From Prochlorococcus marinus XMU1406 (lineage in GTDB: Bacteria > Cyanobacteriota > Cyanobacteriia > PCC-6307 > Cyanobiaceae), in contig NZ_JAAORG010000001.1 in NCBI RefSeq assembly GCF_017696055.1, forward strand, positions 62,001-126,000: DNA of 64,000 bases, in the 5' to 3' direction. Of the stretch, positions 1-64,000 are shown one piece after another. Both the position numbers and the translations under genes were made by a program. Each line of letters starts with the position of its first letter. Position 1 is the stretch's first letter. Under the pieces are notes generated by a model. The model was not told the DNA's origin, did no database searches, and saw only the letters and a program-made list of their open reading frames with translations.

Positions 1-79
1 CAGGAACCATCTTTAAGAAAATATATCTTTATCTCAACTTTGTTTTGAAAATAGATTTGATTTATTTATCAAATAGATA

Positions 80-442
80 ATGAATAAATGGGTTTTGCTT
101 GAACATAAAGTTTATTCTGCTAACTCTTTTGATATTCATTATGATTTTCTTGTTGAAAATGGCATAGATTGTCTAACTTGGAAATTTTTAAAACTACCTT
201 TATTAAATCAAGCTTCTGTAGAAATTTCTAAGCAGCCAAATCATAGACTTGTATGGCTATCCAGGATAGAACATGAACTTTCTGATAATAGAGGGTTTGT
301 AAAAAGAATTGATAATGGAATATTTAAAAACGTTTCTGATAAATTGGACTCTGAATATTATAGATTCCTTTTGGATGGTGAACTTCTTTATGGCTTGTTT
401 GAAATTTCGGGTAATTCTTGTAGATTGACCAAAAATTATTAA
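80..442 (+). CDS. Small LigD phosphoesterase-like domain protein
   Basis: This 120-residue protein resembles the 3'-phosphoesterase (PE) domain that forms the N-terminus of bacterial DNA ligase D. Visible matches are an early His followed by HYDF (residues 9-23), a Trp-containing strand where PE domains have SWAVPKG (LTWKFLKLP), an interior His in the NHRLVW stretch, and a final strand with the spacing of the PE C-terminus (FLLDGELLYGLFE). The Arg usually found just after HYD is Leu here, so activity may be altered. It stands alone without ligase or polymerase domains. It lies 76 bp upstream of smc on the same strand. Function is inferred from family resemblance only; it could be a non-catalytic relative. 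Confidence 0.6.
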   Translation: MNKWVLLEHKVYSANSFDIHYDFLVENGIDCLTWKFLKLPLLNQASVEISKQPNHRLVWLSRIEHELSDNRGFVKRIDNGIFKNVSDKLDSEYYRFLLDGELLYGLFEISGNSCRLTKNY

Positions 443-518
443 TATTCATTTATAAATAAACGTAATATTTCTATTGAGAATTTTTGGAAATTAGTTATTC
501 TTATTTAGCTATTGAGAC

Positions 519-3500
519 TTGAGATTGGTACATATCAATCAGGTCGAATTTGAAAATTTTAAATCTTTTGGGGGAAATGTAAAAATTCCTCTTGAAGAAG
601 GTTTTACGGTGGTTACGGGTCCTAATGGTTCTGGGAAAAGTAATATTTTAGATGGAATTTTATTCTGTTTAGGTCTAGCTAATAGTAGAGGGATGAGGGC
701 TGAAAGATTACCAGATTTAATAAATAACTCCAAAGTTAAAGAGGGTAAGTCATCAGAAACATCTGTATCGGTAAAATTTAATATTCAAGATTGGTCTCCC
801 AGAGAGGACCTTCCGCCTTTGGAACTAGAAGAAGAAGAAATTGCCCTTAATAAAGGTCAAAAAGAATGGATAGTTTCTAGAAAATTAAGGCTTATGCCAG
901 GTGGTTCTTATGCTTCTACTTATACTTCTGATGGAAAACAATGTACCTTGCAACAAGTACAAAGAATATTAAGAGATATTAGTGTTGATCCTGAGGGGAG
1001 CAATGTTGTTATGCAGGGTGATGTAACAAGAATAGTATCAATGAATAATAAGGAGAGAAGAAATCTTATTGATGAATTAGCAGGAGTCGCACTTTTTGAT
1101 ACAAGAATAGAACAAACTAATGCAAAATTAAATGACGTTTTCGAAAGACAAGAAAGATGTGAAATTTTAGAAAATGAATTGCAATCTAGTAAGAATAAGC
1201 TTGAAAAAGAATGTGAAAAAGCAAAGCGATATAAAGAGTTAAAGGCAAAACTATTACAAATAAAGGAATTAGAGAAAGTTCTTATTTTTGATAAACAAGT
1301 TAAGCATGTTGAATCTATTGAAAAAAAAGAAAGTGAAATTGAAAAAAATACAATATTATTTAATAAACAAAAAGAATCTATTAGTAAAGAAATATCAGTC
1401 TTAGAAGATGCTTTGAAAATACTGGTTGATGAGCTAAAGGAGAAAGGAGAGGATAAATTGATAAAAGTGAATTCTGATATTGGAAGTATTAATTCTAGCT
1501 TGAGAGAACTTGATAGGATATCAAGTCTGAATAAAGAAGAAGGTATTCTATTACAAAAGCAGAGAGATGAAATTGCAATTTCTAAGAGGAATATCGAGTC
1601 AGAAAAGATGAGACAAGAAAATTTCGATGAAAATTTTTTAAAACAATTGAACTTGCAAATTGATGATCTCACGTTAAAACATAAACTATCTCGAAAAAAA
1701 CTTTCTGATGCGGCTGGAGAGTCTGGAGAATTCTCAAAACAAAGTATCAAATTAAATGCTGAGCTTGAAACTATAAAAAATCAAATTAATCCTTTGGAAA
1801 TAAAAAAAAGGAAAATTGAAGAAGAAATTATTCAAAATAATATTCAAAAAGATGAGATATTGTCTCAGATTGATTCCTTAGACTTAGAACAGCAAAAACT
1901 TTTTGAGGGAAATCAAAGCAAAAAAGAGACATCCGATACAAAGAATAAAAACTTGGCAAGTAATAGTTCAGAAATTAATTCTTTAAAAAATGAAATTGAT
2001 TTATTAATTAAAACTAAATCAAGGTTAAACAATGAGCAATTAAGACTTGAAAAGGAATTTTCTAGATTAGAAAGTAGGAAGGAAGCTTTAAACGAATCCA
2101 GAGGTTCATATGCTCTCAGAATTCTCTTAGAGGCAGGGTTAGAGGGTATACATGGTTATGTAGCTCAACTTGGAGAGGTCAGTGAGAAAAATAGATATGC
2201 ATTAGAAATTGCTGCTGGAAATAGATTAGGACAAATTGTTGTTGATAATGATCATATTGCTGCTAAAGCAATTGAAATCCTTAAAAAGAAGAAAGCGGGA
2301 AGATTAACTTTCTTACCTTTGAATAGAATTAAAAGTCAAAAAAAGAATTATGCAATTTCAAGATTTGAACATAACAGGGAGAATGGATTTATTGATAAAG
2401 CTATTAATCTAATTACTTTTGATGAAGTCTATTCAGATGTTTTTCGATATGTTTTTGGAGATACTTTGGTTTTTTCAGACTTATCCTCAGCTAGGTTATC
2501 TACACAAAAAAATAGGTTGGTTACCTTAAGTGGTGAATTATTAGAAGCAAGTGGTGCTATTACAGGAGGTAGTAAGTTAAATAAAGATTTGGCTTATAGG
2601 TTTGGAATTAACAATGATATTGATGATTCCAGTCCTATAAAAGAAAGATTATTAGTTATCGAAGAAGCTTTAAAAGAGTCAAATAATGATTTGATAATAA
2701 AAAATAATAGACTTAGTAAATTAAATTCTAACCGCAGTCAAATAATTGAGGATTGTGCCTCATTTAATAAAGAAATTGAAGTAAATCAAGATTCTCTTAA
2801 GGCTGTTTCGCAAAGAATTGAGGATTGTAAATCGAGATTAAATAAACTTGATGCTGCTAATAATTTATTAGTTAACGAGTTAGATCATTTAAAAAATGAA
2901 TTGAAGCCTTATTATGATAAGTTTGATCAATTACAAACCATTCAAAAGGCAAATTATGAAAAAAATCAAAAATCATCATTAATAGCTTTTAATAACCATT
3001 TCAATAATCTTGATGAAAAACTTGAATTACTTATTAAGGAGAGAGATACATTACTAGATAAAAAGAATCAATTTGCTTTAAATAAAGAGCGTATCAATAA
3101 TTCATTAAAAATTACTTTACTACAAGAAAAAAACTTGCAGGAATCTATTAAACAACTCGCAATTGCTCATAGTGAATGGATAGAAAAAAGAGATAAATTT
3201 AAAAAAGAGCTTTTAGATCTAGATAATCAAAAAAATTCTCTAGAGAAGGATTTAGGTTTATTGAGAAGGAAAAGAGATGAATTAAACGCTTCAATTTCAA
3301 ATAAAAGGCAAGAATATAATAATTATCTGTTGAAGCTCGAATATCTTGAAAGGGATATGCATTCTCTTAAAGAAGAGATGAGAAGCGAGAAAATAAAACT
3401 AGAAAATTATAAAAAAGATCTACCTAATCCTTCTCCGGAGTTTGGAGAATATGAAGGGAAGAGTCTTGAATCTCTACAATCAGAAATTTCGATTATAAAT

Positions 3501-4109
3501 ACAAAACTACAAAGCTTAGAACCTGTTAATATGTTGGCTCTTGATGAACTAGAAGAATTAATTGAGAGATTAAATGGTTTGAGAGAAAAATTAGAAATTC
3601 TATCTAATGAAAGATCTGAATTATTGCTCAGAATAGAAACTGTATCTACGATGCGTCAAGAGGCTTTTATGCAAGCATTTACAGAAGTTGATAGACACTT
3701 TAGAGTAATTTTTGCAAATTTATCTGATGGAGATGGATTTCTCCAACTTGAAAATCCTAATTCTCCTTTAGAAGGAGGATTAACTTTAGTAGCTCATCCT
3801 AAGGGAAAAAATGTCAGAAGGTTAGCCTCTATGTCAGGTGGTGAAAAATCGTTAACTGCTTTAAGTTTTTTATTTGCTTTGCAAAAGTATAAACCTTCAC
3901 CTTTTTATGCATTAGATGAGGTTGATAGTTTTTTAGATGGCATTAACGTTGAAAGGTTGTCAAAACTAATATCGAATCAGTCATCAAATGCTCAATTTAT
4001 AGTCGTAAGTCATAGAAGGCCTATGATTAGTGCGTCTGAACGAACAATTGGGGTTGCGCAAGCAAGAGGTGCTAATACTCAAGTTCTTGGGTTACCAAAT
4101 GCTGCATAA
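519..4109 (+). CDS. smc: Chromosome partition protein SMC
   Basis: SMC is the ATP-driven condensin subunit that compacts and segregates the chromosome. The 1196-residue length and architecture are typical. An N-terminal Walker A (GPNGSGKS, residues 34-41) is followed by a long coiled coil, a hinge near residues 530-680 (containing GIHGYVAQLG), a second coiled coil, then the ABC signature MSGGEKS and the Walker B ALDEVDSFLD near the C-terminus. No ATG exists near the N-terminus; TTG at 519 (or TTG at 525) is the likely start. The protein is rich in Lys, Glu and Asn, which fits an AT-rich genome. A large open frame on the opposite strand at 920-1750 is only a shadow of the coiled-coil coding. 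Confidence 0.97.
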   Translation: MRLVHINQVEFENFKSFGGNVKIPLEEGFTVVTGPNGSGKSNILDGILFCLGLANSRGMRAERLPDLINNSKVKEGKSSETSVSVKFNIQDWSPREDLPPLELEEEEIALNKGQKEWIVSRKLRLMPGGSYASTYTSDGKQCTLQQVQRILRDISVDPEGSNVVMQGDVTRIVSMNNKERRNLIDELAGVALFDTRIEQTNAKLNDVFERQERCEILENELQSSKNKLEKECEKAKRYKELKAKLLQIKELEKVLIFDKQVKHVESIEKKESEIEKNTILFNKQKESISKEISVLEDALKILVDELKEKGEDKLIKVNSDIGSINSSLRELDRISSLNKEEGILLQKQRDEIAISKRNIESEKMRQENFDENFLKQLNLQIDDLTLKHKLSRKKLSDAAGESGEFSKQSIKLNAELETIKNQINPLEIKKRKIEEEIIQNNIQKDEILSQIDSLDLEQQKLFEGNQSKKETSDTKNKNLASNSSEINSLKNEIDLLIKTKSRLNNEQLRLEKEFSRLESRKEALNESRGSYALRILLEAGLEGIHGYVAQLGEVSEKNRYALEIAAGNRLGQIVVDNDHIAAKAIEILKKKKAGRLTFLPLNRIKSQKKNYAISRFEHNRENGFIDKAINLITFDEVYSDVFRYVFGDTLVFSDLSSARLSTQKNRLVTLSGELLEASGAITGGSKLNKDLAYRFGINNDIDDSSPIKERLLVIEEALKESNNDLIIKNNRLSKLNSNRSQIIEDCASFNKEIEVNQDSLKAVSQRIEDCKSRLNKLDAANNLLVNELDHLKNELKPYYDKFDQLQTIQKANYEKNQKSSLIAFNNHFNNLDEKLELLIKERDTLLDKKNQFALNKERINNSLKITLLQEKNLQESIKQLAIAHSEWIEKRDKFKKELLDLDNQKNSLEKDLGLLRRKRDELNASISNKRQEYNNYLLKLEYLERDMHSLKEEMRSEKIKLENYKKDLPNPSPEFGEYEGKSLESLQSEISIINTKLQSLEPVNMLALDELEELIERLNGLREKLEILSNERSELLLRIETVSTMRQEAFMQAFTEVDRHFRVIFANLSDGDGFLQLENPNSPLEGGLTLVAHPKGKNVRRLASMSGGEKSLTALSFLFALQKYKPSPFYALDEVDSFLDGINVERLSKLISNQSSNAQFIVVSHRRPMISASERTIGVAQARGANTQVLGLPNAA

Positions 4110-4154
4110 ACACACTTTTTTTAATTTATACGTCAGAATGATAAAAAGAAATTT

Positions 4155-5210
4155 ATGAGCTTGTCTAACACATCTGCTAATAAGAATCTCCCTAACTCTG
4201 TTCCTAGCGAACGTTTATGGTTAAGGTCAGAATTAATGGGAACACAAGTGATAACTACTGATACTGGGAGGCGTCTAGGCGTAGTTGGCGAAGTTGTTGT
4301 TGATATCGATAGAAGAGAGGTTGTCGCTTTGGGACTAAGAGATAATCCACTCACAAGATTTTTACCAGGTTTACCAAAATGGATGCCTTTAGAAAGTATA
4401 AAGCAAGTTGGAGATGTCATATTAGTTGACTCCTTAGATTCTTTGAGTGAGAGTTTTTCTCCAGAAAGATATGGGAAGGTAATTAATTGTCAAGTAATTA
4501 CAGAATCTGGACAACTTTTAGGAAGAGTTCTTGGCTTTTCTTTTGATATTGAGACTGGGGATTTGATATCTCTTGTTATGGGTGCTGTTGGTGTTCCGCT
4601 TTTAGGTGAGGGAGTTTTAAGTACATGGGAAATACCTGTTGAGGAAATTGTAAGTAGTGGTACTGATAGGATTATTGTTTATGAAGGTGCGGAAGAGAAA
4701 TTGAAGCAACTAAGTAGTGGATTACTTGAGAAACTTGGAGTCGGGGGTTCTTCATGGGATGAAAGGGAAGCAAATGGATACTCAGCAAATCTTGTACCTG
4801 TTGAGAATCAGTTACTTTCAGGTTCTGAATCAGAACAGCAAAATAATTTGGTCGAGGAATATGAAGAAGTTGTTGAAAAAGATGATTATGAAGATGATTA
4901 TGCAGATGATTATGAAGATGAACTTGAATATGTTGAAATAAAGGGTTCCTCAGAGGAAATTAATAACAGAAAAAAGCTATACATGGATAATGATGATTCT
5001 GATCAGATCGAGAATCAAAATAGTGTTAATCAAATAGATGAAAAAAACAATATTGATTTTAAGCAAAAGAAACAACCAACTACTAATTTAGCTTCGAAAA
5101 GACCAATTCAAAATGCAACTGAAACTTTAGATATTGAACCACTAGATGAACAAAATTTAGTTCAAGATAATAAAAAATCAGAAAAGTTTGAAATTGATGA
5201 TCCCTGGTAA
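4155..5210 (+). CDS. PRC-barrel domain protein with acidic tail
   Basis: The N-terminal half has two PRC-barrel-like beta domains. The first covers roughly residues 25-100 and begins SELMGTQVITTDTGRRLG; the second covers roughly 112-190 (CQVITESGQLLGRVLG). PRC barrels occur in photosynthetic reaction-centre H subunits and in RNA-processing proteins such as RimM; this two-barrel form is a cyanobacterial family without a settled role. From about residue 215 the protein is low-complexity and strongly acidic, with DDYEDDYADDYED near residues 237-250, and is probably disordered. It follows smc by 45 bp and may share its transcript. The ATG start is unambiguous. No signal peptide or membrane helix is seen. 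Confidence 0.85.
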   Translation: MSLSNTSANKNLPNSVPSERLWLRSELMGTQVITTDTGRRLGVVGEVVVDIDRREVVALGLRDNPLTRFLPGLPKWMPLESIKQVGDVILVDSLDSLSESFSPERYGKVINCQVITESGQLLGRVLGFSFDIETGDLISLVMGAVGVPLLGEGVLSTWEIPVEEIVSSGTDRIIVYEGAEEKLKQLSSGLLEKLGVGGSSWDEREANGYSANLVPVENQLLSGSESEQQNNLVEEYEEVVEKDDYEDDYADDYEDELEYVEIKGSSEEINNRKKLYMDNDDSDQIENQNSVNQIDEKNNIDFKQKKQPTTNLASKRPIQNATETLDIEPLDEQNLVQDNKKSEKFEIDDPW

Positions 5211-5242
5211 TTGTTAAAGTTTTTTTATTGAATTAACAATTA
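5208..5242. terminator. Long inverted repeat between convergent genes
   Basis: A perfect 10-bp inverted repeat (TAATTGTTAA at 5208-5217 and TTAACAATTA at 5233-5242) encloses a 15-nt T-rich loop. It spans the stop codons of the two convergent genes on either side. It may act as a weak bidirectional terminator or mRNA 3' stabiliser. It lacks a GC-rich stem, so the call rests on symmetry and position. Confidence 0.4.
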
Positions 5243-6479
5243 TAGAAGCAAGTTTTTTTGCAGCACCTTTATCTCCTCTTTCTTTTTGTAGATTATCCTT
5301 AATAATTTTTAATTGATCTCTATTTTTAATAAGAAATAATACTTCTCTTGCAATTTTTATTGGCGAAATATTACCTATCCTTTCAGGGACAATCATTCTT
5401 TTAGCTTTAATATTTGGCCAAGCAAAAAACTTCTTTTTTTTAAAATACAAATTCTTAATTATAAATGTTAGGAATCTATTTATGAATGAAATTTTTCCAA
5501 TTACTCCAAAAATACCATCCCATGCATTCATCATATTTAAATGTTGAGTTGGCAGAACAACTAACATTGGAAGACTAATCGCTGCTAATTCTGCAGTATT
5601 TGCTCCTACAGTTGTAATTGCAAGATCACATTCTTTTAATATTTCATAGCAAGGATGTTTCTCGATTAAAAAAATCTTTGTATTTTTTGATGTTTCAATT
5701 ACATAATCAAAATTAGAATCTTTGAAGTTTTTAATTGTTTTGATTTTTGATGAGTAATATTTAGCTATTGGATTTTTGTTGCTTTGAAAAAATAAATATT
5801 CACTTTGATCAGTGGTTGGGGCAATGGGAATTATAAAATGTATATTTTGATTTTCTTCAGCGATATGATCAGCAACTTCTAAAAAGAAAGGAATTCCAAT
5901 AGAAAGCTTTGCTTTCTTAGAACCAGGCAACAATGCAATGTAGTGTTTTTCTTTATTTTTTAATGATATTTCGCTATTAAGTTTGATATCTGCCATCAAA
6001 TCGCCAATTACTTTACACTTATATTTATATTTTTTTGGTATTAACTCTTTTACTTTTACATTCATAGCAGCAATTTCGTTGGTCCATTTAGGCCATCGCG
6101 AAACCCATTCAGCATAAGTGATATTTAAATAACCTAATCTTTTAGCTAATAAAATGCTCCAAAATTGATCCCCACCCAGGAAAATAACTACCCCTTTTTT
6201 TGGCCAATAAGCAAAAGAATGTGGCTTTATTAATAATTTCCAAAAACTTTTTGATTTTGTAATTAATTCGAATTTATTCCATGAATTTGCAACTAAAAAT
6301 TCTTTACCAGTGGCATTTGGGCAAGGAACAAGAACTAACCTCAGAGTGAAATCGTGTTTATCGCCATCTCCTTTTGATTTATTTATTTTGTTAAGCTCAT
6401 CCACTAAAGGATTCACCCATGTCGTTAATTCACCAGGACCATTGGAAATTATAACTACTGCAACTGATTTTTTATTCAT
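5214..6479 (-). CDS. LpxB-like GT-B glycosyltransferase, cyanobacterial family
   Basis: This 421-residue protein resembles lipid-A-disaccharide synthase and related GT-B glycosyltransferases. It opens with a beta strand and glycine loop (VAVVIISNGPGEL) and has a mid-protein GDLMADI segment, an LLPGSKKAKL motif as in LpxB, and a C-terminal donor-site region with TTVGANTAELA. The open frame continues upstream through tRNA-Leu, which cannot be coding. The start is therefore ATG at 6479 (ATG at 6500 is possible but only 5 bp from the tRNA). True LpxB has a different N-terminal signature, so the acceptor is unknown; a role in outer-membrane glycolipid or polysaccharide synthesis is inference. A second, different LpxB-like protein lies at 58188-59390. 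Confidence 0.7.
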   Translation of the reverse strand: MNKKSVAVVIISNGPGELTTWVNPLVDELNKINKSKGDGDKHDFTLRLVLVPCPNATGKEFLVANSWNKFELITKSKSFWKLLIKPHSFAYWPKKGVVIFLGGDQFWSILLAKRLGYLNITYAEWVSRWPKWTNEIAAMNVKVKELIPKKYKYKCKVIGDLMADIKLNSEISLKNKEKHYIALLPGSKKAKLSIGIPFFLEVADHIAEENQNIHFIIPIAPTTDQSEYLFFQSNKNPIAKYYSSKIKTIKNFKDSNFDYVIETSKNTKIFLIEKHPCYEILKECDLAITTVGANTAELAAISLPMLVVLPTQHLNMMNAWDGIFGVIGKISFINRFLTFIIKNLYFKKKKFFAWPNIKAKRMIVPERIGNISPIKIAREVLFLIKNRDQLKIIKDNLQKERGDKGAAKKLASIIVNSIKKL

Positions 6480-6504
6480 TGCAGTTAAACCAGAATACAT
6501 TAAA

Positions 6505-6586
6505 TGCGGACGGCGAGACTTGAACTCGCAAGGCCGAAGCCACACGCTCCTTAGACGTGCGCGTCTACCAATTCCGCCACGTCCGC
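6505..6586 (-). tRNA. tRNA-Leu (anticodon AAG)
   Basis: Read on the minus strand, the 82-nt sequence folds as a class II tRNA. The acceptor stem pairs GCGGACG with CGTCCGC and is followed by discriminator A. The D-arm contains AATTGGTAGA. The anticodon stem pairs CACGT with GCGTG around the loop CTAAGGA. A long variable arm GGC-TTCG-GCC and a T-arm GCGAG-TTCAAGT-CTCGC complete it. Loop positions 34-36 read AAG, which decodes CUU and, if A34 becomes inosine, CUC and CUA as well. The variable arm and identity elements fit leucine. CCA is not encoded. Confidence 0.95.
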
Positions 6587-6845
6587 AAAGGGTTTTCAGC
6601 AACCGAGAGATACCTAAACCTTAAAAATATCATACATTATTGGCTGAAATAAGCATGTAGTTTGAAAAGAGTTTTTTGAATAAGATGAATAATTTTTCTA
6701 TTGCATAAAACAAATATTTATACATATATAACGTTTTAGGTTGTATTGTAAAAAATGTCCTCTGATCACTAAAAAATTTTGTTGAATACTTTGGCAAATA
6801 ATTTTTTATTTTAAGTCATTTCATTTCTTCAATTTTATTTTCATA

Positions 6846-8195
6846 ATGGTTGAAAAAGTTTTAATTGCTAATCGTGGAGAAATAGCTTTACGAATTGTCA
6901 GAAGTTGTAGAGAACTAGGTATTGCAACCGTTGCAGTTTATAGCACTGTAGATAAAAAAGCATTGCATGTTCAGCTTGCTGATGAGGCGGTTTGTGTCGG
7001 AGATTCATTAAGTAATAAGAGTTATTTAAATATTCCAAATATACTTGCTGCTGCTACATCCAGAGGAGTTGATGCTATTCATCCTGGTTATGGATTTCTT
7101 GCGGAAAATGATAAATTTGCTGAGATGTGTAACGATCATGGCATAGTTTTTATTGGCCCATCTTCTAAAGCTATTAGATCTATGGGAGATAAATCTACAG
7201 CTAAAGAAACTATGGAAGCAGTTGGAGTTCCAACAGTACCTGGTAGTAAAGGCTTGTTATCAAATGTTGATGAGGCTTATAAATTGGCAGATGATATTGG
7301 CTATCCGGTAATTATTAAAGCGACTGCTGGAGGAGGTGGAAGAGGTATGAGGTTGGTTGAAAACTCTGATAATCTTGAAAAAATGTTTAAAGCAGCTCAA
7401 GGCGAAGCAGAAGCAGCTTTTGGTAATGATGGTTTATATATGGAGAAATTTATAAAGAAGCCAAGACATGTAGAAATTCAAATTTTGGCTGACAGGTCGG
7501 GTAATGTTGTTCATTTAGGAGAGCGAGATTGTTCAGTTCAAAGAAGACATCAGAAGTTACTAGAAGAGTCTCCTAGTCCTGCAATTAATACTGAGCTAAG
7601 AAAAAAAATGGGGAACGCAGCTATTGCTGCTGCAAAAAGTATCGGCTACGAAGGAGCGGGGACAGTTGAATTTTTAGTTGATGATGATAATAATTTTTAT
7701 TTTATGGAAATGAATACTAGGATTCAAGTTGAACATCCTGTTACTGAAATGGTTACAGGAGTTGATTTAATAGCTGAGCAAATTAAAATTGCAAGCGGAG
7801 CAAACTTGGAATTTAATCAGGATGATATCCATTTAAACGGCCATGCCATTGAATGTAGAATCAATGCTGAAGATCCCTCTCACAATTTCCGACCATCACC
7901 TGGAAAAATAACTGGGTGGCTTCCACCTGGTGGCCCTGGTGTAAGGGTGGATAGTCATGTTTATACAGGCTATGAAATACCTCCTTTCTATGACTCATTA
8001 ATTGGTAAATTAATAGTCTGGGGAAAAGATCGTAATACTGCAATTAAACGTATGAATAGGGCTTTAAATGAATGTGCAGTAACTGGTATTCCAACAACAA
8101 TTAATTTTCATCTAACCTTACTGAATAAATCTAAATTTAAGCAGGGTAAGATACATACTAAATATGTAGAAGAAGAATTATTGCCAAATTACTGA
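6846..8195 (+). CDS. accC: Biotin carboxylase subunit of acetyl-CoA carboxylase
   Basis: AccC carboxylates the biotin on BCCP using ATP and bicarbonate, the first half-reaction of acetyl-CoA carboxylase in fatty acid synthesis. The 449-residue protein starts with the hallmark [13 protein letters not shown]. It has the ATP-grasp glycine loop GGGGRGMR (about residue 164) and the active-site block [15 protein letters not shown] (about 287-301), with FRPSPGKI in the C-terminal domain. Length is normal. It is alone on this strand; no accB is adjacent, as is common in cyanobacteria where acc genes are scattered. The 259-bp region upstream (6587-6845) is AT-rich without a gene and probably holds its promoter. 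Confidence 0.97.
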
Positions 8196-8213
8196 GAAAT
8201 AATTAAATGATTT

Positions 8214-8528
8214 CTATGAAATATGAGTATGCATTGCAAGTTTTATAAGCCCTTGCTGACCAACTAAAATTTCTCTTAAAAAGCTTATAATTCCGATCCA
8301 AATTACGGGGCCAACATCAACGCCTCCAATTGGAGGAATTAGTTTTCTTGTTAAATTAAGAATAGAACTTGATGGTATTGAAATTAATAACAAAAAACCT
8401 TTATTTAAATCAATTTTTGGGTACCAAGTAAGTATTAATCTTATTAGAAAAACTATAGTTAGATATGAAAGAGAAATTCCTAAACTAATATCTAAAATTT
8501 GAAGAGAATTTACAAGCAATGAAATCAC
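8214..8528 (-). CDS. YggT family membrane protein
   Basis: The 104-residue protein has the YggT (Ycf19-like) layout: an N-terminal hydrophobic helix, a turn containing LILTWYPKID, a polar loop with LTRKLIPPIGGVDVGPVIW and a second hydrophobic segment. YggT proteins are small inner-membrane proteins linked to division, thylakoid or osmotic functions in various bacteria; the cyanobacterial role is not firmly set. The gene is convergent with accC, leaving 18 bp between them. The ATG start is clear. Confidence 0.85.
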   Translation of the reverse strand: MISLLVNSLQILDISLGISLSYLTIVFLIRLILTWYPKIDLNKGFLLLISIPSSSILNLTRKLIPPIGGVDVGPVIWIGIISFLREILVGQQGLIKLAMHTHIS

Positions 8529-8609
8529 AATTGTTTAATTCATCTTAATAAATAACCCATTCAAACGTATTTAATTCGTATTATAAATTGAGAATTTAAT
8601 ATTTAAAAA

Positions 8610-8795
8610 GTGTTTCCAATCTCTAATTTATTACTAGTCGCAGATTTTTCTGCTGAAGTTGCAAATAATTCCGCAGTTGGAATGATTGGTAGTTTTATTG
8701 CCGCTGCCTTACTTATCGTTATTCCAGCCACTGCATTTTTGATTTTTGTCAGCCAGAAAGATTCACTCGATCGTACTTCTACTGGAAGACGCTAG
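8610..8795 (+). CDS. psbX: Photosystem II protein PsbX
   Basis: PsbX is a one-helix subunit of photosystem II near cytochrome b559 and the QB side. The 61-residue product has one membrane helix (residues 25-46, [21 protein letters not shown]) and ends with the typical polar tail [14 protein letters not shown]. The N-terminal segment of about 20 residues is longer than in many cyanobacterial PsbX proteins and resembles the picocyanobacterial form. The only suitable start is GTG at 8610. An AT-rich TATTAT just upstream could be the -10 box. It is followed by ycf66 on the same strand. Confidence 0.85.
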
Positions 8796-8876
8796 TTTTT
8801 GTAGAAGTTTTAAGTACACTATATATATAGGGCATATAAGTAACCCTTTTTAAAAATAAATTTTTGGAGAAAGAAT

Positions 8877-9803
8877 GTGGTCAATGCTAGTCTCAATTGG
8901 GCCAGTATTGTTGGTATAGTTCTCGCTGTATGTGGAGGAGGCCTTTATTTTTTGAGGTCCTTTAAGCCTGCCTTGGCAAGGGATTATGATGTTTTCTTCG
9001 CAGCAATTGGACTTTTGTGCGGAGGAATATTATTTTTTCAAGGCTGGAGGTTAGATCCTATCCTTCAGTTTGGTCAGTTTTTATTAGCAGGAACTACAGT
9101 TTTTTTCGCATATGAAAGTGTGCGATTGAGGGGAGTTGCTACTGATCAAGCTAGAAGGTCATCTTATTTTGATGATGATCCTATTTCTGATGTGCCCAGA
9201 AATTCTAGAGGCCGATTTAATGATGATTATGATAGGTTTGAAGAATCTGATAGGCCATCCAGAAGATTTAAACCTCAAGAAGATGAATTTGAAGAAGACT
9301 ATACGGAAGGGAGATCTCGTAGGAGGAATGTTTCAAGAGCTATACCCTCTGCTGCAGCAAGTAGAAGTAGGCCATCTACAAGGGAAATAAGTCAGTTTGA
9401 AAATGACGAACCTATAAGAAGGAGAAGACAGACTGCTGGAGATAGAAATAGTAAACAACAAGAAACAAATAATTTTGGTGAGAGAAGAAATTCATCTCGC
9501 GATGAGGTTAAAACAGGGTCAAGGCCCAGAATGAATCGTACAGTTTCTAGACAAGATAATATTTCTGCTCCAGGTGATTCTCCATCTAGAAAGAAACCTA
9601 CTCGATCCCCTATTAGGCAGCAAACTTCAACAGCTCAAGTAGAAGATGCTTCATTTAAAGATGCTAATCCAGCCAAAAAACCGCGTGAGACTCGTAGAGT
9701 AAGCTCTCAAGCTAGATCAAGTTCAAAAAATCAAAATAGTAGATATAACGTTGGAACAAACAAGAAGAAACCTAGAGATAACAGTTCTAGATTTGATGAT
9801 TAA
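8877..9803 (+). CDS. ycf66: Ycf66 family membrane protein with long Arg/Ser-rich tail
   Basis: The first 85 residues form the Ycf66 domain: three hydrophobic helices including LNWASIVGIVLAVCGGGLY and a segment with GWRLDPILQFGQFLL. Ycf66 is conserved in cyanobacteria and some plastids but its function is unknown. The remaining 220 residues are polar, rich in Arg, Ser, Asp and Asn, and probably disordered. The start is GTG at 8877; a GGAG (8866-8869) sits upstream at suitable spacing. The gene ends directly against the stop codon of the convergent hli gene, with no spacer. Confidence 0.85.
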   Translation: MVNASLNWASIVGIVLAVCGGGLYFLRSFKPALARDYDVFFAAIGLLCGGILFFQGWRLDPILQFGQFLLAGTTVFFAYESVRLRGVATDQARRSSYFDDDPISDVPRNSRGRFNDDYDRFEESDRPSRRFKPQEDEFEEDYTEGRSRRRNVSRAIPSAAASRSRPSTREISQFENDEPIRRRRQTAGDRNSKQQETNNFGERRNSSRDEVKTGSRPRMNRTVSRQDNISAPGDSPSRKKPTRSPIRQQTSTAQVEDASFKDANPAKKPRETRRVSSQARSSSKNQNSRYNVGTNKKKPRDNSSRFDD

Positions 9804-10079
9804 TTATAAGATTCCTGCCCATTTTAAAAACGATTGTTTACTAAATAATTCAATCAATATTATTGCAAGGAAGCCAATCATTGCAAATCTTCCATTAGTT
9901 ATTTCAGAATAACTACTCCATCCAAATTTATATTCATCTTTAATTTCTATAGATTTTTCATCTACTTTATTGTCGCCAATTTGTTCATTAATGTAATTTG
10001 GATCTTTATTCTGTTCTATAGAACTCTCATTCTCTAAATTAGTGGTTTCTGAGTTAGTTTGTTCTTCTTTAGGATTCAT
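9804..10079 (-). CDS. hli: High-light-inducible protein with acidic N-terminal extension
   Basis: The C-terminal 45 residues carry the one-helix chlorophyll-binding motif of the Lhc/Hli superfamily (SEITNGRFAMIGFLAIILIE), with the expected Glu, Asn-Gly-Arg and Ala-Met residues. Hli proteins bind chlorophyll and carotenoid, quench excess energy and help photosystem II assembly. The first 45 residues are a hydrophilic extension rich in Glu, Asn and Ser. Most Prochlorococcus Hli proteins are shorter; this longer form resembles the copy conserved in freshwater cyanobacteria. It sits 8 bp downstream of the ABC transporter gene on the same strand and may be cotranscribed. Confidence 0.9.
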   Translation of the reverse strand: MNPKEEQTNSETTNLENESSIEQNKDPNYINEQIGDNKVDEKSIEIKDEYKFGWSSYSEITNGRFAMIGFLAIILIELFSKQSFLKWAGIL

Positions 10080-10087
10080 TTTTTTTG

Positions 10088-12070
10088 TTAATCTTTAAAA
10101 TTATACTTATCAGAAGTCAATAATTTCCAGTCTCCTTGTCCATTTAATTCTAAAATATTCTCGTGAAAATCTTTTAAGCTAGGTCTATGTCCAACACTAA
10201 TAAGAGAAAGTTCTCGTTCCTTTAGTAAACTATATAGTTTTTTTTCAGTGTTAATATCTAAAGCACTTGTTGCTTCATCAAGTACTGCAAATCTTGGAGA
10301 ATTTAGTAAGAGTCTTGCAAAAGCCAATCTTTGTTGCTCGCCTAGGGAAAGAATTCGTGGCCAATCTTGTTTGATATCAAGATTAGGATACCTGTCCACT
10401 AGGGTCTTTAAATTTACTTCATGAAGTACAGAAGTAAGATGTTCATCACTAAATTTCTTAACTTCTGTCGGATAACATAATTGTTCCCTTAAAGAACCAA
10501 GTAACATATATGGTTTTTGAGGTATGAATAATAATTCCCCAATTTTTGGTTTTTTAATTACTCCCTGATCGGGTTCCCATAAACCACTAATCATTCTTAG
10601 TAAAGATGTTTTTCCGCACCCAGATGGTCCTACAACCAAAAGTGATTGATTATTGTCGATGCTCAAATTTAAATTTTTAATTATTGTTTTATTTGATCCT
10701 GGAGGGCAAAGGTCAGCATTATTAATAAGAATCGAGGGGTAATCAGAAATAACGTTTTGATTGCTTGTTGGGTTGGTTTGACTAATGGATTCAACTTTTG
10801 ATTGGAATCCTTCTAATCTGCCAATACCAGCAGTAAATTTCGCAAGTTCTTCGATTTGATTAACAATGAAAAATAATGAACCTTCAACCATTCCAAATGC
10901 AAAGCTTGCCTGAATAAAGCGTCCATAATCAATTTCACCTTTAAAGTAAGGGATTGCCATTATTAAATATGGAAAGAAATTTCCAGCATAATTAATGGAT
11001 CTTCTCATGACATCTATTATTACTCTCCATATAATCAGTAAATTAAAGTTTCTCACCACTTCACCTAGGCGTCTTTCAGTTTCACTTCGCTCAGGGTTCT
11101 CCCCAGAGTAAAAGGCTATTGATTCAGCATTATCTCTTATATGTACTAAGCCATATCGAAAATCAGCTTCATATCTGAGTTGATCAAAGTCAATCTTTAC
11201 AAGATTTTTTCCAGCAATTAAAAGGATAGAAGTTGCAAAGGCAGCGTAACCAAATAAAGAAAAAGTAAGTGTTGTACTAATACTCCATAAAATAAGAATA
11301 TTAAGTGAAAATGTTAGTAGGGCATCAAAAATACCTAATGTAAAAGAGAGACTTTGCCCGGTAAAAGCTCGTGTATCATCTGTGATTCTTTGATCAGGAT
11401 TATCTACATCAGTTTGTTCTTCATCATTGGGATTTAGTTGGTAATAAGCTTTATTAGTCATGTAATCTTTGACTAAACTTTTTGAAAGCCATTCTCTCCA
11501 AATTATTCCTAACTTATATGTAAAAAATATTTGAGAAACACGTATTGGTAGAGCCACAGCGAAACAACAAGCGTAAATACCCAATATCCGATAAAATCCA
11601 TCTTCTTGTTTTTCTACTAAAGCATTTGTTAAATCTCTTGCAATGAATCCAATACCTGCGTTTATTCCGTTTACAGCTAGAAGCATTAATACAATTATCG
11701 CAAGGAATAACCAATGTAGCCATCTTCTGTTTTTTAATTGACGTCTTAAGCTAAAAAAGCTCCCTGATCCAATTAGAAATAAGGCAGAGAAAAGCAATCC
11801 CCAGCTTCCAGCCCAAATTGAATTGACAGTATTTACTACACCTCCGAAATACTTTTCAATAAAAATTGGTTGGAAGCTTTCAAAAAAACTGATTATTCCT
11901 GTAAGACCAACAAGTACTACTCCACCAACACAAAATAAAAGAGAAATCAAAAGCCATATGAACTGTAATCCATTACATTGATCTATAGGAAGAAAAAATG
12001 GCTGAGATAGCTTCCTTAATTTTTGTAATTGGTACAGTATTTTAGATTTATTATTAACTGCTTTCTTCAT
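10088..12070 (-). CDS. ABC transporter, fused permease and ATPase (SbmA/BacA-like)
   Basis: This 660-residue half-transporter has an N-terminal membrane domain of about six helices (residues 30-400) and a C-terminal ATPase. The ATPase shows Walker A GPSGCGKTS, signature LSLGEQQRL, Walker B FAVLDEATSALD and the H-loop SVGHRPS. The membrane domain resembles the SbmA/BacA and ABC-D (peroxisomal type) family rather than MsbA exporters, with an IIWREWLSKSLVKDYM segment typical of that group. Relatives move very-long-chain fatty acids, peptides or cobalamin; the substrate here is unknown. Genes 10088-13389 lie in the same direction with short gaps. Confidence 0.85.
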   Translation of the reverse strand: MKKAVNNKSKILYQLQKLRKLSQPFFLPIDQCNGLQFIWLLISLLFCVGGVVLVGLTGIISFFESFQPIFIEKYFGGVVNTVNSIWAGSWGLLFSALFLIGSGSFFSLRRQLKNRRWLHWLFLAIIVLMLLAVNGINAGIGFIARDLTNALVEKQEDGFYRILGIYACCFAVALPIRVSQIFFTYKLGIIWREWLSKSLVKDYMTNKAYYQLNPNDEEQTDVDNPDQRITDDTRAFTGQSLSFTLGIFDALLTFSLNILILWSISTTLTFSLFGYAAFATSILLIAGKNLVKIDFDQLRYEADFRYGLVHIRDNAESIAFYSGENPERSETERRLGEVVRNFNLLIIWRVIIDVMRRSINYAGNFFPYLIMAIPYFKGEIDYGRFIQASFAFGMVEGSLFFIVNQIEELAKFTAGIGRLEGFQSKVESISQTNPTSNQNVISDYPSILINNADLCPPGSNKTIIKNLNLSIDNNQSLLVVGPSGCGKTSLLRMISGLWEPDQGVIKKPKIGELLFIPQKPYMLLGSLREQLCYPTEVKKFSDEHLTSVLHEVNLKTLVDRYPNLDIKQDWPRILSLGEQQRLAFARLLLNSPRFAVLDEATSALDINTEKKLYSLLKERELSLISVGHRPSLKDFHENILELNGQGDWKLLTSDKYNFKD

Positions 12071-12112
12071 TGCTTGACTAGTTTTATAAGGTAAATTATA
12101 ACTTTTAGCAGT

Positions 12113-12391
12113 CTATTGACCAAAGCCAATAAATGAAAGGGCCCAGTCAGGTAAATTTAAGTAATTCAAGATTGTTGTATCAAATTGATGAATTTTCGGA
12201 AAAGATTTATCTAATACCCACCATAAAAGAAAAGGTAGATTAAATAGAATTTGTAATTGCCATTTATAAGTTAAAACTCTCCAAATTTTTATTAACTTAG
12301 TTTTGAGTGAATCGTCTAACTCTTCCCAATTTTTTGAAATTAAATTGAATAAATTTTTGGATTCTGTATTTAAGGAATCTGGTGTATTCAT
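12113..12391 (-). CDS. Small hypothetical membrane-associated protein
   Basis: The 92-residue product is not recognised. The N-terminal half is helical and charged (SKNWEELDDSLKTKLIK). The second half is hydrophobic and rich in Trp (FNLPFLLWWVLDKSFP, then LNLPDWALSFIGFG), suggesting one membrane-embedded hairpin or an amphipathic association. It lies between the HIT gene and the ABC transporter gene, same strand, with gaps of about 45 bp. The ATG start is clear. Confidence 0.6.
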   Translation of the reverse strand: MNTPDSLNTESKNLFNLISKNWEELDDSLKTKLIKIWRVLTYKWQLQILFNLPFLLWWVLDKSFPKIHQFDTTILNYLNLPDWALSFIGFGQ

Positions 12392-12437
12392 TTTGTTTTT
12401 ACTTATTTATAACCCATAAACATTTCTTTCGAGAGTT

Positions 12438-12779
12438 TTAACCTGGGGGCCAATTCATTTTTCTTCCAGATAAAAAATGAATATGTAAATGAAAAACTGT
12501 TTGTCCCGATTCTGCTCCAGTATTAATTACTGTTCTCCAATTAGTTAAACTTTTTGATTTAGCTAATTTGCTACCAACAAACAGTAAATGCCCTAATAAA
12601 TTTGCATCTTCTTCAATACAATCTAATAAACTAATAATTGGCTTTTTTGGAATCACTAAAAAATGTACTGGTGCTTGCGCTTGTATATCATTAAAGGCAA
12701 TACAAAACTCATCTTCATAAAGCTTATCGCAGGGAATTTCCTCATTAATTATTTTTTGAAATATTGTAGTTTCAGTCAT
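12438..12779 (-). CDS. HIT family nucleotide hydrolase (HINT-like)
   Basis: HINT-branch HIT proteins hydrolyse nucleoside phosphoramidates and adenylates. The 113-residue protein has the expected length and the catalytic histidine triad HLHIHF near residues 97-102, plus the N-terminal FxKIINEEIPCDKLYEDE and the nucleotide-binding VIPKKPI segment. It is 4 bp downstream of def on the same strand, which suggests a shared transcript. Confidence 0.93.
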   Translation of the reverse strand: MTETTIFQKIINEEIPCDKLYEDEFCIAFNDIQAQAPVHFLVIPKKPIISLLDCIEEDANLLGHLLFVGSKLAKSKSLTNWRTVINTGAESGQTVFHLHIHFLSGRKMNWPPG

Positions 12780-12783
12780 TAGG

Positions 12784-13389
12784 TTAATTAATAGAAATTA
12801 CGTCTTTTTCGTTAAACCCTTCCTTTAAAAGCTCTTTGTTCAAATCATCTTTTGATGTAACTCTATCAACAAATAATATTCCGTTTAAGTGATCCATTTC
12901 GTGTTGAATACACCTCGCCAGAAGTCCATCTGCTTTCATTTTACGTGGTCTCCCCATTTCATCTCTAAATTTTAATTTGATAGTTGATGGTCTAACTACA
13001 TTCAAATAGACGCCAGGTATACTCAAGCAGCCTTCTTCGTATGAATTAAGGGTTGTTCCAAAGTCTGTAATTTCTGGATTGATTAATATTAGAGGTTCTG
13101 CTGCTGAATCTTCAAAATTTACATCTATGACAAGAAGCTCTTTGTTGATACCAATTTGAGGTGCGGCAAGTCCAATTCCTTTAGCTGCATACATGCTTTG
13201 CAGCATTTCTCTAGCAAGTTTTCTAATCGATTCATCAACCTTAGTTATTCTCTTGGAATTTTGTCTTAATACATCATCACCAAGCTTATAAATGTCTAGA
13301 GATGGCTTACCTGTTTGTTCTTTTGCAATTTTTTCCGAGCTCCCATTTGTTCTTGACTTTTTTGCAAGTTGTGAAAAATGGTTTGCCAC
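12784..13389 (-). CDS. def: Peptide deformylase
   Basis: Def removes the N-formyl group from nascent proteins. All three active-site motifs are present: GIGLAAPQIG (about residue 72), EGCLSIPG with the metal-binding Cys (about 119) and QHEMDHLNG with the two metal-binding His residues (about 162). The 201-residue length includes an N-terminal extension of about 30 polar residues compared with E. coli Def, common in cyanobacteria. The start is ATG at 13389. The divergent S9 peptidase gene begins 75 bp away. Confidence 0.96.
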   Translation of the reverse strand: MANHFSQLAKKSRTNGSSEKIAKEQTGKPSLDIYKLGDDVLRQNSKRITKVDESIRKLAREMLQSMYAAKGIGLAAPQIGINKELLVIDVNFEDSAAEPLILINPEITDFGTTLNSYEEGCLSIPGVYLNVVRPSTIKLKFRDEMGRPRKMKADGLLARCIQHEMDHLNGILFVDRVTSKDDLNKELLKEGFNEKDVISIN

Positions 13390-13464
13390 GTTTAAAAGTT
13401 TTTAATTAAGAGTTTAGCTATAAAAATACTAGCACTTTAATTTACGTTCTTTATAATTTTTTAA

Positions 13465-15390
13465 ATGAGTAATAATGATAAGCTAAAAGTTATTCAAACT
13501 GAATCTAAAAAAAAAGCTTTTAAGGAATTAACTATTGTTAGGGATACCATTTTTTGGATTGATGTAGTTGGTGAAGGTCAAAATGAAAATGCCATTTTTG
13601 CAAGACCATTTCATGACAAAGAAGCGTTTCCTCAGAAATTAACAAGTAAAAAATATAATATTAAAAATAATTTTCATGGATATGGTGGTAAATCTTATAA
13701 ATGTATAAATTTTAAAAATAATTTTTATTTGATATGGATAGATCAGATTACCAAGGCATTATGGTTTCAAATTTTTAAAGAGTCAGCGTCAAATTATAGA
13801 AGCCAAAATAAATATCTAGTTTCAGTTCAAGAACCTAGTCAACTATCTAAATCAATTGATGGAAATTTCGATTCTTCATTTGTCATTTCTGAAAAAAATT
13901 TTTTGTATGGAATTTGCGAAATAAATAATAGAGATTATTTATTTTCTTTAAATTTAAAAAAAACTAAACAAGATATTCATCGAATAAAAAAATTTAAAAA
14001 TTTTGCTGGAGAATTATCTTCTAATACCTCTGTTAACTTACTTTCTTGGATAGAGTGGGATTATCCATATATGCCTTGGGAGAAAAATGAGCTCTTTTTT
14101 GCTCAAATAGATTTAGATGGCGAGATACAAAAAATAAAAAAATTCTCAAATAAGCTGATAAATTCCAAAAAAAACGTTTCTTTTTTCCAACCCTATTGGA
14201 TAAGTGAAACACTTTTAGTATGTTCTGAAGATAGTTCTGGATGGTGGAACTTATTGTTTTTAGATGTTAGTGAAATTGAGAATATTTTTATTAAGAAAAG
14301 AGTAGAAAAAAATTTAATTGAATATGGAGTACCACAATGGGTCACTGGAATAACATTCTTTTCAGGGACTATAAAGAATTTATTTTGTGTAGCAAAAAAA
14401 GAAAATATTTTAATAGTGGAACAATATAAAGATCTTGAATTCGTTAAAGAATTTTTTACTCCTTTTACCTCAATAAGTGATTTCAGTGTTTTTCGGAAAA
14501 AAGTTCTTTTAAAAGGTAATGGATCTGATTTTTTAGGAATTGTATTTGAAATTGATTTTGCAAAAAAAGTTTTATCAAATTTTTCTGAGCAGATATTTTT
14601 TGATCATATAAAAGATTGTTCAAAACCTGAAACATTTTGGTTTAAAGGTTTTGAAGCTCAATCTACTCATTCTTTTCTTTATAGGCCGCTTGTTGAAAAT
14701 TTTAGAAAGCCACCGCTCCTTGTTAGAGCACATAGTGGACCAACTTCATGTTTTGATGGATCATATAATGCTGAAGTTCAATATTGGACGTCGAAGGGAT
14801 TTTTTGTTGCTGAAGTTAATTATGGAGGATCATCAGGATTTGGTAAAGCATATAGAGAGAGGTTGAATTATAAATGGGGCATTGTTGATTCTTATGATTG
14901 CAAAGCACTAGCTCTTGAATTGATTAAATCAAATCAAGTTGATAGTGAAAAAGTAGTAATTTTTGGGAATAGTGCTGGTGGTTTAACTGCCCTGAATTGT
15001 TTATTATATGGATCTATTTTTACAGCAGCAATTTGTAAATATCCTGTTATTGATTTGAAGGATATGCATTACAACACTCATAGGTTTGAAAAAGATTATT
15101 TAAATTCTTTGGTAGGAAATTATGCAAAAAATTATGATGATTATATAAATAGATCCCCGGTAAATCATATTAACAAAATAAAAAAACCAATCTTATTGTT
15201 TCATGGAAAAAAAGATACAGTTATTTCTTATAAGCAAACTTTAAAAATTCAAGAAATTTTGATTCAGAATAATAAATATTCAGAAGTTATTTTTTTTGAT
15301 AATGAAGGGCATGGTTTTAAAAGTATTGAAAATAAAGAAGTGGTAATGCAAAAATCTCAGCAATTTTTAAAAAATGCTTTGAATATTTAA
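13465..15390 (+). CDS. S9 family serine peptidase (acylaminoacyl-peptidase-like)
   Basis: The 641-residue protein has an N-terminal beta-propeller-like region (about residues 1-380) and a C-terminal alpha/beta hydrolase domain. The nucleophile is the Ser in GNSAGG (near residue 503), with Asp in HGKKDTV (near 581) and His in NEGHGF (near 615) completing the triad. The oxyanion-side motif HSGPTS (about 420) fits the family. Members cleave short peptides in the cytoplasm; substrate is unknown. It ends in convergence with sufS, overlapping by 4 bp. The N-terminal domain is strongly biased to Phe, Lys and Asn. Confidence 0.9.
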   Translation: MSNNDKLKVIQTESKKKAFKELTIVRDTIFWIDVVGEGQNENAIFARPFHDKEAFPQKLTSKKYNIKNNFHGYGGKSYKCINFKNNFYLIWIDQITKALWFQIFKESASNYRSQNKYLVSVQEPSQLSKSIDGNFDSSFVISEKNFLYGICEINNRDYLFSLNLKKTKQDIHRIKKFKNFAGELSSNTSVNLLSWIEWDYPYMPWEKNELFFAQIDLDGEIQKIKKFSNKLINSKKNVSFFQPYWISETLLVCSEDSSGWWNLLFLDVSEIENIFIKKRVEKNLIEYGVPQWVTGITFFSGTIKNLFCVAKKENILIVEQYKDLEFVKEFFTPFTSISDFSVFRKKVLLKGNGSDFLGIVFEIDFAKKVLSNFSEQIFFDHIKDCSKPETFWFKGFEAQSTHSFLYRPLVENFRKPPLLVRAHSGPTSCFDGSYNAEVQYWTSKGFFVAEVNYGGSSGFGKAYRERLNYKWGIVDSYDCKALALELIKSNQVDSEKVVIFGNSAGGLTALNCLLYGSIFTAAICKYPVIDLKDMHYNTHRFEKDYLNSLVGNYAKNYDDYINRSPVNHINKIKKPILLFHGKKDTVISYKQTLKIQEILIQNNKYSEVIFFDNEGHGFKSIENKEVVMQKSQQFLKNALNI

Positions 15391-16640
15391 GAATTGATTT
15401 TTAGAAAATCAATAGTATCTTTTAATTTTTCTATAAACATATCAATTTCTTCCTTATTGGTTGTGAAATTCATGCTGATTCTAGCTGTTGATTTAACTCC
15501 AATGTATCTGTGAAGAGGTTGACAGCAATGGTGACCACTTCTGATACAAATTCCTTTTGAATCAAGAATTTCAGCAATATCATTTGAATGTATATTTTTT
15601 ATATAAAAGGTGGCAAGTGAGGCTCTGTCTGGATCTATCTCCGGCGATGGACCTATAATTTCAATATTTTCTATTTGATTTAACTTTTCAAATAAATATT
15701 TAGTAATAGTCTTTTCATATTTATGAATTTCATTTAATCCTATAGTGTTTATATATTTAATTGCTTCTGCAAGGCCTATTGCTTCTGCAATGGCTGGAGT
15801 TCCAGCTTCGAATTTATGTGGGAGCTCTGCCCAGGTACTTGTCTCTTCAAAGACATCTTGAATCATTTCGCCACCTCCAAAGAGAGGAGGAATTTTTTTC
15901 AGAATTTCTTGTCTCGACCAGAGGAAACCAATTCCTGTAGGACCGCAAAGTTTATGTCCTGATCCCGCTAAAAAATCTATATCAAGATCAATTACATCCA
16001 GTTTTTGATGCGCCAAACTTTGGCATGCATCTATTAATACTAGAGAACCTTTTTGTTTGGCTAATTTAGTTATCTCTTTGATTGGATTACAGCAACCTAG
16101 AGTATTACTAACATGTACTAGGCTAACAAGCTTTGTTCTAGATGTTAGTTTTGATTTAAAATCGTCTAAATCTAATTTTCCATTTTTATCGATGCCTATA
16201 AATTTTAATTTACATTTATTTTTTGCTGCAACCATTTGCCATGGAACAATATTGCTATGATGCTCCATTATTGATAGAAGAATTTCATCGTTTTCTTTTA
16301 ATGAATATTCACCCCATGATCTAGCAGCTAGATTTATTGCTTCAGTAGCATTCCTTGTGAAAATAATTTCTTTTGTCGTATTTGCTTTTATGTATTTACT
16401 AATTGAGTATCTTGCATTTTCAAATTCTTCTGTCGCTTTAGCACTTAATTGATGCGCTCCTCTATGTACATTGGCATTAAAGTTTTTATAATATTCATTA
16501 ATTTTTTCTAAGACTTGTATTGGTTTTTGAGTGGTTGCAGCATGGTCTAAATAAATGATTTGCTCATTACTTTTTATGTTTTTATTTAAAAGAGGAAAGT
16601 CTTTCTTAGTTATTTCAGAGAAATTTTGAATCGTTCCCAT
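15387..16640 (-). CDS. sufS: Cysteine desulfurase SufS
   Basis: SufS takes sulfur from cysteine for Fe-S cluster assembly. The 417-residue PLP enzyme shows LDHAATTQKP at the N-terminus, the PLP-binding Lys in AGSGHKLCGPTGIGFLW (about residue 227) and the persulfide Cys in RSGHHCCQPLH (about 366), as in the group II (SufS) family. It is the last gene of sufBCDS. Its start at 16640 is the same base as the last base of the sufD stop, implying translational coupling. Confidence 0.97.
   Translation of the reverse strand: MGTIQNFSEITKKDFPLLNKNIKSNEQIIYLDHAATTQKPIQVLEKINEYYKNFNANVHRGAHQLSAKATEEFENARYSISKYIKANTTKEIIFTRNATEAINLAARSWGEYSLKENDEILLSIMEHHSNIVPWQMVAAKNKCKLKFIGIDKNGKLDLDDFKSKLTSRTKLVSLVHVSNTLGCCNPIKEITKLAKQKGSLVLIDACQSLAHQKLDVIDLDIDFLAGSGHKLCGPTGIGFLWSRQEILKKIPPLFGGGEMIQDVFEETSTWAELPHKFEAGTPAIAEAIGLAEAIKYINTIGLNEIHKYEKTITKYLFEKLNQIENIEIIGPSPEIDPDRASLATFYIKNIHSNDIAEILDSKGICIRSGHHCCQPLHRYIGVKSTARISMNFTTNKEEIDMFIEKLKDTIDFLKINS
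15393..15413. terminator. Hairpin at the convergent end of sufS and the S9 peptidase gene
   Basis: A 9-bp perfect inverted repeat (ATTGATTTT and AAAATCAAT) with a 3-nt loop lies just after the peptidase stop codon and inside the last codons of sufS. It could slow transcription in either direction, but the stem is AT-rich, so its strength is doubtful. Confidence 0.35.
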
Positions 16641-17857
16641 TATTTTTCATTTAAAAGTTTATCAAGCAAATCCCATCTATCTTTTGCAACGGGAATAAAT
16701 GAAATTATTTCTTGAAAGTAAGAACTTAATTGTAGTTTATTTGCTTCTGGTAATGTGATCCCTCTTGATCTCATATAAAAAAGTTCATCTTCATTTAATT
16801 TCGATATTGTAGCTCCATGTTTGCATTTGACGTCATCAGCAATTATTTCTAATTGAGGTTTGGTATCTATTTGTGCGAGATTTGATAAAAGTAAATTCCT
16901 ACTTAATTGAGAAGCATCAGTTTTCTGGGCAATTTTAGGAACTATTATTGAACCTTCAAATATTGCATGTGATTCATCATCAGCAAGTGATTTGTTGATT
17001 TGATCTAGAAATCCATTTGGGCCATTAAAGTCTATTTTTGTATAAGTAGAAATTTGCTCATCTTTTTTTGTTATTTGCATACCTTTAATATTGGTTTTAG
17101 CCTTTCCTTCAGATTGTTTAATACTAATTTCAAATCTTGCATAATTGAATTTGAAATGTAAAGAGCCTAAGTTGTATTCGCTATTTTTTTGTTGAATTAC
17201 ATTTAGAGAATTTAATAAATTTGATCTGTTTTCACCGTAAGAAACAACACCATGATTTACAGAACTATTTTCATCTAAACAAAAGTATGTTGATTGAGAT
17301 AAGGAAGAGTTTTCTTTAACAAGATTTACTTGTAGTAATTCAACATCACAATTCTTTTCTAAAAATATTACTAGGGTTTTTGCGTTTAATGAATTACTTG
17401 ATGAATGACTAAAGATTTCAATAGGAGGAATTTTTGAGCCATTTATTTTTAATCCCAAGATATTTTTTGTATTACTCAAAGACAGATTGAGCAAATCACT
17501 CCAATTTTCGTTTTGATCAAAGCAAGATATCTGTGCCTTGATATATTTATCTAATTCATCCTGACTTAATTGCTGTATTGAATAATTTTCTTCTATTAAA
17601 TTAATTTGGCAATTATTACCAATTACAAACCTAATAGTACTTTGAGAAGTATTCGGAAAAGGTGTCTCAAATTTTGGATCTTTTTCAGCAACCGAGTAGT
17701 CTAAAAAGTTTGAAAATTTTGCTTTATTTGAAAGTCTCCATTGTTCACTTTTAGGATTAGGGAGGGGACTTGATTGTAATTTATTTAGACAGATTTTTTG
17801 TATTTCTGTTTGATTATCAATCGATTTATTGGTTTTTATTTTTTCAATAATTTCCAT
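16640..17857 (-). CDS. sufD: Fe-S cluster assembly protein SufD
   Basis: SufD forms the SufBC2D scaffold with SufB and SufC. The 405-residue protein has the beta-helix core of the SufB/SufD family and the C-terminal family motif region KCKHGATISKLNEDELFYMRSRGI, where the conserved His and the ELFYMRSRGI block are visible. The N-terminal region is divergent, as is usual for SufD. It starts 4 bp after the sufC stop. Confidence 0.95.
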   Translation of the reverse strand: MEIIEKIKTNKSIDNQTEIQKICLNKLQSSPLPNPKSEQWRLSNKAKFSNFLDYSVAEKDPKFETPFPNTSQSTIRFVIGNNCQINLIEENYSIQQLSQDELDKYIKAQISCFDQNENWSDLLNLSLSNTKNILGLKINGSKIPPIEIFSHSSSNSLNAKTLVIFLEKNCDVELLQVNLVKENSSLSQSTYFCLDENSSVNHGVVSYGENRSNLLNSLNVIQQKNSEYNLGSLHFKFNYARFEISIKQSEGKAKTNIKGMQITKKDEQISTYTKIDFNGPNGFLDQINKSLADDESHAIFEGSIIVPKIAQKTDASQLSRNLLLSNLAQIDTKPQLEIIADDVKCKHGATISKLNEDELFYMRSRGITLPEANKLQLSSYFQEIISFIPVAKDRWDLLDKLLNEK

Positions 17858-17861
17858 TTAT

Positions 17862-18647
17862 TTAGGTCTCTTTTATAAAGTTATCAGTCCATTCATACCC
17901 TTTTTTCTCAAGCTCTAGAGCAAGATCACTCTCACCAGTTTTTATGATTTGTCCGTCTGACATAACATGGACATAATTTGGTTCAATTTCATCTAATAAT
18001 CTTTGATAGTGGGTAATAAGTATTATCCCAGTTTGTGCATTAGATATTTTTTTAATTCCTGATGCCACTATTCTTAGCGCATCAATATCTAGACCAGAAT
18101 CAGTCTCATCTAATATTGCTATCTTGGGCTCAAGTAAAGCCATTTGGAGAATTTCATTTCTTTTTTTTTCACCTCCTGAAAATCCTTGATTTACACTCCT
18201 TGATAGGAATGCATGATCCATTTTCACAATTTCTAACTTTTCTTTAACTAATTCTTCAAAATCAAAAGTATCCAATTCTTCTTTGTTGAGGAATTTCCTT
18301 CTTGCATTAGTTGAAACTCTAAGAAACTCAAGATTACTTACACCTGGGATCTCAATTGGATATTGAAAACCAAGAAAAATTCCTGATTGAGCTCTCTCTT
18401 CAGGTTCTAGAGAGTTAATGTTTTCACCTAAAAATTTTATGTCGCCATTTGTAATATTATACGAAGGATGTCCTGCAATTATTTTCGAAAGAGTACTTTT
18501 GCCACATCCATTTCTTCCCATAATGGCATGGATTTCTCCAGGATAGACAGTAAGTGAAACCCCTTTTAAAATTGGAAGATTATCAGTAGATGCAGAGAGA
18601 TTTTCAACTTCTAAAATTGGCTCTGATTCTTTCATTTTACTTTGCAT
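17862..18647 (-). CDS. sufC: Fe-S cluster assembly ATPase SufC
   Basis: SufC is the ABC-type ATPase of the SufBCD complex. Walker [11 protein letters not shown]-loop [12 protein letters not shown], signature [10 protein letters not shown] and Walker [12 protein letters not shown] are all present, the last with the SufC-specific ETDSGLD. The 261-residue length fits. The frame begins at ATG 18647; a second ATG five codons in (MKESEP) is also possible. It follows sufB by 21 bp. Confidence 0.97.
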
Positions 18648-18668
18648 TTCAGTTTAGAAATTGATTCA

Positions 18669-20111
18669 TTAACCTACTGATCCCTCTAGCTTAAGTGCCA
18701 GTAACTTATCTGCTTCAGCAGCAAATTCCATAGGTAATTGATTAAATACATCTCTGCAAAAACCGCTGACCATCATAGATACTGCCTCCTCAAATTCTAT
18801 ACCTCTGCTTTGGAGGTAAAAAAGTTGATCTTCTGAGATTCTACATGTGCTTGCTTCATGCTCAATTTCGGAATTGGGTTGTTGAGATTTGATGTAAGGG
18901 AATGTATTCGCAGAAGCTTGATCCCCAATTAACATTGAATCACATTGACTGTAATTTCTTGATCCTTTAGCTTTTGTTCCCATTTTGACAAGACCTCTAT
19001 AGCTATTTATTGACTTGCCTGCACTAATACCTTTGCTAACAATAGTTGATTTGGTCTTAGGACCGATATGGATCATTTTTGTGCCGGTATCTGCTTGCTG
19101 AAGATTATTGGTGAGTGCCACTGAATAAAATTCTCCTACAGATTCTTCCCCTAAAAGAAGACAGCTAGGATATTTCCATGTAATTGCAGACCCTGTTTCA
19201 ACTTGTGACCAGCTAATTTTACTTCTCTTGCCTAAACACTTTCCTCTCTTGGTGACAAAATTAAAAATTCCGCCAATACCTTCTTCATCACCAGCATACC
19301 AATTTTGCACTGTTGAATATTTTATTGAGGCGTCGTCTAATGCTATAAGCTCTACAACTGCTGCATGAAGGGTATTTGTATCAAACATCGGAGCTGTACA
19401 ACCTTCTAGATAACTTACAGAACTTGATTCTTCAGCAATGATTAGTGTCCTTTCGAATTGTCCAGAATCTCCACTATTAATTCTGAAGTAGGAAGATAGA
19501 TCCATAGGGCAGGTAACACCTTTTGGGATATACACAAAAGAACCATCACTAAAAACAGCAGAATTTAGTGCTGCAAAATAATTATCACTAGCTGGGACTA
19601 CTGTACCTAAATATTTTTCAATCAAATCCGAGTGATTTTTTACTGCTTCACTAATTGAGCAAAATATAACTCCATGTTCAGCAAGTTCTTCTCTAAAAGT
19701 TGTGGCTATAGAAACACTATCAAAGACTGCATCTACTGCTACATTTGTGAGTTTTTTTTGCTCTGTAAGGGGTATTCCCAATTTGTCAAAAGTTTCAAGA
19801 AGTTTGGGATCAACTTCATCTAAACTAGAAATTTTCTCTTTTTGCTTAGGAGCAGAGTAATAAATTATATCTTGATAATCAATTTGTTTATATCCTAATC
19901 CTGCCCAATCAGGCTCTTTCATTTTTTGCCATTTTTTAAAGGCTTTTAATCTAAAATCAAGAAGATATTTTGGCTCTTCTTTTTTCTGAGAAATTAATCT
20001 TATGATATCTTCATTTAACCCCTTTTCTATTTTTTCAGTTTCAATATCAGTAACGAAACCATATTTATAAGGCTCTTTTACTACATCTTTAACTAAATTT
20101 TCGTTGACCAT
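18669..20111 (-). CDS. sufB: Fe-S cluster assembly protein SufB
   Basis: SufB is the main scaffold on which the nascent cluster is built. The 480-residue protein has the characteristic blocks [24 protein letters not shown] and the C-terminal [22 protein letters not shown]. It is the first gene of sufBCDS. The 95-bp region to the divergent gene at 20207 must hold the operon promoter. Confidence 0.97.
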
Positions 20112-20206
20112 GTTATCAAAAATAACTTATTACAATTAGCTTTATATACTTTAACGAAAGATACCCCCAATATTGAGTTTTTTCCCTTTATTAAAACTAA
20201 AATTTA

Positions 20207-20560
20207 ATGTCTAATCATCTTGATCCCTTGTCTAACCCATTAAACATAGAAATTATTCAAGAAATTGATAATCTTGATCTTCCTATAATGCAGAAACATC
20301 ATTTAAGAATTCTCGCTCATTGCCTCCAGATTTTAAAAATTATCAGTGAAGAGAATAGTTTTGAATATCAAAATAAAAATTCCCTGAGAGAATGGTGTGA
20401 TAACCAATCCAAAAAATTTGATGATAAAAAATTTAGTGATCTTTTTTATGAGCAGTTAGAATCAGCTTCGAAAAAATTAAGTACTTTTTCAAAAAAAATT
20501 GGTAAAAATATTGAGGATTTAGAGATAGATGATTTAGTACTTCTAGTTGAACAACGCTGA
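20207..20560 (+). CDS. Hypothetical helical protein divergent from sufB
   Basis: The 117-residue protein is not recognised. It is mostly charged and helical, with a His-rich segment KHHLRILAHCLQILK near residues 41-55 and a long amphipathic C-terminal half. In many cyanobacteria the gene divergent from sufBCDS is sufR, a DNA-binding Fe-S repressor. This protein lacks an obvious helix-turn-helix and the Cys cluster of SufR, having only two Cys residues. The position suggests a link to Fe-S metabolism but that is inference. Confidence 0.7.
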   Translation: MSNHLDPLSNPLNIEIIQEIDNLDLPIMQKHHLRILAHCLQILKIISEENSFEYQNKNSLREWCDNQSKKFDDKKFSDLFYEQLESASKKLSTFSKKIGKNIEDLEIDDLVLLVEQR

Positions 20561-20829
20561 AGTCTCATTTAATTGATCCCGAAGAAAAAATATATTTTTG
20601 TTGAGTCGTTAACAAATTCAGGTAATAAAATTTAAAAAAAAAGAAAATTAATTTACATTTAAAAAAGATCTGAAAATTAATTAATTGCTTTGATACCAAC
20701 TGTTTTGAAGATAAATATTAATTTTGAGAATTTTTTAGTAGTCAGAGGATCCTGACGACAGGGCAAAAAGACACACAATTCCCAAAAAAAAAGAACATAC
20801 TGATCCCAAGCAAAAACGGAGAATTTAAA
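20561..20829. other. Gene-free AT-rich spacer with a short hairpin
   Basis: These 269 bases hold no supported gene; an antisense open frame at 20677-20859 has no coding character. The notable element is the imperfect palindrome at 20741-20756 (GTCAG and CTGAC around AGGATC), 73 bp upstream of the next start codon. It could be an operator or the base of a 5' leader structure. The leader is unusually rich in A near 20781-20820. Confidence 0.5.
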
Positions 20830-21930
20830 GTGGCTGATGAGATCATGAAAAAAGATCAATTACTCTCACTTACCCTCAGGCAATTACGTCAAGAAGCAAG
20901 TAAATTATCAGTTCCGCTATACAGTCGCAAAACAAAAGCTGTTTTAGTTGATTTAATACTCGAATATCAAGAAAAATCTATAAAGAAAACATTCATTACC
21001 TCATCTCAGTCAAAATCTGAAGAAATTGTTGAGTCCAATTCTTTCAGCAGTAGTGAAGAAGTTAAAACAAATGTAGTATTTCTACCCCGAGATCCAGATT
21101 GGGCTTACGTTTTTTGGCAAATTTCTGATGCAGATCGAGAAAAAGCACAATCTTTGGGAGCCAATAAATTATGCTTACGATTATTTGATGCATCTGGTTC
21201 TGAAGGAAGCAACTTGAATCAAGGGACACTAAGGGAGATAGCAGTTGATAGCTACAGTACTGAGTGGTACTTGCCAATTCCACTTGCAGACAGAGATTAT
21301 AAAGTTGAATTAGGCTATAAATATGGTTTTAACTGGATGTCATTGGCATTTTCATCAATAAGCCACGTTCCTGGCTCTCATCCTTCTGAGCAAATTCTTG
21401 ATAAATTTGTACCTTTTAATTTGGATTCTACTTCTGAGTCAATCCTAGATATTTCAAATCCTGTTGTTTCAGAACAAAATGGTATGCATGAAAGGTTATA
21501 CCAAGCAGCAACTAATATTCCTCTCAGAAGAAAAGTTGGTTCTGAAGAATTCATGGAAAATGTAAATTCAACAAATCTTAGTGATAATCTCACAGACTCA
21601 GGTGCTGGTAAATGGTCATCAGGTTTAAATGATTCTGGAAGCGGAATTCTTAAAAATCGATCTTTTTGGCTCGTTGCTGATGCTGAATTAATTGTTTATG
21701 GAGCTACAGAGCCTTCTGCAAAACTGACAATAGGTGGAGAAGATGTACCCCTTGCTGCAGATGGTACTTTTAGAATTCAAGTTCCATTTAGAGATGGGAC
21801 TCAAAAATATGATATTAAAGCATTTGATATATCTGGTGAGCAAGAGAAAAGTATATCAATGAAATTTGATAGAACTACACCACTTGACGATACTAATGAA
21901 AAAGATAAAGCTGAGACTGAATGGTTTTAA
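20830..21930 (+). CDS. DUF4912 protein with N-terminal Rho-N/SAP-like motif
   Basis: The first 45 residues resemble the helix-extension-helix of Rho N-terminal/SAP domains (LTLRQLRQEASKLSVP, then SRKTKAVLVDLILEY), a nucleic-acid-binding fold. A DUF4912 domain follows at about residues 75-185, with the hallmark LPRDPDWAYVFWQIS. A further beta-rich segment near residues 280-350 has the Ig-like pattern of a domain found in these cyanobacterial proteins. The start is GTG at 20830, supported by GGAG at 20818-20821; ATG at 20845 lacks such a site. The protein may bind DNA or RNA, but no function is established. Confidence 0.8.
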   Translation: MADEIMKKDQLLSLTLRQLRQEASKLSVPLYSRKTKAVLVDLILEYQEKSIKKTFITSSQSKSEEIVESNSFSSSEEVKTNVVFLPRDPDWAYVFWQISDADREKAQSLGANKLCLRLFDASGSEGSNLNQGTLREIAVDSYSTEWYLPIPLADRDYKVELGYKYGFNWMSLAFSSISHVPGSHPSEQILDKFVPFNLDSTSESILDISNPVVSEQNGMHERLYQAATNIPLRRKVGSEEFMENVNSTNLSDNLTDSGAGKWSSGLNDSGSGILKNRSFWLVADAELIVYGATEPSAKLTIGGEDVPLAADGTFRIQVPFRDGTQKYDIKAFDISGEQEKSISMKFDRTTPLDDTNEKDKAETEWF

Positions 21931-21942
21931 TAAATTAAATTA

Positions 21943-22113
21943 ATGCTGAAAAAAATTGTGGCTTTCACTCCATTGTTTGGGGCATTGACGTTTCCATTAG
22001 TAGTTCCAATTACAATTTCTAAATTTGGTGTTAACTATGGAATTCTTAGTGCATTATTAATTTCTTCATTATGGTTTATCGCTATGTTAAGAACATCCGA
22101 AATGCCTCATTAA
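21943..22113 (+). CDS. Small hydrophobic protein, 56 residues
   Basis: A clean ATG-to-TAA frame encodes a 56-residue protein with two hydrophobic stretches (about residues 5-25 and 31-48) separated by a short polar turn KFGVNYG, and a polar C-terminus RTSEMPH. It is likely a two-helix membrane hairpin. It starts 12 bp after the DUF4912 gene stop and ends 32 bp before pgm, all on the same strand. No family is recognised. Confidence 0.65.
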   Translation: MLKKIVAFTPLFGALTFPLVVPITISKFGVNYGILSALLISSLWFIAMLRTSEMPH

Positions 22114-22145
22114 TTTAGTTAGATTTTTGGAAGTTTTTTAAAAAT

Positions 22146-23783
22146 ATGACTCAAGTTAATGTAATTAATATCAATTCCCCTTTTCTAGATCAAAAACCAG
22201 GCACTTCTGGTTTAAGAAAAAGTACTTTAAAGTTTCAGGAAGAACATTATTTAGAAATTTTTATTGAAGCAATCTTACAATCATTGGAAGATTTAAAAGG
22301 TTCAACATTAGTAGTTGGTGGTGATGGCAGATATGGCAATATTGAAGCAATAGAAAAAATTGTCCAAATATGCATTGCTCATAAAGTTCAAAAGGTTATT
22401 GTTCCAAAATACGGTTTATTATCTACTCCTGCGACATCACATTTAATTAGAAAAGAAAACGCTATTGGTGGAATTATTCTTTCTGCAAGCCATAATCCTG
22501 GTGGGATTGATGGCGACTTTGGAGTGAAATTGAATATCTCTAATGGTGGCCCAGCTCCTGAGATAATTACTAACAAGATTTTCAAGGCTTCACAATTACT
22601 AACTAGTTATAAAATTTGTAAAATTCAATTACCTGACTTTAGTGAATATGGAACTTACTCTTACGGTGAAACTACCTTAGAAATTATTGATGGATTAAAA
22701 GATTATTCTAATTTGATGGAGAAAATTTTTGATTTTGATCAAATTAGTGATTTTTTAAAAAAAGACTTCTCGTTAATCTTTGATGCAATGAATGCGGTTA
22801 CAGGTCCATATGCAAAAAATATTTTTGTTGAAAAAATGGGTCTTGCACATGATTGTGTCATGAATGGTACCCCGTTAAAAGATTTTGGAGGTTTACATCC
22901 TGATCCTAATCTTACTTACGCATCCCACTTGGCTGATTTGTTATTAAATAAAAAATCTTACAGTTTTGGTGCTGCATGTGATGGAGATGGAGATAGGAAT
23001 ATGATTTTAGGAAGTGGATGTTTTGTAAATCCTAGTGATAGCCTTGCAATTATCACTGCTAACACAAAATGTGTCCCTGGTTATAAAGATGGTATTACAG
23101 GTGTGGCACGATCTATGCCAACCAGCTCAGCGGTTGATAATGTTGCTCGAGCATTAAATATACCTTGTTTCGAGACACCTACTGGTTGGAAGTTTTTTGG
23201 AAATCTTTTAGATTCCAATTTAATTACTTTATGTGGAGAAGAAAGTTTCGGAACAGGTAGTAATCATGTGAGAGAGAAAGATGGACTATGGGCAGTTTTG
23301 TATTGGTTGCAAGTTTTAGCTGAGAAAAAAAGTTCTGTAAGTGATTTGATCCAGAATCATTGGAAACAATTTGGTAGGAATTATTATTCAAGACATGATT
23401 ATGAGTCAATTCCCTCAAATATTGCTAATCAAATCTTTGCAAATCTTACTTCTATGCTCGAAAATTTAAAAGGAAATAGTTTTGCTGGCCATTTAGTTAA
23501 AGTTGCAGATAACTTTTCATATTTAGATCCCGTTGATAATTCCATAAGTGAAAATCAAGGTTTAAGATTGGTCCTTGATGATAATTCTCGAGTAATTGTG
23601 CGCCTTTCGGGAACTGGAACTAAGGGAGCAACATTAAGACTTTACTTTGAGAAATTTTTCGATCCTCAACAGAATCTTTCGTTAAATCCTCAGATCGCTT
23701 TAAAACCTCTAATAAACGATTTAGATGCTTTATTGAATATTTCAAAACTTACTCAAATGGAAACTCCTACAGTAATTACATAG
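22146..23783 (+). CDS. pgm: Phosphoglucomutase (alpha-D-glucose-phosphate-specific)
   Basis: Pgm interconverts glucose-1-phosphate and glucose-6-phosphate, linking glycogen and cell-wall precursors to central metabolism. The 545-residue protein has the phosphoserine loop SASHNPGG (about residue 115), the metal-binding CDGDGDRNM (about 278), the sugar-specificity loop GEESFGTGSNH (about 364) and the C-terminal phosphate-binding RLSGTGTKGATLR. The start MTQVNVI is supported by the length of the family. Confidence 0.96.
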   Translation: MTQVNVININSPFLDQKPGTSGLRKSTLKFQEEHYLEIFIEAILQSLEDLKGSTLVVGGDGRYGNIEAIEKIVQICIAHKVQKVIVPKYGLLSTPATSHLIRKENAIGGIILSASHNPGGIDGDFGVKLNISNGGPAPEIITNKIFKASQLLTSYKICKIQLPDFSEYGTYSYGETTLEIIDGLKDYSNLMEKIFDFDQISDFLKKDFSLIFDAMNAVTGPYAKNIFVEKMGLAHDCVMNGTPLKDFGGLHPDPNLTYASHLADLLLNKKSYSFGAACDGDGDRNMILGSGCFVNPSDSLAIITANTKCVPGYKDGITGVARSMPTSSAVDNVARALNIPCFETPTGWKFFGNLLDSNLITLCGEESFGTGSNHVREKDGLWAVLYWLQVLAEKKSSVSDLIQNHWKQFGRNYYSRHDYESIPSNIANQIFANLTSMLENLKGNSFAGHLVKVADNFSYLDPVDNSISENQGLRLVLDDNSRVIVRLSGTGTKGATLRLYFEKFFDPQQNLSLNPQIALKPLINDLDALLNISKLTQMETPTVIT

Positions 23784-23816
23784 AATTGAAAGTAATTATT
23801 TTTTGATTTTATTTAT

Positions 23817-25106
23817 ATGCATTCACAAAATTTATTTACTAATTATTCTCAAATAGAAGATAATGCACCTTTGGCAGATAAATTAAGACCAAAGAAATTG
23901 GATGATTTTTTTGGTCAACAACCAATCCTGAATGAGAATTCGCTTTTAAGAAGTGCAATATTAAACGATAAGATTAGTAATTTTATTTTTTCTGGCCCTC
24001 CTGGTGTTGGAAAAACAACTTTAATTGAAATTATTTCTTTTAATACGCGTTCAAAGTTAATTAAGTTAAATGCAGTATTATCAAGTGTTAAAGAATTAAG
24101 AAATGAAATCGCTAGTGCAAAAGATAGATTAATAAATTCAAAAAGAAAAACAATTTTATTTATAGATGAGGTTCATAGATTTACAGCAGTTCAGCAAGAT
24201 GCCCTATTACCCTCAATAGAAAATGGAACTATAACTTTTATTGGTGCTACAACTGAAAACCCTCTCTTTGCTGTTAATAAAGCCCTTGTTAGCAGGTCTC
24301 GTATTTTTACATTAATTCCTTTGGCTGAAAATGATTTGCAGAAAATAATAAAAAAAGTCATAACTCACTATTCAAAACAAAAAGATTTAAAAAAGGTTTA
24401 TTTAACCAAGGATGCAATAAGTCATTTAATTAAATTTTCTGGCGGTGATGCAAGAACATTAATCAATGCCTTAGAGATGGCCATAGAGACAACTGCTGAA
24501 AATGACGCTAAAGAAATCAACATTAATCTCTCAATAGCAGAGGATGCAATTCAAAAGAAAAATATTGTTTACGATAAAAATGGTCAAAATCATTACGATG
24601 TAATAAGTGCTTTTATAAAGTCCATAAGAGGGTCTGATCCAGATGCAACTTTATTCTGGCTTGCGAATATGCTTGAGGCTGGTGAAGATCCTAATTTTAT
24701 TTTTAGAAGACTACTTATATCTGCCAGTGAAGATATTGGAATGGCTGATCCTAATGCGATAGTAGTTGTAAAATCCTGTTGTGATGCTTTTGATAGAGTT
24801 GGTTTGCCAGAAGGATTATATTTTTTAACGCAGGCTTCTTTATATTTAGCTATGTCTCCAAAAAGTAACAGTACGAAAAGTATTTTTAAAGCTATTGAAA
24901 CAATCAAATGTACCAATGCTTTTGATGTTCCTCTTCATTTAAAAAATAATTCTAATAGTTATGTCAATCCTCATAATTATCCAGGCAATTGGGTTGCACA
25001 AGAATATCTTCCTAAATTTTTAAGAGGTTTAAAAATATGGGAACCAAATAATAATGGATGGGAGAAAATTAAATATGACGAACTGCTTAGAAGAAAAGAA
25101 AATTAA
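23817..25106 (+). CDS. rarA: Replication-associated recombination ATPase RarA/MgsA
   Basis: RarA (MgsA) is a clamp-loader-like AAA+ ATPase acting at stalled replication forks. The 429-residue protein has ADKLRPKKLDDFFGQ at the N-terminus, Walker A GPPGVGKTT (about residue 61), Walker B ILFIDEVHRF, sensor SRSRIF and the C-terminal tetramerisation domain with GEDPNFIFRRLLISASEDIGMADP. In some cyanobacteria MgsA is fused to another enzyme; this is the unfused form. Its last bases overlap the convergent hetI-like gene by 4 bp. Confidence 0.94.
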   Translation: MHSQNLFTNYSQIEDNAPLADKLRPKKLDDFFGQQPILNENSLLRSAILNDKISNFIFSGPPGVGKTTLIEIISFNTRSKLIKLNAVLSSVKELRNEIASAKDRLINSKRKTILFIDEVHRFTAVQQDALLPSIENGTITFIGATTENPLFAVNKALVSRSRIFTLIPLAENDLQKIIKKVITHYSKQKDLKKVYLTKDAISHLIKFSGGDARTLINALEMAIETTAENDAKEININLSIAEDAIQKKNIVYDKNGQNHYDVISAFIKSIRGSDPDATLFWLANMLEAGEDPNFIFRRLLISASEDIGMADPNAIVVVKSCCDAFDRVGLPEGLYFLTQASLYLAMSPKSNSTKSIFKAIETIKCTNAFDVPLHLKNNSNSYVNPHNYPGNWVAQEYLPKFLRGLKIWEPNNNGWEKIKYDELLRRKEN

Positions 25107-25759
25107 AAATCTTTCGAACAACAAATAATCTCAGGATTGAAAGAAGCTTTTTCTTCATAGGCTAAAGCAATAGTCCAATTATGGAAGTTAATCTGTGAAT
25201 AATTTAAATGTATTTTTTTCTTCTTATGAAATAACTCTTTTGGCTTTTCAAAATATTGCCAATGGTTTATGTCTTTAGCTAATTTTCCATGATCCCATTT
25301 TACCGCCGCTTCAACAGCACACCATTGATTTAATATCATATTTTTTGTCAAATAATTATTATGCATTGATTTATTGGTATGAAAAAAATATTTTTCTGCA
25401 AACTTTAAATGGTTGAAATCTCTATCTGTTCTCTCAATATCAATCCCTACTTTGCTTTTATGCCAGACTATAGTAATGGCATCTTTGCAATGACTTAAAC
25501 TTATATTTCCCATGCCAGAGGGTAAACTTGGAGGTTTTCCAGGATTAGCATTAATGGGAATTTCAAGCGGATCTAAATCAAAAAGTGTTGAAAGTGATTG
25601 TCTCAAATAAGCTCTTGTTTCTAAGAAAACCTTTGATCTTGAACTTGATAGATTTTTTGCGGTTTTAATTTCCTCTATAGTTGCGACATCTTGCACACCT
25701 TTAATCTCATAAAACCAAATTTTTGGTATTTTATATTCATACTCATTTAATAATTTCAA
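25103..25759 (-). CDS. 4'-phosphopantetheinyl transferase (Sfp/HetI type)
   Basis: This enzyme transfers phosphopantetheine from CoA to the serine of acyl carrier proteins. The 218-residue protein has the Mg-binding motif VGIDIERTDR (about residue 113) and the downstream W-x3-EAAVKWDHGK block (about 149). The only plausible start is TTG at 25759, which shares its first base with the first base of the divergent peroxiredoxin ATG. With no canonical AcpS seen here, it may serve the fatty acid ACP, but that needs the rest of the genome. Confidence 0.87.
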   Translation of the reverse strand: MKLLNEYEYKIPKIWFYEIKGVQDVATIEEIKTAKNLSSSRSKVFLETRAYLRQSLSTLFDLDPLEIPINANPGKPPSLPSGMGNISLSHCKDAITIVWHKSKVGIDIERTDRDFNHLKFAEKYFFHTNKSMHNNYLTKNMILNQWCAVEAAVKWDHGKLAKDINHWQYFEKPKELFHKKKKIHLNYSQINFHNWTIALAYEEKASFNPEIICCSKDF

Positions 25760-26226
25760 TGGCTCTTAAGGTTGGCGACAAAGCACCAGAATTTAAATTA
25801 AAAGATTCTTTTGAGAAAGAAGTTTCTCTTAGTGATTTTAAAGGTAAAAGAATAATACTATATTTTTATCCAAAAGATAATACTCCAGGATGTACTAAAG
25901 AGGCATGTAATTTTAAAGAGAATTGGGATTTACTCCAAAAAAATAATATTGTTGTGCTTGGTATTAGCAAAGATAATGCTTCCTCTCATCAGAAGTTTAT
26001 AGAAAAATTTAATTTACCTTTTATTCTTTTAACTGATCCTGAACCTTTTAAAGTTTCTTCTGATTACGATAGCTATGGACTTAAGAAATTCATGGGAAAA
26101 GAATATATGGGAATGATGAGAAATACTTTTTTGATTGATTCTGATGGTAACATCGAAAAAATTTACTTAAAGGTAAAAGCAGCAATAATGGCTGATCATA
26201 TAATTGCAGACCTTGGTTTAAATTAA
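25759..26226 (+). CDS. bcp: Thiol peroxidase, BCP-type peroxiredoxin
   Basis: Bcp-type peroxiredoxins reduce hydrogen peroxide and organic hydroperoxides using thioredoxin. The 155-residue protein starts MALKVGDKAPEF and has the peroxidatic Cys and nearby resolving Cys in TPGCTKEACNF (C-x4-C). The open frame extends 12 codons upstream, but ATG at 25759 gives the family N-terminus. It ends overlapping the convergent coaX gene by 9 bp. Confidence 0.95.
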   Translation: MALKVGDKAPEFKLKDSFEKEVSLSDFKGKRIILYFYPKDNTPGCTKEACNFKENWDLLQKNNIVVLGISKDNASSHQKFIEKFNLPFILLTDPEPFKVSSDYDSYGLKKFMGKEYMGMMRNTFLIDSDGNIEKIYLKVKAAIMADHIIADLGLN

Positions 26227-26913
26227 ATTTTTCATATATAGCTGATGAATTATCATCCCTTCCATAACTAAATTAGGAGCATTAATAATATTTTCTTTTT
26301 GAGTTTCTAGAGATTTTGTGAAGAATTCAGAGTCTCCTCCACAGATTATTAAAATATCCTTTTTGGGATTAAATAAACTATTAATAACTCCAGTAAGAGA
26401 GTTGATTACACCTTTTAAAATCGCCTCTTCTGTATTAAACAAAAAATCTTTTTTAGGGATTTCAAATTTTTCTGGAACTTTAAGATTTTTTGTGTTTTGT
26501 TCCATTGATTTTAATTGTGTTAGAAAACCTGGAACAAGTTGACCACCAAGAATCGATCCATATGAATTTAATTTTGTTATTGATAATATTGTTCCAAAAT
26601 CTGCAATTAGCAAATCTTTTTTGAATGGGTTTTCAATAATTTTTAAAGCTGCAATACAGGCAAGAGCTCTATCAACTCCAAAATAATCAGGAAGATTTGA
26701 TAACTGAATATCTTTAGTTTTTATTTCATTTTCTTTTTTCAGCAAAAAATTTGGTAGTTTTCCTACAGAAGCCCAAATTAATTCATCAAGATCTATATTT
26801 TCTGGAACTTTTTGCTCTTTTTTGGTATGGAAGAATTTAGATTGATTTCTAGAATATTTTGCCCAATGAAGCCTACTATTGCCTACTAATAAAAAATTTA
26901 TATCTGGGACCAT
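26218..26913 (-). CDS. coaX: Type III pantothenate kinase
   Basis: CoaX phosphorylates pantothenate in the first step of CoA synthesis. The 231-residue protein shows the N-terminal FLLVGNSRLHWA (ASKHA phosphate-binding loop), the ADFGTILSIT motif with the catalytic Asp, GGQLVPGF, and the C-terminal ICGGDSEFF. It is somewhat shorter and more divergent than typical CoaX proteins, as in other picocyanobacteria. The gene lies 15 bp downstream of cysH, same strand. Confidence 0.85.
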   Translation of the reverse strand: MVPDINFLLVGNSRLHWAKYSRNQSKFFHTKKEQKVPENIDLDELIWASVGKLPNFLLKKENEIKTKDIQLSNLPDYFGVDRALACIAALKIIENPFKKDLLIADFGTILSITKLNSYGSILGGQLVPGFLTQLKSMEQNTKNLKVPEKFEIPKKDFLFNTEEAILKGVINSLTGVINSLFNPKKDILIICGGDSEFFTKSLETQKENIINAPNLVMEGMIIHQLYMKNLI

Positions 26914-26928
26914 TGTTCTATGAGCAAT

Positions 26929-27651
26929 TTAATTATTGGTGTGTATTCCACATTCTTGTTTAACTCCCCCAAATCTTGTATCTCTGCCTTTTGTCTCCAT
27001 ACCATCGGGGCCACTTGAATGCCAATCGCCTACAGAAGAATAACCTTTAATAAAAAGAGGATGGTCAGGTAAATTATTCTCTTCCATATAATAAAAAATA
27101 TCTTTATTTGTCCAATTTAATAAAGGTCTTAAAGAAAGTCTTTGACGAATTACGTCAAGGAATTTCATTTTGTTTCTATTGTTTGTTTGACTTGATCTAA
27201 CACCGCTTGCCCAGCAGGAAATATTATATTTTTCTAGACCATTTTCTAAAGGTTTAATCTTTCTTAAATCATGATACTTATCTAAATCACTCTCTTTATT
27301 TGTTTCCCAAAGTTTTCCGTATTTAGCCTCCATTCTTGCTGGAGATAATTCACTTTGCAGAACTTCTACTTCTAAGGATAAATCGTAAATTAGCTTTTCA
27401 GCGTAATGGTATGTTTCTGGAGGTAGGTACCCTGTATCTATCCAAAATATTTTGATTTTTTTTTGTAGACGTAATTTACTAACCATATGTAAAAGGACTG
27501 ATGACTGTATACCAAAACTTGTTGTAATAGCAAATTGATTATCAAACTTTTCATAACCCCATGTAAGCATTCCTTCAGGTTTTTTATCTTCTAGCTCTTG
27601 ATTATATTTCCTTAAGTTAGTTTGAATATCTTTGTGGATGTTTTTAATCAT
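26929..27651 (-). CDS. cysH: Phosphoadenylyl-sulfate reductase
   Basis: CysH reduces activated sulfate to sulfite with thioredoxin. The 240-residue protein has the PP-loop-like TTSFGIQSSVLLHM, the substrate-binding ASGVRSSQT (about residue 168) and the redox-active C-terminal ECGIHT. Only one Cys lies in the C-terminal motif and no CC...CxxC cluster motif is present, so this looks like the PAPS type without a [4Fe-4S] cluster. It starts at ATG 27651; the divergent ndb gene begins 95 bp away. Confidence 0.94.
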   Translation of the reverse strand: MIKNIHKDIQTNLRKYNQELEDKKPEGMLTWGYEKFDNQFAITTSFGIQSSVLLHMVSKLRLQKKIKIFWIDTGYLPPETYHYAEKLIYDLSLEVEVLQSELSPARMEAKYGKLWETNKESDLDKYHDLRKIKPLENGLEKYNISCWASGVRSSQTNNRNKMKFLDVIRQRLSLRPLLNWTNKDIFYYMEENNLPDHPLFIKGYSSVGDWHSSGPDGMETKGRDTRFGGVKQECGIHTNN

Positions 27652-27746
27652 TCTTCAATTTGATTATGAGTTTAATGTTATTTCGCTCAATTTAAAAATT
27701 ATTCGTATAGTTTAATAATACATTTACGCATAACAATATCTCTCTA

Positions 27747-28940
27747 ATGAAATCAATACAAAAACCAATAGTAATAGTTGGAGCAGGTTTTGCAGGTATG
27801 ACATTTGCTTTGAATTTAAAGAATCTTAATCCTTCTTTACCCATTCTTGTAGTTGATTCTGAAACTAACTTTATATTTAAACCTTTAATGTATGAAGTTT
27901 TAAGTAAAGAAGTAAGAAGTTGGGAAGCCACCCCAAAATTTGCAAATATTTTTTCTGATGCGGGGATAACTTTTTTAAGAAATCGTTTAACCAAGATTTT
28001 CTTCACAGAAAATATTCTTGAATTTAGTGACGATTTAAAATTAAGTTATCAGTATCTTGTGATCTGTACAGGATCTATTCCAAATAGTTTTTTAATAAAA
28101 GGTGTAGATGAAAATTGTTATTTTTTTAATGATTTTCATGATATGAATAAATTGAATTCTTTTTTAAAAAAATCACAAGAAACTGTGTTTCATAAAAAGT
28201 TATTCATAATTGGAGGTGGTCCCTCTGGCATAGAGTTGGCATGCAAAATTAAAGATATATTTTCAGAACAATTTGAAATTAATGTAATAGAAAAATCAAA
28301 TGAAATTCTTAATAAAAACAAAATTTTTAATAGAGAACAAGCAGAGAAAGCATTAAAAAAAAGAAAAATCAACGTTCTTTTGAATTCCACAGTTAAAGAA
28401 GTTTCAGAAACTAAAATTAGTATTTCTAGTGATATTGGAATAACTTCTTTGGATAAAGATATTGTTATTTGGACTGCAGGTGTTAAACCTAATTTGTCTT
28501 ACTTAGAAACTGATGTAATAACAAAAAAGTTTGGACGAATTTTAGTTAATAATAATTTGCAAATAGAAAACTATAAAAACTGTTTTGCTATTGGCGATAT
28601 TTCAGTTATTGAAGGAATGGAGGATTTACCCATCACCGCTCAGGTCGCTATGCAGGAAGGAAATCATCTGGCTAATAATTTAGAACTTTTAATTCAAGGA
28701 AAGGATCCTTTACCTTTTGAATTTAAAGACAATGGTGAAATGATTAGCTTAGGAATAAGCGAAGCTTCAATCTCTGGGCTTGGGGTTACTTTATCTGGGA
28801 AATTAGCTTTTGAGGTAAGAAGACTTATATATGCTTCTAAGTTGCCTGATATTACTGAAAGCTTAAAATCTGCATCTTCATGGATATTCCAAAAAAAATC
28901 TATTTTTAAAAAGTTTCTTAAAAAAGATAATTCCGATTAA
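27747..28940 (+). CDS. ndbB: Type II NAD(P)H dehydrogenase (NdbB-like)
   Basis: This FAD enzyme passes electrons from NAD(P)H to a quinone without pumping protons. Two dinucleotide-binding folds are visible: IVGAGFAGMTFAL (residue 10 onward) for FAD and IIGGGPSGIELACK (about 153) for NAD(P)H, with the second FAD block CFAIGDISVIEG near residue 284. At 397 residues with a basic amphipathic C-terminus it fits the cyanobacterial NdbB group. Some NdbB proteins act in phylloquinone synthesis, so respiration is not the only possible role. An SLC13-type transporter follows 49 bp downstream. Confidence 0.88.
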   Translation: MKSIQKPIVIVGAGFAGMTFALNLKNLNPSLPILVVDSETNFIFKPLMYEVLSKEVRSWEATPKFANIFSDAGITFLRNRLTKIFFTENILEFSDDLKLSYQYLVICTGSIPNSFLIKGVDENCYFFNDFHDMNKLNSFLKKSQETVFHKKLFIIGGGPSGIELACKIKDIFSEQFEINVIEKSNEILNKNKIFNREQAEKALKKRKINVLLNSTVKEVSETKISISSDIGITSLDKDIVIWTAGVKPNLSYLETDVITKKFGRILVNNNLQIENYKNCFAIGDISVIEGMEDLPITAQVAMQEGNHLANNLELLIQGKDPLPFEFKDNGEMISLGISEASISGLGVTLSGKLAFEVRRLIYASKLPDITESLKSASSWIFQKKSIFKKFLKKDNSD

Positions 28941-28989
28941 ACTTTTTTGAAATATTGTTTTTGGGTATATTGAGTTAAATAAGTTTCGT

Positions 28990-30798
28990 ATGAATTTAAT
29001 TGCAGTAGTTAGTAATAATTTTGATGCGTTTATAACGGTAGTTGTTTTAATAATGTCAATAATTTTGTTTGTTAAAAATACTATTGCGCCAGAATTGACT
29101 GGTTTGTTATGTGTTGGAATATTTATAGCTACAGGTGTTCTCTCTCCTGAAAAAGCTTTAGCTGGATTTGGTAGCCCATCCTTAATTACGCTTATGGGTT
29201 TATTTGCAGTTTCTTCTGCATTATTTAAAAGTGGTGCTTTAGACAGAGTAAGAGAATTGATTTCTTCTGAAAGTATTAGAACTCCAAGGAAATTAATTTC
29301 TTTAATAGCTTTTCTTATTGCTCCAATATCTGGAATTGTACCTAATACTCCTGTAGTAGCATCTTTGTTACCCTTAATTGAAGGTTGGTGTGAGCGGAGA
29401 AATATATCACCATCAAAAGTTTTATTACCTCTTTCTTTTGCTACTTTATTAGGTGGAACCCTGACATTATTAGGAAGCTCAGTAAATCTTCTTGTAAGTG
29501 ATATTAGTCAACAATTAGGTTATGGATCTTTGGAATTATTTAGTTTGACTTCAATCGGAATTCCAGTATGGCTTATAGGTACAACCTATATGATTCTTGT
29601 TTCTGACATGCTTTTGCCAGATAGAGGGAGGGATAAGGAATTTATTAAAAATGGTGATATGAATATATATTTTACTGAAGTTACTATTCCCTCTACTTCA
29701 GAATTGGTTGGACAATCTGTCAGAAATAGTAGATTGCAAAGACGATTTGATGTTGATGTTCTGGAATTACAACGAAATGGAAAAGTTATTCTTCCTCCTT
29801 TGGCTGATAGGAAGATTGAACCGGATGATAGATTAATAATTCGCGTTACAAGGGCAGACTTATTTAGGCTGCAGCAGGAACATACCATTCTTTTAGGCGA
29901 AAACAAAACATCTTTCGATGGAGCAAATGTTTTCTCAGATGATGAAGGTATAAAGACCTTTGAAGCCCTTTTGCCAGCTGGCTCAACTCTGGCTGGTGCA
30001 AGTTTGAGAGAATTAAGATTTAGACAGCGTCATAATGCAACAGTTTTGGCACTAAGAAGAGGTCAACAAACTGTTCAGGAGAGATTAGGTCAAGCTGTGT
30101 TAAGGGCTGGAGATGTTTTATTATTGCAAGCACCATTAGATTCAATAAGAGGTTTGCAAGCAAGTAATGATTTGCTTATTTTAGATCAATTTGAAGATGA
30201 TTTACCTTTCTTGATAAAAAAACCTATATCGATTGGAATTGCAATAGGAATGGTGGTTTTGCCTTCGGTTTCAAATATTCCATTAGTAGGTTCAGTACTT
30301 TTAGCAGTTATAGCTATGGTTGCTTGTGGATGTTTAAGACCTGCAGAGATACAAAAATCAATTAGGTTAGACGTAATTTTATTGTTGGGCTCATTATCAT
30401 GCTTTAGTGTCGCTATGCAAGTAACAGGATTAGCAGATTTAATAGCAGTCAATCTAAACTTTGCCCTTAATGGAATGCCTCTTTATTTTGCACTAGTTGT
30501 AATTTTTGTATCGACAGTTATTCTTACACAATTTATAAGCAATGCTGCATCCGTTGCTTTGATTTTGCCTGTTGCTATTGAATTCTCAAATGTATTAGGC
30601 ATTTCACCAAGCGCTTTAATAATGCTTGTTTTATTCGGTGCAAGTCAATCTTTTTTGACTCCAATGGGTTATCAAACGAATTTAATGGTTTATGGTCCTG
30701 GAAGATATAGATTTTTCGATATCGCAAAATACGGCGCTGGATTGACATTTATAATGTCATTTACGATACCAGCATTGATCATTTTAAATTACGGGTAA
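28990..30798 (+). CDS. SLC13/DASS-type sodium-anion transporter with TrkA-C domains
   Basis: The 602-residue membrane protein has an N-terminal set of helices (1-205), a cytosolic insert with two TrkA-C (RCK-C) domains at about residues 215-395 (each starting with a VPSTSELVGQSVRN-type strand), then further helices. The motif GLLCVGIFIATGVLSPEKALAGFGSPSLI and the helix-break TPVVASLLPLIEGW are typical of DASS carriers. Relatives transport sulfate (SAC1-like) or dicarboxylates. Sulfate is a reasonable guess because cysH is nearby, but the KtrBA genes directly downstream suggest a link with sodium or potassium handling. It is 4 bp from ktrB. Confidence 0.87.
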   Translation: MNLIAVVSNNFDAFITVVVLIMSIILFVKNTIAPELTGLLCVGIFIATGVLSPEKALAGFGSPSLITLMGLFAVSSALFKSGALDRVRELISSESIRTPRKLISLIAFLIAPISGIVPNTPVVASLLPLIEGWCERRNISPSKVLLPLSFATLLGGTLTLLGSSVNLLVSDISQQLGYGSLELFSLTSIGIPVWLIGTTYMILVSDMLLPDRGRDKEFIKNGDMNIYFTEVTIPSTSELVGQSVRNSRLQRRFDVDVLELQRNGKVILPPLADRKIEPDDRLIIRVTRADLFRLQQEHTILLGENKTSFDGANVFSDDEGIKTFEALLPAGSTLAGASLRELRFRQRHNATVLALRRGQQTVQERLGQAVLRAGDVLLLQAPLDSIRGLQASNDLLILDQFEDDLPFLIKKPISIGIAIGMVVLPSVSNIPLVGSVLLAVIAMVACGCLRPAEIQKSIRLDVILLLGSLSCFSVAMQVTGLADLIAVNLNFALNGMPLYFALVVIFVSTVILTQFISNAASVALILPVAIEFSNVLGISPSALIMLVLFGASQSFLTPMGYQTNLMVYGPGRYRFFDIAKYGAGLTFIMSFTIPALIILNYG

Positions 30799-30802
30799 TA
30801 TT

Positions 30803-32206
30803 TTGAAATTCACAAGTAAGGTTTATCAGTTAAAAGATGCTTACAAAAAGCTATCTGTACCTCAATTTACTATTGTTACAGGCTTGTTTATTATTTGCCT
30901 GGGAACTTTAATTTTGAGTTCTCCATTATGTTCATCTTCAAAAGTTGGTTTGTGGGAAGCATTTTTTACATCTACTTCTGCTATAACCGTAACTGGATTA
31001 ACCATAATAGATATTGGTGCTGATTTAAATTTATTTGGTCAAGTTTTCTTGGCTTTTATGCTTTTATCGGGTGGTTTAGGATTAATGGCTATTACAACAT
31101 TTTTGCAAGGGTTTGTTGTAAAGGGGACAAAGCTAAGAACTAGATTAGACAAAGGAAAGACTCTAGATGAATTTGGAGTTGGAGGAATTGGTCGAACTTT
31201 TCAAAGCATAGCTATTACGGCGATTAGTATCATATCCTTGGGCGCAATTGTTTTATATTCTTTTGGATTTGTAGACATTCAAAATAATTGGGAAAGAATG
31301 TGGTCCTCTATTTTTCACAGCATATCTGCATATAACAATGCAGGATTTTCTTTAATGTCAAATAGTCTTCAAGACTATAGAACAAATTATTTGGTAAATA
31401 GTGTTTTTGTTTTTCTCATTTTTATGGGTGGATTGGGATGGCGGGTTATTGATGATATTTGGAGTAATAAAAAAAATCTTTCTTATAAAAAATTAAGCCT
31501 TCATTCCAGACTAGTTATTAGGACGAGTTTGTCTCTAATATTATTCGGATCATTAGGATTCTTTATCACTGAATCATTGCTTAATAGTCAATTTTTTAAT
31601 GATTTGAATTTGTTTGAACGGTTATTGTCATCAATCTTTGAAACAGTAAGTGCAAGAACTGCAGGATTTACACATTATCCAATCTCTTTGAACTCGATTT
31701 CAGATACTGGTCTTTTGTTATTAATGACTTTGATGTTTATAGGAGCGAGTACCGGAGGTACTGGCGGAGGAATAAAAACAACTACATTTATTGCTTTAAT
31801 GGCTGCAACTAGATCAACTTTAAGAGGTCAGAAAGATGTAATTATTAGCAATAGATTAATTTCAGATAAAGTTATTCTAAAGGCAGTTGGAATCACAGTT
31901 GGATCTTTACTTTTTGTTCTTTTAATGGCAATGTTGCTAAGTACAACAAATACGTTTGTTAAGAAAGAATCTTTCACATTCCTAGAAATTCTGTTTACTT
32001 GCATATCTGCATTTGCAACTGTTGGTTTTGATATTGGTTTAACTGCAAAATTAAATCATTTCGGCCAATTTATTCTTATTGTTGGAATGTTTGTGGGCAG
32101 ACTTGGTATCCTTTTGCTTTTAAGTGCACTTTGGCAGGCTCTTTATAAGAGTAGAATAGATAGGCAAAAGAGAATTGGCTATCCTAGGGCTGATCTTTAT
32201 GTTTAG
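30803..32206 (+). CDS. ktrB: Trk/Ktr-type potassium uptake channel subunit
   Basis: KtrB forms the sodium-dependent potassium-translocating pore. The 467-residue protein has four repeated M1-P-M2 units with filter-like sequences around a conserved Gly (SAITVTGLT, AYNNAGFS, ARTAGFTH, ATVGFDIGL). A GASTGGTGGGIK loop, a gating element of the family, lies near residue 315. The start is TTG at 30803, immediately after the transporter gene; no ATG is available nearby. ktrA follows 18 bp downstream. Confidence 0.93.
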   Translation: MKFTSKVYQLKDAYKKLSVPQFTIVTGLFIICLGTLILSSPLCSSSKVGLWEAFFTSTSAITVTGLTIIDIGADLNLFGQVFLAFMLLSGGLGLMAITTFLQGFVVKGTKLRTRLDKGKTLDEFGVGGIGRTFQSIAITAISIISLGAIVLYSFGFVDIQNNWERMWSSIFHSISAYNNAGFSLMSNSLQDYRTNYLVNSVFVFLIFMGGLGWRVIDDIWSNKKNLSYKKLSLHSRLVIRTSLSLILFGSLGFFITESLLNSQFFNDLNLFERLLSSIFETVSARTAGFTHYPISLNSISDTGLLLLMTLMFIGASTGGTGGGIKTTTFIALMAATRSTLRGQKDVIISNRLISDKVILKAVGITVGSLLFVLLMAMLLSTTNTFVKKESFTFLEILFTCISAFATVGFDIGLTAKLNHFGQFILIVGMFVGRLGILLLLSALWQALYKSRIDRQKRIGYPRADLYV

Positions 32207-32224
32207 GATTGACTAAGTTTTATT

Positions 32225-32929
32225 ATGGCTGATTGGTGGCAGTGGTCTCAAAAGAGAGAAAAAGAAGCCCTCACTTTTGCAGTTGTTGGCGTTGGAAGAT
32301 TTGGAACTGCTGTTTGTAGAGAACTTATAAGTAATGGTGCAGATGTTTTGGCTGCAGATTATTCGGAAAAAGCTATTGATGATTTGAGACAATTAGAACC
32401 TTCTATAGAAGCTAGAGTTGTAGATTGTACTGATGAAGAGTCTATGAAAGAATCCGGAATACTTGAAATGAATACTGTCGTAGTAGGTATAAGTGAACCT
32501 ATTGAAGCAAGTATAACTACAACACTTATTGCTAAAGATAGTGAAGGTAGCAAAGTGAAAAGAGTAATAGCAAGAGCTACGAGTGATTTGCACGAAAAAA
32601 TGTTAAAAAGGGTAGGTGCAGATAAAGTTGTCTTCCCTTCTAGAATGCAAGGAGAAAGATTAGGTTTAGAACTAGTAAGACCAAATCTTATTGAAAGATT
32701 GGAACTCGATAACCAAACTGGTATAGATGAAATAACTGTTCCAGAGGAATTTATTGGTAGATCTTTGAGAGATTTAAATTTGAGGAAAAATTATTTAGTA
32801 AATGTTCTTGCAGCAGGACCTGCTGAAGAGTTAACAGTTAATCCTCCAGCAAAATATATCTTGGAAAGAGGAAACATTTTGGTAGTAATGGGAAAAACTG
32901 CAGATTTACAAAAATTGCCGCAGAATTAA
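32225..32929 (+). CDS. ktrA: Potassium uptake regulatory subunit KtrA (RCK/TrkA)
   Basis: KtrA is the cytosolic nucleotide-gated ring on KtrB. The 234-residue protein has an N-terminal RCK-N Rossmann fold with VVGVGRFGTAV (about residue 19) and a C-terminal TrkA-C domain beginning near residue 155 (DEITVPEEFIGRSLRDLNL). The start is ATG at 32225. Together with the two genes upstream it forms a three-gene ion-transport run. It ends 5 bp before a convergent regulator gene. Confidence 0.94.
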   Translation: MADWWQWSQKREKEALTFAVVGVGRFGTAVCRELISNGADVLAADYSEKAIDDLRQLEPSIEARVVDCTDEESMKESGILEMNTVVVGISEPIEASITTTLIAKDSEGSKVKRVIARATSDLHEKMLKRVGADKVVFPSRMQGERLGLELVRPNLIERLELDNQTGIDEITVPEEFIGRSLRDLNLRKNYLVNVLAAGPAEELTVNPPAKYILERGNILVVMGKTADLQKLPQN

Positions 32930-32934
32930 ATATT

Positions 32935-33237
32935 TTAGTCAGATTTTTTATAGTATCTAATCCTTTGAGGAGCTCTTTTTAATCTTCTTACGCTTTGTTT
33001 TTCAAGTTCGTCTCTAAATTTATCGGTATTTAAATTATTTTCTGAGAACAGTGATCGACCCTCTTTCTCGAAGTATTTTTTTATACCCTCTTGTATTAAC
33101 ACTTTTGCCATATTACTAACTGTCCTAGATTCACAATTAGCTAAAGTAGTTAACTGCTCACATATTGATTCTGGAAGAACTACCTGAATTCGAGGGGATT
33201 TAGGCTTCCCATTAGTTGAGTTTTGACGGGTAGCCAT
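32935..33237 (-). CDS. Ribbon-helix-helix (CopG-like) DNA-binding protein
   Basis: Residues 13-60 match the ribbon-helix-helix fold: a beta strand PRIQVVLPESI followed by helices CEQLTTLANCES and RTVSNMAKVLIQEGIKKY. Such proteins bind operator DNA as dimers. The C-terminal 40 residues are basic (KRAPQRIRYYKK). The ATG start lies about 20 bp from a 12-bp palindrome in the divergent spacer, suggesting autoregulation. Targets are unknown. Confidence 0.82.
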   Translation of the reverse strand: MATRQNSTNGKPKSPRIQVVLPESICEQLTTLANCESRTVSNMAKVLIQEGIKKYFEKEGRSLFSENNLNTDKFRDELEKQSVRRLKRAPQRIRYYKKSD

Positions 33238-33322
33238 TAGTCAAAGTTGATAACTGTTACTTATAAGTATACACAGTTAGTCAAGGATACTATCTTTGTG
33301 TATATTATTAGTAAGGAAATTT
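33238..33322. promoter_or_regulatory. Divergent control region with palindromes (candidate operator)
   Basis: A perfect 12-bp palindrome TACTTATAAGTA at 33258-33269 sits inside a 7-bp inverted repeat (TAACTGT at 33251-33257 and ACAGTTA at 33273-33279). An 8-bp direct repeat TTAGTCAA occurs at 33237-33244 and 33277-33284. A TATATT at 33301-33306 could be the -10 box for the rightward gene. The layout suits an operator for the ribbon-helix-helix protein encoded to the left. Confidence 0.5.
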
Positions 33323-33694
33323 ATGTCCCTATCAATTAATTGTTTTTATTGTCCCATGAAAAATTCAAGAAAAATTGATTCTCCTAAAAGGTCGATAATT
33401 GATAAAAAGAAAAAAAGATTAGTTAATTCTGATTCTCACGATAATGAAAATAGTGATGTTTTGGTATCAGCTGTAATTAGTCCATATTTGTTAACTCATC
33501 TTCACCATATTCTTCAGCAGTCTGAGTACTATGCCCAAAAAGATGGAAGAAAATCTCATGCAGCTAATTTCGCGAAACTTAGAAAAGTTTTATGTTTAGA
33601 CGCAAGAAGTATGGCAGATGCCTCAGCAAAAGAAATACAAGATGCGGATAATGATTTATCTATTAATAAATATAATGAACAAAATGTAGCTTGA
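33323..33694 (+). CDS. Hypothetical picocyanobacterial protein
   Basis: The 123-residue product is not recognised. The N-terminus carries Cys residues (SINCFYCPM), a Lys/Arg-rich stretch follows, and the second half is helical with a His-rich segment LLTHLHHILQQSEYY and GRKSHAANFAKLRKVL. The open frame begins at 33296, but ATG at 33323 has AAGGAAAT just upstream and is preferred; ATG at 33356 is another option without a visible ribosome site. It is divergent from the ribbon-helix-helix gene and may be under its control. Confidence 0.6.
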   Translation: MSLSINCFYCPMKNSRKIDSPKRSIIDKKKKRLVNSDSHDNENSDVLVSAVISPYLLTHLHHILQQSEYYAQKDGRKSHAANFAKLRKVLCLDARSMADASAKEIQDADNDLSINKYNEQNVA

Positions 33695-33728
33695 AGTAAT
33701 AGTCTATTAATAAATAGATTTTAAAAAC

Positions 33729-33959
33729 ATGTCCACTAATGCTGAGAAGCTCTATAAGTTAATATCTAACGACTCCAAAAAGAAACAGAGTTTGTTTATG
33801 ATAGCCTTAACTAATCCCAAAAAAGCCTTAGATAAAATATGCGACATTGGCAAAGATTTAAATATTTCTGTGACTAAAGAAGAGGTTATTGAATATTTAA
33901 GTACTATTGATGATGAGGCAACTAAAATGTGGTTAATTAAGGCTCGAGGAGGTCTTTAG
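33729..33959 (+). CDS. Nif11-like small protein ending in Gly-Gly-Leu
   Basis: The 76-residue protein resembles Nif11-type domains: a helical N-terminus, then the pattern ALTNPKKALDKICDIGKDLNISVTKEEV that aligns with the Nif11 core (residue loss, sequential numbering, GFDFS-like turn). Nif11 domains occur in nitrogen-fixation neighbourhoods and as leader peptides of ribosomal natural products, cleaved after Gly-Gly. Here the protein stops just after such a pair (KARGGL) and has no core peptide. Assignment to Nif11 is by pattern only. Confidence 0.55.
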   Translation: MSTNAEKLYKLISNDSKKKQSLFMIALTNPKKALDKICDIGKDLNISVTKEEVIEYLSTIDDEATKMWLIKARGGL

Positions 33960-34113
33960 GAAAGGGTTTAGAATAACTATTATTTGTATTAGTCATAGGT
34001 TTTATTCTTTTGTTGTAGCCACCTCCACCAGCTAAAGTCCAAAAAAACCAATAACTTGGTATTGCAAGAGCTGCAGCTATGAAAATTACTACAATTTGTT
34101 CTATTCTTTTCAT
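33937..34113 (-). CDS. Small one-helix membrane protein, 58 residues
   Basis: A minus-strand frame from ATG 34113 to TAA 33937 encodes a protein with one membrane helix (residues 6-28, VVIFIAAALAIPSYWFFWTL), followed by AGGGGYNKR and a polar tail. The composition is that of a real small thylakoid or inner-membrane protein, and the helix resembles small subunits of photosynthetic complexes, though no family can be named. Its last 23 bp overlap the end of the convergent Nif11-like gene. Confidence 0.6.
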   Translation of the reverse strand: MKRIEQIVVIFIAAALAIPSYWFFWTLAGGGGYNKRIKPMTNTNNSYSKPFPKDLLEP

Positions 34114-34185
34114 AATTTAATTTTATTCCACAAAATATTTTTTAGTAAATAAGCCACAGATTTTGTAAATTCTATTTTTAAAACA

Positions 34186-35814
34186 GTGATTAGATTCGAA
34201 GGTGTTAGTAAAATTTATTCTACAGATGTTGTTTTAAAAAATATTAATTGGGAGATTAAGAAAGGAGAAAAAGTTGGCTTAGTTGGTTCTAATGGCGCAG
34301 GTAAATCAACCCAATTTAAGATTTTAATTGGAGAGGAAGAGCAAACAAGTGGAACGATCATTAAAGAGGGAAATCCTAAAATTGCCCATTTAAAACAGGA
34401 GTTTGATTGTAATTTGAATTTTTCAGTTAGACAAGAATTAGAAAGTTCTTTCAAAGATATACAAATTGTTGCTATTAAACTTTTAGAAATTGAGAATAAA
34501 ATGAAATCATTGAATATAAAAAAACATTCCGATCAACTTGAAATATTTGTAAATCAACTCGCTAAATATCAAGAACAATTTGAAGCTCTAGGTGGTTATA
34601 AAATGCAATCTGATGTAGAAAAAATATTACCAAAATTAGGTTTCTCTATAGAAGATGCTGATAAATTAGTAGGCAATTTTTCAGGTGGTTGGCAGATGAA
34701 AGTTGCACTTGGAAAAATAATCTTACAAAAACCTGATTTACTGTTACTGGATGAACCAACCAATCATTTAGATTTAGATACTATTTTCTGGCTCGAAGAA
34801 TATCTATCTTCGCTTAAGATTGCAGTTATTATAATCAGCCATGATAGGTATTTCTTAGACAAATTATGTAAAAAAATAATTTTTGTAGATAGAGGAACAT
34901 CTGAAATATATAATGGGAACTACACTTTTTTTGTTCAACAGAAGTCTTTAAATGATGAATCTCAAAATAAGGCATATCTACTACAACAAAAAGAAATTGA
35001 GTTACAGAAAAAGTATATAGATAGATTTAGAGCTAGTGCAACAAGAAGTTCCCAAGCAAAGAGTAGAGAAAAACAATTAAAAAAGATTTCTAAAATTGAG
35101 GCTCCCATAGCAAAAACAAAAAGTCCTGTTTTTAATTTTCCAGATTGTCCTCGCTCTGGAAAATTAGTTCTAAATATCAAAAATTTGTCTCATAGTTTTG
35201 AGGATAAAATTCTTTTTTTAGATGTTAATTTAAAGATTTCTTCGGGTGAGAAAATAGCAATATTAGGACCTAATGGCTGCGGTAAATCTACCTTGCTTAA
35301 AATTATTATGAAAAAAATATCTCCTGAAATTGGAGAAATTATTCTTGGTAAACACAATATAATTACTAGCTATTATGAACAGAATCAGGCTGAAGCACTT
35401 TCCCCTGAGGAAAGGGTTATTGATTTATTATGTGATAAGTCTCCAGAATGGTCCCAAAAAAAAGTAAGAACATTTTTAGGAGGTTTTGGCTTTTCAAATG
35501 AAACTGTCTTTAAATATATTAAACATCTCAGTGGGGGAGAAAAGGCAAGATTAGCATTGGCACTAATGATTATTAATCCCAGTAATTTTCTTCTTTTGGA
35601 CGAGCCAACTAATCATTTGGATCTGCAATCTAAGGAAAACCTAGAATTAGCAATTAGAAATTATAAAGGGTCATTATTAATCATTTCTCATGATCGGTAT
35701 TTTATTTCAAAGGTTGCAGATAGAATTGTCGAAATTAAAGATTCAAAGTTATTTTCATATGATGGTAATTACGAATATTTTTTAGAAAAAACTCAAAGCC
35801 ATAAAAAAATTTGA
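34186..35814 (+). CDS. ABC-F family ATPase (ribosome-associated type)
   Basis: Two ABC ATPase domains are joined without membrane segments. Domain one has Walker A GSNGAGKST, signature FSGGWQMKVAL and Walker B LLLLDEPTNHLD; domain two has [20 protein letters not shown] and LLLDEPTNHLD. The linker near residues 240-320 is rich in Lys, Gln and Arg, as in ABC-F proteins that act on the ribosomal E site. The 542-residue length and start (GTG at 34186, MIRFEGVSK) fit. It may help translation under stress; ABC-F subgroup is uncertain. Confidence 0.93.
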   Translation: MIRFEGVSKIYSTDVVLKNINWEIKKGEKVGLVGSNGAGKSTQFKILIGEEEQTSGTIIKEGNPKIAHLKQEFDCNLNFSVRQELESSFKDIQIVAIKLLEIENKMKSLNIKKHSDQLEIFVNQLAKYQEQFEALGGYKMQSDVEKILPKLGFSIEDADKLVGNFSGGWQMKVALGKIILQKPDLLLLDEPTNHLDLDTIFWLEEYLSSLKIAVIIISHDRYFLDKLCKKIIFVDRGTSEIYNGNYTFFVQQKSLNDESQNKAYLLQQKEIELQKKYIDRFRASATRSSQAKSREKQLKKISKIEAPIAKTKSPVFNFPDCPRSGKLVLNIKNLSHSFEDKILFLDVNLKISSGEKIAILGPNGCGKSTLLKIIMKKISPEIGEIILGKHNIITSYYEQNQAEALSPEERVIDLLCDKSPEWSQKKVRTFLGGFGFSNETVFKYIKHLSGGEKARLALALMIINPSNFLLLDEPTNHLDLQSKENLELAIRNYKGSLLIISHDRYFISKVADRIVEIKDSKLFSYDGNYEYFLEKTQSHKKI

Positions 35815-35925
35815 TTGCTCTTAATAATGTTTACATTTGGCTAAGCAAGATCACTCATTTATCTTTACATAGTTTACGGTTCTTGATTAGTCTAAAAAAT
35901 ACAAAAATAAGTTTTTAAAATTAAT

Positions 35926-36069
35926 ATGAAAAATTACGATTTCCAAGAAAAACAGTTTCCAATTTCCGATCCTATTGAAAATTATTTTGAATGCATTGCT
36001 ACCTGCGATATAAGGGATGGTAGATGTATTTCTAGGTGCGTGGAAATACTTAAAGAGAATGGCAGTTAA
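35926..36069 (+). CDS. Cys-rich 47-residue protein
   Basis: A clean ATG-to-TAA frame encodes 47 residues with four Cys in the second half, arranged C-x3-C-x6-C-x3-C (CIATC and CISRC) with charged residues between. The spacing is suited to metal binding or to two disulfides. The first 20 residues are polar and acidic. No signal peptide is present, so metal binding in the cytosol is more likely. It ends 7 bp from the convergent htrA gene. No family is recognised. Confidence 0.6.
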   Translation: MKNYDFQEKQFPISDPIENYFECIATCDIRDGRCISRCVEILKENGS

Positions 36070-36076
36070 ATCTTTT

Positions 36077-37198
36077 TTAGTTTTTTTGTAGATTAGTTAT
36101 ATCAGTTGGGATTACTTTTAATTTAATAAATTTATTTTTACGCTTCAACAATATATTGACTTGTTTATTGATGCCATTTTTACTTATTTGGTCTATAACG
36201 TCTGATGCGGTTTCAATATCTTTATTTCCTACTTTTATTAAAATATCATCTATCTTGATTCCACTCTTTTCAGCTGGACTGTTCGGTACTATATATCCAA
36301 CTTTTACGACATAATCTTTCCTTTCGGAATTACTCTCTTCTACTAGACTAATTCCAATCATAGGATGAATTACTTTTCCATTTTTTATAAGTTGATAGGA
36401 AATTTCCTTTGCTTTATTAATTGGGATTGCGAAGCTTAAACCCGCTCCTGGCCCTGATCTTATCAAGGTATTAATACCAATTACTTCTCCATCTCCATTC
36501 AGTAATGGACCTCCAGAATTTCCAGGATTAATAGCAGCGTCTGTTTGTATCAGTTCAAGTTTTTTATCATATATTCCTAATTGAGTTACGTTTCTATTGA
36601 GATTACTAATAATACCAAGTGTAACTGTGTTTTCTAGTCCAAATGGATTTCCAACTGCTATAGCCCAATCACCAACTTTAATCTTATCCGAATTGCCCAA
36701 TTTTGCTTTTGGCCAAGGTCCTTTTCCTTCAATCTTTAGCACAGCTAAATCAGTAAAAAAGTCTTGCCCTATAAGTTTTGCGTTTAATTTTTTGCCATTG
36801 GTTAAACCAACAATCACCTTATCGGATCCATTCACAACATGAGCATTAGTCATTACAAGTCCATCTGCAAATATAAATCCACTTCCCTGGTTTTGCTCTA
36901 TCCTTGGACGATTGTCATTAGGTAAATCTAATCCAAAAAATCTTTCAAAATATGGGTCTAGAAATAGTTGAGAATTTCTTGGTATTTTTCTTTTTTTAAT
37001 ATATCTTTGAGTATCTATTGTCACTACAGCTGCACCGGTTCTTTCTACAGCTTTAGTTATAAAAGATTTGTTTGAAAATAAATTAACTTCATTAATGTTT
37101 GGTTTACTTAATGGTTGGGATATTACTTTTGCAGGACATGTAATGCCCACATTAATTAAAGAGGCTAGTAGTAATAGCTTTTGGATGTATTTTTTCAA
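36077..37198 (-). CDS. HtrA/Deg-family serine protease
   Basis: Deg proteases degrade damaged envelope or lumen proteins. The 373-residue precursor has an N-terminal hydrophobic signal (residues 1-25), a trypsin-like domain with His in TNAHVVNG, Asp in TDLAVLKI and Ser in NPGNSGGPLL, and one C-terminal PDZ domain (about 275-365). This matches the cyanobacterial HhoA/HhoB/HtrA trio; which one cannot be decided here. The 173 bp upstream are AT-rich with TATAAT-like boxes for both divergent genes. Confidence 0.93.
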   Translation of the reverse strand: MKKYIQKLLLLASLINVGITCPAKVISQPLSKPNINEVNLFSNKSFITKAVERTGAAVVTIDTQRYIKKRKIPRNSQLFLDPYFERFFGLDLPNDNRPRIEQNQGSGFIFADGLVMTNAHVVNGSDKVIVGLTNGKKLNAKLIGQDFFTDLAVLKIEGKGPWPKAKLGNSDKIKVGDWAIAVGNPFGLENTVTLGIISNLNRNVTQLGIYDKKLELIQTDAAINPGNSGGPLLNGDGEVIGINTLIRSGPGAGLSFAIPINKAKEISYQLIKNGKVIHPMIGISLVEESNSERKDYVVKVGYIVPNSPAEKSGIKIDDILIKVGNKDIETASDVIDQISKNGINKQVNILLKRKNKFIKLKVIPTDITNLQKN

Positions 37199-37371
37199 TT
37201 TTGACTTTATTAAGTTCTTCGAAGGATTCTATATAATATATTATTGTAATTTAAATATAACTACTAGAAAATTTAATTTAATCTAGAGAATAATTTTTTA
37301 TCCTAAAACAGCTAAATTTATTTTTTTCAGGCTATGATATTAAAAATACAAATAATTAATTTATAAGTTTA

Positions 37372-37635
37372 ATGACTATTTTATTCCCAATAATATATTC
37401 TGCAGCCTTAACCTATTTAGTTTGGAAGGCTTTTAGAGTAATGTCTAATGGTTGGGGTATATCCGATAATAAAAATAAATCTTTCAGTACTTCCAGTTTT
37501 AAACAAAAAAAGTACACAATACATCCAGAACTTTTAGATAAATCAGGGAACATAACAGAAGAGGAGTTATTAACAGTAAGGTTTTCGAATGATAATGACT
37601 CTACATTAGAAGAAAAGGGTTCAACAACTGATTAA
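37372..37635 (+). CDS. DUF2973 family small membrane protein
   Basis: The 87-residue protein has an N-terminal membrane helix (LFPIIYSAALTYLVWKAF) and the C-terminal motif HPELLDKSGNITEEELLTVRF, the hallmark of DUF2973, a cyanobacterial family of unknown role. An upstream TATGAT at 37335-37340 is a -10 candidate. The next gene starts 22 bp downstream. Confidence 0.8.
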   Translation: MTILFPIIYSAALTYLVWKAFRVMSNGWGISDNKNKSFSTSSFKQKKYTIHPELLDKSGNITEEELLTVRFSNDNDSTLEEKGSTTD

Positions 37636-37657
37636 TCAAATTACATTAGGAAAGAAA

Positions 37658-38041
37658 TTGGAATTTAGAACAAAAATTGTCTCAGCGGTAATAAGATCTC
37701 TCAAATTACCCCCAAGGTTTCGTTTAAAAATGGTTAAAGAAGATCCAGTCAGACTTGAACTAAGTCTTACCCCTTCTTACGGTAAAAATCCAGTAACTGT
37801 TGGTTTAGTTGAATCTTTAGACTTGGTCGCTCGAAGAGATAGAGAAGGTAGATTGCCTAGAGATCTCCAAGGGACTTGGGACTGGACTGTAAGACATGGA
37901 AAAGTTAGTACTGGAGGTTGGAACCCTATGTTGAAAGAAGCATTGCAAACAATGTTTGATACAGGATTACCAGCAATTGTATATGAGGAATTAACTGGAG
38001 ATGAGTATCGACCTGTTGATGGTGTAAGACATGTTAAATAA
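37658..38041 (+). CDS. Conserved cyanobacterial hypothetical protein
   Basis: The 127-residue product has no clear named domain that I recognise. It is basic in the first half (KLPPRFRLKMVKEDPVRLEL) and has conserved-looking aromatic and Gly stretches in the second (QGTWDWTVRHGKVSTGGWNP, then LPAIVYEELTGDEYRP). The start is TTG at 37658, supported by TAGGAAAG just upstream. It lies 22 bp after the DUF2973 gene and is followed by an hli gene. Confidence 0.65.
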   Translation: MEFRTKIVSAVIRSLKLPPRFRLKMVKEDPVRLELSLTPSYGKNPVTVGLVESLDLVARRDREGRLPRDLQGTWDWTVRHGKVSTGGWNPMLKEALQTMFDTGLPAIVYEELTGDEYRPVDGVRHVK

Positions 38042-38110
38042 ATAATTTATTATTTTTCATAAATTCTTCCTTAAAACGTTAAAATGATCTAATAAATAAT
38101 TTAGTTAATT

Positions 38111-38257
38111 ATGAAAGATGACAATCAACCAAGATTTGGTTTCGTCAATTATGCAGAAACCTGGAACGGTCGTATGGCAATGATGGGTATTTTGATTGGT
38201 CTTGGTACTGAATTAATTACTGGACAAAGCATTCTTCGACAAATCGGAATAGGTTAG
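38111..38257 (+). CDS. hli: High-light-inducible protein, short form
   Basis: The 48-residue protein carries the Hli chlorophyll-binding helix with ETWNGRMAMMGILIG and Glu, Asn, Arg and Met in the expected places, followed by ELITGQSILRQIGIG. The TGQ tail is the usual Prochlorococcus Hli ending. It is thylakoid-bound and acts in photoprotection. It lies 69 bp after the preceding gene, enough for its own promoter. Confidence 0.93.
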   Translation: MKDDNQPRFGFVNYAETWNGRMAMMGILIGLGTELITGQSILRQIGIG

Positions 38258-38262
38258 GATTT

Positions 38263-38604
38263 TTACTTTACTTCTTCTGCTTTCACTTCAATGGTGCTTT
38301 CACTAGGCTTTTTATTAAATTGATTGTTATTACTAATATTTTCTATATTTGCCCCACAATTCATGCAGGTTTCATTTGAGCCTAAGGATATTGATCCACA
38401 ACTATTACATGTATTAATTTTTGATTTGTAAAAGTTAAAACCAATTAGTACTAATATTACTAATAGTAGAGGAATTAAAAATAATAGCAGTAGAATTTTA
38501 CCGAGAAAGCTTATAAAAAAGTTTATTCCAAAAATTGGAAGTACTATAAGTATGATTAATGAGTAAGTAAGAAAATTTTTATTAGCCTTAAGAAAATAAT
38601 TCAT
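38263..38604 (-). CDS. Zinc-ribbon membrane protein
   Basis: The 113-residue protein has two adjacent hydrophobic segments (about 12-55) followed by a zinc-ribbon-like pair of knuckles, CNSCGSISLGSNETCMNCGA (C-x2-C-x11-C-x2-C). The C-terminus is polar with Glu and Ser. It is probably anchored in the inner membrane with the metal site in the cytosol. Role unknown. It is 11 bp downstream of the brkB-like gene on the same strand. Confidence 0.7.
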   Translation of the reverse strand: MNYFLKANKNFLTYSLIILIVLPIFGINFFISFLGKILLLLFLIPLLLVILVLIGFNFYKSKINTCNSCGSISLGSNETCMNCGANIENISNNNQFNKKPSESTIEVKAEEVK

Positions 38605-38615
38605 CTTTGTTATTG

Positions 38616-39545
38616 TTATCTATGTTTTCTTTTTTTATTTAATAAAGTCATACTAGCAATAACGACGCTCCAGCACTGTCCAAAATATAAAATCACTCCT
38701 AGTAACCATACCCACAAAGTAAGTACAAGAAATCCTCCAATAAAACCATATGCTTGAAATCTTGCTCCAAGTGAGAGAATACTTTTACTTACTGCTAAGT
38801 TTAAAGTGGTTAGGCCAATTCCAATCAGAAAAGATCCAGGTAAAAGTGGTTTTAAGGGAACTTTTCTACTGGGTAAAAGGGCTTGTAATAAAAGAGCCAT
38901 TAAAGAAAAACCGATTAATGGTATTGCAAACTGACCAACCTGTAATAGCGGCAACTTTAATAATAAATCAGAAATAAGATTATTAGATTTTGAAAGATTT
39001 TCTAAAACGTTACTTGGGATCATCCTAAGATTTGCACTAATCTGATCTAGGACCATTAAAAAACCAATAAAGAATACTATTAAAAAGGCTTCAACTCTAT
39101 TTCTGAGAAACCTGGAAGCTTGGACTCTCCAAGCAGCATTTACTTTTTTAGAAGGAATTTCGTCTTCCCAAAGCCTATCTGAACCTCTTTGAAGAGATAG
39201 ATATGCATTTCCTGCTGTAAAAAGCAAAAACATAGCTCCCAGGATACCTGCCCCAAAACCTTGATCTATCAAATTAAATAATGTTGTTTCTACTAACTCA
39301 ACTACTGAAGGAGGTAAAATCTGAGCAGCAATAGAAATTATTTGTTGATCTAATCCTTCTTGTTTTCCTAGAAACCATGAAGCTATTGAAAGAGAAATCA
39401 GAAGAATAGGAAAAAATGATTGAAGTGTGTAGTATGCAAATGCAGCGCTTAAATCAACACAATCAGATTTGCTCCATCGCTCACAAGCTCCCCATAAACT
39501 TTTAAGTATCCATGTTGAACTCCGCTGCATATTAATTTTCTTCAA
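38616..39545 (-). CDS. YihY/BrkB family inner-membrane protein
   Basis: The 309-residue protein has about six membrane helices and the family landmarks DLSAAFAYYTLQSFFPILLI near the N-terminus, a long helical segment and a GGFLVLTLWVWLLGVILYFGQCW C-terminal block. Members were once called ribonuclease BN, but that naming was wrong; the function remains unclear, perhaps transport. The gene is separated by 72 bp from the monophosphatase gene upstream. Confidence 0.9.
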   Translation of the reverse strand: MKKINMQRSSTWILKSLWGACERWSKSDCVDLSAAFAYYTLQSFFPILLISLSIASWFLGKQEGLDQQIISIAAQILPPSVVELVETTLFNLIDQGFGAGILGAMFLLFTAGNAYLSLQRGSDRLWEDEIPSKKVNAAWRVQASRFLRNRVEAFLIVFFIGFLMVLDQISANLRMIPSNVLENLSKSNNLISDLLLKLPLLQVGQFAIPLIGFSLMALLLQALLPSRKVPLKPLLPGSFLIGIGLTTLNLAVSKSILSLGARFQAYGFIGGFLVLTLWVWLLGVILYFGQCWSVVIASMTLLNKKRKHR

Positions 39546-39617
39546 ATATTTTATTTATTTATTTTTTATTGTATCTGATTAAGAATTTTTTCAAGCAATT
39601 ATTTATTTATGATGCAA

Positions 39618-40418
39618 CTATTTTCCCAATAATAAATTGCCCCATGGTTTTAAAATTTCAAATTTTTCTATAGATCTACAAGCAATTAATGGAAAATTAA
39701 CATTGCTCAAGTCTTCTCCTGCAACTAAATTTAAAGGGTCTGTTTCTAACCACTCTATAGAACAATTGAGTTCTTCTAATAGCAGCCAGGCTGCTGCAAT
39801 ATCCCATATCTTTGGGGTTGATTCTATCGCTCCAAAAGTTTGTCCCATAGCTACACTCGTTAGATTTAAACTTGATACGCCTAAGAGTCTGATTTTGCCA
39901 GGAAATACTGAATTTGGTTTTTTTTGTAAAATTTTTATAGACCTACTACACAAAGAAATGCATTCACTTTGACGATTATTTTGGCTAGGATCTATTTTTT
40001 GGTTGTTTAACCAGACCCCTTTACCTTTAATTGATACAAACTTTTTTTTCAATGTAGGAATTATTAAAAAAGAAGATTCCGGTTTACCATCAACGAACCT
40101 TGCCACTGATATAGACCAGTAAGGAATGCCCGCAGCAAAATTTGTTGTCCCATCTAGTGGATCGACCACCCAATAAGCTTTTGAGTTTGGAACTGACTTT
40201 TGCCCTTCTTCACTAAGGACGCCCTCACCTGGAGCTATTGAAGCTAAGCCATCTACGATTGTTTTGTCACTCCATAAATCACAACTTGTTAATAATGATC
40301 CATCTGCTTTATTGCTGGCGCTAATATTACCAAAATCTTTTTTCTGACGTTGACTAACTAATTCAAATAAAGAATCTAATTCACTTAGTTGATTATCAGT
40401 TAAATTTGGTGCATTCAT
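39618..40418 (-). CDS. Inositol-monophosphatase-family phosphatase
   Basis: The family dephosphorylates inositol phosphate and related sugar phosphates such as histidinol phosphate, with Mg. The 266-residue protein has the motif WVVDPLDGTTNFAAG (two metal Asp residues) and the C-terminal WDIAAAWLLLEE, plus EEGQ in the first metal motif. The frame extends five codons upstream, but ATG at 40418 overlaps the tolC-like stop as ATGA, a classic coupling, and gives the better start. Substrate cannot be assigned. Confidence 0.92.
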   Translation of the reverse strand: MNAPNLTDNQLSELDSLFELVSQRQKKDFGNISASNKADGSLLTSCDLWSDKTIVDGLASIAPGEGVLSEEGQKSVPNSKAYWVVDPLDGTTNFAAGIPYWSISVARFVDGKPESSFLIIPTLKKKFVSIKGKGVWLNNQKIDPSQNNRQSECISLCSRSIKILQKKPNSVFPGKIRLLGVSSLNLTSVAMGQTFGAIESTPKIWDIAAAWLLLEELNCSIEWLETDPLNLVAGEDLSNVNFPLIACRSIEKFEILKPWGNLLLGK

Positions 40419-41848
40419 CTTTGTATATTGCAAATAGACTCTGTATCTTTAATTTTAGTATTATTAATTCCCAAACAACTTTTACTTATATCAATAAAAG
40501 TTAATCTTTCTAATTCATCTAAATTCAAATTGTAATTATATATTGCATTAATATTTTTTGATTTCGCATTACTTAATTCACTTTGTCTAACAAGAACATC
40601 TTTTAAGGTTGATATTCCAACATCATATCTAAGCCTGGAAAGCCTTACAGACTCTTCACTAGATTCAATTTCCTTAAGAGAAGAAATTATTTTCTCTTCA
40701 TTTAATTTGAGATTTAGGTAAGCTTTGCTAATGCTTGTGGTCAAAACATTTTTTAGATTTTCATAAGCATATTTTTCAGCTTCAGCATCTGCTATTTTTG
40801 ATTTGTAGGAATTCTTGTTTTGTCCTCCATCAAAAATACTCCATGCAAAATTTAGACTTATGGTATTTGTATAATTAGATCCAGATTTATCAGAGTCGAT
40901 ATTAGTTGCTAGAGAGTCACCCTTTGAAAATGTACTAGATAATGAATTACTGATATAGATATTTGGCTTATTTTGAGCTAAAAAGCTCTCAGCTTGGTTC
41001 TTTTTGATTGATTTTTGAAGAATAAGGTTTTTTAAGGAAAGATTTTTATCCAAACCCTCATTAATATTCTTATTCAATTTATGATTCCAAAACCCTATAA
41101 GATTTTGCTCTTTATTAGTTTCGAAATCTCCCTTAACATTAAGAATCTCTTTAAGAGAAATTTTATTAATTTCATGTTCTATTTTCTTTTCATTAAGTGA
41201 TTGTTGATCTCGAGATAATTGAGCTTCTGCTTCAAGAACTTCAAATTTTGTACCAATTCCAGCATCTAGCTTCGCTTTAGCATTTTCTAAACTTGTAATT
41301 GATAAATCAAGCGTAAATTTTTTATTCTGAATATCTTGATATGACTTTTTGTATTTGTGATATCTGATTCTTGCTTCTTGAATTAAATCTTTTTTCTTAA
41401 TCTCAAAATTATTTTCTGCAATTTTGTAATTTGTTTTGGCAATTTTGATTTCAGATCCTCTTAGTGGGGCAATTACATCCCATTTAATATTCAGGGAGGG
41501 ATTAGCCGTAAATTGTGATGTTTTTAAAGTAGGTGAATTGCTATTGTACTTTTTACCTGTGACATATTTTGGTAACCCATTGGCTTGAAAATCTAAGGAT
41601 GGGTATCTTTTGGCAATTTGACTGGAAAGATTAAAGCTTGCAGAGGCTACTAGGTTTTGTAATGATTTTAATTCTTGATTATTTAATATAAGTTTTTCTA
41701 TTTCTTGATGATCAACAAAAGTAATATTTGATTTTTCTTCTAAAACATTATCAATGTAATTTTCTGTTTCGCTCGATAGAACATTAAAGGTATGCATACT
41801 TAGAGTAAGTGGCAATAATAAAAAAGGTTTTATTACTCTTCTAAGCAT
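40415..41848 (-). CDS. TolC-like outer membrane efflux protein
   Basis: The 477-residue precursor begins with a hydrophobic signal segment and has the two repeated helical-hairpin halves of TolC-family channels: SLDFQANGLPK strand region, then long helices, with GIGTKFEVLEAEAQLSRDQQSLNEKKIEHEI and, near the C-terminus, VGISTLKDVLVRQSELSNAK. Repeated coiled coil and four Ser/Asn-rich strand stretches fit. It would serve export pumps or type I secretion. It overlaps the downstream phosphatase gene by 4 bp. Confidence 0.87.
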   Translation of the reverse strand: MLRRVIKPFLLLPLTLSMHTFNVLSSETENYIDNVLEEKSNITFVDHQEIEKLILNNQELKSLQNLVASASFNLSSQIAKRYPSLDFQANGLPKYVTGKKYNSNSPTLKTSQFTANPSLNIKWDVIAPLRGSEIKIAKTNYKIAENNFEIKKKDLIQEARIRYHKYKKSYQDIQNKKFTLDLSITSLENAKAKLDAGIGTKFEVLEAEAQLSRDQQSLNEKKIEHEINKISLKEILNVKGDFETNKEQNLIGFWNHKLNKNINEGLDKNLSLKNLILQKSIKKNQAESFLAQNKPNIYISNSLSSTFSKGDSLATNIDSDKSGSNYTNTISLNFAWSIFDGGQNKNSYKSKIADAEAEKYAYENLKNVLTTSISKAYLNLKLNEEKIISSLKEIESSEESVRLSRLRYDVGISTLKDVLVRQSELSNAKSKNINAIYNYNLNLDELERLTFIDISKSCLGINNTKIKDTESICNIQR

Positions 41849-41873
41849 CTTTTATAGTTTCGAAAATATTTGA

Positions 41874-43253
41874 TTAACCAATCAAAGTATTAATAATATC
41901 ATTTGAATCATCAAGAACGTGAATTTTAGTATTTATTTGATTCTCAACTTCTTGAATATTTTTATCATCTAAAAATAAATCAGTATTAATTTTTAACATA
42001 ATAGATGGTATATAAACAGCTTCTCCTAAATCCTTATTTCTCAGCCCGTAAATTAGATCTTCTCCAGTAAGAAGACCTGTAACAACTTGATCTTGACCCC
42101 AATAAATACTTGGCAAACCATATAAATTAATTGTTAATCCATTAATTAAGTTTAATTTCTTAACTGTAGGAATTAGTGCTTCATAAACTAATTTACCAAC
42201 AATCCAACTAACTTTTTTTGGATTTTTTACTTTTTGGGGTAGGTTTTGAGTCTTCTCTCTTAATGCTTCTAGAAAGTTTCTAATAGTCCCAACTCCATTA
42301 GATTCTTGTGGCATATTTTCGTAGGTTTTGTAACTAGGTAAATTTGTACCAGCAATTAAATACCATTCGTCTGCTAGCCAACAAAAACGAGTCCCAAGAG
42401 TAATTTGTAGAGAGGCTTGAATTCTCTCTACTTGTTTAATAGTGTTTTTTGCGTATTCTGGGTTTATTGCTTTCAATCCATCATTTTCAGGTCTAAATTT
42501 TGTAAGTCCTACAGGAACTATTGCCACTGAAAGTACTGTTTGAGAGGTTTTTTTGTAAAATTCAGCAAGCTCCAAAATTGATTTCTCAAGAATATCCCCA
42601 TCATTTATATCTGGACAAACAACAATTTGAGCATGTATTTGAATAGAGTTTTTTTCAAACCATGAAATTTGATCAAGTATCACTCCTGCTTTTTTATTTT
42701 TTAATAATTTTTCTCTTGTGGCGGGATCAGTAGCATGAACTGAAATAAAAAGTGGGGATAGTTTTTGCATAGCAATCCTTTCCCAGTCTTCTTTTTTTAA
42801 ATTCGTAAGAGTTAAATAAGAGCCATATAGGAAACTTAATCTATAATCATCATCTTTTATATAAAGGCTTTTTCTTTTTCCACTTGGCTGTTGATCAATA
42901 AAACAAAATGGACACCTATTATTACATTGCTTGATTGAATCAAATAATGCATCTTTAAAATTTATACCTAAATTAACGTCTTGATCTTTTTCAATATTTA
43001 TATTGTGAATCTCATGATTTTTATCTAAAACTGATATATCTAAAATTTCTTCACTAATCAGAATCTGATAATCAATTAAATCTCTTGGTTTTTTCCCATT
43101 AATACTAATAATTGAATCACCTGATTCAAATCCTATTTCTTCAGCAATAGAATTAGCTTCAATACTTTCAATTTCTGCAGGTTTAATTTTATAAGTAATA
43201 TTAGGAACCAAAAAATCAATGGTATCTTCATTGTAATTAATTTCTTGCCACAC
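41874..43253 (-). CDS. DUF512 radical-SAM protein with PDZ-like domain
   Basis: The 459-residue protein has an N-terminal PDZ-like domain (GDSIISINGKKPRDLIDY), a short central Cys cluster CNNRCPFCFIDQQPSGKRKS of the radical-SAM type and a C-terminal DUF512 domain. The set matches the cyanobacteria-conserved family TIGR03279. It is thought to be an iron-sulfur oxidoreductase, but no reaction is known. It begins 178 bp from the divergent DUF3120 gene and lies upstream of the tolC-like gene. Confidence 0.88.
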   Translation of the reverse strand: MWQEINYNEDTIDFLVPNITYKIKPAEIESIEANSIAEEIGFESGDSIISINGKKPRDLIDYQILISEEILDISVLDKNHEIHNINIEKDQDVNLGINFKDALFDSIKQCNNRCPFCFIDQQPSGKRKSLYIKDDDYRLSFLYGSYLTLTNLKKEDWERIAMQKLSPLFISVHATDPATREKLLKNKKAGVILDQISWFEKNSIQIHAQIVVCPDINDGDILEKSILELAEFYKKTSQTVLSVAIVPVGLTKFRPENDGLKAINPEYAKNTIKQVERIQASLQITLGTRFCWLADEWYLIAGTNLPSYKTYENMPQESNGVGTIRNFLEALREKTQNLPQKVKNPKKVSWIVGKLVYEALIPTVKKLNLINGLTINLYGLPSIYWGQDQVVTGLLTGEDLIYGLRNKDLGEAVYIPSIMLKINTDLFLDDKNIQEVENQINTKIHVLDDSNDIINTLIG

Positions 43254-43431
43254 AATTTAAGGCCAAATACTCTTATTTATATTTATTCTAGACTTATATA
43301 TGACTCAAAGTGTATTAAATACTTTTAAAAAACTAAATATAGGTGTGAAATTATGGGCCTTTTATTTATTAAAATATGACATTCGCAGTTTTCTAAAACA
43401 CGATTTAGATTAATTAAAATAACCTTTTTCA
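43254..43431. other. Divergent promoter region, no gene seen
   Basis: The 178-bp spacer between the divergent DUF512 and DUF3120 genes is AT-rich with several TATA-like boxes. It holds no open frame with coding character. It presumably contains both promoters. Confidence 0.45.
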
Positions 43432-44199
43432 TTGAAAGAATTAATTACAAAAAATTTAGAAGTAAAAGATAAATTCAACTATGAATCCCAAAAGACAGTT
43501 GATTCATACGAAAATATTTTTTTATCAAATCCTATATCTTTAAGATTGTGGTCTTCTTTTTTTGTAATTTTACCTATTTTTGTTCAAGCCCCTTGGGTTA
43601 GATTTGAACCAATAAGTGCTCTTTGTTTTACTTTTGTTATTTTCTTAGTGGCAATTGTTTTGAATAAAAAAGGATCAAATAAGTGGTTTATTGTCAGTTC
43701 ATTATTAGTTGGTATATCAGGTAGTTGGCTTGGTGGATGTTTGTTCTGGGGATGGTTAAGCCCATTTCCTATCCTACACATACCTGTTGAAGCTGTAGTT
43801 CTTCCATTAGCTTTAATTGGATTTGGTACTAATTGGAAAATAGGTTCAAGTTTTTATATCTCTTCTTTATTTGGAACCGCAGTTACCGACATTACAATAT
43901 TTCTAATTGGAATCATGGATCAATGGAGGCAGGTAATTACAGCAGATTCTGAAAATGCACCCATGATTCTTCAAAAAACTTCAGAGAGTCTTATTCAAAT
44001 AAAATCATTATCTATTATCGTTTTTGTTGCTCTTATACTTTGGTTTATTTCAAAAGAAATTTTAGATTCTGGCACAATTAATACTACTAGTGGTAAAGCA
44101 CTCTTAGTTTCTGGTTACGTAATTCAAACGACATTAATTGTTGATGGTATTTTTATTGTTTTAGCAATTCTGCAACCAACTTTTAGTGGATTGGTTTGA
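43432..44199 (+). CDS. DUF3120 family membrane protein
   Basis: The 255-residue protein has about six hydrophobic helices and the family signature LRLWSSFFVILPIFVQAPWV near residue 38. DUF3120 is cyanobacterial and its role is unknown. The start is TTG at 43432; no ATG is nearby. Its stop overlaps the nadB start as TGATG, so the two are probably translated together. No biochemical link with NAD synthesis is established. Confidence 0.85.
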   Translation: MKELITKNLEVKDKFNYESQKTVDSYENIFLSNPISLRLWSSFFVILPIFVQAPWVRFEPISALCFTFVIFLVAIVLNKKGSNKWFIVSSLLVGISGSWLGGCLFWGWLSPFPILHIPVEAVVLPLALIGFGTNWKIGSSFYISSLFGTAVTDITIFLIGIMDQWRQVITADSENAPMILQKTSESLIQIKSLSIIVFVALILWFISKEILDSGTINTTSGKALLVSGYVIQTTLIVDGIFIVLAILQPTFSGLV

Positions 44200-45866
44200 T
44201 GTTAAGGCCTCCATTTTCGCAAGAACCGATACCAATAAATAATTGGGATGTAATCGTTATAGGCGCTGGAGCTGCTGGCCTTATGACTTGTCTTGAATTA
44301 CCCTCAAATTTAAAAGTACTTCTTTTAAATAGAAATACTAGTAAGGTATCTTCTAGTAGATGGGCTCAAGGCGGAATTGCATCTGTTGTTAGACAAGATG
44401 ATTCATTTGATCTTCATGCTGAGGATACTTTAAAAGCAGGTGATGGACTATGTGATTTTCAAGCTGTAGAAATGCTAGTTAAAGAAGCTCCAGGTTGTGT
44501 AGAAAGGTTGCAGAATTTAGGGATGATTTTTGATCAAAGTTCTGATCAACTAGCTACTACCTTGGAAGCAGCCCATTCACGAAGAAGAGTCTTACATGTT
44601 AAAGATCGTACTGGACGAGCATTAGTTGAAGTTCTAGAAGATCATGTTGAGAATCAAAAAAATATTCTTCATTGCAGGGGTGTAAGAGTAACTGAACTTC
44701 TCATTGAAAATAAAGAATGTAGAGGAGTTCAGGTTCTTGATGGAGCAAATTTATATTGGATTAAATCTAGAGCTGTTGTTTTGGCTACAGGTGGGGGTGG
44801 ACACTTATTTACAAATACAACTAATCCTGCTCAATCCTCTGGTGAAGGGATTGCTCTTGCATGGAAAGCAGGAGCTGCTATTGAAGATTTAGAGTTCGTG
44901 CAATTTCATCCAACAGCTTTAAAATTTTATGGTGCACCTTGCTTCTTAATATCTGAGGCACTTAGAGGGGAAGGAGCGATTTTAGTTGATAAAAATGGTG
45001 AAAGTCCAGTTAAAAATCTTGAGAATCGTGATCTAGCTACTAGAGATCAGGTAAGTAGAGCAATTATGAAAAATATGCATGATAATAATGTAGACCATGT
45101 TGGTTTAGATCTTCGGTATATTGACCCAGAAAAAATTGTAGAGCGCTTCCCCACGATCTTAAGTCGATGCCAGGATTATGGCGTTAACCCTTTAAATGAA
45201 GTTATTCCCGTAGCCCCTGCAGCTCATTATTGGATGGGCGGTGTTAAAACTGATCTAAATGCATCTTCAACAAGAAAAGGATTATATGCCGTTGGAGAAG
45301 TTGCTTCTACAGGAGTGCATGGTGCTAATAGACTGGCAAGTAATTCACTGATGGAGTGTCTTGTTTTCGCAAGAAAAATGTCTTCAATTGTTTTGAATGA
45401 CCTGTCTAAATTTGAAAAATTTGATAGATCATTTCAAGAGTTTGATATTGAAGATCCTAAAGAAGATAAAATTTCTATAATTGCTGAAAAAATTGATAAT
45501 CTAAGAAAACTATGTTGGTTAAATTTAGGTGTATCTCGAAATAAGGTAAATATGAGTAAATTTTTAAATTACATTCAAAATGATATAGATAAATTAAATA
45601 AAAATGATTTACTAAATAGTCTTGAAAAAATAAAATTTGATCAAAAAATAAAACTTAGTGAACGCAATAGAAGAGCATTAAATCTTTTACTTGATTTAAA
45701 GAATAGACAAATAACCACCATAACTTTATTAAAGGCTTGTCTATTTAGAGAAGAAAGTAGAGGAGGGCATTATAGAGATGATTTCCCTGATAAAGATAAA
45801 AATTGGGAATGCCATACTAGACAACAGTTAGATCAAAAAATTCAAAAAAGATTTATTAAAAATTAA
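44199..45866 (+). CDS. nadB: L-aspartate oxidase
   Basis: NadB oxidises aspartate to iminoaspartate, the first step of de novo NAD synthesis; the FAD fold VIGAGAAGLMT opens the protein. The landmarks SRWAQGGIA, HSRRRVLHVKDRTGR and EFVQFHPTAL are present, as are active-site residues in EALRGEGAILVD. The frame begins one codon earlier at TTG 44196, but ATG at 44199 gives 555 residues and the family N-terminus. It overlaps the convergent VKOR gene by 11 bp. Confidence 0.96.
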   Translation: MLRPPFSQEPIPINNWDVIVIGAGAAGLMTCLELPSNLKVLLLNRNTSKVSSSRWAQGGIASVVRQDDSFDLHAEDTLKAGDGLCDFQAVEMLVKEAPGCVERLQNLGMIFDQSSDQLATTLEAAHSRRRVLHVKDRTGRALVEVLEDHVENQKNILHCRGVRVTELLIENKECRGVQVLDGANLYWIKSRAVVLATGGGGHLFTNTTNPAQSSGEGIALAWKAGAAIEDLEFVQFHPTALKFYGAPCFLISEALRGEGAILVDKNGESPVKNLENRDLATRDQVSRAIMKNMHDNNVDHVGLDLRYIDPEKIVERFPTILSRCQDYGVNPLNEVIPVAPAAHYWMGGVKTDLNASSTRKGLYAVGEVASTGVHGANRLASNSLMECLVFARKMSSIVLNDLSKFEKFDRSFQEFDIEDPKEDKISIIAEKIDNLRKLCWLNLGVSRNKVNMSKFLNYIQNDIDKLNKNDLLNSLEKIKFDQKIKLSERNRRALNLLLDLKNRQITTITLLKACLFREESRGGHYRDDFPDKDKNWECHTRQQLDQKIQKRFIKN

Positions 45867-46791
45867 GATCTCCTTGATAGTCGGTTTTTGTTGCTAATTC
45901 ATTTAAGTCACGAGTACCACTAGTAATTTCTCCATTTATTTCCCAAGAAGGAAATCCACTTATTCCTTTCGTTTGGCATAGCTCATACTCATTATCTTTA
46001 CCATCTTTAGCACACTCAACTACTTTTAATTCTTTAACTGCTTCCTTACCAAATAATTGTTTCTGATCGTGGCAATGCGGGCACCAGTATGCACTATACA
46101 TAACAATATTGTTTTCACTTAAAAATTTTGCAAACTTTACCTTCTGGGGAGAGCTTGAAGTGGTAATTATTGGCGATACATTTTCAGTGGGGTTTGCAAC
46201 ATCAATAGCATTAGAGGGGTCAACGTTTGTTGACCAAATTAGGCCCCCCAGCAGGACACTAATGGCTACAATGAAACCTCTAAAAATCATAGGTTCTCTA
46301 CTTTCGAACTTTGCTCCAATCATAGAAATTATAAAGATAGAAAACGATAAAATTGCTGAAAGTATACAAAAAAAGCAATATGCTTGAATCTTGAAAAACA
46401 TTATATTTATCAATAAAAAGCTAAAGGTTGATGACGCACAAGAAATTAGAAATACTAACCACCATAAAAACTTATTTAGTTTTTCTTTTGGGGAAATTAA
46501 ATTAAGCGAGAGTATTATTGTGATAACTAATATTGATAAATATGTTATAAATCCAGCTAATGAGAGAGGTATATTAACTTGATTATTTTCAAATAAAGTA
46601 CCCCAAGGACTATTTAAAACTGTTTCACAACCATTTTGTATCCCTGGGCATGAAAGAGAAGTAAATAATCCCCAGTTTTTTAAAGTAATCGAACCTGTGT
46701 CAACTATGCCTATAGTGCTAAGAATTGCGATTATGATTTTTGGCCATTTCAAATCTTTTTTATTTCTTCTGTTTAAAGTCTTAAGGGCCAT
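45856..46791 (-). CDS. VKOR-thioredoxin fusion (disulfide-forming enzyme)
   Basis: The N-terminal half is a vitamin-K-epoxide-reductase domain with about four to five helices and redox Cys pairs: the first in CPGIQNGCETVLNSPWG and the second in CFFC. The C-terminal half is a thioredoxin-like domain with CPHC (YWCPHCHDQKQLF). In cyanobacteria such fusions oxidise lumenal or periplasmic proteins, replacing DsbB/DsbA. The 311-residue length fits. The gene ends against nadB. Confidence 0.95.
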   Translation of the reverse strand: MALKTLNRRNKKDLKWPKIIIAILSTIGIVDTGSITLKNWGLFTSLSCPGIQNGCETVLNSPWGTLFENNQVNIPLSLAGFITYLSILVITIILSLNLISPKEKLNKFLWWLVFLISCASSTFSFLLINIMFFKIQAYCFFCILSAILSFSIFIISMIGAKFESREPMIFRGFIVAISVLLGGLIWSTNVDPSNAIDVANPTENVSPIITTSSSPQKVKFAKFLSENNIVMYSAYWCPHCHDQKQLFGKEAVKELKVVECAKDGKDNEYELCQTKGISGFPSWEINGEITSGTRDLNELATKTDYQGDLNF

Positions 46792-46896
46792 ACAAAAAGA
46801 AAGTTTGTTATTTACATTATCTATCCTAATATTATCTTGGCATGAGAGTTATATACGAAATGCTGTTCAAATCTTTTAATTCTTATTTTTCAAGTT

Positions 46897-48261
46897 GTGA
46901 AACAAAATAGTCTCAATGTAAAAGAAAAAAAACTATCTAAGATCGCATTTAGTCATGTTGGTTGTGAGAAAAATCTTGTTGATACTGAACATATGCAAGG
47001 CTTATTAGATAAAGAGGGTTATGAAGTTGACAGCAATATAAATGATGCAAATGTTGTTGTTGTAAATACTTGCAGTTTTATTGAAACTGCTAGAGAAGAA
47101 TCTATTAGAAAAATTCTAGAATATACAAATCAAGGAAAGGAAGTAATAGTTGCAGGCTGTATGGCTCAGCATTTTAAAGATGAGCTTATAAAAGAAATCC
47201 CTGAAATAAAAGGTTTGGTTGGAACAGGAGATTATCAAAAGATAGCCAAGGTTTTAGACAGAGTAGAAAAAGGGGAAATCGTTAATGAAGTTTCAAAAAT
47301 ACCTGAATTTATTGCAGATGAGGAAATGCCTCGTTTTGTAGATAAAAATAAATTTGTTGCGTATCTTCGCATTGCTGAAGGCTGTAACTATAATTGCGCT
47401 TTTTGTATTATTCCTAAGTTGAGAGGTCCTCAAAGAAGTAGAACAATAGAATCTATAGTTTCAGAAGCCAAAAGTCTTGCAAAAAAGGGTATTCAAGAAA
47501 TCATATTAATTAGTCAAATAACAACTAATTATGGTCAAGATATTTATGGAAAACCATCATTAGCCAAACTTTTGAATGAGCTTTCTAAAGTTCCAATTCC
47601 TTGGATAAGGATACATTATGCTTATCCAACAGGTTTAACTGATGAAGTTATTAGAGCTTTCAAAGATTCAAAGAATATAGTACCTTACTTTGATTTGCCA
47701 CTTCAGCATAGTCATCCAGATGTGTTGAAGAGTATGAATAGACCTTGGCAAGCTTCTTTGAATAAATCAATTTTGGAGAAAATTAGAGAAGAAATTCCAT
47801 CTGCTGTATTAAGAACTAGTCTCATTGTTGGGTTCCCAGGAGAAAAAAAAGAACATTTTGAACATCTTCTCGAATTTTTGGATAGGCACAAATTTGATCA
47901 TGTGGGAGTGTTTATTTTTTCTCCTGAGGAAGGAACTGCAGCTTTTCATTTGCCAAATAAAGTATCTTCAGAGGTTGCAGAGGCAAGAAAAGATAACGTT
48001 ATTTCAGTGCAACAAAATATCTCTAAAGATAAAAATCAGACATATGTTGGTTCAAAAATGAAGATTTTGGTAGAAAAAATATCAGACAATAACGAATTAA
48101 TAGGTCGGTCCTACAATTTCGCTCCTGAAATTGACGGAACTGTAATTTTATCTGTTAAAGATAAAATTGATTTGAAAAAATATATTGGAAAATTTGTTGA
48201 AGCAAATATTTCGTTTGCGGATGAATATGATTTGTATGGAGAAACTATTAAAATTTTGTAG
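46897..48261 (+). CDS. rimO: Ribosomal protein S12 methylthiotransferase RimO
   Basis: RimO adds a methylthio group to Asp of ribosomal protein S12. The 454-residue protein has the N-terminal MTTase domain (Cys in [17 protein letters not shown] and AGCMAQ), the radical-SAM motif [11 protein letters not shown] and the C-terminal TRAM domain. Start is GTG at 46897. It needs two [4Fe-4S] clusters supplied by the Suf system upstream in this window. Confidence 0.96.
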
Positions 48262-48266
48262 TTTTT

Positions 48267-48359
48267 TTAAATTAATTTAACTGCTCTTAAGAGCTTATCT
48301 AATGCGAAAGCGGCTCCAAAACCAAAACCGATAAATGCAAAATAGAAAATGATGTTCAT
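48267..48359 (-). CDS. petL: Cytochrome b6f subunit PetL (likely)
   Basis: This 30-residue one-helix protein (ATG 48359 to TAA 48267) has the layout of PetL: a short N-terminus, a membrane helix rich in Phe, Gly and Ala, and the closing LLRAVKLI, which matches the xxLSKIRLI-type ending of plastid PetL. PetL stabilises the cytochrome b6f dimer. The gene is too short to be found by length alone, so the call rests on the C-terminal motif and composition. It converges with rimO, 5 bp apart. Confidence 0.65.
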   Translation of the reverse strand: MNIIFYFAFIGFGFGAAFALDKLLRAVKLI

Positions 48360-48423
48360 TAATTTTTTTATTTTTATTTAATTTAACATCAGATGAAAAG
48401 ATTAAATTTTTTCGTTTAATTTC

Positions 48424-48810
48424 TTAATCTTGGATATAGGGTAATTTTTTGTATAAGCATTCTTCTGCTTTTTGTAGTTCCCGGCCTAAATATAGAGCAT
48501 GGTCGAATCTGGTTATTAAGTCATTTCTTTCTTCAGTAATCAAAATTCCAAGTTGTTTCGCACTAATACCTTTAAAAACTTCATTACTAACTCTTTTATT
48601 TTGAGAGTCGCATTTGATTTGTTCATTTGTTTCTGGGTCAAGCGCATAGCCTTCCTCATCGATGTTATTTAAAAAGTGCTCTAGAATTATTTTATTTTCT
48701 TCTAAATTTACTTTTATAATAAAATAACCATTTGGATCTAATGCTATATATCGGTTGGATAGATTATTATCAATCTTTATTTTTTCATCTAAACTTTTAC
48801 TAGAATCCAT
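48424..48810 (-). CDS. DUF4346-like cyanobacterial protein
   Basis: The 128-residue protein contains the pattern RYIALDPNGYFIIKVNLEENKIILEHF and a later ALDPETNEQIK and GISAKQLGILI, which resemble DUF4346, a domain seen beside dihydropteroate-synthase-like proteins. The C-terminal helix carries DHALYLGRELQKAEECL. No catalytic function is known. The domain name is tentative. Confidence 0.6.
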   Translation of the reverse strand: MDSSKSLDEKIKIDNNLSNRYIALDPNGYFIIKVNLEENKIILEHFLNNIDEEGYALDPETNEQIKCDSQNKRVSNEVFKGISAKQLGILITEERNDLITRFDHALYLGRELQKAEECLYKKLPYIQD

Positions 48811-48870
48811 CCTTAGAAGTTAATAAAAACTATATTACTAATATAATCTTTCGTAAGGCCAAATAATTTT

Positions 48871-50025
48871 TTATTTAAAGGGTATAGAATTATTCTCAAA
48901 TTCAATTTCCGTCTCGGTTTGTTTATTAACTTCATTTAGCCAAGGATAAATTATATTTTCCATATTTTTGTCAAACCACTTATGCAAGCTAATGGTGCTT
49001 TTTGCAAAAAACCCCCTCCGCCTTTTATGTTTACCACCTGCTCCAGGATCAAAAAAATGGATACTATTTTTTATTGCCCATTCAATTGGCTGGTAGTAAC
49101 ATAATTCAAAATGTAGATAAGATATGTCTTCTTGACTGCCCCAATATCTACCCCATAAGTTGTTTTTATTTTTAACGCACATTGACATAGCAAAAATATC
49201 ACTTGAATCATTTTTTGATGCGCTAAAAAGTAAAAGATTTTTTTTATTATCAACAATTTTTTCGAAAAATGTAGATGTTAGATATTTACTTCCCCAAACT
49301 CCCCACCTCGAGCAATGCTGTTCATAAAAATTATGCATTTTTTTGAGGATTTCTTGGTTGATATCATCTTTATTAAAAATTTCTATTTTAATATCTTGTT
49401 TAGTAATTGATTTCCTCTCTTTTTTGATATTTTTTCTCTGATTAGAGTTAAATCTAGAAAGAAAATCATCAAACGTTTTTTCTCCGTTACTCCTCCATTC
49501 ACTGCTGGAATTTATCCATTTATAGTATCCCAAAGATTTAAGATGGTTGCCCCAGCTTTCATCAATATATAAAAAATTGCAACTTAAAATTTTGTTTGTA
49601 ATCGCAAAGCTTTCGATATTGTTTATGAGTAAATTTGTAATTTCTTTCTTATCCTTATTTTTTTTATAAAGAAATTGATATCCATTTACAGGACTATAAG
49701 GACTCATTCCAATTAATTTAGGGTAATAATTTAAATTCAGCTCTCGAGCCAATCGTGCAAATGATTGATCAAAAATGAATTCTCCATAGCTATGATTTTT
49801 TAAAAAAAGTGGAGCAATTCCTAATATTTCTTCATTTTTATAAGCAACAAAATATAGAGGTTGCCAACCAGTTTCTCTTGAAACACTTTTTGATATTTCA
49901 AGGTTTTTAAGCCAAGTCCATTCATAAAATGGATTATTAATTTCATTTGCTAATTCATTCCATATCTCCTTTGAGATTTCCTTAATTGACAATTTGACTT
50001 CAACTTTATGTATTTTTTGGTTCAT
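48871..50025 (-). CDS. FemAB-like/COG3146 N-acyltransferase
   Basis: The 384-residue protein matches the COG3146 family (predicted N-acyltransferase, GNAT fold). Visible features are NPFYEWTWLKNLE near residue 30, the conserved FDQSFARLARELNLNYYPKLIG and SPVNGYQFL, and the late FDPGAGGKHKRRRGFFAK block typical of the family. The role is unknown, possibly lipid or wall-precursor acylation. It is 17 bp downstream of the RibD-like gene. Confidence 0.83.
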   Translation of the reverse strand: MNQKIHKVEVKLSIKEISKEIWNELANEINNPFYEWTWLKNLEISKSVSRETGWQPLYFVAYKNEEILGIAPLFLKNHSYGEFIFDQSFARLARELNLNYYPKLIGMSPYSPVNGYQFLYKKNKDKKEITNLLINNIESFAITNKILSCNFLYIDESWGNHLKSLGYYKWINSSSEWRSNGEKTFDDFLSRFNSNQRKNIKKERKSITKQDIKIEIFNKDDINQEILKKMHNFYEQHCSRWGVWGSKYLTSTFFEKIVDNKKNLLLFSASKNDSSDIFAMSMCVKNKNNLWGRYWGSQEDISYLHFELCYYQPIEWAIKNSIHFFDPGAGGKHKRRRGFFAKSTISLHKWFDKNMENIIYPWLNEVNKQTETEIEFENNSIPFK

Positions 50026-50042
50026 TTATTATTCAATCTATT

Positions 50043-50693
50043 TCAAATTTTTTTGTAATGAACATGGATTTCATTATTCATTAAATTTTGAATTGATTTT
50101 ATTTCCCATACTCTTTTGAGATTAAAAATCTCATTTGTTTGTTCTGGAGGGATCCATGTATATCTACCTCCAATAATTCGTGGAATTATTGTAATTTTTA
50201 TATCTGTTATTAGATCCTCTTTTATAAATGAATTTATAAGTTTTGCACCTCCTAAAAGAGCTAGATTATTTATCCCTTGTTTTTTTAGTGAAATTAAAGT
50301 TTTCCCCCATGAATCTTCGAAAAAGAGTTGTTTCTCGAAGTCATTATTCGATGAATTATCAACTTTACTTGAGCTTATTAGCCATCTTCTAATTGGTTGA
50401 CGAAAGTATTTCCAATTACTGTTAAAGTTTTTGCTATTTGAAGCAACTATAGAAATTGGTTGGCTTTTTGATATATTTACTTCGTCATCTTCATTGAGAT
50501 TTTTAATTAAGTAAGTTGATTGATGGGCTATTAAAGTACCTAAACCAAAAATGGTGGCATCAACCATTGATAAGTTTTGATTTAATATTTTTTTATCTTC
50601 TTCACTTCCAAGATGCGATTCTCCACCTCCAGGAAATGCAATTCTCCCATCAAGACTAGATGCTATAACAATTATTACTCTTGGGAGACTCAA
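50043..50693 (-). CDS. RibD-type reductase domain protein, no deaminase
   Basis: This 216-residue protein is the RibD C-terminal reductase alone (DHFR-like fold), which binds NADPH. Landmarks are VIIVIASSLDGRIA (residue 7 onward), the nucleotide-binding LALLGGAKLINSF and the conserved Asp in DATIFGLGTL. The N-terminal deaminase domain of bifunctional RibD is absent. Start is TTG at 50693, overlapping the upstream PTPS stop as TTGA. It may reduce a riboflavin intermediate or a pterin. Confidence 0.85.
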   Translation of the reverse strand: MSLPRVIIVIASSLDGRIAFPGGGESHLGSEEDKKILNQNLSMVDATIFGLGTLIAHQSTYLIKNLNEDDEVNISKSQPISIVASNSKNFNSNWKYFRQPIRRWLISSSKVDNSSNNDFEKQLFFEDSWGKTLISLKKQGINNLALLGGAKLINSFIKEDLITDIKITIIPRIIGGRYTWIPPEQTNEIFNLKRVWEIKSIQNLMNNEIHVHYKKI

Positions 50694-51616
50694 GTTTGTG
50701 TGACTAAACTATTTTCAAATTCCAACTTCAATGAATTGGTTAACTTCTGATCAACATAAATTTCTGCAGCATTATTTGGACTCTCTTGGAGTCTTATTTT
50801 GTGTAATGTTGCACCAAGGTTATCTATTGGTTTTTGAAGAATATCAGAAATATATAAAGCTATATTTTCAGCAGTTGGAACACAATTATGGAAAAATTCG
50901 ATGTCTTTATTTAGAAAAGTATGATCTAGTTGTTCAACAACCAAATCATTAATTATCTCTTGGAGGGCAGATAAGTCGCAAACCATTCCTGTTCTTTTAT
51001 CAATGTCTCCTTTTACAGTTATTTCGACAAGATAGTTATGACCATGTCCATTAACTCTGGCACATTTCCCATAGATTTTTTTATTTTCATCAAAGGATAT
51101 TTCTTCTTTTGCAAGTCTATGAGCGGCTGCAAAATGAGTTTGTACTGTTAAAAATGCTTCCATGTTTTTTCCAAAATAATCTGCCCATAAATTTGGGTTT
51201 TCATAAAGTCTTAGACTTGTAAGAGGTAAATCATCTTTTAGACGACTCCAAATGACCTTTACTAATGCTTCAGTTGTGGGAAGTATACCCTCTTGATTAT
51301 TAACATTAAATTCAGGCCAGACATCATTTAAAAAACGAAAATCTAATTGTCCAGTAACCTTATCTTTAATAGAATGCTTTACATCAGAGAGATTAAGTAC
51401 CATTCCATCAGAGTCGAGTTCTCCACCCATTGAAACAATAAGTTCATAATTATGACCATGACCTGGTGCAATACTGCACTTTCCAAAAAGAGATAAATTT
51501 TCTTCTGGGCTTTTTTCAGGGAGCCAATAACGGTGACTAGAACTAAAGCAGGCACGTCGAGTTATGACGCATTCACGTCCTTTCCCATGTAATGGTTTGG
51601 ATTGTGTAGAAGTCAT
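50690..51616 (-). CDS. Tandem 6-pyruvoyltetrahydropterin synthase (PTPS/QueD) protein
   Basis: The 308-residue protein has two PTPS domains. Domain one (about 15-155) has the metal ligands SHRY and PGHGHNYEL and the Cys in FGKCSIAP, but reads LDFRFLN where active enzymes have LDHxxLN, so the catalytic His is Phe. Domain two (about 160-300) has AHRL, NGHGHNYLV, YGKC and LDHTFLN intact, followed by PTAENIA. Only domain two looks active. Products include tetrahydropterins and the queuosine precursor. It is coupled to the RibD-like gene. Confidence 0.88.
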   Translation of the reverse strand: MTSTQSKPLHGKGRECVITRRACFSSSHRYWLPEKSPEENLSLFGKCSIAPGHGHNYELIVSMGGELDSDGMVLNLSDVKHSIKDKVTGQLDFRFLNDVWPEFNVNNQEGILPTTEALVKVIWSRLKDDLPLTSLRLYENPNLWADYFGKNMEAFLTVQTHFAAAHRLAKEEISFDENKKIYGKCARVNGHGHNYLVEITVKGDIDKRTGMVCDLSALQEIINDLVVEQLDHTFLNKDIEFFHNCVPTAENIALYISDILQKPIDNLGATLHKIRLQESPNNAAEIYVDQKLTNSLKLEFENSLVTQT

Positions 51617-51666
51617 ACCTGTCTGCGATAATACTATATTAAGGTTTTAAATACACTTTTGTCTTT

Positions 51667-52224
51667 ATGGAACAATCCATTATCAAAAAAACAGTTCATA
51701 CTTTAAAGGGCAGAAGCATTTTTTTAATAGGAATGATGGGTTCTGGTAAGTCACAAACTGGTTTAAAGTTGGCTGAATTATTGAAGTATAAATATATTGA
51801 TTTAGATTCATTAATAGAGAAGTTGGCAAAAAAATCTATCAATCAAATTTTTAATGATGAAGGAGAATATAATTTCCGTGAATTAGAAGCAAACTGCCTT
51901 AAAGAAACTATCAAAATTCCTTCATTAGTAATCTCAACTGGGGGAGGAATAGTTACTAAATTGGAAAACTGGGGAATCTTAAGACAGGGAATAATTGCTT
52001 GGATAGATCTCGACAAAGATATAGCAATTGAAAGATTGAAAAATGAAATTGAAAATAGGCCACTTCTTCAGGGAAAGAATCTAAATGATTTATATATGAG
52101 CATTTTTCAATCTAGAGAAAATTTGTATTCTCAAGCAGATTTAAGAATTCAAGTAAAAAGGGAAAATATTGAAGAAGTAGCTATGAAAATAATTAATGCA
52201 ATTCATAAAGAAATAATTAGTTAA
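51667..52224 (+). CDS. aroK: Shikimate kinase
   Basis: AroK phosphorylates shikimate on the chorismate route. The 185-residue protein has the P-loop GMMGSGKSQT (about residue 22), the DLDSLIE motif with the Asp contacting shikimate, STGGGIVT (about 97) and the lid region ENRPLLQG. The length is normal. It ends 4 bp inside the convergent CRR7-like gene. Confidence 0.94.
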   Translation: MEQSIIKKTVHTLKGRSIFLIGMMGSGKSQTGLKLAELLKYKYIDLDSLIEKLAKKSINQIFNDEGEYNFRELEANCLKETIKIPSLVISTGGGIVTKLENWGILRQGIIAWIDLDKDIAIERLKNEIENRPLLQGKNLNDLYMSIFQSRENLYSQADLRIQVKRENIEEVAMKIINAIHKEIIS

Positions 52225-52478
52225 TCTGGTTCAATTCTTACTGCAAACCATTTAATAACGTATCCTAATTTTATTTCTAATTCATAAGTGCTTTCCAATA
52301 ATTCTTCAAAAAATTCCTGATCAGGATCTTCTATATTTTGATATATTGTTTGTGTTTCTGTCTTACTAAGCCAATTCTTCAACCATAAAATTGCTTCTTG
52401 CTTTGATACAATTTTTTCTTTTGAATCTGGCTCTAATAATACATAATGATCTGATGCTCTTATTAGTGGATTTGACAT
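52221..52478 (-). CDS. CRR7-like protein (NDH-1 assembly)
   Basis: The 85-residue protein begins MSNPLIRASDHYVLLEPDS, which matches the pattern of chlororespiratory reduction 7 (CRR7) proteins, followed by a charged helix and a C-terminal LGYVIKWFAVRIEP. In plants CRR7 helps assemble the chloroplast NDH complex; in cyanobacteria the role is assumed similar. Its start lies 1 bp from the divergent next gene. The family call is tentative. Confidence 0.6.
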   Translation of the reverse strand: MSNPLIRASDHYVLLEPDSKEKIVSKQEAILWLKNWLSKTETQTIYQNIEDPDQEFFEELLESTYELEIKLGYVIKWFAVRIEPD

Positions 52479-52479
52479 A

Positions 52480-53187
52480 ATGAAGATTCTTATTGGATTA
52501 ATTCTTTGCTTGATTTTTCAAGGAATTTTTTTAGAAAGTTCTTTTGCTCTAATAGATTCTAACGTACGAGACTTTTTGGAAAATCGTGAAAATCAATGGC
52601 CGGAATTATATTTGCCAAATTTTAAATTATCTGATACCTCTAAAGATTTAGTTTATCCTAAATGGTTCGAGGGGAATTGGCTTGTTACTTCTCAAGATAT
52701 AGTTAATGATTCAGAAGAACCAGTTATTTATAAAGTAAATTTCTTTAAGAATAATTCAGATTTAATTGTTGGTAATCGTGCAAAAAATTCTGAATCTATT
52801 GGAAAAGCAATATTTGGTGATACCTTAATCAAGGTTGTAAATGATCCTCAATCTATTAATAATCAAATTACTTATTTAAAAGATGATTTTTACATCGATT
52901 CAAGAATTACAGGGAGAAATCAGATCCAAGATGATGATATTTTTTTCGCAGATGAGCTAGTTATACAAACAGCGCATAAGCCAGGCGCTTCAAGGATTAA
53001 TCAGGTAGAGACCATTAGTAAATTTCAAAAATGTTCCGAAGAAATATTGGAAGTTGATAATTCAATCAAACCATCAATTTGTGGAGTGCAATATGTTGCT
53101 TCTTATGGTTCAAAAGTTGGTGATCCTTCTATTCATGCTATAAAAACAAATAAATATAAATTGACGTTTGAATTTATTGAAAGTTAG
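52480..53187 (+). CDS. DUF6816-type exported protein
   Basis: The 235-residue precursor has a signal peptide of about 24 residues and a mature domain opening with RENQWPELYLPNFKLSD and PKWFEGNWLVTSQDI, a pattern that matches DUF6816, a cyanobacterial lumen or periplasm family. The rest is beta-rich, suggesting a lipocalin-like barrel. No enzyme residues stand out. The end overlaps the convergent GST gene by 14 bp. Confidence 0.65.
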   Translation: MKILIGLILCLIFQGIFLESSFALIDSNVRDFLENRENQWPELYLPNFKLSDTSKDLVYPKWFEGNWLVTSQDIVNDSEEPVIYKVNFFKNNSDLIVGNRAKNSESIGKAIFGDTLIKVVNDPQSINNQITYLKDDFYIDSRITGRNQIQDDDIFFADELVIQTAHKPGASRINQVETISKFQKCSEEILEVDNSIKPSICGVQYVASYGSKVGDPSIHAIKTNKYKLTFEFIES

Positions 53188-53899
53188 CACTAAAAAGATA
53201 TTCTTCTAAGTTGTTCCTCCAAATAAAAAGATTTTCTAAATATGGGTTATTTATGTATTCTTGGCTCCCCTCTCCTGAAAGAATTGGTCCTGCAGACTTT
53301 GGAAATTTAAGAAGTGATAATTGAGCAGCAATTGAAATATCTGCAATTGATAAACTATCTCCAACTAAATATTTTTTGTTGATCAAGGATTTTGATAAAG
53401 CTTCCAGTAATTTTTGGAGTTCTAAATTATCTTTAGAAGACAAAACTACATTAGAAATTTTACTAAGATTTTCAAAAGGTAATCTATCTACAATACTTTT
53501 AACTGAAGAAGGTATTTCATCTGGAAGTAATGCAGTTCTTAGCTGTGGATTTTCTATTGCAGATTTTATTAATACTTTTCTACAAGTTGTAGCCATTGTA
53601 GTATCTGCCCAATCTTCAATTAGTTTGCATTGTGCAAATAATATTGGGTCCTCAGGAAAGAGTGGATTGTTATCATTTTTTTTATCTATATATTCGCAAA
53701 TAGTTGAAGAGTCATTAATAACTTGATCATTACTATCAACTATTACAGGTACTTGCTTTTGACCTGATAATTTAAAGATTTCAAATTGGCCTATTCCAGG
53801 TGTTACTTCTTCAACTCGATATTGTAGTTTTTTTGCATGAAGAGCCATTCTTGTTTTTAAACAAAAAGCACTATGCCTAAATTGATATAATGTAATCAT
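53174..53899 (-). CDS. Glutathione S-transferase family protein
   Basis: The 241-residue protein has a thioredoxin-like N-terminal domain (ITLYQFRHSAFCLKTRMAL, with the Cys-x-x-motif position carrying SAFC) and an all-helical C-terminal domain with SLSIADISIAAQLSLL. The VPVIVDSNDQVINDSSTICEYID block is the glutathione-binding strand-turn-helix. Substrate is unknown. The gene faces the DUF751 gene divergently. Confidence 0.85.
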   Translation of the reverse strand: MITLYQFRHSAFCLKTRMALHAKKLQYRVEEVTPGIGQFEIFKLSGQKQVPVIVDSNDQVINDSSTICEYIDKKNDNNPLFPEDPILFAQCKLIEDWADTTMATTCRKVLIKSAIENPQLRTALLPDEIPSSVKSIVDRLPFENLSKISNVVLSSKDNLELQKLLEALSKSLINKKYLVGDSLSIADISIAAQLSLLKFPKSAGPILSGEGSQEYINNPYLENLFIWRNNLEEYLFSANFQ

Positions 53900-53953
53900 G
53901 CTGTTTAATGTTTGTTAAAACCTAGCTAAAAAAGTAATCTATTTGTGGAGCTT

Positions 53954-54163
53954 ATGGGCGAATTTTTCTCTAATGTTGCAAGATATCCAAAGTATTTGAT
54001 ATCCATCATTGTTGGGGGACTTGTTGCTTTGCTTGAACCTTTATTCAAAAATAGATCAAATCCACTCACAATAGTAGGTTTGATATCTTCTGTCTTAAGT
54101 GCTTTCATAACTGTTTATTTTGTCTTGCAAGCGATGACAAACCCAATAAATTTACAACCATAA
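53954..54163 (+). CDS. DUF751 family small membrane protein
   Basis: The 69-residue protein begins MGEFFSNVARYPKYLI, the hallmark of DUF751 (Ycf33-like) proteins, and has two hydrophobic helices. A GTG at 53945 would add three residues; ATG at 53954 gives the family N-terminus, with GGAG just ahead. Its stop codon shares a base with the rbfA start (TAATG), so the two are coupled. Role unknown. Confidence 0.8.
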   Translation: MGEFFSNVARYPKYLISIIVGGLVALLEPLFKNRSNPLTIVGLISSVLSAFITVYFVLQAMTNPINLQP

Positions 54164-54555
54164 TGCCAAATAATTACCGTCTTGCAAAAGTTTCTTCTCT
54201 TTTGAAGAAAGAAATAACCCTTATTTTGCAGAATGATTTGGAAAATGATCTTATTAGAGATCATTTCGTCAATATTTCAAAGATTGATTTATCAGGTGAT
54301 TTGCAACACTGTAAAATTTACATAACTTCAACTGCTCAAGAGAAAGTGAGGAAAGAGATTGTAGCAAACTTGAATACTTCTAAAAGCTCTATTAGGCATA
54401 GTTTAGGAAAAAGAATAGAGATGAGAAGAGTTCCAGAGATAATTTTTAAAGACGATGTTGTTCTTGATAAAGGATTATCAGTCTTGAAACTTCTCGATGA
54501 ATTAAAAAATAAAAATCAAAATAATAATTTTGAGGAAAAGGATGCCAATAGTTGA
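54163..54555 (+). CDS. rbfA: Ribosome-binding factor A
   Basis: RbfA is a small KH-fold protein that helps 16S rRNA 5'-end maturation in the 30S subunit. The 130-residue protein starts PNNYRLAKVSSLLKKEITLIL and has the family block LRHSLGKRIEMRRVPEIIF near residue 75-93 (here IRHSLGKRIEMRRVPEI). The start overlaps the DUF751 stop and the end overlaps the hemD start region. Confidence 0.94.
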   Translation: MPNNYRLAKVSSLLKKEITLILQNDLENDLIRDHFVNISKIDLSGDLQHCKIYITSTAQEKVRKEIVANLNTSKSSIRHSLGKRIEMRRVPEIIFKDDVVLDKGLSVLKLLDELKNKNQNNNFEEKDANS

Positions 54556-55339
54556 TCTACCCCTTGATCAAAGAAATATAATTATTACTCGATCAAAAGA
54601 AGGGATATTGGATATAAAAAAGATATTCATAAGCAAGGGTGCTAATGTATTTGATTTGCCTGCAATAAGTATTGGTGATCCTGATGATTTGAATCCTCTT
54701 GACGAAGCATTAAATCAAATTAATGATTTTCATTGGATTATCTTTTCAAGTAGTAATGGGATCAAATTTGTAGATAAAAGACTTAGATACTTTAATAGTT
54801 CATTAAAAGAATGTTCTAAAAAAACAAAAATCGCCGTAGTCGGAGAAAAAACCTCAAAAACTCTTGTTGATTTTGGGATTAAGGCTGATTTCATACCTCC
54901 AGAATTCGTTGCTGAAAGTTTAATTGATAATTTTCCTATATCTGGTTATGGACTTCGAGTCTTTGTACCAAGAGTTCAAACAGGTGGTAGGGATCTAATT
55001 GCAGATCAATTTAGAAAGGCTGGTGCTCGTGTATTTGAGGTTGCTGCATATGAAACTAGATGTCCTGACTCAATTCCGGAAGAAACAATTGATATTATTT
55101 CTAATCGAAAAGTAGATGCAATTATTTTCTCAAGCGGTAAAACCGTAGTAAATGCTGCTTTTTTACTAGAAAAAAAACTTGGTAAACAATGGTTAGAATA
55201 TTTTGATCAGATTAAGTTGTTATCTATTGGACCTCAGACAACAAAAATATGTAATAAGATTTTTGGCAGAGTTGATAGTCAGGCACAAAAATATACCTTT
55301 GAAGGACTGCTAGATTTGGCAATTAATATTTTTAGTTAG
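54542..55339 (+). CDS. hemD: Uroporphyrinogen-III synthase
   Basis: HemD closes and inverts ring D to make uroporphyrinogen III on the way to haem and chlorophyll. The two-lobed 265-residue protein is diverse in sequence, but ARVFEVAAYET and the late DAIIFSSGKTVVNA plus LLSIGPQTTKIC are recognisable. ATG at 54542 lies after GAGGAAAAGG within the end of rbfA and is preferred to TTG at 54530. It overlaps a convergent gene by 8 bp. Confidence 0.9.
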   Translation: MPIVDLPLDQRNIIITRSKEGILDIKKIFISKGANVFDLPAISIGDPDDLNPLDEALNQINDFHWIIFSSSNGIKFVDKRLRYFNSSLKECSKKTKIAVVGEKTSKTLVDFGIKADFIPPEFVAESLIDNFPISGYGLRVFVPRVQTGGRDLIADQFRKAGARVFEVAAYETRCPDSIPEETIDIISNRKVDAIIFSSGKTVVNAAFLLEKKLGKQWLEYFDQIKLLSIGPQTTKICNKIFGRVDSQAQKYTFEGLLDLAINIFS

Positions 55340-55802
55340 AAAAATTTTTTGAATAGTTCTTTTCAACTAAATCTTTGAACCTATCAATATTGGCCTGTAA
55401 TTCGTTTGTAACTATTTTGCCTAAGATATTTTGTTCCATAAATCGTGCAATCATTTTAGGTAGCTCATAAGTTATTGCTAAATTTACAGTGGTGATTTGA
55501 TCAGTTTTACTTTCGAAAACTACTGATCCCTGAGTTGGTAAACCTCCTATTGATTTCCATTTAAGTTTGCTTTTTTCGACCCTTTCTGTAATTTGAGCTT
55601 TCCATTTAAACCTAAAGCCATTTGCTGCCAAAGTCCATTCTGTTAAATCTGGTAATGTATTGGTCTCTTCATCAACTGTTTTTACAGATTCAATCCAGCT
55701 CATCCAAAGTGACATTGAGTCTAAATCGCTCCATGTATCCCAAACATTTTCAAGAGGCGCATTAACAACTGTTATTACGTCATGTTTTAGCCAAGTACCC
55801 AT
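55332..55802 (-). CDS. SRPBCC (START-like) lipid/polyketide-binding protein
   Basis: The 156-residue protein has the helix-grip fold pattern of the SRPBCC family: NAPLENVWDTWSDLDSMSLWM at the N-terminus, a central beta sheet (FRFKWKAQITERVEKSKLKWKSIGG) and a long C-terminal helix. Such domains bind hydrophobic ligands. It lies 3 bp downstream of crtQ, so a role in carotenoid or quinone handling is possible but unproven. Confidence 0.8.
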   Translation of the reverse strand: MGTWLKHDVITVVNAPLENVWDTWSDLDSMSLWMSWIESVKTVDEETNTLPDLTEWTLAANGFRFKWKAQITERVEKSKLKWKSIGGLPTQGSVVFESKTDQITTVNLAITYELPKMIARFMEQNILGKIVTNELQANIDRFKDLVEKNYSKNFSN

Positions 55803-55805
55803 TAA

Positions 55806-57260
55806 TTAACTGACCGCAAGATTCTTTGCTAATTCTGCTTTCTTCTCTAAAATTGCAGCAGCAGCCAAATGACCACTCATTGTAGCTCCCTCCATAGAGT
55901 CTATGTAATCTTGTTTTGTATAACTACCAGCCATGAAGAAATTAGATATAGATGTTTTTTGATTAGGTCTGAAAGGTTCCATGCCTGGAGCTTCTCTATA
56001 GAGAGATTGTGGAATTTGTACTACATTACTCCAAAGCAATTTAAGGTTTTTTGAGGATGGGAATAGACGACGAACCTCTTTATCTATTTCTTTTGTAATT
56101 CTTTCTGTAGATCTTCCCATCCATCGATCGCCAGGAGTTAAAACACATTGGAGAAGTGATCCCATATCTTTTTTTCTATAGTCTGCTGGACTTGCTAGTG
56201 CTAAATCAGCGAAACAACTGAAAGAGGCATCAGCAGAATAAAGAAGGTTATCTAATCCAATTGGTTCGTTTCCTGTATTATCTTTTTGTAATTCAGTAAC
56301 CCAACCGTCATATCTTAATTGGATTGTGGCAACAGCAACAGCTCTAAGTTTTTTTAAACCTTCAAATTCTTTAAATTGATACCATTCTTTTGGAATTATT
56401 TTTTTTATTCCAGGAACATCGCAGGCAGCTAGAAATTTATCTGCAAAAACTGCCTTAATTCCTTCAGTAGAAGATATTTTTAATTTGGTAACTGAATAAG
56501 AGGAAGATTCCTTTTCATAAATTATTTCTTCTACCTTATGGTTAAGATGAATTTTTGCTCCTTTGTTTATGATGTAGTCGACAATAGGTTGAGTTAACCA
56601 CTTATGTGGAGAACCTTTTAAAAGATTCAGTTTTGAGGCTTCTGTTTTTGAAGCAAACATCATGAAGATAGTTAGCATGCATCTTGCTGAAATATCTTTG
56701 CAATTAATGAAACCTAAAGCATATGCGATAGGATCCCACATTCTTTCTAAACTTTTTTCACTTCCACCATGGTTTAAAAACCATTCTTTAAAACTAATTT
56801 TATCTAGATCCCTAATTATTTTCATTGCGCCTTCATAGTCTATCAATCCTCTAACTATTGGGCTTGTCCCTAAAGCTAAGGCATTTCTAAACTTATCTAC
56901 CCAAGTAATTTGTTCGGTGGTAAAAAAAGCTTTTAGTCCATTAAATGGAGCACCTACAGGGAATCTGAAGTCTAAAGATTTTAAATTACCACCATTATTG
57001 ATAAATAGATGAGTATGATCTTTCGGGAGTAAATTGTCTAGAGCTCCAACTTTTTTCATTAATTTGAAAAGATTTGCATAATTATAAAAAAATACATGTA
57101 AACCCATTTCTATGTGGTTGCCATCCTTATCTTCCCAACTTCCAACTTTACCTCCCCAAAATGACCTGCTCTCATAAATTTCTACTTCGTGGCCTTCATC
57201 AACTAAATTTACTGCTGCTGTAAGACCAGCTAATCCAGAACCAACTATTGCAATTTTCAC
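55806..57260 (-). CDS. crtQ: Zeta-carotene desaturase (plant-type)
   Basis: CrtQ (ZDS) desaturates zeta-carotene to lycopene with FAD in thylakoid membranes. The 484-residue protein begins with the FAD motif [19 protein letters not shown] and the family-specific [43 protein letters not shown] and the C-terminal [20 protein letters not shown] complete the match. It is ZDS rather than the related phytoene desaturase because of the [13 protein letters not shown] pattern. Start ATG 57260. Confidence 0.95.
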
Positions 57261-57359
57261 TTTTTCTTAAAATTATAACAAATCAAGTTTGGATAATGTT
57301 TGTTCTATGCATACTATCGATTAAGTTTTTATATTATAAATAGGAGAAATACTTTGTTT

Positions 57360-57752
57360 ATGGAAAATGTAGAAGTTAAACAGGAAATTAAAAATTCTGA
57401 TGATGGCAAAGGTATCTTAATTACGAATGATGCTATAGAACAAATTTCAAATTTATTGAAGGGCCAAAGTGATAAAAAAGCACTAAGGGTAGGAGTAAGA
57501 TCAGGCGGTTGTAGTGGGATGAGTTATACGATGGATTTTATAGGAACCAATGAAATAAATCCCGATGATAAAGTTTATGATTATTCATTAAAAGCTGATC
57601 AAAGCTTTCAAGTAGTTTGTGACCCTAAAAGTCTTTTATATATTTATGGAATGCAATTAGATTTTAGTAAGGAATTAATTGGAGGTGGCTTTAATTTTGT
57701 AAATCCCAATGCTTCTCAAACTTGCGGTTGTGGAAGTTCCTTTGCAGTTTAA
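57360..57752 (+). CDS. A-type iron-sulfur carrier protein (SufA/IscA family)
   Basis: A-type proteins carry Fe-S clusters to targets. The 130-residue product has GGCSGMSYTMDF and the C-terminal NASQTCGCGSSF, giving the three conserved Cys ligands (CSGM and CGCG). The frame extends 20 codons upstream, but TTG at 57354 or ATG at 57360 follows AGGAG closely; ATG is listed. It may serve photosystem I or NDH-1 assembly, since the suf operon in this window lacks a sufA. Confidence 0.9.
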   Translation: MENVEVKQEIKNSDDGKGILITNDAIEQISNLLKGQSDKKALRVGVRSGGCSGMSYTMDFIGTNEINPDDKVYDYSLKADQSFQVVCDPKSLLYIYGMQLDFSKELIGGGFNFVNPNASQTCGCGSSFAV

Positions 57753-57757
57753 AAAAA

Positions 57758-58186
57758 ATGAATAACGAAATAAATCTTATCGAAGAGAATTTTAATGCAG
57801 CTCTATCAAGATATAAAGCAGGTCAAGATTTAATTCCAATCGTTCAAGATTTTCAAAAAATTATACAGCAAATCCCAAATCATTTTGCTGCCTGGACTTG
57901 TTTATCATGGCTCCAATTACTTTTGAAAAATAATGAAGAAGCTTTGTCAGCTGCCAGACAAGCTGTTCGATTAAATCAGCAAGATCCACAAGCAAGAATG
58001 AATTTGTCTTTAGCTCTTTTGGCTACCAATAATAAAGGTGTTAGGGATCATATTGAGTTAATAAAAAAAATGTCTATAATGATGCCTGATGTGAAAAGTG
58101 AGTTGAAAGAATCTGTTGAAGACGGATTCAGTAGATATCCAGATTGGCCTGAATTAACAAAAGTAAAAAAATGGTTGGAATTTTAA
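57758..58186 (+). CDS. Tetratricopeptide-repeat protein
   Basis: The 142-residue protein is all-helical with TPR-like helix pairs: FAAWTCLSWLQLLLKNNEEALSAARQAVRLNQQDPQARMNLSLALL shows the Trp/Leu/Ala/Pro spacing of two TPR units. It probably mediates protein-protein contact. ATG at 57758, 5 bp after the A-type carrier gene, is the likely start rather than the longer frame. It is 1 bp from the glycosyltransferase-like gene. Confidence 0.75.
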   Translation: MNNEINLIEENFNAALSRYKAGQDLIPIVQDFQKIIQQIPNHFAAWTCLSWLQLLLKNNEEALSAARQAVRLNQQDPQARMNLSLALLATNNKGVRDHIELIKKMSIMMPDVKSELKESVEDGFSRYPDWPELTKVKKWLEF

Positions 58187-58187
58187 A

Positions 58188-59390
58188 TTGTTTAAAATTC
58201 TAATATTAAGTAATGGACATGGAGAAGATCTATCTGGCAGTCTAATAGCTAAGCAATTAGTAAAAAGTGGTTATTCTGTTCATGCTTTGCCAATTGTTGG
58301 TATAGGAAACCATTACGAAAAAGAAAAAATTAAGATTATCGGTAAAACTAAAGAATTTTGTACTGGAGGAATTGGCTATAATTCTTTTAAGGGAAGACTC
58401 ACTGAGATATTAGGAGGAGAAATATTTTATCTTCTAAGAAGATTATATTTAACTTTTAAAATAAGAAAAAAATATGATTATTTTTTTGTAGTAGGAGATA
58501 TTGTGCCAGTTTTTTTTGCATGGTTTTGTAAGAAAGATTTTTTTACATATCTAGTTGCTTATTCCAGTCATTATGAAGGAAAGTTAAAATTACCATGGCC
58601 TTCTAAATTTTTTTTGCTTTCGCAAAAAGCAAAAAAAATATATACGAGAGATTCCCTTACAGCTAATGATTTAACTTTGCAACTAAAAAAGAAAGTGTCT
58701 TTTTTAGGCAACCCATTTATGGATAAGTTTTTTCCTAGAAACAAAGAATTAAAGAAATCTGAATTTAGTATTGGATTATTTCCAGGAAGTCGATTCCCTG
58801 AGACTATAGATAATTTTGTTTTGATTTTAGAGGTCTTAGAGGTATTGTCAGATTTAAAATATTTTCAAAAAATTAAGTTTAATTTTGCAATAGTTAATGC
58901 TTTATCTTCATTAAAAATAAAGGAGATATTTCAAAAAAGAGGATGGTTAAAACTAGAACACATAAAAGATAATAATCTCTTGAAATTCCAATATAAATTT
59001 TTAGAAGTGAATATATATTGGAATAATTTTGAAAAAATATTATTGAAAAGTAGTTTCTGTATCAGTATGGCAGGAACAGCTGCAGAGCAAGCGATTGGAT
59101 TAGGAAAACCGGTTATTCAGATTGAAGGTAAAGGTCCACAATTTACAAAAACTTTCGCAGAAGCGCAGAGACGTTTGCTTGGAAAATATATTTTTTGTGC
59201 CAGTAATTATAAAGATAAGAATGATCAAATCAATCAGACAATAGAATTGATCATAAAAATAATATATCTTATACAGCTAAATAAGAAGTTTATGATCTCA
59301 TGTAATGAAAATGCCAAAAAAAGACTGGGTGAAAACAAAGCTTGTCTTAGAATGGTTGATGATATGAATATTGTTATAAAAAATGACTAA
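58188..59390 (+). CDS. LpxB-related GT-B protein (TIGR03492-like)
   Basis: The 400-residue protein begins ILILSNGHGEDLSGSLIAKQL, the signature of the lipid-A-disaccharide-synthase-related family of cyanobacteria. It has a central DYFFVVGDIVPVFFAWF segment and a C-terminal donor-binding region with SMAGTAAEQAIGLGKPVIQIEGKGPQF. The start is TTG at 58188. It is distinct from the LpxB-like protein at 5214-6479. Function is inferred to involve lipid-linked sugar transfer. Confidence 0.78.
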   Translation: MFKILILSNGHGEDLSGSLIAKQLVKSGYSVHALPIVGIGNHYEKEKIKIIGKTKEFCTGGIGYNSFKGRLTEILGGEIFYLLRRLYLTFKIRKKYDYFFVVGDIVPVFFAWFCKKDFFTYLVAYSSHYEGKLKLPWPSKFFLLSQKAKKIYTRDSLTANDLTLQLKKKVSFLGNPFMDKFFPRNKELKKSEFSIGLFPGSRFPETIDNFVLILEVLEVLSDLKYFQKIKFNFAIVNALSSLKIKEIFQKRGWLKLEHIKDNNLLKFQYKFLEVNIYWNNFEKILLKSSFCISMAGTAAEQAIGLGKPVIQIEGKGPQFTKTFAEAQRRLLGKYIFCASNYKDKNDQINQTIELIIKIIYLIQLNKKFMISCNENAKKRLGENKACLRMVDDMNIVIKND

Positions 59391-59652
59391 GGAGGATAAT
59401 CAAAATAAGTTAAAACAAATTATTGATAATTTGTTATTAATAAATTTATTTACAGTCATTTTTTTTGCAATATTTTTTATTTTTGCAATCATCATGCAAT
59501 TAAATGGCATATTTATTTTTATTAATTTCATTCAGATAGTTTGGAATCCTCTAGTAGTTCCATTGATAACAATTCTTATTATTGGTGCCTTAGTAAACGG
59601 TATTAATTCTTGGTGGAGGCATAAATTGCTTTCTCAAGAAGAGGATATTTAA
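59383..59652 (+). CDS. Small two-helix membrane protein
   Basis: The 89-residue protein has two hydrophobic stretches (about 17-49 and 53-73) and a charged C-terminus. Its ATG overlaps the end of the LpxB-like gene by 8 bp, indicating cotranslation. The last 50 bp overlap the convergent epimerase gene, a long overlap for this genome. No family is recognised. Confidence 0.6.
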   Translation: MTKEDNQNKLKQIIDNLLLINLFTVIFFAIFFIFAIIMQLNGIFIFINFIQIVWNPLVVPLITILIIGALVNGINSWWRHKLLSQEEDI

Positions 59653-60529
59653 AATTATAATTTTTGAGTTTACTGCTAATTACTTTTTGTCCTTCTAATA
59701 CAACTTTTGCGCCATCTCCTAACAATATTTTTAAAACCGCTCCAGGCACTGGAAGTAAATTAGGTCTATTCAGACATTTGCCTAAAGTTTGAGAAAAGTC
59801 TCTCATTAATACTGGATTTGGTGCAACAGCATTAAATACTCCAGAATACTTTTTATCAACTAATGCTTGAATAATTAATGCACATAAATCAGATCTATGA
59901 ATCCAACTCATCCATTGCTTACCATCTCCAATTGGTCCACCTAATCCAACTTTAAATATAGGAAGCATTTTTCCTAATGCTCCTCCATCTGCCTCTAGAA
60001 CAATTCCAATTCTTAAAATAACTAACCTTGAGAAAAATGGTTTTTCAGCAGCGACCGCTTCCCATTTTTTGCAAAGATTAGCTAAAAAGTCTTTTCCTCC
60101 AATACTATTTTCAGTGAATTCACCAGACAAACTTGTACCGTAATAACCTATTGCTGATCCATTAATAATGACTTTTGGGTTTATTTTTAAATTTTTAAGG
60201 GTCTTCATCATAAATTTCGTGGTGTTAATACGACTATTTTCAATCTCCTGTTTTTGTTCAGAAGTCCATTTTTTTTCTGCTATGGGTTCTCCCATCAAAT
60301 TAATAATTCCATCTGTCTCTGTTAAAATATTTAGAAGATTTTCGTTATTCCAATTTTTTTCTTTTGATAAATCTATTTGAAAAAATTTAAACTTATTGAA
60401 ATCTAAATCAACCTTTAATTTACTTATGGGTTTTCTACTTATAATGTATATTTCGTGATTTTCATTGAGTAGTGTTGGTACTAATTCTTTACCAACAAAT
60501 CCAGTGCAGCCAAGTAGTAAAAGACGCAT
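59603..60529 (-). CDS. SDR epimerase, TIGR01777 family
   Basis: The 308-residue protein is an atypical short-chain dehydrogenase/epimerase. It starts with the NAD(P) loop LLLGCTGFVGKELVP and has GSAIGYYG where the active-site Tyr lies, and RIGIVLEADGGALGKMLPIFKVGLGGPIGDGKQWMSWIHRSDL, the family block (with the usual WMSWIH). It matches YfcH/SulA-type proteins. Substrate is unknown. Confidence 0.88.
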   Translation of the reverse strand: MRLLLLGCTGFVGKELVPTLLNENHEIYIISRKPISKLKVDLDFNKFKFFQIDLSKEKNWNNENLLNILTETDGIINLMGEPIAEKKWTSEQKQEIENSRINTTKFMMKTLKNLKINPKVIINGSAIGYYGTSLSGEFTENSIGGKDFLANLCKKWEAVAAEKPFFSRLVILRIGIVLEADGGALGKMLPIFKVGLGGPIGDGKQWMSWIHRSDLCALIIQALVDKKYSGVFNAVAPNPVLMRDFSQTLGKCLNRPNLLPVPGAVLKILLGDGAKVVLEGQKVISSKLKNYNFKYPLLEKAIYASTKN

Positions 60530-60630
60530 ATCATATAGATGTTTATTATTTAAGGCTATTAAATTTTTAAGACGTTTGTAATTATTATTCCGTTATCAAT
60601 TTTTTTAAATATTTATCAAACAAGTTTTTG

Positions 60631-60636
60631 TATAAT
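60631..60636 (+). promoter_or_regulatory. Candidate -10 box for ndhO
   Basis: A perfect TATAAT lies 29 bp upstream of the ndhO start, with no strong -35. The predicted 5' leader would be about 25 nt. Support is by match and position only. Confidence 0.4.
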
Positions 60637-60665
60637 AAATTTCAAATAACTTGGTTAACTGTATT

Positions 60666-60902
60666 ATGACAGATTCTATTCCAATAAGACCTCTCAAGAA
60701 AGGAAGCTTAGTTTTTGTCGATAGAGAAAATTATCTAAAAAGTATCGAGGCGCTAGCCAGTGATAAAGATCTACCTAATTATGTCTTTGAAGGTCCTGGA
60801 GAGATTCTTGCAGTCAAAGACGAATATGCTCAGGTTCGATGGCGCATGCCGGTTCCAGATGTCTGGTTGAAATTGGATCAACTTAAAGAATATATTCAAT
60901 AA
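60666..60902 (+). CDS. ndhO: NAD(P)H-quinone oxidoreductase subunit O
   Basis: NdhO is a small stromal-side subunit of photosynthetic NDH-1. The 78-residue protein has the family pattern IRPLKKGSLVFVDRENYLKS, FEGPGEILAVKDEYAQVRW and the end VWLKLDQLKEYI. The frame opens five codons earlier, but ATG at 60666 gives the usual N-terminus MTDSIPI. It converges with the DnaJ gene. Confidence 0.95.
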   Translation: MTDSIPIRPLKKGSLVFVDRENYLKSIEALASDKDLPNYVFEGPGEILAVKDEYAQVRWRMPVPDVWLKLDQLKEYIQ

Positions 60903-60912
60903 ATTTTTATAT

Positions 60913-61590
60913 TTAAAATTTTTTATTTTTTCTCTCTGCAGACATTTTTGATTGAATTCTTTTTGCTTCTTTTATCATTTCTTTGCCATCGAATAAGTAA
61001 TCATCTACATATCCTTGTGTATATCTATCAAATTCAGATAGTGCATCTTTCACTTGTGAAAAACAATGATACAGATCGAGCCCTAAAGCTGCAATAGAGT
61101 TTGGAACAATTTTTTTATTATAAATTTTTTCAACTTTTTCTATTTTCTTTTGTGAAAGATTTATGTAGTTACAAAAATTCTCCATTAGTTGGTCATCATA
61201 TGGATCCGCAGAAAGTTCTTTGATTTCGTTTTTTAAAGGTTTAATGATTTGGCTAATTGATCTATTGATCGGAGTGTAAATTTCTTTAATCCATGTTTCA
61301 ACTTCTCTGTCTTTAATTGATGAATTATTTTTTTTTGAATTAAATTTCTCTTCCCAATTTTCATTTAATGAATCAAATGATGAACTGGAAGAGAAGAAAT
61401 TTCTATCATATTTTTCTTTTTTGATAGGGTCCTTTAGAATCTCCCAGGCATTTTGTATTGCAAGAAATCGTTCTTTTTTTCCTCCTGCATCAGGATGATG
61501 TTGCTTAACTAAAGAACGATATGAAGATTTAATTTCACTTTTGGTTGCGTTTTGTTTGAGGCCTAATTCTTCATATAAATTCTTTTCCAT
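60913..61590 (-). CDS. DnaJ-domain protein
   Basis: The N-terminal 65 residues are a J domain: NLYEELGLKQNATKSEIKSSYRSLVKQHHPDAGG carries the HPD motif that stimulates Hsp70 ATPase. The remaining 160 residues are charged and helical without a Gly/Phe or zinc domain, so this is a specialised type III J protein. It lies 16 bp downstream of cysK, same strand. Client unknown. Confidence 0.88.
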   Translation of the reverse strand: MEKNLYEELGLKQNATKSEIKSSYRSLVKQHHPDAGGKKERFLAIQNAWEILKDPIKKEKYDRNFFSSSSSFDSLNENWEEKFNSKKNNSSIKDREVETWIKEIYTPINRSISQIIKPLKNEIKELSADPYDDQLMENFCNYINLSQKKIEKVEKIYNKKIVPNSIAALGLDLYHCFSQVKDALSEFDRYTQGYVDDYLFDGKEMIKEAKRIQSKMSAERKNKKF

Positions 61591-61606
61591 TTTTATAAAT
61601 TAGGAA

Positions 61607-62575
61607 TTAAAGGTAACCATCTTTTCTCGCTTGAATAGAGGTATTGGATTCAAACATTGCCGTTGATAAATATCTTTCACCAAAACTTGGAAGAATTACT
61701 ATCAATCTTTTATTAATTAGTTCTTTTCTTGCGCCGATTTTTATCGTTGCCGCTAAAGCTGCTCCGCTGCTGATGCCTGATAGAAGACCCTCTAATCGAG
61801 CTAATAAACGCCCATAATGAAATGCTTCATCGTCGTCTATTTTTATAATTTCATCAATCAATTTAGTATTAAGGACTTTCGGTACGAAACCTGCTCCTAT
61901 TCCTTGAATCGAATGAGAACCTGCTTTTTCTCCAGAAATGACAGCGCTTTTTTTGGGCTCAACAGCATAAATTTTGCAATTTGGATTAACTTTTTTCAAA
62001 AAACGTGCGCAACCAGTAATTGTTCCTCCTGTGCCTACTCCCGTAACTAATCCATCTAAATTGGAATTGGATTGGGCCCATATTTCTTGAGCCGTTGTTT
62101 TTTCATGAATATCTGGATTAGCAAAGTTTTCAAATTGATTAAATTGATAGCTATTTGCAATGCTTGAAGACAACTCATTAGCTAAATCTAAAGCTCCTTT
62201 CATTCCTTCTCTCCCAGGTGTTAGCTGTAATTCAGCTCCATATGCTCTCAACATTGCCCTTCTTTCAATACTCATAGTATCCGGCATAGTTAATATCAAT
62301 TTATAGCCTTTTGCTGCAGCAACCATTGCTAATGCGATCCCAGTATTTCCACTTGTTGCTTCAATTAACGTTGTTTTATCCGGTGTAATCAATCCTTCTT
62401 CTTCAGCTTTACATAACATTGAATAAGCGATGCGATCTTTAACGGACGCTGATGGATTGAAACTTTCTAGTTTTGCTATTATTTCAGGATAACAATTAAA
62501 ATACTTTCTGATTCGATTTAATTTAACTAACGGGGTATTTCCAACTAGAGAAGTAATATCATTTGCGATTTCCAT
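61607..62575 (-). CDS. cysK: Cysteine synthase (O-acetylserine sulfhydrylase)
   Basis: CysK makes cysteine from O-acetylserine and sulfide with PLP. The 322-residue protein has the PLP Lys in SFNPSASVKDRIAYSM (about residue 47), the substrate loop TSGNTG (EATSGNTGIALAM), GTGGTITG and the C-terminal SSGAALA. It fits CysK rather than CysM by length and motif. It complements CysH elsewhere in the window. Confidence 0.95.
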   Translation of the reverse strand: MEIANDITSLVGNTPLVKLNRIRKYFNCYPEIIAKLESFNPSASVKDRIAYSMLCKAEEEGLITPDKTTLIEATSGNTGIALAMVAAAKGYKLILTMPDTMSIERRAMLRAYGAELQLTPGREGMKGALDLANELSSSIANSYQFNQFENFANPDIHEKTTAQEIWAQSNSNLDGLVTGVGTGGTITGCARFLKKVNPNCKIYAVEPKKSAVISGEKAGSHSIQGIGAGFVPKVLNTKLIDEIIKIDDDEAFHYGRLLARLEGLLSGISSGAALAATIKIGARKELINKRLIVILPSFGERYLSTAMFESNTSIQARKDGYL

Positions 62576-62750
62576 GGAATGATTTTTTAAATTGCAAAAT
62601 TAAATCTCCTTTTTCCATAATAATTGTATTTAAAGATCTTTTATATAATTTTCTCAAAAGAATTTAATTTATAATAACTTTTTTTGTAAAAATATTTATA
62701 ATTATGAAAAGTTGTATTTTATAAAGATTATGTTTTCGCTGGAACTAAGT
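62576..62750. other. AT-rich divergent spacer, no gene seen
   Basis: The 175 bp between cysK and the small gene at 62751 is very AT-rich with several TATAAT-like sites, for example TATAAT at 62644-62649. It likely holds both promoters. No hairpin or conserved RNA is evident. Confidence 0.4.
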
Positions 62751-63002
62751 ATGAAATATTCACCTTTTCCACTTTCAATTCAGAAGAAAGAATTTGATGA
62801 TGTTAAACGAATTTATGATGAAATAAAAAATTCTATGAATGAAACTTTAGAATCCACAAACTTGATTGAACTAAGGTGTGACAAAGTACAAAATAAATTA
62901 ATTGCTGTCAGAGCTAAAGAAATCATTTCTGTTCAGATATATGAAAAATCATCTGTCGCAGGAGGAGCTAAAAGACCAGGATTTTCTCTCAACATAGATT
63001 GA
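62751..63002 (+). CDS. Hypothetical protein upstream of the EcfA-like ATPase
   Basis: The 83-residue product (starting MKYSPFPLSIQ) is helical in the first half with an acidic surface (EFDDVKRIYDEIKNSMNETLE) and beta-like in the second (ELRCDKVQNKLIAVRAKEIISVQIYE). It ends with a Gly/Arg/Pro turn (AGGAKRPGFSL). The longer frame from 62712 lacks a better start. Its stop overlaps the TTG start of the ATPase gene. Family not recognised. Confidence 0.55.
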   Translation: MKYSPFPLSIQKKEFDDVKRIYDEIKNSMNETLESTNLIELRCDKVQNKLIAVRAKEIISVQIYEKSSVAGGAKRPGFSLNID

Positions 63003-63685
63003 TAGAATTAATGCCAGATGTTCTTGAAAATGAAATACCTCATATTTATTTCAAAGATGTCACTTTTTCATATCCTGGGAAAAAAGAAAATTTAATTCTT
63101 AAATGTAATTTCTCTATAGAAAAACCTGGATTTTGGATGGTAGTCGGTAAAAACGGGAGTGGAAAAAGTACCCTTTTAAAATTAATTAATGGAATAATTA
63201 ACCCCATCAATGGAGTCATACAATCTAATGCAAATATAGGGATGGTATTTCAAAACCCTGATCATCAAATATTGATGCCAAATTGCAGGAGCGAACTTCT
63301 CATCAATATTAACCAAAATATAAGTGATTATGAAATTAATAAAAAAATTGAATATGTTCTTGCTCAGGTGGGATTGAATGGTTTTGAAAAAAGGCCAGTT
63401 CACACCTTAAGCGGTGGTCAAAAACAACGCTTAAGTATTGCTTGCGTTCTTATTAGTAATAGTAATTTTATTCTTCTAGATGAGCCTACAGCGTTACTTG
63501 ATCAAACCAGCCAATTAAGAGTTTTAAAAACTGTTAAAGATCTTACAAGTGACCATAAGAGACCTTTATCCGCTTTATGGATTACTCATCGTTATGAAGA
63601 ATTAACTTACGCTGATTCAGTAGCAGAACTGAAAAATGGTTTTTTATCTAGCTGGCAAGAACCATCAAAATTTCAATATAATTAG
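62999..63685 (+). CDS. ABC ATPase, CbiO/EcfA-like
   Basis: The 228-residue protein has Walker A GKNGSGKSTLLKL (about residue 52), Q-loop VFQNPDHQILMP (typical of energy-coupling-factor ATPases), signature LSGGQKQRLSI and Walker B FILLDEPTALLD. No permease partner is adjacent. In cyanobacteria such lone ATPases are seen for cobalt, biotin or other ECF systems. Start is TTG at 62999; ATG at 63011 is an alternative. Confidence 0.85.
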   Translation: MIELMPDVLENEIPHIYFKDVTFSYPGKKENLILKCNFSIEKPGFWMVVGKNGSGKSTLLKLINGIINPINGVIQSNANIGMVFQNPDHQILMPNCRSELLININQNISDYEINKKIEYVLAQVGLNGFEKRPVHTLSGGQKQRLSIACVLISNSNFILLDEPTALLDQTSQLRVLKTVKDLTSDHKRPLSALWITHRYEELTYADSVAELKNGFLSSWQEPSKFQYN

Positions 63686-63734
63686 ATATTTTACTTGTCA
63701 TAAGGCACTTTAAAGAGTTAAATTCATTTTATAT

Positions 63735-63806
<72 letters not shown>

Positions 63807-63811
63807 TTTTA

Positions 63812-63837
63812 AAGTCAAGAAAAGTCATGCTAAGTCA
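63812..63837 (+). repeat. Three AAGTCA repeats at 10-bp spacing
   Basis: The hexamer AAGTCA occurs at 63812, 63822 and 63832, exactly one helical turn apart, directly after tRNA-Asn. The third copy forms the left arm of the terminator stem. Confidence 0.6.
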
Positions 63838-63857
63838 CCTATTCGGTGACTTTTTTT
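63832..63857 (+). terminator. Rho-independent terminator after tRNA-Asn
   Basis: An 8-bp stem AAGTCACC / GGTGACTT with the 5-nt loop TATTC is followed directly by a run of T. It is the strongest intrinsic terminator in the window and should end the tRNA-Asn transcript. Confidence 0.85.
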
Positions 63858-63887
63858 GCCTATAACTACCTTCTCAGTGAAAAATGT

Positions 63888-63969
63888 CTAGACGAATAAT
63901 GACACTATAGTGCAATTTTATTCGTCCAGTATTCGTCTTTTTATTCGTCTTTTAGTAAAAATATTCGTC
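63888..63969. repeat. TATTCGTC iterons with a nested palindrome
   Basis: Four direct copies of TATTCGTC start at 63919, 63930, 63942 and 63962, and one inverted copy (GACGAATA) lies at 63891. The inverted copy and the first direct copy are arms (CTAGACGAATAA and TTATTCGTCCAG, 11 of 12 match) flanking a perfect 10-bp palindrome CACTATAGTG at 63903-63912. This is a dense protein-binding or recombination-type arrangement; its role is unknown. Confidence 0.75.
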
Positions 63970-64000
63970 CAGATTTTTAGTCACTTTTACTGCTATTTTC

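Follow-up and report, generated by a model that had tools for sequence, protein, structure and literature searches.

Repeat Cluster behind the tRNA-Asn Gene

A dense group of 8-bp repeats lies close behind a tRNA-Asn gene at the end of the 64,000-nucleotide stretch of Prochlorococcus marinus XMU1406 DNA analyzed here (the window; G000:C1:62001-126000, within a 1.65-Mb assembly), and the question it raises is what these repeats serve. The first-pass annotation had described four direct copies and one inverted copy of the word TATTCGTC, with spacings of 11 and 12 bp, a perfect palindrome (CACTATAGTG) nested among them, and two copies extended to TATTCGTCCAG; all of these are present in the sequence (Table 1). 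The cluster (63891-63969) begins 83 bp beyond the tRNA gene, and the successive spacings of its copies are 28 bp (from the inverted to the first direct copy), 11, 12, and 20 bp. Six matches to TATTCGTC were counted in the window against 0.81 expected, a number reached in 0 of 100 shuffles; the sixth match, at 60819, is unrelated to the cluster. The whole genome contains 34 copies, seven of which fall inside 806 bp at this site, and the reversed control of the word occurs 61 times. It is the clustering of TATTCGTC that is exceptional, not its genome-wide frequency.

The palindrome did not hold up as a part of the design. It is perfect in only three of 18 related left ends (L003, L168, and L170) and is for this reason taken as incidental and dropped as a working part; the repeats themselves are kept.

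Table 1. Features of the repeat cluster and of the adjoining element. Positions refer to the window unless marked L003 (L003 coordinate = window position minus 60000); features given in L003 coordinates lie outside the window.
Feature	Position	Strand	Remark
tRNA-Asn (gtt), putative integration target	63734..63807	+	ARAGORN
CCGCCCGGGGA, core repeat of the tRNA 3' end, tRNA side	63795..63805	+	
In-window part of the 963-bp element	63808..64000	+	
Terminator-like hairpin AAGTCACC/GGTGACTT plus T run	63832..63858	+	First feature of the insert; direct reading
Putative arm site, inverted copy of TATTCGTC	63891..63898	-	
Palindrome CACTATAGTG	63903..63912	.	Taken as incidental
Putative arm site 1	63919..63926	+	
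Putative arm site 2	63930..63937	+	11 bp on
Putative arm site 3	63942..63949	+	12 bp on
Putative arm site 4	63962..63969	+	20 bp on
60-aa ORF	L003 4013-4192	-	
105-aa ORF	L003 4357-4674	+	
Far putative arm sites	L003 4677-4684 and 4689-4696		
Far core repeat CCGCCCGGGGA, 11-bp copy of the tRNA 3' end	L003 4769-4779		

The 963-bp Element and Its Cargo

Two further direct copies of TATTCGTC, 12 bp apart, were found 0.7 kb beyond the window end. A repeat of the tRNA-Asn 3' end, which the first-pass annotation had proposed to look for, was detected there as well: the far copy of CCGCCCGGGGA lies 73 bp after the last far TATTCGTC copy and 963 bp on from the tRNA-side one. The insertion starts at the tRNA end and measures 963 bp, and the tRNA-Asn gene is left whole. 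The terminator-like hairpin at its beginning is equally placed in the related left ends.

Neither a recombinase or integrase gene nor a recognized excisionase gene was detected among the ORFs of the element. The integrase gene expected nearby is absent from it; the genome yielded just two PF00589 genes, both located elsewhere. Pfam and PHROGs gave nothing firm for the 105-aa or the 60-aa ORF (a COX7C match at E 0.036 misses its cut-off); Pfam returned no replication family for either, PADLOC had no match to the 105-aa ORF, and the phage collection contained no match to the 963-bp element. Relatives of the 105-aa ORF were found in 153 of the 266 genomes of the genus, at varied places (L291-L320), with dN/dS values from 0.05 to 0.41 in 26 of 28 pairs and dS of 0 in the other two. 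The 105-aa ORF reads as a roaming cargo gene.

The reading of the locus as the edge of a mobile island was largely right. The repeated tRNA end, the second cluster, and the patchy presence agree with it; its size does not, the island being a sub-kilobase, integrase-less element of only 963 bp.

Two neighboring observations may be added. In L293, L298, and L308, the 105-aa gene stands beside CATGTGAAACC-type repeats near the 3' end of a GMP synthase gene (guaA; family confirmed for L293 only), which is perhaps another integration site with its own word. Directly after the element (L003 4780-6980, 0.8-3 kb beyond the window), there is a second, apparently decayed insert. It has a hairpin and repeats of the ATGGTGGGGAA/ATGGTGGCGAA kind and encodes a protein of 549 aa, whose sequence, by inspection, reads as TPR repeats plus a sulfotransferase.

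The TATTCGTC Family across the Genus

The search of related genomes for the word, also proposed in the first-pass annotation, revealed close TATTCGTC pairs in 17 of the 266 genomes of the genus, all behind tRNA-Asn (the 16 others being L167-L182). The far pair was present in 15 of these 17 carriers, and none was found in L167 and L182. In the alignment of left ends, the L167 row is out of register, having begun at the wrong repeat; the alignment of right ends leaves out L167, L182, and L096.

The ends of the TATTCGTC elements are kept while their cargo varies. Mostly it comprises the 105-aa ORF, often together with the 60-aa ORF; however varied the remainder, it includes a cation-efflux gene in L088 (Pfam), a T5orf172 gene (Pfam) plus the 105-aa ORF in L095, and three other ORFs in L169, and the 210-bp form of L075 (same as L173) has no cargo. 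The left end of L095 consists of TATTCGTC repeats running into a copy of another word, TACTAGTC, and its T5orf172 gene has a counterpart in the L064 element with 95% identity (202 aa); judged by these two stretches, L095 is a recombinant of two element families. Little beyond the two element ends is present in inserts observed in L075/L173, L068, L074, and L087, which measure about 180-210 bp and look as if the inner part had been lost between repeats.

Among the eight genomes compared that carry the 963-bp form, identity is 88-98% across the element and 71-95% across the stretch upstream of the tRNA. Of the 28 pairs, 27 agree better within the element than within this flank, and only L050 with L176 does not (0.946 vs. 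0.949); this excess argues that the element moves, and its spread across divergent strains suggests that it still does. No L064-type recombinase is encoded in any TATTCGTC element, and among the 17 carrier genomes only G523 has one elsewhere (E 1e-5).

tRNA-Asn as an Insertion Hotspot

The 80 named loci used for comparison are the best relatives of the upstream ABC-transporter gene and belong to Prochlorococcus but for two Synechococcaceae. Most of them have no TATTCGTC clusters at the site, with a short gap or other inserts instead; the arrangement named beforehand as contrary to an island, with core genes following directly and the same repeats in all relatives, was not seen. The next conserved gene, a response regulator, was reached in 64 of the 80 loci. 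Its distance from tRNA-Asn is 840-1130 bp in 28 of the 64 and longer in 36 (more than 2 kb in 24), and many of the longer gaps carry further copies of the tRNA end. Among the loci listed, the tRNA-adjacent insert carries its own terminator-like hairpin at the start and, in many cases, a repeated word of its own after that. The tRNA-Asn site is an insertion hotspot.

Cutting at the tRNA-end repeat yielded 51 pieces from 39 of 95 distinct loci, seven duplicate regions having been removed beforehand. In a first end-sharing test on all 51 pieces, an 8-mer was common to both ends in 73% of true pairs vs. 34% of mismatched pairs. The layout counts were made on the 42 pieces of at least 500 bp. In 30 of these 42 (nine of the 30 being TATTCGTC elements), a common layout was found: the insert has a word of its own, present two or more times near the tRNA and again as a pair spaced 11-12 bp at the far end. 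A few of the 30 (L080, L085, and the first insert of L170) have loose spacing among the tRNA-side copies, and 12 inserts fail the layout test. The distance from the last far copy to the repeated tRNA end is 68-74 bp in all 30 inserts and 71-74 bp in 28, a gap known to a few bases because the 8-mer frame is arbitrary. When ends of different loci were re-paired, with same-word pairs left in, 52 of 400 passed the layout test, 45 of them with the same gap. An 8-mer with at least four copies over both ends was present in 25 of the 42 inserts; by the same measure, 20,000 re-pairings gave 3.4 on average and 10 at most. More than 10 distinct words occur at the site, including TATTCGTC, TACTAGTC, TGTTGGGA, TGTTCGGG, ATGGTCGT, and TGTTCGCT, as well as GTTCTGGT, GGTCGGGA, GGTGGCGA, TGCAGGTG, and AATGTGTG. 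The interest of the locus lies in this general layout and in the private words, not in the palindrome.

Link to Tyrosine Recombinases

Tyrosine recombinase genes (Pfam) were found in the inserts of L064 and L051, the L064 protein being 409 aa long with a PF00589 domain. In the L064 element, the word TACTAGTC occurs at offsets 86 (inverted), 114, 125, 137, and 157 on the tRNA side and at -92 and -80 on the far side; in the focal element, TATTCGTC occurs at 85 (inverted), 113, 124, 136, and 156 and at -92 and -80. The two sets differ by a one-base shift on the tRNA side and are identical at the far end. Because the offsets are so nearly the same, an L064-type enzyme with another N-terminal domain would be the most likely helper of the focal element. 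Integrase arm sites had been one of several options in the first-pass annotation, and the same layout in elements that carry a tyrosine recombinase speaks for this one.

L064-type recombinases (E up to 1e-5) were detected in 22 of the 266 genomes of the genus. The 24 regions around them include five with tRNA-Asn, 12 with tRNA-Ser, and seven with no tRNA in reach. A strict exact-copy test was applied to 23 of the 24 fetched regions (L143-L165, among which L158-L160 are near copies). Two clusters of one word were found in 14 of the 23 regions, vs. 0 of 92 shuffles and 0 of 73 controls, the latter being three thirds of the window and 70 orthologous stretches upstream of the tRNA that are shorter (mostly about 10 kb); nine regions fail the test.

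Word similarity was correlated with N-terminal identity (Spearman 0.44, p 0.003 and 0.005 in two runs) in a set of 16 of the 22 recombinase proteins, for which the words were picked by hand and those of L144, L145, and L151 rest on two copies. Given the catalytic part, the N-terminal correlation was 0.40 (p 0.004, 16 proteins); for the core-binding and catalytic parts themselves, the values were 0.19 and 0.21 (p 0.07 each). With close pairs removed (12 proteins), the N-terminal value was 0.34 (p 0.02), the core-binding value was equal (0.34, p 0.03), and the partial test was not significant (p 0.10). On this small set, the correlation fits an N-terminal domain that reads arm sites; N-terminal arm-binding domains of this kind are described in passages of PMC8138268 and PMC2951348. 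The structural model of the L064 recombinase is poor (mean pLDDT 45.9) and has strands followed by a helix at residues 24-85. A profile built from seven recombinases matched no PDB chain.

Proposed Function of the Repeats

We consider that the TATTCGTC copies are probably, with a chance of about 0.8, arm-type sites for the N-terminal domain of an L064-family tyrosine recombinase, placed at the ends of a non-autonomous element. The element itself, its ends, its patchy and horizontal spread, and a layout in common with integrase-bearing elements can be read directly from the sequences compared. The 963-bp element would integrate into the 3' end of tRNA-Asn, leaving the tRNA whole and bringing its own terminator-like hairpin. 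The cargo (105-aa and 60-aa ORFs) would then lie between two clusters of putative arm sites: next to the tRNA a group of five, of which four are direct and one is inverted, and at the other end a pair with a 12-bp spacing. Since the element has neither an integrase nor a recognized excisionase, a helper would have to act in trans. This helper, a recombinase that reads TATTCGTC by binding it with the N-terminal domain, may come from a co-resident or an incoming element and would perform both excision and integration in trans. The core repeat CCGCCCGGGGA, which is only 11 bp long, counts against this reading.

A different, rather unlikely view is that the arm sites are real and the element is decayed, having lost its integrase and spreading only by homologous recombination or along with neighboring elements. 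The missing integrase, the tandem arrays with other inserts, and collapsed forms such as L075 are all in keeping with decay; the ends, however, are kept across different cargo, and L170 and L175 hold the element further down an array, behind other inserts. Moreover, L003 and L174 are 90% identical in the element (0.895) vs. 71% in the upstream region (0.710), a contrast not favored by plain exchange through the flanks.

Less probable still is a reading in which the repeats are bound not by the integrase but by some other protein from the element or helper, for example, an AlpA-type excisionase or a repressor. One insert of the L175 array encodes an AlpA-like protein (Pfam), and such factors therefore exist at the tRNA-Asn site. 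Nevertheless, none was recognized in the TATTCGTC elements, word similarity tracks the N-terminal domain of the integrase, and the arrangement, which on one side places pairs at a constant distance from the core and on the other has three or four sites, resembles the layout of integrase arms.

The resident single-copy XerA-like recombinase L099 would make a mobile helper unnecessary, and just one other PF00589 protein was found in the genome; this role is nonetheless very improbable, as the L064 search at E 1e-5 did not match L099 in its own genome and no TATTCGTC clusters were seen around it. Iterons of a replication origin or a partition site can practically be set aside despite direct repeats near one helical turn apart, since the copies stand at both ends of the insert, the words differ between inserts of equal geometry, and neither the element nor the listed ORFs as far as the response regulator include an initiator, helicase, primase, or partition gene; the replication, partition, and repressor options of the first-pass annotation lapse with the absence of such genes and with repeats at both ends.

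Comparison with Known Systems

The reading of TATTCGTC as arm-type sites places the element closest to attachment sites of the lambda type, whose layout has two plus three arm sites. The short core repeat at the tRNA 3' end (CCGCCCGGGGA at both ends) is of this type, as are, on the proposed reading, the repeated sites in the two arms, a pair in one and three or four in the other. Unlike lambda-type sites, the focal element comes without a recombinase, its putative arm sites are known from sequence alone, and many words occur at one target tRNA.

Cis-mobilizable elements (CIMEs), as defined in PMC5704250, likewise keep both att ends, are devoid of integration genes, and form tandem arrays at one target. 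Inspection of the ORFs in the TATTCGTC elements, supplemented by a Pfam scan of ten proteins, revealed no transfer gene. The focal family differs from CIMEs in having no transfer gene seen or ancestor traced, and in combining several cargo types with the same ends. Tycheposons, quoted in an excerpt of PMC10872708 as 4-200 kb long and carrying a recombinase, share with our locus the Prochlorococcus host, the tRNA target, and, in the neighbors at the same tRNA, a tyrosine recombinase with cargo; the focal element, 0.96 kb long and without a recombinase, is set apart from them as far as this second-hand description goes. Unlike an iteron replication origin, the TATTCGTC repeats have no initiator gene beside them. 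Among the titles and abstract openings listed from the open-licence literature, none dealt with element-specific repeat words in Prochlorococcus islands.

A Possible Word-Addressed Mobilization Scheme

Much of the gene exchange of this extremely abundant marine phototroph runs through islands at tRNA genes, and many pieces are without a recombinase. A wider scheme, for which we would give slightly less than even odds, is mobilization in trans addressed by words: many small cargo-only elements at one tRNA would carry private arm words of about 8-10 bp, each keyed to one recombinase. As parts of the same tentative scheme, the set of recombinases would be diversifying, with N-terminal domains reading the words, and cargo might change its address by recombination, as in L095 and in the occurrence of the 105-aa gene on several kinds of elements. 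If the scheme is true, elements below 1 kb, perhaps even those of about 200 bp, could stay mobile with no enzyme of their own. The fixed geometry (a word pair, about 73 bp, and a tRNA-end repeat) together with element-specific words makes recombinase-less pieces findable by sequence, and the words allow each piece to be paired with the recombinase that could move it. A putative code by which the N-terminal domains of recombinases recognize DNA words thereby becomes testable.

Search for a TATTCGTC Recombinase

A recombinase element with the TATTCGTC word was found neither in the genome of the strain itself nor in the 266 genomes of the genus or the viral contigs, and scanning 400 genomes of the family with the pattern alone yielded no TATTCGTC recombinase. 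Close TATTCGTC pairs occur in 108 viral stretches. Used as queries in tblastn (E up to 1), two recombinases and the 105-aa protein found no relative in the 80 stretches covered, and no tRNA-Asn end was present in these 80 loci. L321, alone among the viral loci in having a recombinase relative, is without TATTCGTC.

Some further occurrences were recorded. A single TATTCGTC pair is present in G014, which represents another genus within the family. Unrelated viral contigs (L197, L247, L258, and others of L183-L262) contain tandem TATTCGTC arrays at steps of 11-12 bp. L099 (G000:C1:475934) encodes a lone 389-aa PF00589 recombinase beside genes reading as hemH and cobO. Contig C2 of the same assembly (L098) carries phage-like genes and a recombinase, which were read as foreign to the genus, and appears to be a contaminant or another replicon.
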